A stretch of DNA of 64,000 nt. It comes from Yamagishiella unicocca. Taxonomy: Eukaryota; Chlorophyta; Chlorophyceae; Chlamydomonadales; Volvocaceae. Positions 1-64,000 of this stretch are shown here, one piece after another. A program made the position numbers and the translations under genes. Location of the stretch: the NCBI GenBank assembly GCA_003116995.1, contig BDSL01000067.1:186001-250000 (forward strand). The letters run 5' to 3'. The notes beneath the pieces are model-generated. The model saw only the letters and a program-made list of their open reading frames with translations, searched no databases and was not told the DNA's origin. Numbering within the stretch: position 1 is the stretch's first letter; the number at the start of each line of letters is the position of its first letter.

Positions 1-289
1 ATGCAGATGGACTGAGCAATGGAATGCAGGCTAATCAGGGGTGCGCACCGACATACGTCACCCCGCCTGCTGATCCGCCTCCCCTCTGCCCACACACTCT
101 CCCCTGCGTGCTCCCGTCGTCTTTGCCTATCCCTTTCCTCTCCTCCTGCTTGCCTTTGCCGGTTATATGTTTCCACCCGTGCGGGGCTACTGGACTCCAT
201 CCGTCCCAGTCGCTAAGCCCTCTTCCAGGAGTGCATCCATACTATGAGCGCATCCACACAACACCCAGTCATATCGAAACAGAGACATG

Positions 290-1630
290 CCGCTGCGCCT
301 TACCCATGTGCCCCACCCTGCTGCGCCTTACCCCTGCACCCCACCCTGCTGCGCTTTACCCCTGCGCCCCACCCTGCGCCCCACCCTGCTGCGCCTTACC
401 CCTGCGCCCCACCCTGCTGCGCCTTACCCCTGCGCCCCACCCTGCTGCGCCTTACCCCTGCACCCCATCCTGCTGCGCCTTACCCCTGTGCCCCATCCTG
501 CTGCGCCTTACCCCTGTGCCCCACCCTGCTGCGCCTTACCCCTGCGCCCCACCTTGCTGTGCCTTACCCCTGCGCCCCACCTTGCTGTGCCTTACCCCTG
601 CGCCCCACCTTGCTGTGCCTTACCCCTGCGCCCCACCTTGCTGCGCCTTACCCCTGTGCCCCACCCTGCTGCGCCTTACCCCTGTGCCCCACCCTGCTGC
701 GCCTTACCCCTGTGCCCCACCCTGCTGCGCCTTACCCCTGTGCCCCACCCTGCTGCGCCTTACCCCTGCGCCCCACCTTGCTGCGCCTTACCCCTGTGCC
801 CCACCCTGCTGCGCCTTACCCCTATGCCCCACCCTGCTGCGCCTTACCCCTGTGCCCCACCCTGCTGCGCCTTACCCCTGCGCCCCACCCTGCTGCGCCT
901 TACCCCTGTGCCCCACCCTGCGCCCCCCCCCCCCTGCCCCCCCCCCCCTGCTGCGCCTTACCCCTGTGCCCCACCCTGCTGCGCCTTACCCCTGTGCCCC
1001 ACCCTGCTGCGCCTTACCCCTGCGCCCCACCCTGCTGCGCCTTACCCCTGTGCCCCACCCTGCTGCGCCTTACCCCTGTGCCCCACCCTGCTGCGCCTTA
1101 CCCCTGTGCCCCACCTGCTGCGCCTTACCCCTGCGCCCCACCCTGCTGCGCCTTACCCCTGCGCCCCACCCTGCTGCGCCTTACCCCTGTGCCCCACCCT
1201 GCTGCGCCTTACCCCTGTGCCCCACCCTGCTGCGCCTTACCCCTGCGCCCCACCTTGCTGCGCCTTACCCCTGTGCCCCACCCTGCTGCGCCTTACCCCT
1301 GCGCCCCACCCTGCTGCGCCTTACCCCTGTGCCCCACCCTGCTGCGCCTTACCCCTGCGCCCCACCCTGCTGCGCCTTACCCCTGTGCCCCACCCTGCTG
1401 CGCCTTACCCCTGCGCCCCACCCTGCTGCGCCTTACCCCTGTGCCCCACCCTGCTGCGCCTTACCCCTGTGCCCCACCCTGCTGCGCCTTACCCCTGCGC
1501 CCCACCTTGCTGCGCCTTACCCCTGTGCCCCACCCTGCTGCGCCTTACCCCTGCGCCCCACCCTGCTGCGCCTTACCCCTGCGCCCCACCTTGCTGTGCC
1601 TTACCCCTGCGCCCCACCCTGCTGCGCCCC
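290..1630. repeat. 28-bp minisatellite, about 48 copies
   Basis: A tandem array of a 28-bp unit built around CCCCACCCTGCTGCGCC with C/T variants. Because 28 is not a multiple of three and the unit has no stop codon, all three forward frames stay open for over 1.3 kb. The long ORFs here are therefore an artefact of the repeat. The array directly follows, on the minus strand, the last recognisable codons of a truncated TIR-like exon. Bases 1-289 to its left show nothing recognisable. Confidence 0.95.
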
Positions 1631-1754
1631 TAGCTCTCGCCAGCACCTATCATACAATTCCCTCTGCCCCCTGTACTGCCTTCCCTCAGTCGCCTTGTCG
1701 CCACCTGCCGACTTACACGAGCCACCCACCGGCAGCAGCGCAACCTACATGCGT

Positions 1755-3314
1755 GGCTGACGAAGTAGTTTGGGGGGCCCCCATTGCGGGAGCCAACCAG
1801 ATTCTCCAGCTCGACGAGGCGGCAGAGATCCGGCTTCGTCACCACCTTCACCCACTTCTCGACCACGTCGTTGGTGCTCATGGTCTCAAACCTGTCACCA
1901 AACTCGTCATGCAACAGACGGCGGACCTCCCGCAGGCCCTGCAGTGTGATGCCCAGCTTGGATGTGGGCAACAACGGCCCGCGCGGGCGGCATAGGATTT
2001 TGCATTTCACGGTAGTAGTCACGCCAGCAGCCTCCCTGCACATGGATAGGTGACACGGATGGTGGGGGAAGGAAGGTGACATGCGCGCCATGGGGGCCAA
2101 CTCACATCGGCACGAACCATCTCAAGCCTCAGCCAAAAACTTCAAGCCGCAGTGGCAAGGAAGCATAGGGCCGCGTACTGGAGGAGGTAAGTGGTGCTGC
2201 AGCACCATGAGGCAACACTACTGCGAGGTTCGCAGAGCCCAACGCGTCCCTTCTGACCTGCCCGACCCGCACCACAGGATACAGTTCGTGCCCACTGGCT
2301 CCAGCCGACCCCTGCCCTCGGCCCCAATAGGCCCCAACCGACCGCCCAGCCCACCTGTCATGCGGCCGGTCCCCTTTGCAAACATCAGGGTCGCCGCCGA
2401 CAGTTGAGTACGCCAAGTGGAGTACTACGTCCTGTGTAAGAGTGTGCATTGATTGGTGACGGAGATGGGTGGGTTGTGGGGCGAGTTCACGTCGACATGG
2501 ATTGTGGTGGAATTTGTTAGAGACCCTGGTGCACGGGTCCCTCCTTGAGAACCCATATAAACTGCTGGTGTCAGTCGAAAAATGGGTGGACCCGTACTGC
2601 TGCTCCTTTGTCCAGAAGCGCTATACGAGCACTTTTCCTGCGCGCCGCATGACCACTGCCATGGTATTTTGCAGCTGAGAATGGAAATGAAACGACGGCA
2701 TGCAGAAAACCACTTGGTTCCAGCGATCTGGTGTCCCAGTGGCGGTAATAGCAGGATGCGGCGTGTTTGTGGCCAGTGCTGCGATTCGGGTTTCCCCAGC
2801 TGCATCACCCAACTCCTATTGGCTTTCTGCCGCTCAGCCACCACCTGAACACTACTGCGGGGCGCGCATATAACGATATGCATGGCGGCCCCCTTTGGGC
2901 AGCTCCCATGTCCCCTGGGGATGTGGTAGGGCCGGCCAAAGCAGCCGCCTTGGGTATCAAGGTCGCCCTCATGACTGATGAGCACCCAGCCGAGTGCCTC
3001 ATCGCAAAGTGAGAACGTATGCACCAGGACTGGGGTCCAGCGGCGAGCTACTTATGGACCCATCACACAGACCCTAAAACACGACCACACCGGAGTGGGT
3101 GGCCCCAATGCCAAGATCGGATAATATCAGGGCCGGCCCTGTTTGTTTATCGGTGTACCGTCTTAGCTGTGCTGGCCCTTACCTTCGAAATATGCGTGGC
3201 AGGGCGGGCCAGCGCGCTGCTGTTGCCGCCACTGAGCGCGCCAGAAGCCACCAGTTCAGGCCCTGGTGCGGCTGCGTCATCGCCAGACGGCGCAGCGCCA
3301 GTAGGAGCCTGCAT
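1755..3314 (-). pseudogene. truncated TIR-like/TPR paralogue (block A)
   Basis: Two segments match the intact gene at 12555-20584. The first, 3314-3183, is nearly identical to its start exon: ATG at 3314, in-frame TAG just upstream, end ...ATHISK, donor GTAAGG. The second, about 2035-1755, encodes ...LREVRRLLHDEFGDRF... and ends in the TIR-like strand NYFVSHA. In the intact copies the homologous exon continues through the rest of the domain; here homology stops, the frame runs into unrelated residues, and the minisatellite begins. The 1.1-kb intron between them shares its 2764-3182 part with the paralogue and holds about 0.7 kb of unmatched sequence. The acceptor at 2036 would need phase 2 while the first exon ends in phase 0, so either an exon is missing or the copy is dead. 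I favour a pseudogene, though the gene could continue left of the window. Confidence 0.6.
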
Positions 3315-3975
3315 CTCCGGCAAGTTTGGCTAGGCAGCCTTCAGGTCTTCAAGGGCCTTGGCTTTCAGGACTTGCACATGACAGAATAACGGCTCGCCGG
3401 CGGATACCCAGCATAGGAAAGATTTCGGCAGTGAACCGTAGCCAGGATGCACATGAGCAAGTCGTGATAGCGCACAAAGGCTACGCCGCTGCAGTATAAA
3501 TAACTCACACTACGCTTCGATACTCGTATACAAAGTATTTTACAATCCCATGTTGCAACGGCCAGCTAAGTCTCCCGGTAAGGCGTCATACTCGGCATGG
3601 GATCATACGACATATGGCATGCCACATATTATAGGACGCCACAGTCAAACTAACTTTACAGTAGGGACTTAAGTCAAACTTTCTATGCATGGCGTCCCAT
3701 AATGCATATGACGCCAATATACATGGACGGATATGCCGCAGTGCAAGCAGAACAATAGCACCAATTCTTGAAGCATAATGGAACTTATTAATCTATGAAT
3801 ATTGACTGCGGTAATGTGTGATACCGGTAGAGACGTCCTTCGAAGTAAACTTGCTTCCTTGTGGGAACTCCAAGGGGAGACATGGCTCTTGGGATACGGC
3901 CGATGATGTGCACCCAGAAAGCTCGCGTTTAATCCCCTACGCCTTGATGTCGCCGATCAAGCAGCAGAAGTTGTC

Positions 3976-4383
3976 GTGGAAGTGAGCATTGAGGCGACAG
4001 CTTGCGATGACGACCACGGTGCTCACCCGCACATCCGTGCTCATCTCTCACAGAAATGCAAGAGAAACCCGCGTGCCCAAAGCTGTCTTTCAGAGTTTTT
4101 CCAGCAAGTCCTGGTGGAGAAGTTTCCATGCTTGTGCTCCCAGGCCGCAAGCCACATTAGCTCGTCGCAGACGATTGCACTCAACCAGCAATTCATCAAG
4201 GTGGTGGTTGCCGCGTTGATCACGGCGGTGAAAGACCTGCTGGACGGAAGTCGGCAGCCGCTGCCAACGGTATCCGCCATCGCCAGCGACACACAGACGC
4301 CACAGGCTACGGTGTCTGCAGACAGTCTGGCAGAAATATTTGCGGCACCTAAAGCCACGCAGCTGCCGCAGCAGCCCCACTAA
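3976..4383 (+). CDS. unassigned ORF inside the transposon (135 aa)
   Basis: An ATG-started ORF just left of the 177-bp array, ending in TAA. I recognise no domain. The protein has a Cys/His-scattered N-terminal half, a short hydrophobic helix-like stretch (VVVAALITAVKDLL) and a Ser/Thr/Ala-rich C-terminus. It has no transposase signature (no visible DDE or DDD arrangement). It may be a captured host fragment or chance. Confidence 0.25.
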   Translation: MEVSIEATACDDDHGAHPHIRAHLSQKCKRNPRAQSCLSEFFQQVLVEKFPCLCSQAASHISSSQTIALNQQFIKVVVAALITAVKDLLDGSRQPLPTVSAIASDTQTPQATVSADSLAEIFAAPKATQLPQQPH

Positions 4384-4390
4384 CAGAAAG

Positions 4391-5830
4391 GTAGCGCCTG
4401 ATCCACCGAAAGCTGGATTGCTGTCCTAATTCAAGCCAGACCATCCCCCGCGCCTTACCAGCTTTGTACTATCATACTAGATACTAGTTGGGCGCGGCGG
4501 TGGAAGCATAGGGTCACCTACGGCAACAATCGGGCGCTTTCCCTCTTCCAGCTCCGCTAGCAGCAAGGGAGCGCCTGGACCATCGAAAGCGGGATTGCTC
4601 TCCTAATTCAAGCCAGACCATCCCCCGCGCCATACCAGCTTTGTACTATCATACTAGATGCTAGTTGGGCGCGGCGGTGGAAGCATAGGGTCACCTACGG
4701 CAACAATCGGGCGCTTTCCCTCTTCCAGCCCCGCTAGCAGCAAGGGAGCGCCTGGACCACCGAAAGCGGAATTGCTCTTTTGATTCAAGCCAGACCATCC
4801 CCCGCGCCATACCAGCTCTGTACTATGATACTAGATACTAGTTGGGCGCGGCGGTGGAAGCATAGGGTCACCTACGGCAACAATCGGGCGCTTTCCCTCT
4901 TCCAGCCCCGCTAGCAGCAAGGGAGCGCCTGGACCACCGAAAGCGGAATTGCTCTTTTGATTCAAGCCAGACCATCCCCCGCGCCTTACCAGCTCTGTAC
5001 TATCATACTAGATACTAGTTGGGCGCGGCGGTGGAAGCATAGGGTCACCTACGGCAACAATCGGGCGCTTTCCCTCTTCCAGCCCCGCTAGCAGCAAGGG
5101 AGCGCCTGGACCACCGAAAGCGGGATTGCTGTCCTAATTCAAGCCAGACCATCCCCCGCGCCATACCAGCTCTGTACTATCATACTAGATACTAGTTGGG
5201 CGCGGCGGTGGAAGCATAGGGTCACCTACGGCAACAATCGGGCGCTTTCCCTCTTCCAGCCCCGCTAGCAGCAAGGGAGCGCCTGGACCACCGAAAGCGG
5301 AATTGCTCTTTTGATTCAAGCCAGACCATCCCCCGCGCCTTACCAGCTCTGTACTATCATACTAGATACTAGTTGGGCGCGGCGGTGGAAGCATAGGGTC
5401 ACCTACGGCAACAATCGGGCGCTTTCCCTCTTCCAGCCCCGCTAGCAGCAAGGGAGCGCCTGGACCACCGAAAGCGGGATTGCTCTTTTGATTCAAGCCA
5501 GACCATCCCCCGCGCCATACCAGCTCTGTACTATCATACTAGATACTAGTTGGGCGCGGCGGTGGAAGCATAGGGTCACCTACGGCAACAATCGGGCGCT
5601 TTCCCTCTTCCAGCCCCGCTAGCAGCAAGGGAGCGCCTGGACCACCGAAAGCGGGATTGCTCTTTTGATTCAAGCCAGACCATCCCCCGCGCCATACCAG
5701 CTCTGTACTATCATACTAGATACTAGTTCGGCGTGGCGGTGGAAGCATAGGGTCACCTACGGCAACAATCGGGCGCTTTCCCTAATCCAGCAGCAAGGGA
5801 GCGCCTGGATCACCAAAAGCGGGATTAAGC
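4391..5830. repeat. 177-bp satellite array inside the transposon, about 8 copies
   Basis: The unit start (GGATTG/GAATTG, followed by ...TTCAAGCCAGACC) recurs at 4416, 4593, 4770, 4947, 5124, 5301, 5478 and 5655, an exact spacing of 177 bp. Copies differ by scattered substitutions; the last one decays at about 5830. Internal arrays of this kind are common in non-autonomous algal DNA elements and copy number is expected to vary between insertions. Confidence 0.95.
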
Positions 5831-6404
5831 TAGCCCCCCCGCCCTGCCGCTTTAGTAGTTTTCACTGGGGCCGAGTGGGCGACAGTCGGCAAGGGCTTTG
5901 ATTGTGGGGCCGGGTAAGACCCCCAAGGAAAGCATCCGCAAACGTACCCGGGCCTTCATCCGCAGCTGCGCGACTGAGCCACCCCACTGCGCTCTGAATT
6001 ATTTCGTGTTGTTAAAAAAGGTTCTCTTCTTAGAGAAGTGGAGCCGGAGGAACGCTGAAACGACATGCTTGCTGATGACATCTCGTTGAAGGAATGAGTG
6101 TAGCTCGCATCCTAACAGGATGTAATTGCGCTTATAGTCATAGAGCGGTAGCGCTCGACGATACGCCACCAAGAGTTCGATAGCCGCTGACGCGCGCCAT
6201 GCTGCAACGCAGCCATTTTTACTTCGACAGACGTTTCTACCGGTATCTCACATTACCGCAGTTGCTATTCATAAAGGAAATGTGTTCATTACAACTGTTG
6301 TTCTGCTTGCACTGCGACATATCCGTCCATGTATATTGGCGTCATATGCATTATGGGACGCCATGCATAGAAAGTTTGACTTTACAGTCCCTAATGTAAA
6401 GTTA

Positions 6405-6952
6405 TGTTATGTTGTGTTGTTACAAGCTGAGGCTTGTGTGGTTCAGACGAGCCGAGAGGCTCATGAACCGCTAAAAAGCGCGCCTAGTTCTTATCCAGCG
6501 CAGTAAACAACAAGTTAAGACAAACTGAAACTACACTAAACTAAAATAGGCAAAACATTACGCAAGTCTTCCCAGTTTATTCAACCTGCGACACCTTATC
6601 CCATGTACGACTCGTGCCAGAGCTCGTTGGTCCTCAACGCCCATGACTTCGGCCATTTCTGAGCTAGGGGAAACACCAAGTGCCCAAAGCTCTTCCCGTT
6701 CAGCAGCGTATTCCGGGCATTCCAACAAAACGTGCTTCTCATCCTCAACGGCACTCGTATCCATGCAGACCCTGCACCATCTATCTGCTCGGTCCCTACC
6801 TCCTGGGCGATTAACTTCAATGTCCCAGACACATAACCTGAAGCGCATAAGTGATGTTTGCAGCTTCCGTGGGATATACCCCTTCAGATGTTTCTCCTTA
6901 CCCATCCAGCACGCATGCCTACACATTTTGACTCCAGGTTGTAAACCATCAG
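6405..6952 (-). mobile_element. 5'-truncated LINE nested in the right TIR
   Basis: A 548-bp insertion that splits the transposon's right inverted repeat. It is flanked by an 11-bp direct repeat ATGTAAAGTTA (6394-6404 and 6953-6963). On the minus strand it encodes the C-terminal end of a non-LTR reverse transcriptase ORF, with the zinc-knuckle pattern CRVCMDTSAVEDEKHVLLEC preceded by a KGYIPRKLQTSLMRFRLCVWD-like stretch. The stop lies near 6558 and is followed by about 150 bp of 3' UTR ending in an AACA/ATAAC-rich tail at 6405-6430. Such a terminal zinc-binding motif (zf-RVT) and variable-length TSDs are typical of LINEs. The ORF appears to begin inside the TIR only because the frame happens to stay open across the junction. 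Confidence 0.85.
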
Positions 6953-7050
6953 ATGTAAAGTTAGTTTGACTGGGGCGTCCTATAATATGTGGCATGCCAT
7001 ATGTCGTATGATCCCATGCCGAGTATGACGCCTTACCGGGAGACTTAGCT

Positions 7051-7923
7051 GCCGCTACTGTGCCGCAGGTAGAGATTAAGCAGAGCTCTGAGATTAAGTG
7101 TCGTGTAAATGCCCGTGCACTTCGATGAGATGTTCATACATCGACGTGAAGGATGGCGATCATCGGAATGGATTCATGACGTCTATAACATAGTGCCTTA
7201 GTGATCTTTGTCATGTTTTGGGAGCCCATTGGCGAAGAGATGCCAAACGTCGCTACTAGGAGGACACAAACCAGAGTGCTACAGGCGATGCGAGGACACT
7301 GCGGGCGTAAGTGTGGAAAACGTAGTCTCTAGGGGTCATAAATGGTTGGAGAAAGATTTGAGGCAAAACAGTGGTTGTATCGGTGCGCTTGGATGGCATG
7401 GAGGCGGGCTGTTCGCTGTCATCCCGCCCATGTCCGAACTCTCCCCTCCTACCCAGGTCATAAAGCATCGCGATGTGGTCGGGTAAAAGAGGATAGACGC
7501 GGCGAGCCGGCATACGTCGTAGGACACAGCGCAGGGGACACCGGAGGGGTGCTGTTAGTTAGGAGGATTAGTAATACCACACGGGAGGTCATAGCGGCCC
7601 TAGCCATATCGTCATGCATCGCCGGCGCCTCTGCCGCGACTCGTCCTGACCCCCCCCCCTCATCACCAGCAGCCACCACACCGTGTTTCCTGGCTACCAC
7701 AGCCCTCCTTGAGCAGCACACCCACTTGCACGTTGTGCCGATTTCCCAGTCGCATCGGATCACCCCAGGCAAAACACAACCGTACCACCACACTCCGTTA
7801 TCGTCCCCCGGACCACATCGCCGTTCCGCTGCTGACACCAGTCTAGACCAGTACGAGTGGCCCGACCCGGCCCCAGCCCAGCCTCCTTCCCCCCGCTCCC
7901 GTTCCCACTCTCGCCGCCGTACT
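7051..7923. other. duplicated 3' flank of the exchanger pseudogene
   Basis: No gene seen. The sequence is closely similar to 20834-21691, the spacer between the intact exchanger and the intact TIR/TPR gene, including a shared ACTTCGATGAGA segment and the exchanger's 3' untranslated region. ORFs on both strands here are not conserved in frame between the two copies. Confidence 0.7.
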
Positions 7924-10875
7924 TTACATCCGCGCATCGTGTACGACAGCCGAGATGTATACTATCTGGTACACGCCGTACACCACCACCGCCAGGACGG
8001 CCACTCGCCGGGTGAGCCGGAAGCGAAACACCAGCGGCACCACCAGCGCCCACATGAGCAGGATGGTGGACGAGCAGCCGTACAGTACGCGCAGGGCCAG
8101 GTCGTGGGGCAGCTCCATGTTGCCGTGGCGGGTGGCGTAGGTCAGCGAGGTCACCAGACCTGGGGGGGCAGAGGGCAGGAGCCGGAGCCGAGGAGGATGG
8201 GAATGTTGGGGGGGAGGGTCGGCCCCTGCGCCTGCCACGCGCCGCTCCTACTGACCCAGCCAGCTGCGCGCGCAGTGCCACCCGGGGCTGCCCTCCGCCA
8301 GACGCCATCATCAACCCCCATTGGCTTCGCCGATTATTACGAACACCGTTCGCTTCTTACGGCCAGCTTCGGCTTCCAGCCGCCTTTCCTTCGTTCACCA
8401 CTTTAGCCGCTTCTCCAGCACCATTATCTCCTACAGTCTACGCTACCTTTACCTTCACTGTCCGTTTCAGCAGCGCTTCACCTCCGTATATTCGCCGATG
8501 ATCGTTTTTTGGACTACCGTCCTCATCGCCCTTGGTTTGCCGGCCGTGGATTCGCAGTTTTATTGTATGCCCCCTGCAGCCCGCCCTCCCCCCTACCCTT
8601 GCATCCACGCTCCCTCCCTACCTGCCAGCAGCACGAACAGCGGGCTGGCGAAGCAGGCGGTGATGGCCATGGAGGGCAGGCCGTCCTGTTGGGGGTGGGG
8701 GCGGAAATGGTGGCCAGGGCGACGGGATCAGAAATAGGGAGCAGCGAGTCAGGCAGCGGAGGTAGGGTCCTGGTCCTCCGCCTCCCCCCCTCCCCCCCTG
8801 TCGCCCCCGCACCCTGGCCAGTGTGATGTTTGAGACCAGGTCGCTGACGCTGTTGCCCCAGGCCAGCAGGGTGGCCCCCAGCAGGCTGGGGCTGATGCCG
8901 TAGATCTGGCCCAGAGCCACCGCAGCAGACACCAGCTCCCCCGCCGAGGCGTCCAGCAGGAACATGGCCTCGCAAAACACAACCACGGTCGCGATACCTG
9001 AGGGGCGGGGGTGAGGGGGAGAGCGGCGGGCGGGTGGGGCGAGTATGTTAAATCCGCGAATCCACGGCCGACAAACCAAAGGGTGATGAAGATGGTGGTC
9101 CAAGAAGATAAAGCTGGCGAGTAAGGGGGGGGGGGGTTAAATTATAACGGAGGGGGAGTAGAGGGTGGGGGGGGAGTTGTACGGTGACCGCGGCCCAGCA
9201 CCCTCCTTCAGCACCCCGGGCCCCCCTTCCGCTCCCCCCTCCCTCCGCTCCACCCTCCCTCCGCCCCTCCCCCATTCCTCCGCCGCCCCCACCTGCCGCG
9301 TAGCCGTGCAGGTGGCCCTTGCGCGGGTAGTACCTCACAGCACACAGCGCCACCAGCAGGCCCGCGGCGGTGGACAGCCGCCACCAGGGCTGCCGCCATA
9401 GGGCCCCCGAGGGGCCGTCCAGCCAGCCCTGGGACCAGGCCACCAGCGTGGGCAGCAGCGGCGGCAGCAGCACCGCGAACGTCTTGCGGTAGCGGGCGTG
9501 AGTGTCGATGGCCACCTGCACGCGGGGAGGCACACCCGAGGGGGGGGGAGGGAGCAGCCCCGAGGGGGGGGGGCAAAAGAATCGGTAACTCGACTTGGGA
9601 ATTGTATCGACCTGCACCCCCGTCCTGCTCTATCAGCTCCGGTACTTATCAGCTAGGGTACCCGGCCGACCAGCGGGTCGCCACCAGGCCGCTCCACCAA
9701 GACCTGCTGAACCACCAACGACCAACCACCCGAGTACAACGACCATAACTTAGCCAGCGCCTTCATTCCCTTTCCAGCAGCCCAGCCCACTAGCAAGCCC
9801 TGAGTCGTGCCCCCAACCCAAGCCCCCAAACCCCTCCCTTCCACTGCCCTCCCTTCCACCCCCCTTAGCCTCCCGCCAGCCCCGCCGTCCCGACTCCCCC
9901 TTTCCGCCCGCACCACCCACCCGCGGCACGAACACCGACAGCAGCGCCAGCCCCGGCCGCTCCAGCCGCCTCCACATCCGCTCCATCCTCCCCGGCGGCT
10001 TCCCGCTGCCAGCCCGCCGAGTCGAGGGCGCCCGCTCCATGCTCCGCCGGCCGTAGCTGCCGCTCCCAGCAAGACCCCAGCACAAGCTGCCGCCGGCCTC
10101 CGAGTCCGCCGCCTGGCCGCCCAGGACCGGACCCCCGCTGGACGTCCGGCCGTTGAAGAACGTGAAGGCAGATGGCGGCAGGTGCGGCGGGCTGCTGTGG
10201 CCGTTGGAAGTTGCGGAGGGGCGGGCGGTGGCGGTTAGGACGACGGCGGGGGCGGGGGGCGCGAGGGTCGGGCTCCTGCGCTGGTGGCGCTCCTCCTCCT
10301 CCTCCCCTCCTTCTTCTTCGTCGCCGCCTTCCTCCTCTCCTTCTTCGTCGCCGCTGCCGCGGGCGGTGGCTGCCTCGTCTATGCGCTCCAGGGTGGGGAT
10401 GTGACGGCAGCAGGGGGGCATCCAGGGCGTCGTCGGAGCCGATGGAGATGGCGTCCGTGACACGACGGAAGCTCTCTGGGGGCGAGGAGGGGGGCAGGGG
10501 ACGGAGGGGGGCTCAGGGGAGGGGGCCAGGGAGGGATGGCGCAGGCAGGGAGGGGAATGGCAGGACGTGTGTTAGGGAGGTGGAGGGCTGCTTCTCTACC
10601 CCCTCCCTCCCCCCACCTCCCGTGAAGCTGTCTCTCTACCCCCTCCCCGCCCCACCTCCCACGGGTTTCCTCCCCCCCCCCACCTCTCATGTCTTCCTCG
10701 AACCCACCTCTCATGCAGCTGTCCGCCGGCATGAGTCGGCCAGCATGAGTCGGTGCGGCACCTCGTGCAGCCGGGGGTCGGCGTACACGGGCTCGTCCCC
10801 GCGACTGAGCAGCACCGTGGCCACGATGAAGGCCACGTAGTAGGCGGCAAGCAGCGCCACCTCCCACACCATGAC
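7924..10875 (-). pseudogene. 5'-truncated cation/Ca exchanger copy (block A)
   Basis: Equivalent to exons 5-10 of the intact exchanger at 21692-27418. The exons are 10875-10708, 10475-9921, 9515-9293, 8997-8813, 8685-8622 and 8159-7924. The last four have exactly the same lengths as in the intact copy, including the alpha-2 exon with GNSVSD. Exons 1-4, with the N-terminal Cys-rich segment and the alpha-1 repeat GNGAPD, are absent. Exon 5 carries a 14-bp tandem duplication near 10729-10756 that causes a TGA at 10711-10713. Exon 6 carries a 1-bp insertion near 10399 plus 12 in-frame bases. It cannot make a working exchanger, since both alpha repeats are needed for transport. Confidence 0.88.
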
Positions 10876-11215
10876 CTGGGAAGGCGCGTTTACATAAAAG
10901 AATCGGTTACTCGACATGTATGGGAAGTGTAGCTGGTACATAGGGGAGGGGGCGAGTGGGGATGGGAACGGGAGAGTGGTATTGGGTGGGCACCAGATGA
11001 GGTAGGATGGCTAGGATGCTGCTAGGAGGGAGGGGTAGGCCGTGCCAGGAAAGACAAGAGCGACGGAGTGGCAGCAACGATTCGGGGACCCGCGTGGGGG
11101 GTTAGGGGTTTCAGGGCCCCCCACGCCCCCAACCTCACCAAGCACTGCCCCTTCACCTGCCAACCTCCTCCCACCCTTTGATCGCCTCATCACTGCGTCG
11201 TTTCACCGGTACCTC

Positions 11216-11639
11216 CACACCCACCCTCCCTTCCCCTCCAAAACAAAGCACACACGCCCCCCCCCCCGCAGGCGACCAACATGGCCCGCCACACGACCAC
11301 CTCCGCCTGCCCCTCCTCCGTGGCCATGACCTGGTCCTCAGTCTAAATCGTTGCTCCAGCCGCCATCCTTGCCGCTGCACCTACCTGCCCCTGCACCTCC
11401 GCCTCAAGTACCTTCACTGCCGCCGCCAGCCCCGGCTCCCAGGCCTCGTCCTCCCACTCTAGGGGGGCCGGGCATCATCCCTCCAGGTCGCTGATGGAGC
11501 CGCTAACCGCCCTCCGGGGCTGGGAGCGGGGGTTGGGGGAGGCGCAAGGGGGGAGTGACGTTTCGTTCCCAGGGCCGCATGGTGTGCGACTCGCGCGTGA
11601 AGATGAAGAGAGCAGGGGGGGGTAAGGGGGGGCCGTGCA
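11216..11639. other. no gene seen
   Basis: GC-rich sequence where block A loses similarity to block B. The expected exchanger exon 4 is not present on the minus strand. Nothing else is recognisable. Confidence 0.4.
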
Positions 11640-12062
11640 ATGACCACGACAACCAGCCTTTCTCACGGAAACTACCACATGGGAGGTCATAGCGGCTCTC
11701 GCCATATCATTGTATGCAGCGCCGGCACCTCGGCCGTGACTCGTCCAGAACCCCGCCGCCCCTCATCACCAGCAACTACCGCAACTGCCACATCCACCCG
11801 ATGCCGCATGCGACCAGGGGGGCTTTCCACCACCTCCCACCCCTTCAGCACCTCCTAACCCCCCCACCACCTCCCGCCCCTCCACCCTTCCCCACCCTTC
11901 CGCCCCTCTGCCCCCCTCCCGCGCCCCCCTGCATCCCATGCAGTTCTGCCCCCCATCCCGCCGGCCCCCCCTTGTATCCACACTCCCTTCCCACCTGCCA
12001 GCAACACAAACGGCAGGCTGACGAAGCAGGCGGTGATGGGCATGGAGGCCGTCATGGAGGGG
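11640..12062 (-). pseudogene. third, fragmentary copy of the exchanger 3' end
   Basis: 12000-12055 matches exon 9 on the minus strand (MPITACFVSLPFVLLAG followed by a GT donor) but has a small deletion near its start that breaks the frame. 11640-11760 matches the 3' flank found at 7560-7700 and 21360-21420. The sequence for the last exon, which should lie between them, is missing. The fragment implies a further round of local duplication and deletion. Confidence 0.65.
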
Positions 12063-12554
12063 TGGGGGGGAGCAGGGATGCGGTGCTGGCCAGCACCCTC
12101 CCTATGGCAAAAAATGTCGGCTACCCCTCGGTTTGGCAAATCCAACCCAACCGACCGGGCGCCTACTCCCTGCATAACCCCCCATCCACTATCCCCCCGG
12201 GGGTTACTCCCCGGTGGGTTACCCAACCAGTACGCAGACCACCCGAGGGTTCGTTGGACCCCATCGCCCCTTAGGTTGATTAACCCCCCCTTCCTTACTA
12301 ATCTGTAACCCCTCTGTTGGGTCAGCCCTCCGTAACCAAACCCCTCCGATATGTGACCCCATGCTAACCCCATGCAAAGCTATCCCAACACCAGGATACC
12401 ATAGGCTCATAACAGACCTGATCTCACAGGCATTGCAATCTCCAGTCTCGCCACCTACAGCAGCCATGTGCACCCCTCTATGCAGCCTACAGCAGCCTCG
12501 TGCACCCCAACAACAACACTGCTTTCTCTACATCTGCTTGGAACGCTTGCGTGG
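12063..12554. other. 3' flank of the TIR/TPR gene, nothing recognised
   Basis: No ORF with support and no clear minus-strand TGTAA poly(A) signal were seen. The segment is rich in CCAACC/GGTTACCC-like short words. Confidence 0.4.
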
Positions 12555-15500
12555 CTACACAGTGTCGTGCGCAGTTGGGTTCAATGGCAGGCCCTCCTGC
12601 TCCTGCGCGGGCCGCCTTGCTGTGCCTCCTGCTTGCTGCTTCCTGCCCTCCAGCACCCGCCTGTACAGTGGTTCCGCCTCATCCAGCTTGCCTTGATCCT
12701 TGAACAGGCCAGCCAGGTTGTTAACTGACACGAGTGTCTCGGGGTGGTCGGCACCCAGCACTCGCTCCCTGCCCTCTAGCGCCCGCCTGTACAGCGGTTC
12801 AGCCTCATCTAGCCGTCCATGCAGTTGGCTGAGCCGTGCAGCTAAGTACAGCTTATCAGCCATGTCATCTGTCCATTTGGACTCCGCAGGCGGCACCTGT
12901 GCCACCGCTCCTGCGACCAGGGCGTCCTTGAGGCGCTGGGTCAAGATGTTTAGGTCACCCAAGTCAGTTCGCATGTCGGCCAGAATGCGGACCCGATCGC
13001 TCTCCTCAGTGGCCTGAGCACTATCGACGTCCAAACCAATGAAGACCTGTTGGGGAGGAAGGGATGGTGCAGGAGTTTAAACAGGTGAATGGTGTAAAAA
13101 CACATTGGTTGCAAACCTGGATCAGGGTAGGGTATCCGTACATCCATTACCTGACCGTTCCGTCGGCACTAAGTTTCAACCCAAACGCATTTTGGGTTTC
13201 GGCATGTACGCTGGCCGGGGGTGGGATCTCTCCCCCTTCTCCCTCTCCCTAGCCTCTCCCAGCCCTCTTTCTCTCTCCCCCTTCTCCCCCCTCCTCCCCT
13301 CTCCCTCGCGCCCTTCCTGCTGGCCACGGGCTATCCTCTCCGGGTTGTCCCGCCACTTTCCCCGCCTCCCTCTAGGCAACCCAAATTCTCTGGCATGCAT
13401 GTGCTCAAATGCGTTCGCGAATGTCTTGCCAGCTAATTCCTGCCCTCTGTTTCCTATGTCATGTAACCGTGTCATCTTGCCAATCCCTCCCTCTTCCCCC
13501 CCTCCCTCTTCCCTACTTCCCCCCTCCATCTCCCCTCTCATTCCCACTCTGTCCCTCCCCCTCCCTCACCCCCTCTCTTCTCCCCTTCCCCCGCCTCGCT
13601 CTCTCCCTCTCCAAATAGCCTACTTGTTGGACATGTCAAGCATAGTGTGCGTCCTCTTGCCCCTCTCCTTCCGTCCAGCACCCCTCCCCACGACCCCCCC
13701 TTGCCATTAAGGTGGTAGCAGTGGCAACCCCTTCGTCGCACGCCCTCCACCCCCGCCTTCCTATGCCACATGCCCGACTCCCCCCCTAGCCCCTGCCACA
13801 CCCCCAACACCACTGTGCCCGTACCGACCTCCTCGACCTTCTTGAAGTCTAGTCCGTAGGACAGCACCATCAGCTTCTTCCCCGCCTTGATGCTCTGCCA
13901 CGCCTCGTACAGGCACCAGATGCGGGTGAGCAAGGCACCTGCTGGGTCCAGGACCATGAGGGTCTCCTGCGCGTCGTGGACCGCCTCCCACAGCGCCGCC
14001 AAATCGTCCGTGTTCTGACTGCCCTTGTGCTGGTTCTGGGAGGACAGCGAGCAGGAAAGGCAGGTGCGGGAGGGTGGTTGGACCCCAGCATGGCCATTAC
14101 TTCCGTTGATACTGGTTGGCAGGACACTGCGACCACAACATTTTCTAATCCCAGATCCACATGCTACCCACAATGTGTGCAACAACAACTCCGGGACTTG
14201 CATGCGCACATGCTTCAACGGGACTTATATTGCTGTACGGCACAGATCGTCATTACTCACCACTGCAAAGATGTCGAACCACACAAACACCTCGCTGGCA
14301 GCCAGGAGCGACAGCGGCTGGCCATCCTCCTGCCACCACGCCTTCTGCCGCTCATGCTCCCAGTGCTTAGCCACCATGTCCAACGTCTCCGCAAAGGGCC
14401 GCGACCAGGTGTGGCTGATGAAGAAGAACGGCTGCCCCTGGGACACAGCGCCTTGATGCTCCTGCGGAATCACACCTGTGTAGCGGCACTGGGTGTCATC
14501 TGTTGCCGGCTTGATGATCTGCTCAACCATCTCTTCCGAAGTCATGCTGAGCTCATGAATCCGGTTGTCCTTGACAAACCACTGCAGCCAGGTTAAGGAC
14601 ACCGCGGCCTGCGAACAAACAGAGGGCGGGGGCGGGTGGGGGTAGTATTTGTGGCCAGTTCTGTGTTTCAGGTTTCCCCTGATGCATCATCCAACTCCTA
14701 CAGTGTACTGCCGCTCAGCCACTACCTGGCGCCTCTTTAGCAGCTCCCCCATGTCCCCTGTGGATGTGGTAGGGCCGGCCAGAGTAGCTGCCTGGGGTAC
14801 GTACCAACGTCACCCTCTTGCATGGCTGATGAGCACCGAGCCGAGTTCCTCAACTCAAAGTGAAACCGTATGCACCAGGACTGGTCCAGCCGCGAGCTAT
14901 GTAGGGACCCATTACACAGACCCTAAACACGACCATACCTGAATGAATGGCCCAATCATAGGGGCGGCCCTGTTCCTTTATAGGCATACCGTCCTAGCTG
15001 TGCAAGGGCCCTTACCTTCGAGATGTGCGTGGCATCGCGGTCCATCACGCTGCTCTTGCCGCCACTGAGCACTCGTGCCCTGCCCTCCAGCACCCGCCTG
15101 TACAGTGGTTCCACTGCAGCCAGCTTGCCCTGAGCCTTGAACAGGCCAGCCAGGTTGTTAACTGACGCGAGTGTCTCGGGGTGGTTGGCACCCAGCATTA
15201 GCTCCCTGCCCTCCAGTGCCCGCATGTACAGTGGTTCCGCTGCAGCCAGCTTGCCCTGATCCTTGAACAAGCCAGCCAGGTTGCTGACTGTTGTGAGTGT
15301 GTTTGGGTGGTATGCACCCAGCACTCGCTGCCTGCCCTCCAGCGCCCGCCTGTACAGTGGTTCCGCCTCAGCCAGCTTGCCCTGAGCCTGGAACAGGCCA
15401 GCCAAGTTGTTAACTGACACGAGTATCTCGGGGTGGTCTGCACCCAGCACTCGCTCCCTGCCCTCCAGCGCCCGCCTGCAAAGTGGTTCCGCCTCATCCA

Positions 15501-18500
15501 GCTTGCCCTGAGCCTTGAACAGGCCAGCCAGGTTGTTAACTGATGTGAGTGTGTCTGGGTGGTCTGCCCCCAGCACTCGCTGCCTGCCCTCCAGCGCCCG
15601 CCTGTACAGTGGTTCCGCCTCAGCCAGCTTGCCCTGAGCCTCAAACAGGCCAGCCAGGTTGTCAAATGACATGAGTGTCTCAGGGTGGTCGGCACCCCGC
15701 ACTCGCTCCCTGCCCTTCAGCGCCCGCCTGTACAGTGGTTCTGCCTCAGCCAACTTGCCCTGATCTTCGAACAGGCCAGCCAGGTTGGTAACTGACACGA
15801 GTGTCTCGGGGTGGTCTGCACCCAGCACTCGCTCCCTGCCCTCCAGCGCCCGCCTGCAAAGTGGTTCCGTCACAGCCAGCTTGCCCTGAGCCTTGAACAG
15901 GCCAGCCAGGTTGTTAACTGACATGAGTGTCTCAGGGTGGTCTGCACCCAGCATTAGCTCTCTGCCCTCCAGCGCCCGCCTGTACAGTCGTTCCGCCGCA
16001 GCCAGCTTGCCCTGAGCCTTGAACAGGCCGGCCAGGTTGTTGACTGATGCGAGTGTGTCGGGGTGGTCTGCACCCAGCATTCGCTCTCTGCCCTCCAGTG
16101 CCCGCCTGTACAGCGGTTCTGCCACAGCCAGCCGCCCATACAGTAGGCTGAGGCGTGCAGCTATGTCAAGCTCACGGGCCATCTCATCCGTCCATTCGGA
16201 CTCCACAGGTGGCACCTGTGCCACCGCTCCTGCGACCAGGGCCTCCTTGAGGCGGTGGTTCATGAGGTTCAAGTCGCCAACGTCGGATTGAATGTCGGCC
16301 AGAATGCGGACCCGGTCGCTCTCCACATTGACCTTAGCACTGCGAACATCCAAATCAATAAAGACCTGGGGTTGAGGAGAGGAAGGGAATGTTCCGGAGG
16401 TAAGCTGCAAGTGATCTTGATTACAGTACGGTGTATCCGTATGTCCACTACCCTGACCTTTCCATTAGCACTGCCTTCACACAACAACTGCATTCTGGGT
16501 TCCGATCCCCTCTTATCGGTCGTTTTTTCGCAATCCCCCGCTCTGCGTTCCCCCTACCCCCCTCTCTCCCTCTACCCCCCTCCTCCCGGCCTCCCGTCTG
16601 CCTGCTTTGCTCCCTGTCCCGCATCTTCACGCCCCGTATTTCCTCACTTTATCCTTCCCCTCTGCAGGACGCCATCGTACACCGCCGTACGCGCCTCCCC
16701 GTATATCCATCCTCCCCTTCCATGCCTCCGCCTCTTTCGCCGCGCCGCTGGGGCCTCTTCATTGTTTTGACCCCTGTATTCCCGCTCCCCTCCTAGATGT
16801 TTTTTCTCACGCCCTCTGCTGTCCCTTGCCCGCATGCTTCGCGTCGACCGCCTTCCCCACCCGCTCTGGGCCCTGGCCAGGTGAGTTCCGCCGCTGGGGT
16901 GGGCTTCTGTTCTGGTAGTTTTCGCTAGTCGTTGCACTCTTGTCTGCGGGCGTCAGGACCTGCGTCTAGGCTTTCGCGTCCCCCATGGCTTCGCGGTGCG
17001 GCTTTGGCCTCCTCTCCTGGACGACCGCGGACCTCCTCCGGTAATGACCGGCTTTCTCACGCATCTGGTCGGTATTCGGGCGGGTCGGGACTGGGACTCC
17101 GACTAGGACTGGGACTGGACCGCGATGGCCGCTCTCCCATAGCGCAACAACTCCCACAGCTTTCCTGCTAGCGCCCAAAACCGATTCTGCGAAAACTCTA
17201 CGTGCGTCGCGTGGGGTCCTCGCTTCTTTTCGTCTCGCCGTAGCCGCTATAGTTTGGACGCTAAAGGTCATATTTCGACCTTCAGCTTTAGTATCCCCAA
17301 CCCAGTTCTCGAGCATGCATCTCAAAACTTCTGTCTCAAACGGTTTTTCGGACATCCACGGGTTTCCCTCGAACCTCCCTCCTCTCCCTCTCTCCCCCCC
17401 ACTCTTCCTCGCTGGGTTGGGCCCCTGTTTTGGTGTTTTTTGCTAGTCGTTGCACTCTTGCCTGCGGGCGTCAGGACCTGCGTCTAGGCTTTCGCGTCCC
17501 CCATGGCGGCGCGGCGCGGCTTCGGCCTCCTACCATGGACGACAACGGACCGTCTCTGGTAATGACCGGCTTCCTCACGACGTCCGCAACCATCTGGTCG
17601 GTATTCGGGCGTGTCGGGACCGGGATCGGGACCGAACCTCGCTGTCCGCTCTCCCATAGCTCACCACCTCCCCCAGTTCTCCTGCTAGAGCCCAAAACCG
17701 GTTCTGCGAAACGTTTCCGTGCGTCGTGCGGGGTAATCACTTCATGTCGTCTCGTTGTAGCCGCTTTAGCTTAGCCGCCCAAGGTCGTATTACGACCTTC
17801 AGCTTTAGTATCCCCAACCCAGTTCTCCAGCGTGTATCTCAAAACGTCTATCCTAAACGGTTTTTCGGGCATCCACGGGTCTTCCTTGAATCCTCCCTCC
17901 CTCTACCCCCCCACTCCCCCCCCTCCCTCTCCCTCCCTCCCTCTCCCTCCCTCCCTCCCTCTCCCTCCCTCCCTCCCTCTCCCTCCCTCCCTCCCTCTCC
18001 CTCCCTCCCTCCCTCTCCCCCCCTCCCTCCCTCTCCCCCCCTCCCTCCCTCTCCCCCCTCCCTCCTTCTCCCCCCTTCCTCCCTCTCCCCCCTTCCTCCC
18101 TCTCCCCCCTTCCTCCCTCTCCCCCCCTTCCTCCCTCTCCCCCCCTCCCTCCCACTTCCCCCCTCCTTCCTCCTCTCCCCCTCCCTCCCTCTCCCCCCCT
18201 CCCTCCCTCTCCCCCCCTCCCTCCCTCTCCCCCCTCCCTCCCTCCTCCTCTCTCCCTCCCTCCCTCTCCCCCCCTCTCTCCCTCTCCCCCCTTCCTCCCT
18301 CTCCCCCTCCCTCTCCCCCCTCCCTCCCTCTCCCCCCTCCCTCCCTCTCCCCCCTCCCTCCCTCTCCCCCCTCCCTCCCTCTCCCCCCCTCCCTCCCTCT
18401 CCCCCCCTCCCTCCCTCTCCCCCCTCCCTCCCTCTCCCATCCGCGCGCCCCGCTGTACTCCTTCCCGCCGTACCCGGCTGCCCTTATCTAGCCGGACGCC

Positions 18501-20584
18501 TGTCAATTCCCTCTCTTTCACTGCACCGCCCCGGACTTTCCTTTCTGCAGCCCCAAGAAACCGGCTCCACAGGTTTGCCGGTCGTCCGTCCCAATGCTCC
18601 AGCATGCGCCCACATCCTCGCTGTCCGCCGACCATGCGCCCACTATCTTGTCGTTTTTCGTGTCACCTGTTTCACACCAGCCCCCTCTCCCCTCCCTCCC
18701 TCTCCCCCCTCCTCCTTCCTCCCTCCTAAACGCATTTATTTCATGCAAGGGGTTTCCTTGCTACCTGCCTCCGTTTCCCGCTCCCTCTGACCCCCGCTCG
18801 CCCCCGCCACCCTCCCCCCTCCGCCCCTCTTCCCCCGCTCCCCCTCTCCGCCGCTCCCCCCCTCACCCCCCGCCCTCCCTCTCCGAACGCTCCTCCTCCC
18901 CTCCTCTCTCCCTTCCCCCCCCGCCCCTCTCGTCTCCCCCCCACCCTTCCTCTCCCTCCCGCCCCCGCTCCCCCTCTCACCTCCCGCCCTCCATCTCTCC
19001 TCCCGCTGTTCCTGTCCTCATAAATATGGTAAACCCCTCCACTGCACCCTCTTCCTTCCCCTTCCCCCCTGCCCCTTCCTTTGCCACTATGCCCGAACCC
19101 CCCCTTCACTCGGCCCCCTAGCCCCTGCCAACCCCCCCACCATTGTGCCGTACCGACCTTCTCGAGCTTCTCGAAGGGGAGTCCGTACGACAGCATCCGC
19201 AGCTTGTTGTTCCCCGCCGTGCTGCTCTGCCACGCCTCGACCATGCACCAGATGCGGGTGAGCAAGGTACCTTCCGGGTCCAGGACCATGAGGGTCTCCT
19301 GCGCGTCGTGGACCACCTCCCACAGCGCCGCCAAATCGCCATTGTCCTGCCCAACCACGTGCTGGTTCTGGGAGGGCAGCGAGCAGGAAAGGCAGGTGAG
19401 GGAGGGGCGGTTGGACCCCAGCAGGGCAGTTACTTATGTTGAATCTGGTTGGCAGGACAATGCGACCACAAAGTTTTTATCATCCCAGATCCAGATGCTA
19501 CTCACAGTATGTGCGACCACAACCCCGGTACTTGCATGCGCACATGCTTCAACGGGACTTATATTGCTGTACGGCACATATCATCATTACTCACCACTGC
19601 AAAGATGTCGAACCACACAAACACCTCGTCGGCAGCCAGGGGCGGCAGCGGCTGGCCGTCCTTCCGCCTCCACGCCTTCTGCCGCTCAGGCTCAAAGTGT
19701 TTAACCACCATGTCCAACGTCTCCGCAAAGGGCCGGGACCATGTTTGGCTGATGAAGAAGAACGGCCGCCCCTGGGACACGGCGCCTTGAAGGGCCGGGT
19801 CCCTCAGCATCCAGTCAGTGAAGCGGCACTTGGCAGCGAGGCGGAACAGGTAGCGAGACGTCAACGGCTTGATGATCTGCTCAATCAGCTGCAGCGAGTT
19901 CAGGCCCCGCTCGCGAATCCGGTTGTCCTCGACGAACTGCTGCAGCCAGGCTAGGGACACCGCGGCCTGCGAGCAAAGAGAAGGCATGGGAGGGCGGGGG
20001 ACGTGTTTGTGGCTGGTGCTACGATTCGGGTTTCCCCTGCTGCATCATCCAACTCCTATTGGCTTTCTGCCGCTCAACCACCACCTGAACACTGCTGAGC
20101 GTTCCTATAACGACTTGCGCTACTGCTGGGCGTACATATAACGACTACTTCCAAGGTGATGCCTCTTTGGCAGCTCCTCCCATGTCCCCTGGGGATGTGG
20201 TAGGTCCGGCCAGAGCAGCCGCCTGGGGTACGTACCAACGTCGCCCTCATGCATGGCTGATGAGCACCGAGCCGAGTTCCTCAATGCAAAGTGAGACTGT
20301 ATGCACCATGACTGGGGTCCAGCCGCGAGCTACGTATGGACCCATCACACAGACCCTAAAACGCGACCACACCGAAACGGATGGCCCAATGCCAAGATGG
20401 CCGGCCCTGTTTGTTTATCGGTGTACCGTCCTAGCTGTGCAACGGCCCTTACCTTCGAAATATGCGTGGCAGGGCGGGCCATCGCGCTGCTGTTGCCGCC
20501 ACTGAGCGCGCCAGAAGCCACCAGCTCAGGCCCTGGTGCGGCTGCGTCATCGCCAGATGGCGCAGCGCCAGTAGGAGCCTGCAT
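12555..20584 (-). CDS. TIR-like domain / kinesin-light-chain TPR protein, internally duplicated
   Basis: Seven exons: 20584-20453, 19966-19595, 19367-19158, 16365-15016, 14608-14261, 14035-13829 and 13046-12555. Every junction is phase 0 and the total is 1036 aa. The ATG at 20584 is the first after an in-frame TAG 18 bases upstream. Layout: short N-terminus (1-44); TIR-like module 1 (45-238) with FFFISQTW, VFVWFDIFAVVNQH and LTRIWCMVEAW; eight 42-residue TPRs plus a partial one (about 290-670; consensus LYRRALEGRERVLGADHP); TIR-like module 2 (689-873); and a second, shorter TPR block (874-1036). The TIR assignment is an inference from the strand pattern and the WC..EAW motif. No NB-ARC is seen, no transmembrane segment is obvious, and a catalytic Glu is not identified. 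The tail of exon 1 (SSAMARPATHISK) resembles the tail of exon 4 (SSVMDRDATHISK), and the following introns are homologous, so the second half arose by tandem duplication. A role in signalling or innate-type recognition is only a guess. Confidence 0.82.
15058..16139 (-). repeat. 126-bp TPR-coding tandem repeats
   Basis: Inside exon 4 the 42-codon TPR unit (EPLYRRALEGRERVLGADHP...SVNNLAGLFKAQGKL) recurs eight full times plus a partial. DNA identity between units is high enough to suggest ongoing homogenisation or recent expansion. The stretch is open in other frames as well, which creates shadow ORFs. Confidence 0.9.
16668..17380 (+). repeat. long copy of the dispersed intronic repeat
   Basis: About 700 bp, matched in reverse orientation at 43701-44400 and partly at 17400-17893. 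Shared landmarks in order: TCGCCGCGCCGCTGGGGC, CTGGGCCCTGGCCAGGTGAG, GCTAGTCGTTGCACTCTTG, GGTCGGTATTCGGGCG, a GACCTTCAGCTTTAGTATC block, and the constant end CCACGGGTTTCCCTCGAACC. The constant end is the part found alone at more than 20 sites in the window. The embedded CCAG|GTGAG looks like a splice donor. Confidence 0.8.
17400..17893 (+). repeat. second, 5'-shortened copy of the long dispersed repeat
   Basis: Begins near GCTAGTCGTTGCACTCTTG and ends at the same constant end (TCCACGGGTCTTCCTTGAAT), directly in tandem with the longer copy. It lacks the first about 230 bp, so truncation affects the end opposite the constant one. Confidence 0.75.
17900..18440. repeat. CCCTCC/CTCC pyrimidine microsatellite
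   Basis: About 540 bp of almost pure C/T in CTCCCTCC and CTCCCCC units. The opposite strand is G/A only, so apparent Arg/Glu/Gly-rich ORFs are artefacts. Such mirror-repeat purine/pyrimidine tracts can form triplex DNA. Confidence 0.9.
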
Positions 20585-21691
20585 CTCCGGCAAGCTTGGC
20601 TAGGCAGCCTTCAGGTTTTCATGGGTCTTGGCTTTCAGGACTTGCACCTGACAGAATAAAGGCTCTCCGGCGGATACCCAGCCTAGGAAAGATCTCCGCA
20701 GTGAACCATAGCCAGGATGCACATGAAGATGTCGTGATAGCGCACAAACCCTACGCCGCTGCAGTATAAATAACCCACACGACGCTTCGATACTCGTATA
20801 CAAAGTACTTTACAATCCCGCTTTGCAACGGCCGCTACTATGCCGCAGGTAGAGATTAGGTGACGTGCAAATGCCCGTGCACTTCGATGAGACGTTCATC
20901 AGCGTTCATACATCGAAGCGAAGGATGGCGATCATCGGAATGGATTCATGACGTCCATAACATTAGTGCCTTAATAATGTTTGTCATTTTTTTGGAGCTC
21001 ATTGGCAAAGAGATGCCAAACGTCGCTACTAGGAGGACACATACCAGAGTGGTGTTGGCGATGCGAGGACACAGCGGGCGTAAGTGTCGAAAACGTAGTC
21101 TCTAGGAGTCATAAATGGTTGGAGAAAGATTTGAGGCAAAACAGTGGTTGTATCGGTGCGCTTGGTCGGGCATGGAGGCGGGCTGTTCGCTATCATCCCG
21201 CCCATCTCCGACCTCTCCCCTCCTACCCAGGTCAGAAAGCATCGCGATGTGGTCGGATAAAAGAGGATAGACGCGGCGAGCCGGCGTACATCGTACGAGG
21301 GCACAGCGCAGGGGACACCTGAGGGGTGGTATAAAAAAGATTAGTAATACCACAGTAGCGGCCCTCGCCATATCGTCATGCAGCACCGGCGCCTCTGCCG
21401 CGACTCGTCCTGACCCCCCTCGTCACCAGCAACCACTACACCTGTTTCCTGGCTACCACAGCCCTCCTTGAGCAGCACACCCACTTGCACGTTGTGCCGA
21501 CTTCCCAGTCCCAGCCGCGTGTATCGGATCACCCAGGCAAAACACAACCTTACCACCACACTGCGACCACGTCCCCCGGACAACATCGCCATTCCGCTGC
21601 CGACACCAGTCTCAACCAGTCCGAGTGGCCCGACCCGGCCCCAGCCCGGCCTCAAATTCCCCCCCGCTCCCGCTCCCACTCCCGCCATACT
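20585..21691. other. spacer between exchanger 3' end and TIR/TPR start
   Basis: Both flanking genes read on the minus strand, so this holds the exchanger's 3' UTR and the TIR/TPR promoter. A minus-strand TGTAA at 20814-20810 could be the exchanger's poly(A) signal (about 880 nt after its stop) but is weak evidence. The spacer is conserved in block A, where the transposon landed at the site equivalent to 20831-20833. Confidence 0.5.
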
Positions 21692-24600
21692 TCACATCCG
21701 CGCGTCGTGTACGACAGCCGAGATGTATACTATCTGGTACACGCCGTACACCGCCACCGCCAGGACGGCCACCCGCCGGGTGAGTCGGAAGCGAAACACC
21801 AGCGGCACCACCAGCGCCCACATGAGCAGGATGGTGGACGAGCAGCCGTACAGTACACGCAGGGCCAGGTCGTGGGGCAGCTCCATGTTGCCGTGGCGGG
21901 TGGCGTAGGTCAGCGAGGTCACCAGACCTGGGGGGGCAGAGGGCAGGAGCCGGAGCCGAGGAGGATGGGAATGTTGGGGGGGAGGGTCGGCCCCTGCGCC
22001 TGCCACGCGCCGCTCCTACCGACCCAGCCAGCTGCGCGCGCAGTGCCACCCGGGGCTGCCCTCCGCCAGACGCCATCATCAACCCCCATTGGCTTCGCCA
22101 ATTATTTCGACCATCGTTCACTTCTTACGGCCAGCTTCTGCGTCCAGCCGCCTTTCCTTCGTTCACCACTTTAGCCGCTTCTCCAGCACCATTATCTCCT
22201 ACAGGCTACGTTACCTTTACTTTCCGTTTCAGCAGCGCTTCCCCTCCGTTTATTCGCCGATGACCGCTTTCTGGACTACCGTCCTCATCGCCCTTGGTTT
22301 GTCGCCCATGGATTCGCAGTTTAATTGTATGCCCCCTGCAGCCCGCCTTCCCCGCCTACCCCTGCATCCACGCTCCCTCCCTACCTGCCAGCAGCACGAA
22401 CAACGGGCTGGCGAAGCAGGCGGTGATGGCCATGGAGGGCAGGCCGTCCTGGAGGGGGGTTTCGAGGAAGACCCGTGGATGCGAAGAAACCGTTTAGAAC
22501 AGATGTTTTGAGATGCCGTCCTTTTGCGGGGGTTGCCAAGGTCAGAATCCAAGGATCGGAAGTAGGAAGCAGCGAGTCAGGCAGCGGAGGTAGGGTCCTG
22601 GTCCTCCGCCTCCCCCCCTCCCCCTCTGTCGCCCCCGCACCCTGGCCAGTGTGATGTTTGAGACCAGGTCGCTGACGCTGTTGCCCCAGGCCAGCAGGGT
22701 GGCCCCCAGCAGGCTGGGGCTGATGCCGTAGATCTGGCCCAGAGCCACAGCAGCAGACACCAGCTCCCCCGCCGAGGCGTCCAGCAGGAACATGGCCTCG
22801 CAAAACACAACCACGGTCGCGACACCTGAGGAGTGGGGGGAGGGGGAGAGCGGCGGGTGGGCTGGGGGGGGGGTATACAGTATCCGCGAATCCACGGCCG
22901 ACGAACCAAAGGGTGATGACGTTGGTGGTCCAAGTAGATAAAGCTGGCGAGTAGAGTGTATGTGTGTGGGGGTGGGATTATAACGGGGGGAGTAGAGGGT
23001 GGGGGGTGGAGTTGTACGGCGACCGCGGCCCAGCACCCTCCTTCATCCCCCCGCTCCCGCCTCCCTCCGCCCCTCCCCCTCCATCCGCCGCCCCCACCTG
23101 CCGCGTAGCCGTGCAGGTGGCCCTTGCGCGGGTAGTACCTCACGGCACACAGCGCCACCAGCACACCCGCAGCGGTGGACAGCCGCCACCAGGGCTGCCG
23201 CCATAGGGCCCCCGAGGGGCCGTCCAGCCAGCCCTGGGACCAGGCCACCAGCGTGGGCAGCAGCGGCGGCAGCAGCACCGCGAACGTCTTGCGGTAGCGG
23301 GCGTGGGTGTCGATGGCCACCTGCGCGCGGGGAGGCACACCCGAGGGGGGGGGGAGGGGGGGGCAGCCCCGGGGGTTACATGAAAGGACCGGTAACTCGA
23401 CTTGGGAATTGTATCGACCTGCACCCCCCCTGCTCTGTCAGCTCCGGTACCTATCAGCTAGGGTACCCGGCCGACCAGCGGGTCGCCACCTGGCCGCTCC
23501 ACCAAGACCTGCTGAACCTCCAACGACCAACCACCCGAGTACAACGACCCTAACTTAGCCAGCGCCTTCATTCCCTTTCCAGCGGCCCAGCCCACTAGCA
23601 AGCCCTGAGTCGTGCCCCCAACCCAAGCCCCCAAACCCCTCCCTTCCACTGCCCTCCCTTCCACCCCCCTTAGCCTCCCGCCAGCCCCGCCGTCCCGACT
23701 CCCCCTTTCCGCCCGCACCACCCACCCGCGGCACGAACACCGACAGCAGCGCCAGCCCCGGCCGCTCCAGCCGCCTCCACATCCGCTCCATCCTCCCCGG
23801 CGGCTTCCCGCTGCCAGCCCGCCGAGTCGAGGGCGCCCGCTCCATGCTCCGCCGGCCGTAGCTGCCGCTCCCAGCAAGACCCCAGCACAAGCTGCCGCCG
23901 GCCTCCGAGTCCGCCGCCTGGCCGCCCAGGACCGGACCCCCGCTGGACGTCCGGCCGTTGAAGAACGTGAAGGCAGATGGCGGCAGGTGCGGCGGGCTGC
24001 TGTGGCCGTTGGAAGTTGCGGAGGGGCGGGCGGTGGCGGTTAGGACGACGGCGGGGGCGGGGGGCGCGAGGGTCGGGCTCCTGCGCTGGTGGCGCTCCTC
24101 CTCCCCTCCTTCTTCGTCGCCGCCTTCCTCCTCTCCTTCGTCGCCGCTGCCGCGGGCGGTGGCTGCCTCGTCTATGCGCTCCAGGGTGGGGTGCGACGGC
24201 AGCAGCGGGGCATCCAGGGCGTCGTCGGAGCCGATGGAGGTGGCGTCCGTGACACGACGGAAGCTCTCTGGGGGCGAGGAGGGGGGCAGGGGACGGAGGG
24301 GGGCTCAGGGGAGGGGGCCAGGGAGGGATGGGGCAGGCAGGGAGGGGAACGGCAGGACGTGTGTTAGGGAGGTGGAGGGCTGCTTCGCTAACCCTCTCCC
24401 CCCACCTCTCATGTAGCTGTCCGCCGGCATGAGGCGGTGCGGCACCTCGTGCAGCCGGGGGTCGGCGTACACGGGCTCGTCCCCGCGACTGAGCAGCACC
24501 GTGGCCACGATGAAGGCCACGTAGTAGGCGGCAAGCAGGGCCACCTCCCACACCATGACCTGGAAGGAAGGTACAGGAAATAATTGGTAACTCGACATGG

Positions 24601-27418
24601 GAAGTGTAGCTGGTGCATAGGGGGCGGCCAGGATGGGAGGGTCACAGGAAAGAACCCCCCGCCCCCCAGAATGGGAAGAGGAGAGTGGCGTTGGGTGGGT
24701 GGGCACCCAAGGTAGGGGGCCTAGGATGCTGCTAGGAGCGAGGGGTAGGCCGTGCCAGGAAAGACATGAGCGACGGAGTGGCAGCAACGATTCGGAAGAA
24801 CCGCGTGGGGGGTTAGGGTTTCAGGGTCCCCCACGCCCCCAACCTCATAATGTCCAGCCTGCGCTGCCGCTCCACCCGCCGGCCTCCTCCCACCCTTTGA
24901 CCGCCCCATCACCTACATCGTTTCACCGGTATCTCTCTCCGCCTCCAGAGCCACCCCACCCCCTTTACGCCACCCCACCCCCACCCCACCCACCACTCCG
25001 TTCATGAGCACCGCGAACACCGTGGCCACCCCCCCCAGGTAGAAGAGGCAATCCTTCAGGAAGTACGACCGCTGGACCCGGACCTGCGGGGGCAGGGGCA
25101 GTGTGTGTGTGTGTATATGTGTTTTGTGGCGTCCCGGCAGCACGAAGACTAGCAGGGCAGGTGGGAACACAGAGGTCGGAACGCCGACAGAGTAGGCCAG
25201 TACCCAATGGCTACACCCTCGCTTCCCGCCGGTCTGGGCCGACCCACCGACCCTCCGATCTGTGCCGACCCACCGACCCGCCGGTCTGTGCCGACCCACC
25301 GACCCGCCGGTCTGTGCCGACCCACCGACCCGCCGGTCTGTGCCGAACCACCGACCCGCCGGCCCCCTCCCCTCCCACCCGCGGTCGCACGCAGGGGTCC
25401 AGAAGGAGGGTTTCTAGGAAGAGCCGTGGATGCGAGAGGAGTCCAGAGGGAGAGAGGGAGGGAGGCGGCCTCACCTCCGGTGATGTGCCCGGTGAGGTGG
25501 AGCCAAGCGCCGTGTTTTCGGTGCCGACCCACGGGTCGCCTCCCGAACCCCGCACCCACCTCATTGAGGCCCGAGAAGAATATCACCAGCGCGAACACTA
25601 TGTTGCCCACGAACAGCCCGCTGCCCAGGGGCTCGCTGAGGGCCATGGCGATGGCTCCAGGGTTGCTCACGTCGCTGTCTCCCTAGGGGTGCGGGGAGTG
25701 GGTGGGGGGTGGGCGGGGGGGAGGCGGGGGGGGAGGGGTGTTTTATTGTACCGCGAAGCCGCGGGGGGGGTGGGGAGTGGAGAGTGGGTGCGGGAGTACC
25801 GCTGTCGTCCGAGACGCCGTTCCCAGGTGGGTGTGGGAGTGTGGCAGGGCCATGTGGTCCGATGGCACATGCCTGATGGATGTGCCATCGGGCACAAGCG
25901 CATGATACCGCTGTGGTGATGCCGGGGGCGGGGCGGGGGCTGAGCGGGGGAGGGAGGAGGGGCGGGTGCGAGGACGCTAGGTGTGGGGCCAGAGCGGCAT
26001 GCAGGGTCATGCAGGGAGGGAGGCAGGAAGACGGGTCCCCACCCTGCCTCCCCCGCAATGCAAACACCTCGATGTCAAGGAGCGCTCGAGGGTCAGGCAG
26101 GCGGCCGATGCGGCCAAAGAGGGTCAGGCGCGCGGCCGCTTACGCCCCCCCCCCTGGCCCCCAAAAAGTCAGGAGCCAGGAGTACTCCCCCCTCCCTTCC
26201 TCCCCACACAAGTGCTTCATCGCTAAGCGGCAGGTCCACACACTGTCGCGGGTGGCCACCATTGCTGGCTCGCCGGGGCAGTGCCGTGAGGGCTTCACTT
26301 GCAGCGAGGGTCGCACCGGCGGGCCCTGGTCCCCAGCACGAACACCCCGCCATGTCCGTCACTGCCCCAACTCACAGCGGGGTGAGATGGGGGGGGTGGA
26401 AACCCCGAGGGAGCTGCCCCCTCGGGGTCCCAGATCATACCACCACCTGGCCGGACAACCCCAGCAAGAGATGGCGCCGAACCCCCCGCCTGTGCGCGTG
26501 TACGTCCGCGGTGCGCCCCTCCCTGGCCCAAAGGCAAGCCGGAGCTGGGTGGCCGCCAAAGCAGCAGCTGCTGTACGATGGAGCTTCTGGAATGTGCCGT
26601 ACAGGCCGCACCCGGCGGCTTCGCTCGGTTGGAGTACCGATTTGCCAACCACCCAACAACTGCCAAGCACCTCCATCAAGGTCCCGTCCCTGCAGCCTCG
26701 CTGTCGTGCTCGTACGGCACGTACGGCGGGAGAGCTGGGCCCGGAGACACACACGGACTCCCCGCCCTCCCCCAGCCAAGACCCCAAGACCGCGCTGTCG
26801 GCGTATGCAAGCGGCGTATGTCCGACCCCACCTCCCTTCCCTGCTCATCGCAAGCACCCAGTCCTCTGACCTGGCTGATAGCGGCTAGCTGCGTGAACAC
26901 GTCCGGAGCGCCGTTGCCGAAGCTCAGCAATGTAGCTCCCGCCACGCAAGGAGGCAAGCGCAGGTACTCCGATATGAGCTCCAGGCTGGGGCAGAAGAAC
27001 CTCTCCGCCACCACGAGCATTAACGCGAATAGGATGCCAATCCATAACAGGAATAAAGTAGTCGACGCCAACTCCCTGGGAAAAATATGAGCACATTAAG
27101 CTCGACGGCATTTGGCCGATACCAAGGTGAATTGGGTTAGCGTACATCTTACATCTGGGCCAGGTAGCAGTAGTGCACCTCGAGGTATGGAATCCAGCCA
27201 TCTTCAGGCCGACATGATGATTGCTCGCGAACATACGCACAACGCTCCTCCCGTGGCACGTCATTGGGCTGACAGCCGTGGATTTCGGCAAGTCGTCGCG
27301 AATGTGTCGACCTCCCGTCTACCGCTGTCGCAGCTATTGCAGAGCATAAGGCGAGCGTCACAACCACCCGCGAAGCGGCTAATGACAGCCGACAACGCCG
27401 GCATGGGTGCCAATTCAT
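21692..27418 (-). CDS. CCX: CCX/NCLX-type cation/calcium exchanger
   Basis: Ten exons: 27418-27153, 27075-26871, 25682-25560, 25083-24994, 24559-24406, 24267-23726, 23320-23098, 22825-22641, 22448-22385 and 21927-21692. All phases agree and sum to 695 aa. A hydrophobic N-terminus suggests a signal peptide. Residues 40-85 hold a Cys-rich segment ([15 protein letters not shown]...YLEVHYC) as in SLC8B1/NCLX and plant CCX proteins. The alpha-1 repeat has [15 protein letters not shown] (about 135-149) and the alpha-2 repeat [17 protein letters not shown] (about 575-591), the acidic cation-binding helices of the Ca2+/cation antiporter superfamily. Between them a 180-residue cytosolic loop (about 280-460) is acidic then Pro/Ser-rich. 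About eleven membrane segments can be seen. The expected role is Na+(K+)/Ca2+ or H+/cation exchange across an internal membrane; ion preference and location cannot be read here. Its 5' end faces the plus-strand gene at 28.3 kb. Confidence 0.9.
22451..22514 (-). mobile_element. 64-bp intronic repeat insertion with 8-bp TSD at a splice acceptor
   Basis: Lies between two copies of GCCGTCCT (22443-22450 and 22515-22522). The paralogous intron at 8686-8812 has a single GCCGTCCT and no insert. On the gene strand the insert ends TCTTCCTCGAAACCCCCCTCC, and the duplicated target then supplies the AG|GAC acceptor of exon 9. So the insertion hit the intron/exon border, rebuilt the pyrimidine tract and left the coding frame intact. 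Confidence 0.88.
25231..25365. repeat. 26-bp minisatellite in exchanger intron 3
   Basis: About five copies of a unit containing CCGACCCACCGACCCGCC. A degraded copy of the dispersed intronic repeat follows at 25409-25440 (GAGCCGTGGATGCGAG). Confidence 0.85.
25683..26870 (-). other. 1.2-kb intron 2 of the exchanger
   Basis: Donor GTCAGA at 26870 and acceptor CCCCTAG at 25683. G- and C-rich; nothing else is recognised. The ORFs in it are not supported by any domain. Confidence 0.6.
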
Positions 27419-28323
27419 TGCTATGGGAAATGGAAAGCCGATAGCTGCATCAATCCGGCGTTCCGGTCCAAGTATTGGGTCAAGGCTGCGTCTTACACGC
27501 GTGTCCTAGACTCCAAGAACTCCTGGGTTGCATCTATCCATTCAATTATTGCGTCCAATTTGTGGAACAACATGCTGAATTTAGAATGCCTCACAGCATT
27601 AGTTGGCAAGACACAGAGCTGCTTGCGGAGCAGACGGCGACTCTACAACCAATCCTTGCGTGCGTCAGTTACAATGATAATGTTCCCGAGGATGTCGGTC
27701 TTAACCTCCGCCTAGTAAAACGTACGGACTTTCCAATGCGCGATTACATAAGCAGGAAACAATGAGCCCCCTGTGCCCAGCCCTGGTTAAGAACCTCCAG
27801 AACCAATATAGGATGACACTCATTCCGTCAGCGTGAAATGTAAGGTACAGTGGAAGGCTTATTTCTTGCCAAATACCGGTAGCGGTCGTTATGCAGGCTG
27901 TGCCAGTCGTGCCACACCTGGCGATGCATCGCTCTCGCTCTTATATGCTCATGAATGGTCTGAGAGAGGGGGAGCTACACGAGCTGCTGTCAATATTCTG
28001 GAAAGGCGTGGAGCTTCTGGAGACGGCTAGGGCTCTTCAGCAGAGTGCATGGTGGTTAACGAGATCTCCGATGTATGCGCCATCTAGCCTCATAGCAATG
28101 AATGAAGCAGCATCAGTGCGTGTGTGCACGCGGGGGGTTCGACAATGTCCCCGCATGCGAAGCGGGTACGTACGGCGCAGACTGGAATGCGCGGGAATAG
28201 CGAACACCCCAGCTTCTTCATTTTCGAGAGAGCCTAGTAGGTCACCCGCTTATTAGCTTCATCATATGGCTAGTGCTTCCGGTACCGACGAAGCCCTTCA
28301 CTGCGTCGGCTTGCGCAGCTTCA
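27419..28323. promoter_or_regulatory. divergent intergenic region
   Basis: About 900 bp between the start of the minus-strand exchanger and the plus-strand gene at 28.3 kb, with noticeably lower GC than its neighbours. It should hold both promoters. I found no convincing TATA box or other motif, and the small ORFs on both strands lack support. Confidence 0.5.
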
Positions 28324-31300
28324 ATGCGCGGCGAAAGTGTACTAAACCCCTTACGAAGCGGTGACTCAAAAATCATTAATTACACATGGATTGATCCAAC
28401 GGGCTTCGCAGTAATCCATGTTGATATCGCGAATCCGGCTGGCTGCTGTGTCGGCTGTTCCGCGCTCCTTCCTGCGGATACGTATGGCGTCTCCGACGCT
28501 GTGGAGCGCCTCGATACCGGGTGCTTCCCAGATCGCGCCGCATCGGCATCGCTTCCGACGGACCACACAGTGCTCGATGCGGGCGTGGTCCATCCCCAGG
28601 GCGACTGCGGCACCGCCGGGCCGCAGTCTGTCATACTAACAGCATCAACCACCTCAATTCGCGACGACGACGACGACGACGACTCACATGACGTTTACGC
28701 AGCTGCACCGAACTCCGATGGAGGCGGCAACCAGGGACCGACGCACCTGGTCATCCACATCTGGGCAGTCGACGTCCAACGCGCCCTGAGCCCCGCCGCA
28801 TCCAGCCCAGCACACAAATCCTCTCCCGAAACCAACCCACATTTGGGCCGCGTTCACAACGGCCATGATGCCCACACCGCCCAACACAAGCCGGCGACGC
28901 CGTCCGATCTAGCCCTGCAGCCCGCAGCCATGCCCACGCTACGAGTCTTAGCACGAATCCAGCTCCCCCTGCCTGCCATACACAGCCACCTCCCCCAGCC
29001 CGGAGGCGGCGGCGGGACCGCTCCCCGCGCCTCGTTGCCTCGCTGCCGCCTGGCAAGCGCCGGCGCGTGGGCTGCGCTGCAGCTGGCGCCGACCCGCGTG
29101 GTGCTGCTTGGTTTCGGGGCCGCGCTGGCGGCCTCGCAAACCCTAAATCCGGGGCTCCAGGCGGGCGGGACCGCAGTACCCTCGGGTGCCACGTCGACGG
29201 GGCTGCTGCGTTGCGTGGATGTGGACCTGGCGGCCGCCGCACCTGGCGGCTTTAGCGTCATGTGCTGCTACTGCTGCTGCTGCTGCTACTGCTGCTACTG
29301 CTGCCCCACTGGGGGCGCCGTCGTACTTGACGTGGCGGTCAACGGCGGCGCCGGCGACGGCGCCCCGGGCGGCTGCGGCGGCGCCGCCGGGGGCTCGGCG
29401 GTGCTGCTGCGGCTCAGCCTGCCAGTAGCGGCGGCGGCGGCGGCGGTGGCGCGCAGCTGCGGCGGCGGCGGCGGCCAGGGAGTTGGCGAGGGCCTTACGT
29501 CCTGCCGCCCCGGGCGTCTGGGTGGCGGCGCTGCAGTCCCAACCCGCCACAGCGCCACCCAGGGGGGGATGTTCGCAGCGAGCAGCGTGAGGCTGAGGGG
29601 CCAGATCACGGCGTGCTGCGCGATGTCGCCGCGCCTGCTGCTCGCCGCCACCGGCGGTCAAGACTACAGCAGAAGCAGCGACGCCGGCGGCGGCGGCAGC
29701 AGCAGCAGTGGCAGTTGCGTAAGGCCTGGAACCCGGCAGGCGCAGGGGGCCAGTCATGTGGTGCTGGTGGGAGGGTCCGGCGGCCTGCTGCAGCTCGTCG
29801 TCAGTCGCGCGGATGGCGGATGTCTCGCGGCGGCGGCGGCAGCGGCCATCCCGGCGGCGGTGGTCCGTGGCGCCGTGGCCCCGACCAGCAGCAGCAGTGG
29901 TAGCGGCGGCGGCAGCGGCGGCGCAGCGGTGGTGGTGGCCTCCCTCCTGCTGCCAGGTAATTGCTGACGGCAGTGCCCCACCGCGTCCCGCCGACCCGCT
30001 GCAGTGGCCTCCCCTCCCCTCCCCTCCCCCACCCACCCACGTGTTTTCACGGGTTTTCCTTGCAACCCACCCGCCCGCCACCCCACCCCACCTCCTGCTC
30101 GATAGGCCCGGTGGAGTCCATCCAGCCGCTGCCCCTCGGCCCGCACCTCAGCCGTGCCGCCGCCCTCGCGCACGACGACGACGACGACGACAACGACCAC
30201 CACCACCTCCCATCGCCCCTCAGCCCTACGGACCCGGGGGAACTGCCCGCAGCCCTCACCGCCGCCACCACCGCCGTCGCCGCCGGAGTCCTCTGCTCCG
30301 ACTTCGAGCGCAGCCTCGTGGTGGTCAGGGTGCAGCAGCAGCAGCAGCACCGGCAGCACCGGCAGCAGCAGCCATCCGCTGCGGTGCGGTTCGCTCAGCA
30401 GCGAGATGAGGTGGCAGCGGCGGTGTCCGGGTCCGGGGCTCCGGCCTGCTGGTCCCTCCAGCGGCTGCTGCTGGTGAGGGGCGCGCACTCGCTGCTTCCC
30501 GTGCCGCTGCCGTCGGTGCTAACCCTGGCGCTTGCGCCCGGAGGGGGTGGCGGAGGTGGTGGCGGAGGTGGTGGTGGCGGAGGTGGTGGTGGCGGAGGTG
30601 GCGGAGGAGGTGGCGGAGGTGGCGGAGGTGGAGGTGGTGGTGGCGGTGGTGGTGGCGGAGGTGGCGGAGGTGCAGCGACAATGGCGTCCATTGCCGGTGT
30701 GGTGGTGCTGGTGGGGGGGGAGGGGGCGGCAGGAGGGGGCGGAAGCCGCGGAGCTCGGGCGGGGGCTCACGGACGGAGCGCGTACGGCAGGACGGCCGTT
30801 GGTCGCGGCGACAGCGGCGGCGGCGACGTGCGGATGCGGGATGTGGCAGCAGAGGAGGAAGAGGAGGAGGAGGAGGAAGGTGGCGGCTGGGACGGCGAAC
30901 TGCGCCGGCAGGGGGGTGCAGCGCGCGATGCGGGCGGCGTGTACGGCATGTACGGCGCGCTTGGGCCGCTGATGCTGGGGCCGTGGAGGAGCGCCCTGGT
31001 GCTGTCGGCGATGGTGGGTCGCTGGCGAATGGAAGTGGGCTCTGCTAGACGCGGTTGGTTGGGGTGGTGGGCAGGGTGGTGGGTAGGGTCGTTGGTTGGG
31101 TGGGTTGGGGTGGTGTGGTGGGAGGGAACTGGGGCCGCCGGCCAGCGAGCAACACACCCCCACTGGCTGCCGTACCGTTTGTGCGCGCACGACATCTCGT
31201 TTGACCGTGTTTACTCCTTGTTTGCGGCTGCCTGCAGCTACACCACCGCCGCGCGAGGCTCGCCCACCGCCCTCCACCGCATCGAGTGAATGTCCGCCAG

Positions 31301-31676
31301 CAGCCCCCCCCTGCCCCTCATTTTCTGTCGGTTCAAAATTCATGCGTCCAGTGCCGACCCACGGGTTACCTCTCAAACCCCGTCCCCCCCCCGTCTACCC
31401 CCGCCAACCTTCGTTCCCCACCTTAAATTCCCCTTAATCCCCAAACACCCTGTAATCCCCCGACCTCCCCCCACTCGCAGGTCCAGCCGCTGCCCCCCCA
31501 GGTCCTGCTGCCACCACCGGCCACCTCGCCCCCGGGCAGCACCGCAGGACAGGAGGCGGCGGCGGCGGCCGCCCAGCGGGTGCCCCCCCTGGAGGGCGAG
31601 GGCGACGGCGTTGCGGGGCGGCAGCTCCTGCGGCCCCAGGTGGCGGCTGGCGCAGTGGCTGGCGTGGTGCGCCGGG

Positions 31677-31707
<31 letters not shown>

Positions 31708-34700
31708 CGGCGGTGGCGGCGCTGGGGACACGTCGCGTGGAGGAAGCCGTGGATGGGGTAGCGGTGGTGGGGATGGCGGTTGGTATGGCGGTGGGGATGG
31801 TGGTGGTGACGGCGGCGCGCAGGAGGCGGGTATGGCCAAGGTGTTGGCGCACATGGCTCGCCGCTGGGATGCAGGTGCGCCGGGTGTGCGTTTGGGGGGT
31901 GTGTGTACAAACGATAATCCGCGAATCCACGGGGTGGGTGGGTGGCAACAAAACATAACCGGTTACTCGACATGGGAAGTGTAGCTGGTGCGTAGGCTTC
32001 GGGCACCTGGACGCGCGCAGGTGACGGTGGGGGGAAGGGTGTGTGTATGGCGGACCGGGTATGGCGCAGGAGGACGGGGGGGGTGCAGACTGGATATGGC
32101 GGTGAGGGAGGGGGGTATGGCGGTGACACCGTTGGGGGCATGGGTTGTTGCTAGTAACCGTTTGGACGCATTGTGGGACCCCGGCGTTAGGAAGATGTAC
32201 GGTATTCCGTACAGATCCAGCTTGGAGGTACGACGCCTGTGTTCCTTGACCTCTCGACGCCCCATCAAGAAGCAACCAGTTGCCCGCACTGCCCGCGCAC
32301 AGCCACCCATAGCGCCCGCAAATTGCACCCTAACCTCCTGCCTGCTGCCCCCTCCCACGACTCCGCCAACCCCCCTCCTCCCCTCTTCTCCCCCGCCCTC
32401 TTCCCCCGGGCCCCCCCACGGGTTTCGTTTGCAATCCCTCCGGGGCCCCGGCCAGGCGTGCAGCACTCCCTGGAGCAGCGGGCGGCGCTGGGCCGCATGG
32501 TGCAGCTCACCCAGCAGGCGGAGGACCTCGTCGCGGCAGCGGGCCAGCAGACCCTGCCGACCCACGGGTCCGCGGGGACGCGGCCGCCCTCGCGCGCCGC
32601 GCTGTTGGATCCCATTTTGGACTTGGAAGCCGACGTTTTGCAGCAGATCCAGGTCCAGACCCGGGCGGCGGTGCCGTCCAAAACCACAGCCGCCGCAGCC
32701 ACCACGTCGGAGGGCGGTGGCGGCGTTTCGGCAGCTGTGGATCGTCTACTGGACCAGCTGCTGGGAGGCGGGGGAGAGACGGGAGAGGCAGGCGGCGCGC
32801 CGACAGCCGTTGCGCTGGTGGGTGCGCGTGGCGGGTCAGCCTGGTCCGAGAAGGTGGGCGCCTCCGCTCTGTGGGCTGGGGGGTATGAGGGGAAGCCCGT
32901 GTGTCGGCACTGGAAAGAAACACCGAGGAGGAAACGTGTGGGCGGATGGGCGGGTTTGTGAGGAAAGCCCGTGTATAAGAAAGCTGAGCGTGAAGCAGTT
33001 GGGTGGGTGTTGTCGTGCTTGCGGGCATTGCCGCCTGGCTGCGTCTGAAAGCCATGAACGCGGGGGAGGCAGATTGTGTGTTCGTGGCGGTGCCTCTCCT
33101 GATACGGCAGTCAGCAGCGAAAGGGGGGTATGCAGGGTGCAGCAGCGGAGGGGGGGGGATGCAGGGTGCAGCAGCGGAGGAGGGGGGCGCGGGGTGCAAT
33201 AGCGGAGGAGGGGGGCGCGGGGTGCAGCAGCGGAGGAGGGGGGCGCGGGGTGCAGCAGCGGAGGGGGGGGCGGGGTGCAGCAGCGGAGGGGGGGGCGGGG
33301 TGCAGCAGCGGAGGGGGGGGCGGGGTGCAGCAGCGGAGGGGGGGCGGGGTGCAGCAGCAAAGGGGGGGCGGGGTGCAGCAGCGGAGAGGGGGGGCTTTTG
33401 CGGGGTGCAGCAGCGGGAGAGGGCACTGACGGGAGCGTCGTCCGGTTTACCCAGCTGACGTGTTCGGCCACACCCGTTCACCCCCCGACTCCGCTGCCCC
33501 GGCCCCCCCACCTATGCCTCCCCCCAAGGATGCCGGCCCGTCTGACGCAAGGGAATCGGCGCGGGACAGCTCAGGGGCATGCACGGCAGCGGCGGCGGCG
33601 GCGGCGGCGGCGGCGGGGAGTGGGTGCGACGGAGGCGCCGCGGGGCCGGCGCCGCTGACGTTGACGCTGGAGTCGCTGTCGCAGGCACGGCAGGGCGGCG
33701 AGTGGGTCCTGCAGGTGGGCGCCACGGGATCCGGTGCCGCACGGTGGCGTACGTACGGGCGGGTTGCGCCGTACGCAGGTTGGGTTGGGTTGGGTTGGGC
33801 TGGGTTGGGTTGCACGCCCAGTGCGGCTCTGCTCTTGCGCGGCTGTCGAAGGGGCGACGGCAGCGACCCATGGGACACCCGTGTAATCTGCCGGCGCGAC
33901 CGCTGGGCCGAAACGTAACCGAAGCCCTTCTCATTGGACCCCCCCCCAACCCAGTTCTCCAGCATGCATCTCAAAACTTCTGTTCTAAACGATTTTTCGG
34001 GCATCCACGGGTCTTCCTCGAACCCCCCCACACCCACACCTAGGCGCTGTCTCCTCTGTCGTGTAACCGGGTCGTTTTCTCTCCACCCACACCTCGGGTC
34101 CCCCCGCAGGCGGTGCTTCGAGTGGATCCGGACAGCGACAGCGGCGGCGCTAGCGGCGGCGGCGGTGCAACGTCGCCTCCCCCCCTGCAGCGGCATCACC
34201 CGCCTCTGCAGCTGGATGACGTGGCACTGCTGCTGCACTGCCCCACCACCACCACCGCCGCCACCGCCACCGCCGCCGCCGCAGCCGGACAGCCGCTGCC
34301 CACCGTGCGGACCCGGTGGGCGGTGCTGCCGCAGCGGGGGCGGCGGCGGGTGGCGGTGGAGGCGGCGGTACCGACAGCGGACTTGCTGGGGCTGGCGGCG
34401 GCAGTGCGGGGTGAGCAACGCACGGGGGCCGATGAGGGAGGGGGGAGGTACTGGGGCGGCTCTGGTGGCGGGTAGCCCCGGGCAGCAGAGGGGGCCGGGG
34501 CGGGGTAACCCGGTCTTGGCGAGGTAGCCGGGCGGTGTGGAGAGCAGGGTTTAGGGTTTTAGGGTTTAGGGTTTTAGGGTTTAGGGCGTGTGGTCTCTGG
34601 TCACGTGGTCATGGTCGCGCTTCAGCGGTTTGTTTGTCGAGGGAAGGAGGTAAGAGAGGCTGGTGTGGTGCCCCGAGGTGGGATTGAGGGTGGGGTTAAG

Positions 34701-37499
34701 GGTTGCCGTTTGCGGGAGGGCCCTGAGCGTTGCTTGTGTGGCACCGCAAGCGCGCCGGGTGTGGTGCGGATTGGCTGCATCGCCGTCTTCAGCCCAGCGA
34801 ACCCGCCCACCCACCCACCCACGGTTGTTTTTGGGCATCCACGGGTCTTCCTCGGACCCACCCGCCCACCCACCCGCTATGCTCTTCGCTCTTCATCCCG
34901 TCACTTTGCCCTCGAGATGCAAACCCCACCCACCCACCCACCCATCCGGCCAACCAACCAACAAACCCTCACCCACCCACCCACCCAACCGCCTACAGGA
35001 GGCTGCTCCTCAGACCTCGCAGCCCATCAAGCGCAGCGGCACCTCCTGCGAACCGCCCTGGGGCCCCTGCCGGGACTGTTTGACAGCGGCGCCGGGGGGG
35101 GGCAGCACGACAGCGGCGACGAGGACGACGATGCGAAGGAGGGCGCAAACTGGGACGACGGCGCCGCCGCCGCCGCCGCCGCTCCTGCGTCGTACGGCGC
35201 CACCCGCTGCACCGCTCCCGCGGCGACGTTGCTGCAGCTGGGCGCGCTGGTGCGCGTTACTGTGCGTGCAGACGGCAGCAGCAGCAGCAGTAGCAGCAGG
35301 GTCCGCGGCTGCGGCAGCGAAGGTGGTGGTGGTGGTGGCGGTGGCAGCAGCAGCAGCCGAGGGGCGCAGCACCCCTCCGGGCAGCGGGGCTGGCTGCGGG
35401 TCTGTGTCCTGGACGTGGGTCCTGTGGTGGTGGACGTGGACCGGTTGCTGCTGGCTGGGCGGCCGGCTAGCGACCCATGGGTCGCGCAGCAGCCCGACGA
35501 CACGCGCAGTGGCGGCGATGGCGGTACGGCACGCCTGCCGTGGCCGCCGGGCAGGCTGCTGACGCACTCGCGCAGCCTACTGCTGCTGGCAGGCGACAAG
35601 GCGGCCGCAGCGCCGGCGGCAGTTCCGGAGCCAATGGATCCAGCGGCCGAGTACGGCGCGGCGTGGGGCGACGGACCCAGTGGCGGCGGCGGCGGCGCGA
35701 TGCGGGCGGGGGGTGTGGGTTACCGAAACCCCTCTGGGATGGACACCGAGCGAGGGCTGCGCGGCGGCCTGGCGGAGCTGCTGTTGTCGCTGCCCGGGTT
35801 CGAATCCCCTAGCTGTCGGGCGCCAGGTACGTCTCCTTTGGCCATGGCCTCGCAAAAAATATTGCCTCTGTCCGCAACGGCGGCCTCGAGTTGCACGCCT
35901 TTCTGTGCATCGGATTTTGACCTTCGAGCTCCGAAACCATTGTACGATCTGCTTGATCGTACACTTCGGGCCGCCTTGGGCACAGGAGGAAGCCGGGGGG
36001 CTGGTGGCGGCGGCATGGACTTGGAGCCGGACGCACAGGCGTCGGCGGTCGGAGAGCTGGTGTGGGAGGGCCCGCTGGGCTGGCGCTGCGCGCTGGCGCT
36101 GCTGCCGTACGGCATGTACGGCTGTGAGGTGGAGTTGTCGTACATTGGCGACGGCGGCGGCGGCGACGGGTGGTCCCAGGCCGCGCTTGACCAGGTGCAG
36201 CGGCTGGTGGCGGAGGCTGCTGCAAGGTGGTGCCAGCAGGTGCGGCGGCGGGCGGCTGGGGTCGGGTGAGGAAAGCCCGTGTACTGGCTGCTGGGGACTT
36301 TCGAGGAAGACCCGTGGATGCGGGGGGGGGGGGCTGGGGAGGGAGGGGTGTGGGGGCAAGCTGGGTTTTGCTGGGGGATGGTTGCGGTGGTCTCAAAGCT
36401 GAGGGGGCCGAGAGGTGTTAGAGCATGATGGACGTGCGTCGAGAGCAAACGGCCGGCAGGTGTTCGCTCGCATCCTCGTACAGCTCCATCGGGCGTACAT
36501 GGATTAACCGCGTAAAGCCGTAATAACGCCGGGCAGGGTCACGTGCGCAGCGTAACGCGCATCGCGCTTGCCGGGATCCTTGCTCGCATCGTGCTCCAGT
36601 AGCCTGCGGGTCCACTATCCTCATATTTTGCTTCTTCTGTCGCTGCAGCGACCGTGCACACCGCTGCCGTATACATCGATGTCGTGCACACCGCTGCTGT
36701 ACACACCGCTGCCGTATACACCTCCGTCCTGCTCCTTCCCTTGTCGCTCCTGCTGCCCGCCGCGCACTCGCACACCGCAAACGCCACAGGCCGGCCGGCA
36801 GCTGGCGGTGCACTGCCCCAGCCCGCTGAGCGACGCCTGCCTGGAGCGCCTGGATGCGGCGGCGGGTGCGCTGCAGCGCTGCGTGGACGCCTCCCTGGAG
36901 CTGCTGGAGGGGGCCCTGCTGGCGCAGCAGCGGCAGGGGGGGCAGCAGCGGCAGGGGGGGCAGGGGCAGAAGGATGGCGCCCAGGCCCAGGCGGGGGTCA
37001 CCCGTCCTGCGGGTGGCGGCGACCCGGGTGCCGCACTGCAGGTGAGCAGCGGGAGGTCCTGGAGGGACCTGGTGCGTGGGCGGGAGAGGGGGGGATAAGA
37101 GATAATCCGCGAATCCAGGGGGCGGGGAGGGCGTGCGGGGTGGTGGGGCGTGGGGAGTGCGCGCCGTACGAGGAAGAAGCGTGGTGGCAGGTGCCGCTTC
37201 CTCCAAACCCCCCCTCCCACACACACATGCGTTACCGGTTCATTTATTGTAACCCCCACACCCACCCCAGCGGCCGCTCCCAGCTCACCCACGCCACGAC
37301 CCGACCGTTAGAGCTCCCGCCGCGTCCAGGGTCCCAACTAGCTAGTAGCTAGAGCTCCCGCCCCTCCCACCTCTAGTAGTCCGCCCGTTCCTACCTGTCA
37401 CCGCGCCGCCCCCCCGCCTGCCCGCAGGAGGCGCTCCAGGGGGTGCTGCAACTGCAGCTGCAGCTGGACTGCGCGGTGGAGACATACGCGGCGGCGTGA
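28324..37499 (+). CDS. large low-complexity protein, beta-propeller-like N-terminus (unassigned)
   Basis: Ten exons: 28324-29956, 30106-31013, 31481-31874, 32456-32821, 33455-33714, 34110-34410, 34999-35826, 35986-36239, 36802-37041 and 37428-37499. Phases agree at all nine junctions; about 1751 aa. The start is uncertain: 28324 is the first in-frame ATG after a long open stretch, and upstream exons are possible. The first about 850 residues contain repeated beta-strand-like segments (HVVLVGGSGGLLQLVVS, GVLCSDFERSLVVV, LRVLARIQLPLP) suggestive of a beta-propeller, broken by Asp, Gly, Ser and Ala runs and a Cys/Tyr run. The last about 130 residues are helical (LERLDAAAGALQRCVDASLELLEGALLAQ). 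This order, propeller, mixed beta region, C-terminal helices, recalls FAAP100 of the Fanconi core complex, but I have no decisive motif, so no function is assigned. Confidence 0.72.
29262..29305 (+). repeat. in-frame CTG/TAC triplet run encoding Cys/Tyr
   Basis: TGC and TAC triplets in the reading frame of exon 1 give a stretch of mostly cysteine with a few tyrosines. Triplet runs are common in this gene, but poly-Cys is rare in proteins. Confidence 0.8.
30541..30672 (+). repeat. GGTGGC/GGAGGT run encoding poly-glycine
   Basis: About 130 bp of GGN codons in exon 2 encode a near-pure glycine tract of over 40 residues. The antisense frame reads as poly-Pro and another as His/Arg repeats; neither is real. 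Confidence 0.9.
33121..33425. repeat. minisatellite of 23-30-bp units in intron 4
   Basis: Units built on GGGGTGCAGCAGCGGAGG, with variable G-run length, repeated about 11 times, ending 30 bp before the acceptor at 33454. The coding frames through it are artefacts. Confidence 0.85.
33935..34030 (+). repeat. dispersed intronic repeat, acceptor-side orientation
   Basis: About 95-bp copy in intron 5, from ACCCAGTTCTCCAGCATGCA through CAAAACTTCTGTTC to the constant end CCACGGGTCTTCCTCGAACC. A shorter copy lies in intron 6 at 34829-34865. A reverse copy lies 55 bp after the exon-8 donor, at 36297-36325. Confidence 0.85.
34547..34587 (+). repeat. interstitial telomere-like tract
   Basis: Alternating TTTAGGG and TTTTAGGG units in intron 6. 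TTTTAGGG is the Chlamydomonas telomere unit and TTTAGGG the plant-type unit. Weaker TTTTAGGG-like words occur at 53063-53085 and 59968-59985. Confidence 0.75.
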
Positions 37500-37830
37500 C
37501 ACGAGGCACAGCGGACAGACGTGCGGCAGGCAGCCAGATAGGCAGGCAGGCAGCCAGAGAGGCAGGCAGGCAGACAGGGTGGGACGTGAAGGATGGTTTC
37601 CGTCAGCAGCCGCAGCGGGGCGCACGGCGCTGCGGCGGCTGTTGATGCTGTGCGCGTTGCTGGGTGGGCCCCGTCGCAAGGGGGATGGTACCGGAGCTGG
37701 GGGCTTCCAGACGGCACCTCGGTGCCATTTGTGCCGTGGCGGAAACCAGGAAAGTCGGGCCGTAAAGGTGTACCGGCTGGGGGGGTAGGGAAGGGCTGGG
37801 GAGAGCGGAGACCCCGTCACCATGGGGGGG

Positions 37831-37863
37831 TTCGAGGGAAACCCGTGGATGTCCGAAAAAAAT
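37831..37863 (-). mobile_element. 33-bp intronic-repeat fragment between direct repeats
   Basis: The reverse-oriented constant end (TTCGAGGGAAACCCGTGG) plus a short A-run, between CATGGGGGGG at 37821-37830 and 37864-37873. It lies in the 3' flank or 3' UTR of the preceding gene, so the element is not strictly confined to introns. Confidence 0.7.
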
Positions 37864-37970
37864 CATGGGGGGGGGGGGCCCGCGGCGGTGACGAGCGGAC
37901 GGTGGTGGGGACAGCGATGCGTGTTGATGTCAATGTCCATGATGGAGCTCCATTTGCCTACTTACTGGAA

Positions 37971-37975
37971 TGTAA
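37971..37975 (+). terminator. candidate poly(A) signal TGTAA
   Basis: TGTAA, the usual volvocalean poly(A) signal, 472 nt after the stop of the gene ending at 37499. The 3' UTR length would be normal for these algae. Chance occurrence cannot be excluded. Confidence 0.45.
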
Positions 37976-39119
37976 GTGGCCTTTCCTTTCTCACTACCAC
38001 CGTTGCTGGGGAGTGCCGTATTGGGTGGCTTGTGCAATTGTGCATTCTTGGTTGGCGGGGAAGGGAGGGCCAGGAGGCGTGTTTTACCTGCAGATTGGGA
38101 AATGCCGGAGCACAGGCGCATGGTATGTGTGTGTATTGCCTCTGTGCCTGGTATTGCTTGGAAGTGGTAGTCGCTGGCGGGGAGCCGGGGAGGGTGCGAG
38201 GGTGGTTTGCAGGCGGGGAGTGGTGGGAGCGGTCATTGGCGCGGGAGGGTGCAGGCGGCAGTCGGTTGGGGTGACGAGCATACACTGCTGGGAGCTGGGA
38301 CGGCTTGGTCTGGATTATCTTGTGTTGGCTTGGCTTGCTGCCTGCTCTTATTTGGGCGCAAGGTTGCGGCTGGGGACCCAGTTGAGGCCGTGTCATGTGT
38401 TATGTGGCAGTTTTGGGGGGGTTGGAAGGCGGCGGTGGCAATTGAGTGGACATCCTTGTGTTGCAGCCTCGCAGCCTCGTACAGTCTATCATATGTTTAG
38501 GGGGTTTCAAGGAAGACCCGTGGATGCGAGAAAAAACGTTTAGAACAGACGCTTTGAGATGCATGCTGGAGAACTGGGTTGAGGATACGAAAGACGGTGG
38601 TCATATGTCGTTAAGAGGGGGCCGAGCCCTGGTGCACCCAGAACGGGGACCGTCGGATATGGCGCAACGTCGAGGTGAGGCCCACACCAATCCCACCCGC
38701 CGCTAGGCAGCTCTGCTTCCCTTACCCCTGTTCCTTTGGGCTTGTTTTCCGCACCCTTGATCGACTGGCGAGCCTACCAGCTCGACTGTTGCTGGCCTCA
38801 CGGCAAGGCAAGCCGCCACATATTGGATCAGCAAAGGTCCCATTTCCAAGACAACTAAGAGAAATTCACAAGTTTAGTGCCCGTGGGTTTATCAAGGGCC
38901 CAGCACCTGGACAGCGATCCTCTTACTCCGCTGCATCATGTACCCCGGGGAAATCTAAGGGGTGGATGGCAGGCCCCCCTGCCTTGCCTCCTTTTGCTTC
39001 CTCAAAGGCAAGGCGCTAACCTTTCATGATCCCCATGAGAGGCTGGTCTGCCATTGCTTATTTGCTTTTGCTGCGGCACCCAACACGGCCTGTCATGTCC
39101 CCCCTCCGCTCAACATCTT

Positions 39120-39375
39120 CAGGCCCTCATCCACGTGTTGGCACGCTGGCGGTCACCGAGCCCCAGCAGGTGCCCCACACAGCTCATGGCGCCCAGCGAG
39201 CGGCTCTGGTACTGCTGCCGCCGCCATGACACCGGCGCCAAGCCGCTGCCGGCCCACAGCACGAAACGCTGCAAGCAGCTGGCGCGGCGCTGTGGCGACC
39301 AAGCTAGCCAGCACAGCCGCAGCGTTCGGATGGCCAGCCGCGGTGTGGGGGGGTGCTCGACAGACCGTGTTCCTG
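39120..39375 (-). pseudogene. PI3K-related (PIKK) kinase-domain fragment
   Basis: After a good minus-strand acceptor (CACCCACCCAG) the frame reads ...QQYQSRSLGAMSCVGHLLGLGDRQRANT and then stops. SL..MS.VG..LGLGDR..N is the catalytic-loop signature of PIKK kinases (TOR, ATM, ATR and SMG1 share S-L-A-V-M-S-M-V-G-Y-I-L-G-L-G-D-R-H). The usual His of DRH is Gln here, and the frame is lost right after the loop; a one-base shift would continue as VDEGLKM. No neighbouring kinase exons were recognised. It is most likely a relic, less likely one exon of a divergent gene. Confidence 0.5.
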
Positions 39376-40269
39376 GGTGGGTGAGGGCAGGGGGTCGAGT
39401 GGGACGAGCAGTGCAGCGAGGATGAGACAAGAGTAGGTTGCACGTGCGAGATGGAATGCGGGAGAGAGGGCCCAGACAGGCGCGGCTGACGGTGCGGGCA
39501 AGCGGCGGGGGCGGGGAGTAAAGAGGTGTTGGTTTTGGAAGTGGCGAGGGACGCGTGGTGGTGGCCTCCCGCTGTTGGCTCCATCATTCTTTCCACTACT
39601 GTGGCATGCTGGGTACCGTTGCGTACCATGTCAGTGGATACCTTCATGAAATCGTGGCGAAACATACGTCCATTAACCAACCGGCTTGCAAGAGTCCCAC
39701 GGATGCTGCCCCACAAAACCGCGATGCGCCCGATGCGCCCGATGGCTCTACCTCTTGAGGTCTGGAGCCCACTGCAACAAGTACAACACAAAAACCGGTC
39801 CTTGCTCTGCTTGAAAACCCGCCAAGGCATGGCTCTGTTTGGCAGCATCCGTGACTGCTTTCCTGCGCAGATCATTTCCCTGGCGCCCACAGTTTGTCTA
39901 CGGCAGTAGCTCCAGCAACTGCTGGCAGCCGGTTCAGCCTGTTGCCACTGCCAACTGCTGGCAGCCGCGGGCGCTGTTGCCACATGCGCTGGTGGCAACA
40001 GCGTCTGTCACCACCAGCGCCAATGCTGCCGCCACAACTGGAACTGTCTCCACCATAACCCCTGCCAGCTGCGGCCCTGACAGATAATCTGCCGCCACGT
40101 CCTAAGCCAGTTGACAGGTATAGGGCTCGCCTCATGGGTGTTCCACCACTGCGCAGAGGGATTCTGCCCAGATACATTACGGTGTTGGAGGAAGGAGGCC
40201 GTCAAAACCCAACGGAGGGAGCTGGTGGGTGGAAACAGCGCCCAACCCCTCCGCCACCATCCCTCACAG

Positions 40270-40658
40270 GTTCCACGTCTCTAGAGGGACCTCCTGGCAT
40301 TCGTGGCCCAGCTTCGGCCACCAAAACTGTCTTTGCGTCTATAAGCAGGACCAATTATGAGTCACGAGGTTGGTGCCGTGAAGTGATAGGAGAGCGTCGC
40401 AGGCCCAAATACAAGAAGTGCTGCTCGTTGGAATTCTTTGGAAAGCCAGAAAGCGAAGACAGTTACGGGTATGACGCAGAGCTTAATAATCACAGGTTTG
40501 CCGTGTGTTAGTTCGATTCATTTGGCGGGACACTCGTAGCTGACCAATGTCTCCCACCCAGGTGGATCATTGCTATTCGTCAAGCTCTTTCAGGACATGA
40601 CTCTGTGTGCCTGGCTGACACATCAAGGCGTTGCAAGCGTGTCTCCCAACGGCTCTGA
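40270..40658 (+). CDS. weak two-exon candidate, unassigned
   Basis: Exons 40270-40495 and 40562-40658, joined in phase across a 66-bp intron (donor CACAG|GTTTG, acceptor CACCCAG|GTGG). The product would end ...SYGYDAELNNHRWIIAIRQALSGHD..., stopping at TGA 40656-40658. The first exon begins at an acceptor-like CCCTCACAG, so 5' exons would be needed, and none is convincing. No domain is recognised. Confidence 0.25.
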
Positions 40659-41513
40659 AAAACACCCCAGAACTCTGGGGTTACTCGAACGATGTGCGCT
40701 GCGTGATGCGTTTTGCCACCTGCTCACCGACAAGCTGTCCCTGCCCTTCTCCCCTCATACTCCTGAACGACAGATAGCTGACCTGGCACCGGCAGCAGCA
40801 GGCACAGCACCTGCCACGTGACGGCATCTGCCAGCGTGGCAGCAGGCTACGGCCCGCAGCCCATCGCGCCTGGCGTCCTGCACTCATTTTAACGAGCCAT
40901 TTGACTTTGGCCAACTTGAGTCACGAGAGGCATTGGTAGTGCAGGGACACTCTCCTTGGGCACGCAATTTGGGAGGAGTCGCTCGCGTTTGCCGCCATTG
41001 TAGGGACGGGTGTAAACCGTAGGTATGCACCGGAGGCGGGTATGCGTTCCAAAGGGCCAGGCGCGAGTCTGTTTGGAATGGCGGATCTATAAGAATGTGG
41101 TGCTGGTGGTGCAGGGGCGGTTAAAGGTCGGAGGACATTAAAGAGGGCATTAAAGGAGTTGGGCGTTATGCCCGGGGCCGGCAATCTAGGGTTTGGCGGT
41201 TGCGATCGAATTGCAGGCAGGTACGTGGCGGGCATGCATTCCAGGAGGATCAGGCTATAGTATTTGCTGTCGACGTAAAATCAATTCCGTCAGTTGCATA
41301 TGTGGCGCTGACCCGTGAACCCGTGATACGACCAAACTGCAATGCCGTACAGATTGCTCTTTTTCTGAAAGCAAATTTCGTTTCCATATTCTCCTCCCGA
41401 CAGTATCCCGACGGTATCCCGACAGTATCATACATAGCGTGTGTGATGATTAGCGCTGCCAGCGCCACCCATTAATCGATGCCTTATTAGGTAGGAACAC
41501 GATTTCCGTTACG

Positions 41514-41886
41514 ATGTCTGCGCCTGCAGACCCAGGCGCAAGATATTATAAATCGCGAATATGCAAGTACTTCATGGCAGGCGTGGCCTGTCCTAACGGC
41601 GATCAGTGTCGGTACGCTCATGGCACGGCCGAGCTGCGAGAGGTTCCTGGGGCAGATCAGGGAAGCGAACCAGGCTTGTCGGTAAGCTCTCCAATGAAGA
41701 TGTTTAAGAACCGAGTCCAAGTATATCCTGCCTCGTGTGACCACCGGCCGCCTCGTCGTGTCCCATGGTCAGGCTGGCTTCAAGAAAAAGCTGTGCACAA
41801 ACTTCTTACAGCTCGGTCTCTGCAAGTATGGTGACCGTTGCCTCTACGTACACCCTGTTGTTCCAGTCGCGACGCGCATGGCTGCG
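41514..41886 (+). other. tandem CCCH zinc-finger exons
   Basis: Exon 1 has [20 protein letters not shown] and exon 2 [20 protein letters not shown], both exact C-x8-C-x5-C-x3-H fingers of the TTP/ZFP36 RNA-binding kind. The intron between them is 41682-41772 (GTAAGC...GTCAG). The second exon can end at a strong donor, GCG|GTAGGT (41887), in phase with the exon at 42264. Alternatively it reads on to a stop at 42045, making a separate small protein of about 147 aa. I prefer the fusion because donor, acceptor and phase all fit and no other start for the large gene is visible. Confidence 0.65.
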
Positions 41887-44800
41887 GTAGGTGAAGCCGG
41901 CCGCTACGAGGCGAGCGTGACTCGCGTGAAACCGCCCCTCCAGCGCACCGCACCGCCTTTTGCCGTACGATATCGTAGACGATCAGCTGTGCATTATACC
42001 CCCCTTTACGATACCCAAGTTGCACCCTCACAGCCTCTTGTATAGCCCTTCCCTTGTGGCCACCAACTGAGTTGCTGCCGATCGTGCATGGGTGGTGGGG
42101 CAACAACTAATGGGCGTCCTTGACACGTTCCTGCAGCATCTCGTCACCACACCATGTCGAACCCATTCTCCCTGTCCCCCATCCCTCAACCTCCTCGCGG
42201 CCCCCTCCTCTCTTTTCGGCCTCCTCCCTCGCGTCACCTTACTTCCCCGACGCCCGCCCACAGGGGCTACACGTCGTGCCTGCTGTCGGCGCCGGCGCTC
42301 TGCAACCGCAACCGCAGCCGCAACAGCAACAGCAACAACCTCGATATCAACCGCAACTGCAAGCGCAGCCACAGCCGCAACCGCAACAACTTCGATATCA
42401 ACCGCAACTGCAGTCGCAGCCGCAGCCGCAACCGCAACAACTTCGATATCAACCGCAACTGCAGTTGCAGCCACAACCGCAACCGCAACAACCTCGATAT
42501 CAACCGCAATCGCCGCCGCCGCCGCCGCCGCGCCAGGGGCAGCCAAGCGCTCCGGCCGCTCCCCTGTTTCCTGCCGCTGCCGCTGCCGCCAGCATCCCCC
42601 AAGTGCAGTCTCCCTCACCCGAGCAGCTCGTCGCGTCGGGTCAGGCTGCCATCCTCCGAGGCGACGGGCTGGTGCTGCAGCTGGTGTTGGCGCAGCTGGC
42701 CCCCGCGGCCTTCTCACGCGCCCAGGCGAGGCAGCTGGTGGAGTGTGCGGCCGTGCAGGCGCTGAGTGCGCCGATGCTGCAGGTGCGAGTGCTTTGGCGC
42801 CTCACGATGCGCGGGGTTCGAGGAAGACCCGTGGATGCCCGAAAAAACCCGTTTAGAACCGACGTTTTGAGATGCATGCTGGAGAACTGGGATGGGGGAT
42901 ACTAAAGCCGAAGGTTGGGGATACTAACGCCGCGGGGGTGGTGGCATAAAGACGGGGTTAACGAGGCAAGGACGGGGGGGCCGGGGCGACGTGGGCAGAT
43001 GCGGGGTCGAGGGGGGCCGGCTGCCCGCAGCTGGAGGCGGGGACCGTAGTGGGGTGCGTGAGTAAGCGAACCTCGACACGTCAGCCCCGTCCCGTTGTCA
43101 CGTGACCCACCCCGCCCTGCCGGCCGCCGTCCTGTATCCGCCCCCCTGATGATATCCGCCCCCCTGATGATATCCGCCCTCCTGATGATATCCGCCCTCC
43201 TGATGATACCCGCCCTCCTGATAAAATCCGCCCTCCTGATGATATCCGCCCTCCTGATAAAATCCGCCCTCCTGATATCCGCCCTCCTGATAAAATCCGC
43301 CCTCCTGATAAAATCCGCCCTCCTGATATCCGCCCCCCTGATAAAGTCCGCCCCCCTGTCTTCATCGCAGCTTGTGGCTGACCTAGTAGAGGCAAGGCAC
43401 GGCGACTGGACGCTCCAGGGGTGGGACCACAACCCGGGGGCCCCCGGCCGCCAGCAGGGGGACACGGTGGTGTACTGCGGGCTGCTGCACGCTGTCGTAC
43501 TGAAGACCCACCAGGCGGGCAGGCGCGGCGGCGCCAAGGGAAAGGAGCTGCACAGGAGGGGGATGGAAGTGGTGCGGATGATTTGCGAGAAGAGGAACAC
43601 GGCGGTGGTCGACATGTGAGCGCGGGGGGGAGGGAGGTTCTGATCCAAAACATGGGCATGTGAGCGCGATGGGGGGGCGGCATAAAAACCGCTGAGCGCG
43701 GGGGGTGGGGTCTAGGAAAACCCGTGGATGCGAGAAAAACCGTTTAGGACAGACGTTTCGAGATGCATTCTGGAGAACTTGGGTGAGGATACGAAAGACG
43801 AAGGTCAGTACGACCTTCGGCGGCTAAGCTAAATAGGCGGCGGGAAGCAAGGACTCTGCGAGACGCAAGGAAACGTTTCGCGAAACCGGTTGGTTTTGGA
43901 CGCTAGCTGGGCAGGCGGCGAGCGATGGGAGAGCGGACAGCGCGGCACGGTCCCGACCCGCCCGAATACCGACCATAATGTTGCGGACAACGTGAGGAAG
44001 TCGGGAATTACCAGATGAGGTCCGCCGGCGTCCGTGGCAGGAGGCCGGAGCCGCGCCGCCATGGGGGACCGGAGACTGCGAGCGCGTCTAGGCGCAGGTC
44101 CCGATGCCCGCAGGCAAGAACGCAACGACTAGCAAAAAGCAAACAAAACATGTGCCCGACCCGGCGGTGGAACTCACCTGGCCAGGGCCCAGAGCGGGCG
44201 GCGATGGCGGCCGGCGCGAAGCATGCACCGGCGGGCCTCAGGAACAACACCCATTTGCGGAACGGGCGGACAGGGGTCAAAGCAACAAAGAAGCCCCAGC
44301 GGCGCGGCGAAAGAGACAGAGGCGGGGAAGGGGAGGACGGATGTGCTGGGAAAGGGGTATGACGCGGTCCTGTACGACGGAGTACGGCGGTTAGGGGGGG
44401 GGAAGGGTTTGAGGCAAACCATGGGCATCAGCATGGTCAGCGTTGTTTGGGGCTGCCTGGGTTTCGCTGGCAGCAGCTAGGCCCAGCTGGTGTGTGAAGT
44501 GTGGCAGGGCTGGCGGCGGGGGCTTGTCGCTGCCCTATCTCTTGTGTTGGCAACGAAGCATCTCCTCCCGGCCCCCTCTCCTCCCCCCCCCCGACCCGAC
44601 GGTTTTTTCGGACATCCACGGGTTTCCCTCGAACCCCCCGACCCGCCCCACGGGTTTTCCTCGAACCCCCCCACCCCTTCGCCCCGCAGCCAAGCCCGCT
44701 ACATACCCGCCACGCCGGTGGAGTCGCTCCTCCAGGCCGCCACCGGGGAGATGGACGACCTGCTGGCGGAGCTGCTGGCGGTGGTGGCGCCGCTGGCCTG

Positions 44801-46644
44801 GCTGGCCACCAAGCCTGCGTGGACGGGTCAGGGCCGCGCCCTGGACGTGTGCTACAGCCTGGCGGAGAACGAGGAGCTGGCGGAGGCGCATGGCATCGAC
44901 ACGGAGGGGTGGGCGCTGCGGGGCTCTGTGCTGCAAGCGCTGTGAGTGGTGGGGGGGAGATGTGCGTGTGCGTGTGCGTCGTGTGTCTGGGTGGAGATGG
45001 GGGAGGGGAATTGGGCGAGGGGTGAGGGGTATTGGACTGTGTATTGAGGTTGCAGGGCAGATGAGGGGTTGCAGGGCAGATGGGGGGTTGCAGGGCAGAT
45101 GAGGGGTCGCAGGGCAGATGAGGGGTCGCAGGGCAGATGAGGGGTCGCAGGGCAGATGAGGGGTCGCAGGGCAGATGAGGGGTTGCAGGGCAGATGAGGG
45201 GTTACAGGGCAGATGAGGGGTCGCAGGGCAGATGAGGGGTCGCAGGGCAGATGAGGGGTCGCAGGGCAGATGAGGGGTCGCAGGGCAGATGAGGGGTCGC
45301 AGGGCAGATGAGGGGTTGCAGGGCAGATGAGGGGTTACAGGGCAGATGAGGCAGATGGTGGGCAGCTGTGCGGGCAACGCGGGGGAGGGGTCGGCATGGA
45401 GCAACAATAATAAATATTAGTACGCCGATTGGAGCCTGGCGTATGTTAAGGGGGAGGGGAACTGAGGGGCGGACTCCTTCCCTATTATGCCCGCACCGCC
45501 AGGTCGGCAGGTAGGTGTCGTGGCACGGTGTTTCGCGCCTGCATGCGTGACGCGCAGGAGGCTATGGTAGTACGGCGGCTGGGATCCGGAAGGCGCGGGG
45601 CGGCGGTGTGCGATGTACGACAGGACGCTTCGCTTGCCCGCCCAAACAACAACATACACGCATACGTTTCCCGCACGCCCTTCTGCCGCACCTTGCGCTC
45701 GCGACGCTCGCCCCGGCCCCTCGGGCCCCGGCTCCCGCGCCCCCTCGGCCCCCGGGCCCCCCCTCGGCCCCCGCCCCCCCCCCTCGGCCCCCGGGCCCCC
45801 CCTCGGCCCCCGGCCCCCCCCCCCCTCGGCCCCCGGGCCCCCCCTCGGCCCCCGGGCCCCCCCCCCTCGGCACCCGGGCCCCCCCCTCGGCACCCGGGCC
45901 TCCCCCCTCGGGCCCCGGCTTCCCCCCCTTCAAACCCCGGCTCCCCCCCCGTCTGTTCTCAACGGTTTTTTCGGGCATCCACGGGTCTTCCTCGACCCCC
46001 CCCGGGGGACGGCGCCCTCCCTGTCGAACCCCGCCATTCAAGCATTCTTCTGGGCCACACCTCCTCCGTACGACACATCTCACTCCGGCGGACCTCCCAA
46101 ACCCGCATGCCGCGCACGCAGGGTGGACGAGTACGACAACGACCCTGAGATGCTGAGCCTTGCTGAGGTGTCGGAGCCCATGCCGCCCCCCTCCACCCTC
46201 GAGATCATGTTGCCAGGGGACAACGTGCCGCATCCCAGCAGGATCATGACCGCCGCCCGCTCGTACCCGCGGCCAGAACCCGAGACCTCCACGCCCCTAC
46301 CTCCAGCAGTTCCATCAGCGGCTCCATCCGCGGCCCTAATAGCCCGACTCCATCAGCGGTCCCATCAGCCCGGCGCCGGCTTCGATGTTGATGATGCAGC
46401 AGGTCGCACTGCGGCCCCACCGCACGCATACCAGCCGCTAGCCCCCCCTGCTGCCGCCCCTGCTGCTGCCAATTCCGCTGGGGGCATGTCCATATTCAAA
46501 GGCATCTTCACCGCGCCGCCGCATCAGGCGCAGACAGCTACGGAGGCCGCCGGCGGCGGCGCCGTACGGCGAGCGGCGGCGCCGGCGGCGCCGGCGGCGG
46601 CGCCGTCCGTCTCGTCCTACGCGTGGCAGCAGCAGCAGCAACAG

Positions 46645-46682
<38 letters not shown>

Positions 46683-49600
46683 GCGGTCCGCGTCGGTGCG
46701 AAGCACACTAGCGCAGCTGCACGCGGCTGTGGTGGAGGCCAACCGTAAGGGTGTGGCGCGGGCGGCGAGGGAGCTGCAGACGGCGGCTGCGAAGGCGGCG
46801 ATGACTCCGGAGCCGGCGGTGATGCAGTGGCTGTCTTCGGAGTGGGCGCAGCGCAATGTGAAGGAGGCGGGGGCGGACGAGGCGACGACGCTGGCGGGAG
46901 TGCTGAAGGAGGCAGCGGGGCAGTGCAGGTCGGCGGAGGCGGCGCTGCTGGCGGAGGTGGTTTCGGAGCTGCGGTGCTGCGCCTGGCACGCCGCCGCGGT
47001 GCTGTTCGACCTCGAGGTGCTGGAGGAGCTGGCGCGGGTGCAGCTGTGAGCGGCGGGGGGGCGGGGCGAGAGGGCAGTTGGCGGTTGGGAGTTTGGAGTG
47101 GGGCAGTTGGGAGTGGAATGGTGCGGCTCGCTGGGCGGGGGATGGGGTGGCGGCGCGAGAGCGAACGAGCGAGCGAGTGGTGGCGGTGGTGGGGCCGCGG
47201 TGCGAGTGGCATCAGCGCCGGCCCCCTCCCTAGCCCCCAGGACCACATGCACCGAACAGCCGACCGGGTGGCCTCCTGGCTGCCATCACAGCATCACACA
47301 CGCGGCGGCTGTCCCCCCTTCTCTCTCTATTTCTTTTCCTTCACACAGTTCCCACAGGCCGCCTCCGCAAGTTTGCCGGTAGTCAGTCCCAGTGCTCCAG
47401 CATGCGCCCACAAAATCGGCGCCCGACGACCATGCGGCAACTGTCCTGTCCCGTCGCGGCAACGGTTTACACCCCCCCCTGCACGGGTCTTCCTCGAACC
47501 CCCCCCCGCACCCGCAGGCCGGGCTGGATGAAGTGGACCTGGGAGGCGCTCTGCAGCTCCGAAACCCCGTCCGTGCCGCTGCTGCAGTACCTCCTGGAGA
47601 AGGGCGGCGAGGGGGCGTGGGCGGTGGCGCGAGCCGCCCTGGGCCGCAACCAGAGCATCGTTCGGACTGCGTCCATGTGAGCCGCACTTGCTGGGGGCTT
47701 GGGAGGGCGAGGCGGGGCGAGAAGACCCGGTTACACGACATAGGAGACGGAGGACCGGAAGCTAGCTGGCGATCAGTTTGGGTGGCGAGGGATGGCATGT
47801 AGCGAGGGTACCTGGCGCATGTAAGCGGGGGGGGGAGAGGGGAGGAGACGTTTATCGCCAGATAGTTTTTCGCCACATAGCATACGCTCCTGCGGGCCTG
47901 CAATTGCTCCCCTCCGCTCGCCACCATGCCCCCGACAACCTCTGATCACCCTACTACCCTACCCGTCTCTACGGGTTTTCCCTCAACCCTACCCGTCTCT
48001 ACGGGTTTTCCCGCAAACCTACCTCAAACCTACCCGTCTCTACGGGTTTTCCCTCAACCCTACCCGTCTTACTCCCCTCCCTGCCCTGCTCCCGGCCCCC
48101 GCCCTGCTGGCTTCCGGGTACCATCCGCCCCCCTTTTCGTGCTCAGGAACCCTGCCATTTGGGCGCTTCAAAAGCGCGCCCCCGCCTCGCTGGTGGTGCA
48201 GCTGGCGTCGGTCGCCGCCCCGCTGCGCCGCGACCGGCCGCTGGAGGTGGAGGACGGCTCCAGCGCCATCGGGTGGGCGCTCCGGACGGCGAGGATGGAC
48301 GTGCTGCCGGAGGTAAGCCGCGTGAGCCGCGCAGAGCGTACGACAGCCGCGCGCCTGGGTGGCGGAAAAAGGGGGAGCGCGCGTGGGAATCCGACCACAC
48401 CCTGGCCAACCACCCTTGGCCAACCACTCCGGCCGACCCAGATCCCGGGTGTTGGCCTCCCGTGGTGGCGGCGTCGGCTTGGTGGCGGTGCCGACGATGA
48501 CGGTCGTGCGACCCCCTGCCCCCCCCCCAGCTGCTGCGCTTCACCGACCCACGGGTCGCAGCCGTGGACGGCCTGCCGCCGCTGCACTACGCGGCTTCCC
48601 AGGGCGACGCGGCGGCTACTAGGTTGCTGCTGGACGAGCGAGCCCGCTGGTGGAGGGCTCACGACACCACGATGGAGGAGGTGGTGTCCCAAGTGTGTGG
48701 AGGACTGAACCCGCTGTACAGGTGGGCGGGTGGGCGGGTGGGCGGGTTCGAGGAGGACCCGTGGATGCCAGAAAAAATCGTTTAGAACAGACGTTTTGAG
48801 GTGCATGTTGGAGAACTGGGTTGGGATACGAAAGCCGAAGGTCGTAAGTTGACCTTCGGCGGCTAAGCTAAATCGGCCACGGCGAGACGACATGAAGCGA
48901 GGACCCCGCGGGTGGGTGGGTGGGGCGTCCGGCGGGAGACGCCGCCGGCGTCCGAACCGCCCAACTGGTGCGCTCTCGATCAAGGAAAGACAGACAGACC
49001 CGTGGGTCAAGGTTATGTACCTCGCTCAATGTGGCGACGGGTTAAGGGGAAGTCAGGAGATGAGTTCCGCGTGGTGGTGTCGGGCCCGACTAACCGAAGC
49101 GGTTGGGACGAGTGCCGCCGGATACCGGTATGGATCAGGCGCTGGTGAAGGTACAGAACCCCGGGTCTTCTCGGCACCTCACCCCCGCTCCCCCAGGGCC
49201 GTGGAGGGCGGTCACCTGGACGTCACTCGGCTGCTGCTGGCTGCGGGAGCTCAGCCGCTGGAGGCGAACCAGGACGAGCGCGGCTTCAAGGACACGCCGG
49301 TCCACATGGCCGTCTTCTTGAAGCGTGCGGACCTGTTGGAGCTGCTGCTGGGGAGGCGGGGGGCCGCGGGGAAGACGGTGGGTGGTCGAGCGAGCGCAAC
49401 CAGGGGCGGTGCTGTGGGTGGCTTCCGGGGGTGAAACCCATATCCGGAGGGGGGTGCTTGCATCAGGGAAGGGAAGGGAAAGGAGTGGGGTGAGACGGAA
49501 AGCGTGATTGGATTGGGCCGGGTCGGGTGTCGTCTGTGGGGGGTTGCGGGCGATGGGTGGTCGAAGGGAAGGTGGCGGGAGAGGCACCCCGCCGGCGCCA

Positions 49601-52600
49601 GCGCGGGCTGGCAGGCTGAGGCGGCTCGAAGGACCATCGTACCCGCATTGAGGCAGTGTGTGCTGGCACGCGACGCAGGGCGAAGTCAAGAGCGCAAAGG
49701 CGGTCTCGGACGCAGACGGCAAGGGTCAGCGTTCCACCTCCGCCTCCACCTCCACGTCCGCTGCTGCTGCGGCAGTAGCTGCGGCCACAGCTAAAGCCAC
49801 CGCCGGAGCCCGAGCGGCAGCAGCCGCCGCATCCGTAGCGGCAGCAGCCGCAGCAGCCGCAGCAGCAGAAGCTGAAGCCGCAGCAGCAGCGGAAGCCGAG
49901 GAGATGTCGAAGCAGCTCAACCGGGTAGTGGACGGCGAGCGACTGACGGCGCTGATGCTGGCCCAGGGTCGCGGCAGCTCGGAGTGCGTGCGGCTGCTGC
50001 TGGAGGCGGGGGCGGACCCCACGGCGATGAGGGACACGAGCGCAAGCGGAGGAGCGGGGGGAGGGGGCGGCAAGGCGGGCGGCAAGAAGGCCGCAAAGGG
50101 TGAGCGGGGGGGTTAACAGGTCGCAAAGGGTGAGCGGGGGTGTAAGAGGTCGCAAAGGGTGAGCGGGGGTGTAAGAGGTCGCAAAGGGTGAGCGGGGGGT
50201 TAAGAGGTCGCAAAGGGTGAGCGGGGGGGTAAGAGGTCGCAAAGGGTGAGCGGGGGGGTTAAGAGGTCGCAAAGGGTGAGCGGGGGGGTTAAGAGGTCGC
50301 AAAGGGTGAGCGGGGGGGTAAGAGGTCGCAAAGGGTGAGCGGGGGGGTAAGAGGTCGCAAAGGGTGAGCGGGGGGTAAGAGGTCGCAAAGGGTGAGCGGG
50401 GGGTGTAAGAGGTCGCAAAGGGTGAGCGGGGGGGTAAGAGGTCGCAAAGGGTGAGCGGGGGGGTAAGAGGTCGCAAAGGGTGAGCGGGGGGGTAAGAGGT
50501 CGCAAAGGGTGAGCGGGGGGGTAAGAGGTCGCAAAGGGTGAGCGGGGGGGTAAGAGGTCGCAAAGGGTGAGCGGGGGGGTAAGAGGTCGCAAAGGGTGAG
50601 CGGGGGGGTAAGAGGTCGCAAAGGGTGAGCGGGGGGGTAAGAGGTCGCAAAGGGTGAGCGGGGGGGGTAAGAGGCCGCAAAGGGTGAGCGGGGGGGGGTA
50701 AGAGGACGGAGGTCCCAGTGTGGGGTGTGGGGTGTGGGCCGGGGGGGAGTATGAGAGGAAACCTTGTGGAGGCGGTGGTGGGGATATGAGAGGAAATCCC
50801 TGGGGTGGGGTTTTGAGGAAGATCCTGGGATGGGGTGGGGTTCGAGGCAGACCCGTGGATGCCCGAACAGACGTTTTGAGACCCGCGGCGTCGGTTAGTC
50901 CCGGGGCGGGCCGGTTTCGGTTTCCCTCCCTCCTGGTGCCCTCATGGCGACAAACACGCGTCCTTTTACGCCGCCCACCCTTCGCAACCGGCGATTGCGC
51001 AGGCGGCGGCGCTGCTGGCAGCAGGCTGCTGCAGCAGAACTCCCGACTCAGGGCCGTGGGCCGCGGCGAGGGCAACGGCGGCGGCAAGGCGGTCGCGGCG
51101 GCGGCGGCGGGTGCGCAGCAGTCCGCGCTGTCCCGGGCCCTATGCGCCCCGGACGAGGAGGGCATGCAGGTACGGGGCAGCTGCGTCGTGGTGGGGGTCC
51201 AGGCTCCTGGTCGGGTGAGGTGTAAAGGCGGGTTTGGGGTGTAAGGGGGGGGGTGGGGTGTAAGGGGGGGTTTGGGGTGTAAGGGGGGGTTTGGGGTGTA
51301 AGGGGGGGTTTGGGGTGTAAGGGGGGGTTTGGGGTGTAAGGGGGGGTTTGGGGTGTAAGGGGGGGTTTGGGGTGTAAGGGGGGGGCCTGCGAGAAGAATC
51401 CGTGTGCGAAGAAAAAACGTCTGGGACATAGTTTGGAGCATGCTGGACAACTTGGTTGAGGGAACTACAAGGCGGAGGTGTGTGTGTGTGTGCGGGGGGT
51501 GGGAGCATTAGGAGGATACGGAAGGGGTGAGGCATGGGTACGGCATGGGTACGGCATGGGTACCTTCCCTCCTGGCTCCTGCACTCCAACCTCCTCAACT
51601 CCCGAACTCCCGACCCTGAAGCACGGTCGCAACTGCTCATGGGGTTCAGGGTTTTCAGCGCTTACCCTAGGCGCAACCAATTCCCCCCAACCACCTCCCC
51701 TTCCCTGCCCACCACGCGCCCCTCCACCTCCCTCCCCCCTTTACTTTCGACGCAAGTTCGAAGCAAGTTTCTGTTCCTGCCCTCCGTTTCCCACGTCATG
51801 TAACCGGAAGTAACCGGGTCTTCACTTGCCACCCCCCCGCCCCTACTGCACGGCACCACCAGGAGGTCCTGCGCGTCTTCCTGGCCGGCTGGCGGCCGTC
51901 CTTCAGCGGCACCGCGCTGCGGCCCGAGCTGGGGGTCACCGCGTGTGAGCGGGTGCGGATGTGGCTGCTGAAGCACGCAGCTGTGACGCTGTGGCCGGCA
52001 CTCAAGGCGAGTAGTCGCGAGGGACCCCAGCAGCCCCCTGATGGGAGGGGAGGGACCCGGGGGGGGGGGGACGGCATGAAGACCCGGTTACAGGACCCGG
52101 GTAGAATAGCTGGCGCGAGTAGGGGGCTCCATCAGCGCACACACAGCGGGGACGGGGGGCAGGTGCAGCTGGGGCGGCCAGGGGGCGACAGCTGCTGGGA
52201 TGACGCGCGCTTGTTTCGTCCTCGGCGCCGCGGGCATGGTCTCGGAGCGACGGGTGGGAGGGCGGAGGAGGACGAAACCATGGTCTCGGAGCGATGGCCG
52301 CGACGCCGACGAAACCATGGTCTCGGAGCGACAGAGGGCGGAGGAGGACGAAGGAGGACGGAGGAGGACGGAGGAGGACGGAGGAGGACGGAGGAGGACG
52401 GAGGAGGACGAAGCAGGACGGAGCGAATCACGATGATTCCATGCCTGCCGCAATCACAGGCGCTGTAGGCAACCAGTCCAACTACCAACTAACCAACCAA
52501 CCCGCCAAGTGCCGGCCTGTGCGTATCCAAGCCCTCTCTTTCCGCAACCGACCCGCCTCGCTTCTCCCCCCTGCCCCTTAACCGGTTCTTTTCTGTAACC

Positions 52601-55600
52601 CCCCTTCCCCTCCACCCCTCCCTCCACCCCTGCCTCCACCCCTCCTTCCACCCCTCCCCCCAGGCTCTCTCCGACCTGGCCGCCTCCTCCCCCTCGGGCG
52701 CCGCCGGGCCGCCCTGGCTCTCCACCCCCCTGGTGGCGCTGCTGCTGCTGCAGTGCCGTGAGACGGGCGGGGCGGACTGGCGGGCGGGGGACGCAGCACA
52801 CTGGCGCGGACCCAAAGACACGGCGCCGCTGCCGCGGCTGGCGGTGTGGGGCATCATTTCCGGGGCCGTGGTCGGCACCACCCCCCCGCAGGGAGCCATG
52901 CCGTCGTCACTGACCCCCACGCTGCTGCGCGAGCTGCTGCAGCGAGGGGTGGCTTCTCCCGACGAGCGGGCGCCTCCCGGGGGCACTGGGCAGGCGCAGC
53001 TGCTGGAGGGGAGCACGCTGCTGCACAAGGTCCGGAAGGGGAGGGGGAGGTCCGGGCGTTGAGGGTTTTAGGGGTTTTAGGGTTTGGGGGTTTGGGGGGA
53101 AGGGGAGTGGGGGCGTGGGTAGCCGGAGGTGCAGCGGTTGTAGTGATGTGTCGATGACGGTGTCTGGGAAGTGGGCGGCGTCCTGAAGCTAACCACCAAT
53201 ACATGCGAGGTTGCGGGCTGGAGCTCTTTTTCGTGGTCAGGCGCCTCAGGCATATCGTATTGTGGTGTGTTTTCTCATCGCCGGCCGTCGTACTCTCTGT
53301 CTGCATCACGGACCCACCGCGCCTAGCTGCCGCCATCGGTTCGTTTGATGCACCTTTACCGCCCCTTTGCAGTAAACCCAAAGCCCCTCACTCCCACCCC
53401 CCTCACTCCCACCCCCCTCACTCCACCCCCCTCACCCCACCCCCCTCACTCCACCCCCCCTCACCCCACCCCCTCACCCCACCCCCCTCACTCCATCCCC
53501 CTCACCCCAACCCCCTCACCCCAGCCCCCTCACCCCACCCCCCTCACCGCACCCCCCCTCACTCCACCCCCCTCACCCCACCCCCCTCACCCCAACCCCC
53601 TCACCCCACCCCCCTCACCCCACCCCCCTTACCCCACCCCCCCTCACTCCCCCAACGTGCACTGACACGCCCAGGTGTGCTTCACTGGCGACGTGGCGCT
53701 TCTGGAGGTGCTGCTGGCGGCGGGGGCGGACATCAGCGCCACAGACGAAGCCGCAAACACGCCGCTTCACGTTGCCGCTGCCAGACCGCACCGGGAGGAG
53801 GTGGCCAGCCAGCTGCTGCGAACGCTGCTGCGCAGGACGGCGCCGGCGGCTACGCCCAAGTCGGCACCAAAACCGCAACAGCAGCCGCAGGAGCAGCAGG
53901 AGCAGCAGGAGCAGGAGGAGCAGCAGAAGGCGACGGCGGAGGAGTTACAGGCGGAGGTGAAGGCCGAGAGGGCCAGGGGGGCGGCGCTGGCGGCTCGCAA
54001 CAGGGCGGGGCTGCGGCCGGCGGACGTGGTGTCGAGTAAGAAGGTCCGGAAGCTGTTCGACCAGCTGCATGAAGAAATGTCTAGGTGGGTGTCTGGGTGG
54101 GGGGGGGGTGATTGCGGGGGGAGGGGGGGGGGAGGGGGAGGAATGGAGCTCCGTTTGCGGGCAGAGGGGTGCGTGCCGGTATGTCGTTGTTGCAACGACC
54201 GAGAGTGGTTGGGACGAGAGAAGCAGAGAACTCGTGCGCAAGGCATGGGGCCGGGGAGGAGGGATCGATAATGGCGTCAGACACACACGATGCGGACCCC
54301 TCCCGCCCTTGGTTTGTCGGTTTGTCGGATTCGCGGCTCATCTTTGACCTCCCCCGCCCTCGGGTCTTCCCCGAAACCCCCTCCCCCTCGGTTTTAAACG
54401 TTTTTTTCGGACATCCACGGGTTTCCCTCGAACCCCCCTCGGTTTGTCGGCCATGGATTCGCGGATTCTCTTCTCAACCCCCCCCCCCCCCCCCGACGCA
54501 TGCAAGCACATATGATGCGCCCCGCCCCACCCTGCCTCGCTTGCTGTTTTCCCTGCGCAGCGCCCTAGACCGCGCGGTGAAGAGCCTCGACAAGTTTCTG
54601 AATCCGTCCGAGGCTGCCAAGAAGGCTGGCGGCAAGGAGGCGGCTCAGGCAGCTGGCGCTGCCGGCGAAGGCGCCGCCAAGCGCAAGGCGGCGGCAGCGG
54701 CGGTCGCCGCCCCCGCCGCCGCCGACGGTCCCCGACAGATCCGTACCGTTGCTGACCTGGCTGACGACGAGGCGCTACGTGGCATGGGTCTGGCGCAGCT
54801 GGTGGCGGTTCCGGAGCCGCTGGTGCTGCCGCTGGCCTCCAAGCTGGTCAAGGTTAGTGGGGTGAGGGCCAGCTAGCCAGCAGGGCCAGCCAGCCAGCAG
54901 GGCCAGCCAGCCAGCAGGGCCAGCCAGCCAGCAGGGCCATGGTGGTGTCTCCGCCTCTTGATCAGCTGGAGGCCGTGCCTCTGCCGCCCGTAAGGCGGAG
55001 CCAAAGACACCTGACATTCCCGTGTGTTTCGGTTTATTAATATGTGCCCCGGTATTCCGTACCGGTATGCAGGTCCCATTCGCCTTCAGCGAACACCTCC
55101 GCCCCATACGGGCGCCATCCCCATCCCCCCCAAGTTACGCTTCCCATGTCGAGTAACCGGTTATTTCCTGTACCCCCACCCCCGCAGCTCCTGCCGGCTG
55201 GCTGCATGCGAGTGGCCGCCCCCGCCGCCGGCGCCGCCGCTCCCGCCGCCGACACCGACGCCGCCAACGCGGCCACCAACCAGGAGCTGCGGCGCATCGT
55301 GCAGGAGATGCGGGTGGACGGCGGAGGGGAGGGGGACGAGGAGGGGGCCGGAGGGGGTGAGTGAGGGTTCGAGGGAAACCCGTGGATGTCCGAAAAAAAT
55401 CTTTTAAAACAGAAGTTTTGAGATGCATGCTGGAGAACTGGGTTGGGGTTGGGTGAGTGAGGGGGGGGGGGCTGCTGCTACCCTACCGATGAAGCGGTAG
55501 CTGGCTGGCTGCTGGTTGCTTCGGCCTTGCTCATCGCACCCCCATGCGTCTCACACACCTCCCTCACACCTGTGACTCCTCTCTCTCACCCCCCGCTAAC

Positions 55601-58600
55601 ACAACTACCCCTCTGTCCCGCACTACCCACCCACCGCCCTCGAAACCCCCGCCCTCGAAAACCCCCGCCCTCGAAAACCCCCGCCCTTGAGACCCCCCAC
55701 CCTCGAAAACCCCCTCTCGAAACCCCCGCCCTCGAACCCCCCCGCCCTCGAAAACCCCCCGCCCTCGAAACCCCCCGCCCTCGAAACCCCCCGCCCTCGA
55801 AACCCCCCGCCCTCGAATCCCCCCGCCCTCGAATCCCCCCGCCCACGCAGCCGACGGCGACGGCGACGCCGACGGCGCCGCGGCGTACAGCGACGACGAC
55901 GCCCCCCCCGCCGGTGAGAGTGTGCTGGAGGACGAGGAGCTGCTGCAGATGCCGGCGGGGGGGGCGCAGGCAGCTGGCCAGGGGGCGGCAGCGGCGTCCG
56001 CCGCGCCGGCGGGGTCTGCGGACTCGGAGCCCTCCCTGCGCAACCTGGCCTGGCGGTTCGTCATCACACGGCAGGCGTACGAGGCGTGGGGCGGCCTGCC
56101 GGAAACCTGGAGGTACGGGCAACTGGGCGCGTAGGCTTGGGGGGCACGTGGGCATGTGGGCACGTGGGCAACAGGGCAACAGGGCAACAGGGCACGTGGG
56201 CACGTGAGCACGTGGGCATGTGGGTTGGCATGGAGTTGGGAGCTTGGGACTGGCCTGTCGCCATACCCCGGCCGAGCAAAGACGTATTGGCGGGGGGTGA
56301 TGCTAGGTCTGTGGGCTGGGCAGTGCGGGGCCCGCTAGGACCGCTAGGACTGCTGTTGGCCGGTGCGTGTGGCTGGGTGGTCGCCGGGTGCGGTCGTCCG
56401 TCTGATGGCCCCCCCGGTGCCACCCGCTGCGTCCCCATTCCTTGGACCCCTGGGGGAGGACCCCTGTCCCCCTCATCCCACAGTCACCCGCTGCCCCCCC
56501 CCTCTGGGCCCCTGTCCCCCTCACCCCGCAGGAAGCTGGTGATGTCGCGACTGCGCATCATCGGTAGCGGCTACTGGTCTCGCTGCCGCGGAGCTAAGAA
56601 GCTCACGGCGGACGACCCCCTGCTGGGGCAGCAGGTGTGTGTGGGGGGGGGGGATAGGGGCACCGCGGTATGGTTAGGCTCCTCCCCCACCCCCCCTCTC
56701 ACCCTTTCCTCACTTCGCCTTAGCCCCCGTCGCGCACCCCCACCCCAACCCCAAACTAGGTGCCCGCCGACCATGCGCCAACTATCCTGCCCTTTTCATG
56801 TCAACGGTTTTTATGCCACCCCAACGCCTCCCACCCAAACGTGTCGAACACACTCCTCCCCAGCCACGTCTCCGCCGGCACTTCCACGCCGCACCTCCAG
56901 GGGGCTTAGTCCGCTGGAGACGGGCCGAACCCCCGCGCTTTTCATCATACAGACCTCAGACATGTTTGCTACACTCGCCTCCAGGTGGTCCCCTATCACC
57001 CTCGGTCCGCGATGTCGCGTTAACTGGCTTTCTCTCCCCCCTCATGCCCCGCCCCCACTCCCCGCCCCCCTGCAGGAGCTGTGGCGGCTCAAAATCACCC
57101 GCGGCGGCCGCATTCTGTTCGAGGTGGCCGTGGAGTACGACGAGGAGAGCCGTACATGGGCGGAGATGATCCGGCTATGGGTGCGTACGGGGCGGTCCAG
57201 GTTGGGGGGATGCGTGTATGTGTGTGTATGTGTATATGTGTGTGTGTGTGATGCGGTCCTGAAAAATACACGCCACCTAGCACTCCAGCAGCACTTCCAC
57301 CATCTCCAGCGGTGGCGGGCGAGTGCAGCCCGCGACTGCATTTGCTTGCCGCACCGTGGACGACCTGATCGAACCCTCCAGGGGTGGGCACGTAGGGCCC
57401 TGCCTGGGTGTTCCCGCCGCCGCTAACCACCCCTGCTTCACTAATACTACTAATGGTCATAGATTGCCCTAGATGGGTTACTCGCAAGGCAGCGCAACAA
57501 CCCCAGCCCCTCCCAACTAAGACCGCAGCCTTCACTCCCCACCGAAGCCCGTCCAACCCCACCCCCACCCCCCCACCCCCCCGAACCCCCAACCCCGCCA
57601 CCGCACCTCACCCCACGCAGTTCATCACGCTCAGCCATAAGGCCTACGAGGACATGATCGGCCTGGTCCGGGCGTCGTTCCGCCGTACGCTTGCCATGAG
57701 GGAGCGCCTGCGCCTGCAGCCCCTGCCGCACCACGAGATGCCGCCGGCGGCGGCCGCGGCCGCGGCCGCGGCGGCGGCGGCGGCGGCGGCGCCCGGAGGG
57801 CGCGGCGGCGGCGCCTCCGCCGCCTCCGCCTTGGCTGTGGGCCGCGCCGCGCAGCGCCTGCCCCGTCACTACCGGGAGGCTGGAAGGACGGCCGTGGAGG
57901 ACGTCGGCGGCTCGGGCTCCAAGGCGACCCGTGGGTCGCGGAAGGCCAACCAGCAGCAGCTGGCGGCGGGTGGCGGTGCTGGCGGGGGCGACCTCCGCGA
58001 CCACTTCCCCCCCGCCAGCTGGGCTGTCGACACGTACACGCTGATGAAGTTCTACAACCTGGACAGCTTCCTGGTTACGGCGGTGCTGCAGGGGCTGGAG
58101 GCGGCCAAGGTGTGGGGGGGAGCGATGGGTGAGGGGCGCGGTGTGGTTTGTGTGTTTCGGGTGTTTAGTATGTCAGGGTAGGAACCCAGGTTCGAGGAAG
58201 CGCTGCAGGTCGCCGCGAAAGCAACGTTGCGGGCTTTGCGCTACTTTGCTGATGTGCGCTGTGTGTTACCTGGCAAACGACCGATGAGATCCGGCGGCAG
58301 CATTCCGGGCGCGTCGTCTACCGGTTAACAGTTAACAAGCTCGCGCTTGGATCGTTCACGCTACGTTGCATCGCTCTCAACTGGGGTTGGCATTCTCTCG
58401 CCCCACCACCCTGGACCCTACTTCCTTTCTTCTCTCGGCCTCACCCCCAGCCACCAGCTAGGCACGCCCCTTCACCAACCCCCTCCAACCACCCCCAATT
58501 TCTCCAGCATACATCTCAAAACATTACTTTCCCATACGTTTTTCCTTTCGTACACGGGTTTTCCTTGCCGGCGCCCCCCCCATCAACCCCCCTCCCCTTC

Positions 58601-61600
58601 GCCTCCCCCTCCCCCTCCCCTTCCCCTCCGACAGGTTGACTTCCCCTTCAAGCTCTCCCCCGAGGAGTACGACCTCATCAAGCTGGCGCCCAACCCGCCC
58701 TCCTCCATCATCCTGCTGGGCCGCTCCGGAACCGGCAAGACCACCTGCGCCGTGTACCGCCTGTGGGGCAACTGGCTGCGCCACCACACCAACCCCGCCC
58801 TCGACCCCGTCCACGCGCTCTTCGTCACCGCGTCCGCCACGCTGCGCGAGCGCGTGGCTCGTGCCTTCCGGCGGCTGCAGAGCGCCGTGCTCCCCCCCGA
58901 CCAGTTCGCACGCGTGTGCGCCGCAGCCAACGCCACCTACCACACGCTGCGCGACGTGCCCTCCGAGGCCTTCCCGCTCTTCCTGTCCAGCCGGGTCTAC
59001 CTGCGCATGCTGGACGGCAACACGGCGAGGCCCTTCTTCCCGCGCCAGCCCAACGGCGCGATTCTGCAGGTGGGGACGGCGGGCGGCGGCGTTGCGGGTG
59101 CTTGGTGTCGAGGCGTTTGAGACGCCTTGTCCATGCGCTGCTTTGTCCATGACGTGTCTTCCCCCTTAATACGCCCAGTAAATAATCGGGGATTCCATGA
59201 TTTCTTGAGATTGTCGAGTGTATGTGTTCGGTGTGGTCTTATAACCACGTCTAAGACGTCTAGACGTGGTTCTAGGTGAGCCGGGAGGGCGGGGGCGGAT
59301 GGCATCACGACCGGGTGTGTGTGCGTATCGGACCTAGCCGGAAGTAAGCCTACAGCCACCACCACCCACCCCCCCACCCCCCACGGGCATCCACGGGTCT
59401 TCCTCGCATGCATGCATCTCAAAACTTCTGTTTTAAACGTTTTTTCGGACATCCACGGGTTTCCCTCGAACCCCCCCCACAACCCCACGCCTCCCCCCCC
59501 CAGCTACCCGACGATGGCGAGGAGCTGGACCCGGACGGCGCGGCGCTGGTTGTGGCCATGGACGAGGACGCCAGCGACGAGGAGGAGGAGGAGCCGGAGG
59601 CGCAGCGGGGGGGCCAGCCGCGGGGGGCCGCGAGTGGGGACCCGGCGGCGGGCGGGCGAGACGGCAAGGAGGGGGGCGAGGAGGGCCAGGGGGCAGACGG
59701 CGGCGTGGTGGCGCTGGAGGAGGAGGTCCAGGCGGCGGCCGCGGCGGCGGCGATGGCGGCGGCGCGGGCACCCGCCATGCAGGATCTGGATGGCGGCGGC
59801 GGCGGCGACGGCGGAGGAGGGCTGGAGTTGGGTGGCGCGGAAGATGGCTACGGTCTGGGCGTGGCGGGCCGGGCTCGGCTCAACCGGGAAGTGACGTACC
59901 AGTACTTCGTCAGCAGCATGTGGAAGAGGATCACGAGTGGGTGCCCGGGCGGGGGAGGGGTGTTGCAGGGTTTTAGGGTTTTGGAGGAAAGGGGTTTCGG
60001 AGGTAAGGGGTTTCGGGGGAAGGCGCTCGGGGCGGAGATCTTTAGGCGGGTAACCGGGGTTATGAGGAGAACCTGGTGGCCCGGGGGGAAGAGAGAGGAC
60101 CCGGTAACACGACATAGGAGACGGCTGGCGGGGGTGGGGGTGGGGTTCGAGGAAGACCCGTGGATGCCCGGAAAAAACGTTTAAACCCGTGGGGGTGGGG
60201 GTTATAAGTAAAAAACCGGTAACTCGACTGGAGTAATGGGGTGGGGACTGGGGTGGGGAGCCGAGCACGGGGAGCTGGGATGTCTTGAAGGTAGGGGTGG
60301 GAACGTCTTTGGGAGAGGGGTTTGGCGCTTTCAGGCAAAGCCGTTTCGCGGCACTTGCACCTAGAGCACCCCCTCCCCCCATGCGGCTTTCTCTTTCGTA
60401 CACGGGTTTTCTTTGCAACCCCCCCCCCCAAACCCCCCATACGCTCTGTTGCCCACCTCGCATGTGCGCGCGCCCGATGCCGCACCTCCCAACCTGTCGG
60501 CCCCCCTCCTTCCCCCCCTCCCCTGCCAGCTATTACACCTACGTCGTGTAACCGGCCTGTACGCCACGCGCCTCTGCCCACGCGCCTCTGCCCCCCTTGC
60601 AGCCCCCGAGCAGCGCGACTCGGTGGCTCCCGGCCTGGTGTACCAGGAGATCATGAGCTACCTGAAGGGCAGCGCGGAGGCCATCGCCAGGTGCGTGCGC
60701 GCAGGGGGGGGGGCCGCCAGGGAGCATGGGGCCAGACCTCCCTGGCCCCGCCCCTCCTCCCTCCCTCCTCCCTCCCTTCCTTCCTCTACCGCACCCTGGC
60801 CTCCAGGAAGAGGAGGAATGTGCGCCGGGCATACGCTGTCGCGTTCGCTCCCTCCTTGCATGATCTACCTGTGCAGCTCGCCCGCGCTATGCTGTGGTCG
60901 TTCGTTCCTATGCCGCGCTGCCAGAGCCCGCCCACGCGCTCACCGCCCCTGCCGTACCGCCCTGCCGCTGTTCGTTCGTACGTCCAGCGCACGCAGCAAG
61001 TCCAGTACCCGCCGCCGCGCCGCCTCCATTCCACCGTATTGTCCACCGCCATTTAATTGCGCGCCGGTCTCCTCTTCTGGAAGAAAAGGATTATAAAAAC
61101 GTCTCCTAACCCCCAAGCTTCCCACCCCCCTCGCCCGCCCCCTCGCCCGCCCCCTCGCCCGGCCCCTCGCCCGGCCCCCGCAGCCCCACGGGTCACCTGA
61201 GCCGCCAGGGCTACCTTTCACTCGGCAAGAAGCGAGCAGCCAACTTCGGCGAGGAGCTGCGGGAGAAGCTCGTGTGGCCCATATTTGAAAAGTGCGTGAG
61301 CGAGCGCGCCGCTGTGCTGTGCTGTGCTGCTGCGGTGCTGTGCTGTGCTGCTGCACGATACCGTGGTAGCGGCGGCGTTGCAACCACATACCGGTACCAC
61401 GCAACGAATTCATTCGTCCCATAACAGAAATGTGATGTAACGGACTGCATGCAACGCCTAGCAGCGGACTTAAGTCACTGCGAAGCAGATATTCAATTAT
61501 CGTTATAATAATCATTACCGGTGTTTCTAAAGACAGGCGTCTTCTTGCTCGCTTGCACTGCTGGCTGACCCTGCCGCAGGTACGAGAGGCTGAAGCGCCA

Positions 61601-64000
61601 GGAGTGGCGGTACGACCTGCTGGACCTGGTGGGCCACGTGTACCGCGAGATGGCGGTTTGCGGTTACAACGGAACGCCGATCCACGCGCTGTACCGTGAC
61701 GAGGTGCGCAACCCTGGCTGCGGCCTTGCTCGCACTCCTGACCCGCGCCTCCCGCCCCCTCCCCGCCCCTCGCCGCCGCCGCCGCTGCCGCCGAAGGTCG
61801 ACATACGACCTTCAACTTCAGTTTTTCCCCACCACGTTCTCCAGCATGCATCTCCAAACGGCGATGCCGTCCTAAACGGTGTTTCCTTTCGTACACGGAT
61901 CCTCCTTGCAGCCCCCTCCCCTCTCACTAGTCATTACCCCTCCCCGCCTCCCCCGCAACTATCCCCCTTCGCCGCACAGGTCCAGGACTTCACCCAGGGA
62001 GAGCTGCTCCTCGACCTGGCAGTGGCTGCCGACCCCAACTCCCTCTTCTACTGCGGCGATACGGCGCAGACCATTGCCCGGGGCATCGGCTTCCGCTTCT
62101 CCGACATCCGCACCCTGTTCTGGGAGGAGAACCAGCGCCGCCGGCAGCAGGAGCAGCACATGGCGGCGGCGGCGGCGGAGGCCGGCGGCGGCGCCGTCGT
62201 TGTACGGCAAGGACACGGTGTGACGGTGGCGACGCCGCCCATCCACCAGCTCACGATGAACTACCGGTGGGTGCGCACCTGAGGTGATCGGCGCACGTGT
62301 GCGAGGTGATCGGTGCACGTGCCTAGACCTCCTCGCTTCACGTCGCCTCACACCACCAACGTACCCGTAGGCAAAGCTCGTCCCCCCAGCCTCTGCTCCG
62401 CCTCGACCTCCTCCTCCGCCCCACCTCTGCTCTAAACGGTTTTTTCGGGCATCCACGGGTCTTCCTTGAAACCTCCTCCCCCTCCCCTCCTCCCCCTCCC
62501 CTTCCACCTCCTCCTCCTCCGCCGCCCCCTCCGCCCCCTCCCGCTCCTCCGTCCACAGGACCCACCAGGGAGTGCTCGATGTGGCCGCACTGGTGGTGGA
62601 CGTGCTGCGGCGCTACTTCCCGCGCCAGCTGGACCGGCTGGAGCGAGAGAAGGCTCTGTTCCCCGGGCCGCACCCGCTGCTGCTGGGGGGCATCTCGTCG
62701 GACGACCTGGCCATCCTGCTGAGCGGCTCGGACAGGAACACGTCGCAGGTGTGTGTGGGGGGGGGGATTCGGGGGGGGATGGCGTGAAAACCGTTGACAC
62801 GAATAAACGACAGGATAGTGGGCGCATGGTCGGCGGACAGCGAGGATTCGGGGGGGGGGCGGGGGGTTACAGAAACGAACCAGGGGTCGGGGGGAGCGGT
62901 AAAAAGACCCGGTTCCACAACACGGGGAGGGAGATTCGGGGGGTGGGGCGGGGCGGGGACCGGGGGGGAGGCGGGTATGAGAGGAAACCCGTAGGTCGCC
63001 ACTAAGAAGGAAAAGCCGATTAGGGGGGCACGGGGGTTGAGGGGAGGGGGGAGGAGGGGGGTCGGGGGAGAGGAGGACGAGGAAAGGGGCGCTGCGCATG
63101 CTTATGCTCCAGGGGGGGACGGGTAAGACACTAGCCCCAGCACTCCCTCACCTCCACGTGTACCTCGTCCGCCCCTCGTAACCACCCCACCATCCATGTT
63201 TTCTGCCTCCCCTCATATTCCCCCGCCTTGCTCCAGCATGCATCCACAACTATGTGTCCGAAGACAATGTGCCAGCTATCATACCTTTGTCGTGTAACCG
63301 GTCTTTAGGCCCCCCCCGGGTCTTCCACGACCCCCCCCGGCTCAGACTCCCCTGCCCCGGCTCATACCCCCAACCCCCCCCCCGGGCCTCCCCACCCCCT
63401 GGCTCATACCCCCAAACCCCACCCCCGGGCCCCCCACCCCCCAGCTCATACCCCCAACCCCCCCCCGGGCTCCCCCCCCGGCTCATACCCGCAACCCCCC
63501 CGGGCTCTCCCCACCCCCCGGCTCATACCTCCAAAAAATCCCCGCCCCCCCCCCCAGGTTGAGTTCGGCGCCCACCAGGTGATCCTGGTTCGCACCATGG
63601 CCTCCGTGTCCCAGCTGCCTCAGGACATCCAGGACTCCAACGCCATCATCATGACGGTGCCGCAAGCCAAGGGGCTGGAGTTCGATGACGTGAGGGCGGA
63701 GGGGGGGGGGTTACGGAAAAGGACGCATGGGGGCGGGGGGGTTTTGAGGAAGACCCGTGGATGCGAGAAAACCCCTTTAGGACAGACGCTTTGAGATGCA
63801 TGCTGGAGAACTTGGGTGAGGAAAAGACGGGTGTGTGTGTGTGGGGGGGACTGTGAGGAAAGCCCGTGTATGGGGAAGCTGAGTAGGACAACTGTTTGCT
63901 ACATACGTTTGAGCGGCGGGGCTGGCTGGCGGGGGATGGAGGGAGGGGAGTGGGGGGGAGGTGGAGGGGCGGTGGCAGGAGTAGCAGGGCAGGCAGGCTA
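41514..64000 (+). CDS. TRANK1-like: CCCH zinc finger / ankyrin / UvrD-type helicase, TRANK1-like (partial, runs off right edge)
   Basis: 29 exons are visible: 41514-41681, 41773-41886, 42264-42782, 43371-43615, 44690-44941, 46122-47045, 47518-47676, 48147-48312, 48531-48721, 49197-49377, 49679-50099, 51003-51169, 51863-52006, 52664-53029, 53675-54084, 54561-54852, 55188-55356, 55851-56112, 56532-56634, 57076-57180, 57621-58109, 58635-59069, 59504-59936, 60603-60690, 61184-61291, 61580-61703, 61980-62266, 62559-62748 and 63558-63689. All 28 junctions keep phase (2548 codons). Domains: two CCCH fingers (about 10-80); Gln/Pro repeats (100-190) and a polyQ run; ankyrin-like repeats (about 270-1370; [22 protein letters not shown]); a TRANK1-type pre-helicase region with [14 protein letters not shown]; then the SF1 motor. 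The motor has Walker A GRSGTGKT (1978-1985), Walker B DEVQD split by an intron (2344-2348), GDTAQTI, LTMNYRTHQG and QAKGLEFDD. It is expected to act on RNA or DNA, but the substrate is unknown. The CCCH-to-Gln-rich junction (41886/42264) is the least certain link. Confidence 0.85.
42297..42520 (+). repeat. 51-bp Gln/Pro-coding repeats
   Basis: Three and a half units of the 17-residue pattern [17 protein letters not shown] in exon 3 of the helicase gene. The other two frames also stay open and give false Asn/Arg- and Thr/Ala-rich ORFs. Confidence 0.9.
42817..42905 (-). repeat. dispersed intronic repeat, donor-side orientation
   Basis: Begins 35 bp after the exon-3 donor with GGTTCGAGGAAGACCCGTGG and extends through GTTTTGAGATGCATGCTGG to a GGATACTAAAGCCGAAGG block. 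Confidence 0.85.
43139..43360. repeat. 18-bp minisatellite in intron 3 of the helicase gene
   Basis: Twelve or so units of CGCCCTCCTGATGATATC or CGCCCTCCTGATAAAATC type, ending a few bases before the exon-4 acceptor at 43370. Confidence 0.9.
43701..44400 (-). repeat. long reverse copy of the dispersed intronic repeat
   Basis: Reverse complement of the element at 16668-17380: constant end first (AACCCGTGGATGCGAG), the GACCTTCGGCGGCTAAGC block, and the donor-like CTCACCTGGCCAGGGCCC at about 44176-44193. It fills most of intron 4 (43616-44689), starting about 85 bp after the donor. Confidence 0.82.
44599..44633 (+). mobile_element. 35-bp intronic-repeat copy between 12-bp direct repeats
   Basis: ACGGTTTTTTCGG through TTTCCCTCGAA, flanked by CCCCCCGACCCG at 44587-44598 and 44634-44645. 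A second degenerate copy (GGGTTTTCCTCGAACCCC) follows at 44651-44670, leading into the acceptor at 44689. Confidence 0.78.
45050..45355. repeat. 19-bp minisatellite in intron 5
   Basis: About 16 copies of GGGCAGATGAGGGGTCGCA with C/T variants, about 110 bp after the donor at 44942. A second, C-rich tract of CCCCTCGGCCCCCGGGCCC units covers 45715-45950, and an acceptor-side copy of the dispersed repeat follows at 45954-45999. Confidence 0.9.
46627..46686 (+). repeat. CAG/CAA run encoding poly-glutamine
   Basis: About 20 consecutive Gln codons in exon 6, mixed CAG and CAA, which limits slippage. Confidence 0.95.
47955..48066. repeat. 30-bp repeats with inverted core, intron 7
   Basis: Four partial units of CTACCCGTCTCTACGGGTTT with CCCTCAACC spacers. 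Each unit contains a short CCCGT...ACGGG inverted repeat. Confidence 0.85.
48745..48870 (-). repeat. dispersed intronic repeat, donor-side orientation
   Basis: Starts about 25 bp after the exon-9 donor in a G-rich run, with GGTTCGAGGAGGACCCGTGG, and extends into the GACCTTCGGCGGCTAAGC block shared with the long copies. The extra length shows that truncation is variable at this end. Confidence 0.85.
50086..50706 (+). repeat. about 21-copy minisatellite that repeats the exon-11 splice donor
   Basis: Units of 28-31 bp around GTCGCAAAGGGTGAGCGGGG. The first unit spans the end of exon 11: GCAAAG|G then GTGAGC, the donor at 50100. Each later unit carries the same GGGTGAGC donor plus a GTAAGAGG. 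Exon 11's last codons are thus part of the array. Confidence 0.92.
51213..51387. repeat. 18-20-bp minisatellite in intron 12
   Basis: About nine units of GTGTAAGGGGGGGTTTGGG, each with a donor-like GTGTAAGG, beginning about 45 bp after the real donor at 51170. A degraded donor-side copy of the dispersed repeat follows at 51388-51475. Confidence 0.9.
52007..52663 (+). other. candidate GC-AG intron 13, with GGACGGAGGA repeats
   Basis: Exon 13 ends ...CTCAAG followed by GCGAGT, matching the GC-AG donor consensus. No in-phase GT donor lies nearby, and both exon phases fit. The intron also contains 11-bp GAGGACGGAGG repeats (52340-52420) and a GTAACCGG-type motif at 52085-52095. Confidence 0.6.
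53391..53655. repeat. 12-14-bp pyrimidine minisatellite before exon 15
   Basis: Repeats of CTCACCCCACCCCC, ending 20 bp before the acceptor at 53674. Confidence 0.88.
54395..54433 (+). mobile_element. 39-bp intronic-repeat copy between 12-bp direct repeats
   Basis: TAAACGTTTTTTTCGG to TTTCCCTCGAAC, flanked by CCCCCTCGGTTT at 54383-54394 and 54434-54445. It lies in intron 15, whose other motif is a GTTTGTCGGCCATGGATTCG type repeat. Confidence 0.8.
54877..54940. repeat. 17-bp minisatellite in intron 16
   Basis: Four copies of a unit containing CAGCAGGGCCAGCCAGC, about 25 bp after the donor. Confidence 0.85.
55368..55450 (-). mobile_element. 83-bp intronic-repeat copy flanked by a duplicated splice donor
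   Basis: Between GGGTGAGTGAGGG at 55355-55367 and 55451-55463. The left direct repeat contains the exon-17 donor (GTGAGT at 55357); the right copy is an identical second donor. The insert reads TTCGAGGGAAACCCGTGG ... GATGCATGCTGGAGAAC. Confidence 0.82.
55618..55848. repeat. 15-16-bp CCCTCGAAACCCCC minisatellite before exon 18
   Basis: About 14 units of CGCCCTCGAAACCCCC. The core CTCGAA-CCCC resembles the constant end of the dispersed repeat, so it may have grown from one such copy. It runs directly into the acceptor at 55850. Confidence 0.85.
58635..63689 (+). other. UvrD/SF1 helicase motor exons
   Basis: Exons 22-29 carry the motor: motif I (Walker A) in exon 22, the acidic Asp/Glu-rich insert in exon 23, VSSMWKRI and [13 protein letters not shown] in exons 23-24, [13 protein letters not shown] in exon 25, motif II split between exons 26 and 27, motif III-like [10 protein letters not shown] in exon 27, motif IV-like [15 protein letters not shown] across exons 27-28, and motif V-like KGLEFDD in exon 29. 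The rest of domain 2A/2B and the C-terminus lie beyond the window. Confidence 0.88.
59385..59480 (+). repeat. two dispersed-repeat copies in tandem before exon 23
   Basis: GGGCATCCACGGGTCTTCCTCG at 59385-59406 is followed by GCATGCATCTCAAAACTTCT and a second constant end, TCCACGGGTTTCCCTCGAAC, ending about 25 bp before the acceptor. Other copies in this gene's introns: 45954-45999, 47482-47509, 58500-58570, 61795-61915 and 62430-62470 (acceptor side); 50838-50880, 60142-60185 and 63735-63815 (reverse). Confidence 0.85.
63690..64000 (+). other. start of the next helicase-gene intron (cut by window end)
   Basis: Donor GTGAGG at 63690, followed by a donor-side copy of the dispersed repeat (GAGGAAGACCCGTGGATGCG at 63747) and a related GAGGAAAGCCCGTGTATGG motif at 63854. 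No exon is seen before 64000. Confidence 0.7.

Follow-up and report, generated by a model that had tools for sequence, protein, structure and literature searches.

A C-tailed element fragment at the splice acceptor of a green algal exchanger intron, probably derived from a non-autonomous retroelement

The duplicated exchanger gene and its filled and empty sites

The window, the whole 64-kb stretch of DNA analysed here, carries a Na/Ca-exchanger-like gene on the minus strand (20852-24421, block B) that was duplicated from or with a second block at 7090-10632 (block A). The exon 8 region was found in these two copies only in the searched genome. Over their aligned positions the duplicates share 94.4% identity; they differ by 5.0% outside the insert region and also include patches of complete identity. 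Read along the minus strand, exon 8 closes with ...SNITLAR in both blocks (at 22641 in B and 8813 in A), and exon 9 starts at 22448 in B and 8685 in A with the same opening 17-residue peptide. The joined exon 8/9 peptide matches the Pfam family Na_Ca_ex (E 2.6e-17), and a stretch of 22 residues is identical in A and B. The intervening intron 8, its insert and the related features of the window are collected in Table 1. Elsewhere on the minus strand, positions 14956-16464 hold a 502-codon stop-to-stop frame, most of which consists of 126-bp repeats with the translation LYRRALEGRERVLGADHPDTL...NNLAGLFKAQGK; we take these to resemble repeats of the kinesin-light-chain TPR type. Two pairs of inverted repeats were also observed, one with arms at 3563-3660 and 6954-7051 (99% complementary, ~3.3 kb apart) and the other at 3671-3758 and 6295-6382.

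Table 1. Positions in the window of intron 8, its insert and target duplication, and further copies of the element family
Feature	Position	Strand	Description and basis
Intron 8, block B	22449..22640	-	192 nt, GTGCGG...CTCCAG; splicing predicted from sequence
Intron 8, block A (paralogous, empty site)	8686..8812	-	127 nt
5′-truncated element copy	22451..22514	- (sense)	64 bp, from ATCTCAAAACATCTG... to the C-rich 3′ tail ...CGAAACCCCCCTCC; A/B alignment and family matches
Exon-side copy of target duplication	22443..22450	-	AGGACGGC on minus strand: acceptor AG and first 6 nt of exon 9
Intron-side copy of target duplication	22515..22522	-	carries the old acceptor AG, now AAAAG
Single target copy, block A	8680..8687	-	AGGACGGC on minus strand; no insert
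Intron flank upstream of old acceptor	22523..22557	-	strongly diverged from A; A/B alignment
Decayed third exon-9 fragment (C)	11947..12068	-	no recognisable element upstream
Two longer family copies in tandem	16683..17900	+	3′ ends at ~17379 and ~17897
Family copy	47482..47505	+	coding-supported acceptor 49 nt past the tail
Family copy, antisense to a likely gene	55365..55448	-	coding-supported donor at 8 nt from the tail
Family copy	59410..59477	+	coding-supported acceptor 25 nt past the tail

The earlier note had described a 64-bp insert in intron 8 of the exchanger, flanked on both sides by GCCGTCCT, with one GCCGTCCT and no insert in the paralogous intron of block A, and alignment of the two blocks bears out both its coordinates and its reading of the splice sites. 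The duplication in B is perfect and the two copies are separated by exactly 64 bp. As had also been claimed, the target includes the AG|GAC acceptor of exon 9, the C-rich end of the insert occupies the position of the pyrimidine tract, and the protein is unchanged, in that the reading frame is intact and the exon 8/9 peptide is the same in both blocks.

The exon-side AG|GACGGC is now preceded by the element's CCCCCCTCC, and the old AG sits 72 nt upstream of the new acceptor. In translation, splicing to the upstream AG in B would give DGISKHLF and then a stop codon; keeping the protein therefore requires the downstream AG. The exon junction of B would run from ...AGG to GACGGCCTG with the new acceptor, or to GACGGCATCTC with the upstream AG. 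An acceptor position matrix scored the new AG at 3.7, the old AG at 2.6 and the acceptor of A at 8.1, a crude scale that separates new from old poorly and is not trustworthy, having been built on 40 training sites of which 22 carry A or G at -3. Judged from the sequence, the insert appears to have given intron 8 a new ending without altering the protein: a pyrimidine tract would come from the element tail, and a second AG from the duplication. In this pair of filled and empty sites, a mobile element would have taken over a working intron end and left the reading frame unchanged.

The polarity of the event is supported by the sequence as an insertion in B, on account of the perfect duplication, the known family end at the junction and the element-free fragment C. 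No recognisable element was found upstream of this third exon-9 fragment, which is itself decayed. The opposite course, in which the insert is ancestral and A either lost it precisely or was converted by an empty allele, gains some room from the patches of complete A/B identity, which make conversion possible, but it is improbable, as the exact loss of 64 bp together with one copy of the duplication is unlikely and fragment C, though decayed, likewise has no element at the site. The same patches suggest conversion and thereby leave the earlier dating of the insertion, after the segmental duplication, likely but short of proven.

The intron flank just upstream of the old acceptor, a point absent from the earlier note, also differs between A and B, with 20 of 40 aligned positions identical in a 60-column window from 22504, compared with 94.4% overall. 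In this alignment the B flank has diverged more than one clean insertion would allow. It may hold an older and by now worn copy of the sister tail CCTTGCAACCCCC, a weakly supported reading: the score in the flank was reached by 1 of 5000 shuffles and equalled at 27 of 123 AACCCCC places in a 264-kb sample (the 64-kb window and 200 kb sampled elsewhere). The flanks of A and C look alike by eye, a likeness no stronger than in shuffled sequence, of which 405 in 1000 attain the same score.

A C-tailed family with ragged 5′ ends

Searching the 64 bp against the window revealed numerous relatives in both orientations. When read in the sense orientation, these have a common end, ...CATCCACGGGTCTTCCTCGAACCCC or a TTTCCC variant followed by further C, and their 5′ ends stop at various points; the 3′ end of the family follows the pattern ...ACGGGTNTTCCTNG(N)AACCCC. 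In the 133-Mb genome, exact counts for two 25-mers from the 3′ end are 383 and 632, compared with 0 for the reversed control, and the sister tail GTACACGGGTTTTCCTTGCAACCCC occurs 99 times. A hand-made tail consensus of 164 nt gave 41 matches in the 264 kb at E <= 0.01, of which 39 reach to within 12 nt of its 3′ end. The 3′-end-reaching copies number 27 in the 64-kb window, the focal copy included, and 12 in the 200-kb sample, so that the family is several-fold denser in the window (17218-63822) than in the sample. One hundred copies were examined individually, having been picked by an exact 3′ 25-mer (60 of the first 78 listed places for one 25-mer and 40 of the first 45 for the other). Their length to the end of CCCC is 25 bp at the shortest and at least 225 bp at the longest, with a median of 58 and seven copies reaching the edge of the stretch. 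A common 3′ end with variable 5′ truncation, a trait of non-LTR retroelements, is thus seen both in the 39 of 41 consensus matches and in the 100 copies.

Target duplications were scored in 93 of the 100 copies, those with a 5′ end that could be located inside the retrieved sequence and at least 18 nt from its edge. Flanking duplications of at least 8 bp, including at least 3 non-C letters, were found in 42 of the 93, compared with 2.3% of mismatched flank pairs; the other 51 lump together decay, ambiguity in C-rich sequence and wrongly placed 5′ ends. With an optional leading A included in the count, 36 of the 42 duplications open with a C run three or more letters long, so tail and target have a C run in common, and the remainder after this run measures 6-11 nt in 35 copies. 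At the exchanger site in present-day B, the duplication is preceded by AAA rather than by a C run. The genome search and scoring called for in the earlier note thus recovered many copies bearing target duplications, and the 8-bp length that it reported holds at the exchanger site but not as a constant of the family, in which duplications of 6-17 bp were found. Variable length is again a non-LTR trait. A common 3′ end, 5′ truncation and target duplications form the pattern of target-primed reverse transcription, for which the usual tail is A; here it is C.

A perfect 8-bp duplication, as at the focal site, is also what hAT or P elements leave, and it speaks for a short non-autonomous, MITE-like DNA transposon. 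Such elements have terminal inverted repeats and duplications of fixed length, but the copies here share one end and are ragged at the other, inspection of the 64 bp by eye showed no terminal inverted repeat, and the duplications of 6-17 bp have their C run in common with the tail, which makes this origin highly improbable.

A long form of the family, at locus L096 (775-3656), measures ~2.9 kb and consists of two 840-bp direct repeats, 99.4% alike, around ~1.2 kb. By eye, it is flanked by a duplication of TCCGGT and a C run. A tRNA match lies between this copy and a U6 snRNA match ~435 bp downstream of it (L096:4091-4191). A second long copy, L098, is 5′-truncated, starts within the internal part and is flanked by a 14-letter duplication, ACCCTACACCATCC, found by eye ~11 nt from the start of the BLAST match. 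The direct repeats of L096 would suit an origin of the insert as the solo end of an LTR-type element, yet this is hardly to be believed: LTR derivatives have precise-ended terminal repeats without 5′ truncation, but short, ragged, 5′-truncated and C-tailed pieces predominate among the 100 copies, L098 starts in the internal part and still seems to keep its target duplication, and three reading frames of L096 gave no Pfam match at E <= 0.1.

Terminal repeats of the Penelope type would also fit those of L096. Penelope-like elements with tandem pseudo-LTRs resemble the family in their direct terminal repeats and 5′ truncation, but differ in that no coding domain or hammerhead ribozyme was found in the loci tested here. 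Rfam gave no hammerhead at E <= 5 in four loci, in which its tRNA and U6 matches all lay outside the element, and a simple motif scan found none in L096-L098 or the window. Since the three frames of L096 have no Pfam match, the family machinery is probably supplied by some other element. Among the matches listed, inspection by eye found no reverse transcriptase place within 10 kb of a family place. Two reverse transcriptase loci, L091 and L093, presumably resemble LTR-type integrase elements by their motif and have no family-type tail in the stretch examined; a third, L092, has no long frame in that orientation.

Proximity of the tails to splice sites

Splice sites were called where coding sequence supported them, with a codon model that had trained itself on 102 segments from the 264-kb sample. 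On this basis, 36 of the 100 copies (22 at a stricter coding threshold) have a splice site no more than 50 nt away from the C tail, and one of the 80 copies with enough upstream sequence has one close to the 5′ side. Acceptors and donors are equally frequent, with 19 copies each and two having both. The copies of window and sample gave 12 of 39 on the tail side and 0 of 39 on the 5′ side, counts that include the focal copy and overlap with the training sequence.

Random noncoding places have a splice site within 50 nt in 324 of 7246 cases, whereas noncoding C tracts, among which the family's own tails were left in, have one in 205 of 1494 cases at >=4 C, 103 of 518 at >=5 C and 49 of 206 at >=6 C. 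The proximity of such tracts is almost all 3′, with 7, 2 and 0 cases on the 5′ side for the three classes, respectively. The tails are therefore ~8-fold closer to splice sites than random noncoding DNA in terms of frequency, and ~1.5 to 1.8 times as often close as tracts of >=5 or >=6 C (p 0.03 against the latter). At up to 15 nt, the 10 of 100 elements do not differ from tracts of >=6 C (21 of 206, p 1) or >=5 C (33 of 518, p 0.2), and differ from those of >=4 C only (59 of 1494, p 0.009). Because noncoding C tracts show similar exon proximity, the choice of C tracts as targets accounts for most of the proximity of the family, and perhaps for all of it.

Some of the flanking exons can be related to known proteins. 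Ten flanking exon peptides compared with Pfam gave four matches at E <= 1, three of which are sensible (LOV/PAS, EF-Tu domain 2 and KBP_C), all of them falling slightly or clearly short of the curated cut-offs. These exons fit eIF5B at locus L068, a LOV domain at L039 and KIF-1-binding protein at L081, and the first two are backed by matches to solved structures.

One copy comparable with the exchanger case is L132, in which the duplication CCCCCCAGGCCG spans a likely CAG|GCC acceptor in the same geometry, CCCCCCAG|GCCG. Its exon score of 4.4 is under the main threshold of 5, and the flanking exon peptide has no Pfam match; this copy probably underwent the same rebuilding of the acceptor. Among the 45 copies with a duplication of at least 7 bp, a candidate junction (score at least 3) lies inside or touches the duplication in seven. 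Five of these junctions are donors, most clearly at L039 and L123, and two are acceptors, one within the duplication at L132 and one a single base past it at L068. An acceptor at the main threshold lies within 12 nt of the tail in 3 of the 100 copies. The exchanger copy thus stands at the extreme of a distribution and calls for no special device.

Proposed origin and relation to known systems

The insert is likely, at a probability of about 0.8, to be a 3′ scrap of a C-tailed, non-autonomous and non-LTR-like retroelement that rebuilt the acceptor, a reading drawn from sequence comparison. Briefly, the enzyme of an autonomous retroelement would nick the DNA beside a G run, with C on the opposite strand, where the C tail of the element RNA could pair and reverse transcription begin. 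Early stopping would give the 5′ truncation, and joining of the second strand the duplicated target. In this genome, exon-adjacent C tracts run into the exon on one strand, so that tails would often come to lie against exons, in sense at acceptors and antisense at donors. At the exchanger, the duplicated target would have spanned AG|GACGGC, with the exon-side copy keeping the AG and the exon; the element tail would have replaced the pyrimidine tract and stranded the old AG in a longer intron, and the mRNA should be unchanged. We infer the RNA intermediate, the nicking enzyme and the use of the new acceptor.

Of the known systems, non-LTR retrotransposons (LINEs and SINEs) share with the family 5′ truncation, a common 3′ end, a tail, variable duplications and letters common to tail and target. 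The pol III promoter of SINEs derives from tRNA, 7SL or 5S; in the four loci scanned with Rfam, the tRNA and U6 matches fall outside the element. The family differs from them in having C rather than A in tail and target, and in its long copy L096, which has 840-bp direct repeats and no coding domain found.

The earlier note had likened the insert to introner-type elements, that is, intron-making mobile elements that place their own splice sites, with this copy caught in the act. The family is indeed short, abundant and near splice sites, and its target duplication at the exchanger contains the acceptor; according to the survey by Gozashti et al. (2022, PMC9860276), introners are likewise short, numerous and beside splice sites, and can derive one splice site from the duplication. 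Introners are, however, introns created by the insertion itself when it enters an exon, and the same survey (PMC9860276) states that its pipeline leaves out most secondary insertions that fall in introns already present. The focal insertion hit the edge of an existing intron and created none. For the exchanger copy the likening is refuted, as intron 8 is present in block A even though the insert is missing there, and an old intron was lengthened. Introner copies would moreover be similar up to both splice boundaries, but those of this family are 5′-truncated scraps, the 64 bp included, with ragged 5′ ends and splice sites on the tail side almost only, acceptors and donors equally often. An introner origin is accordingly very improbable, and the case separates the making of an intron from the rebuilding of an intron's end.

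More doubtful than the retroelement reading itself is the idea that the family is pre-adapted to the edges of introns, perhaps as a half-way stage to introners, in that its tail can serve as pyrimidine tract and its duplication can hold AG or GT. If this unlikely proposal were true, insertions that are harmful for other elements would be spliced silently and the family would build up on intron edges; introns would grow from the edge, and competing old acceptors would remain. With more than 1000 exact 3′ ends in the genome, it can be asked how often insertions at intron edges survive by means of their own pyrimidine tract. As a separate observation, tail pieces stand in tandem at L070 (and also at G000:C6:1498089-1498493 and C62:413411-413679); at L070 they come with what is apparently the target duplication, as would be expected if minisatellites started from short insertions.
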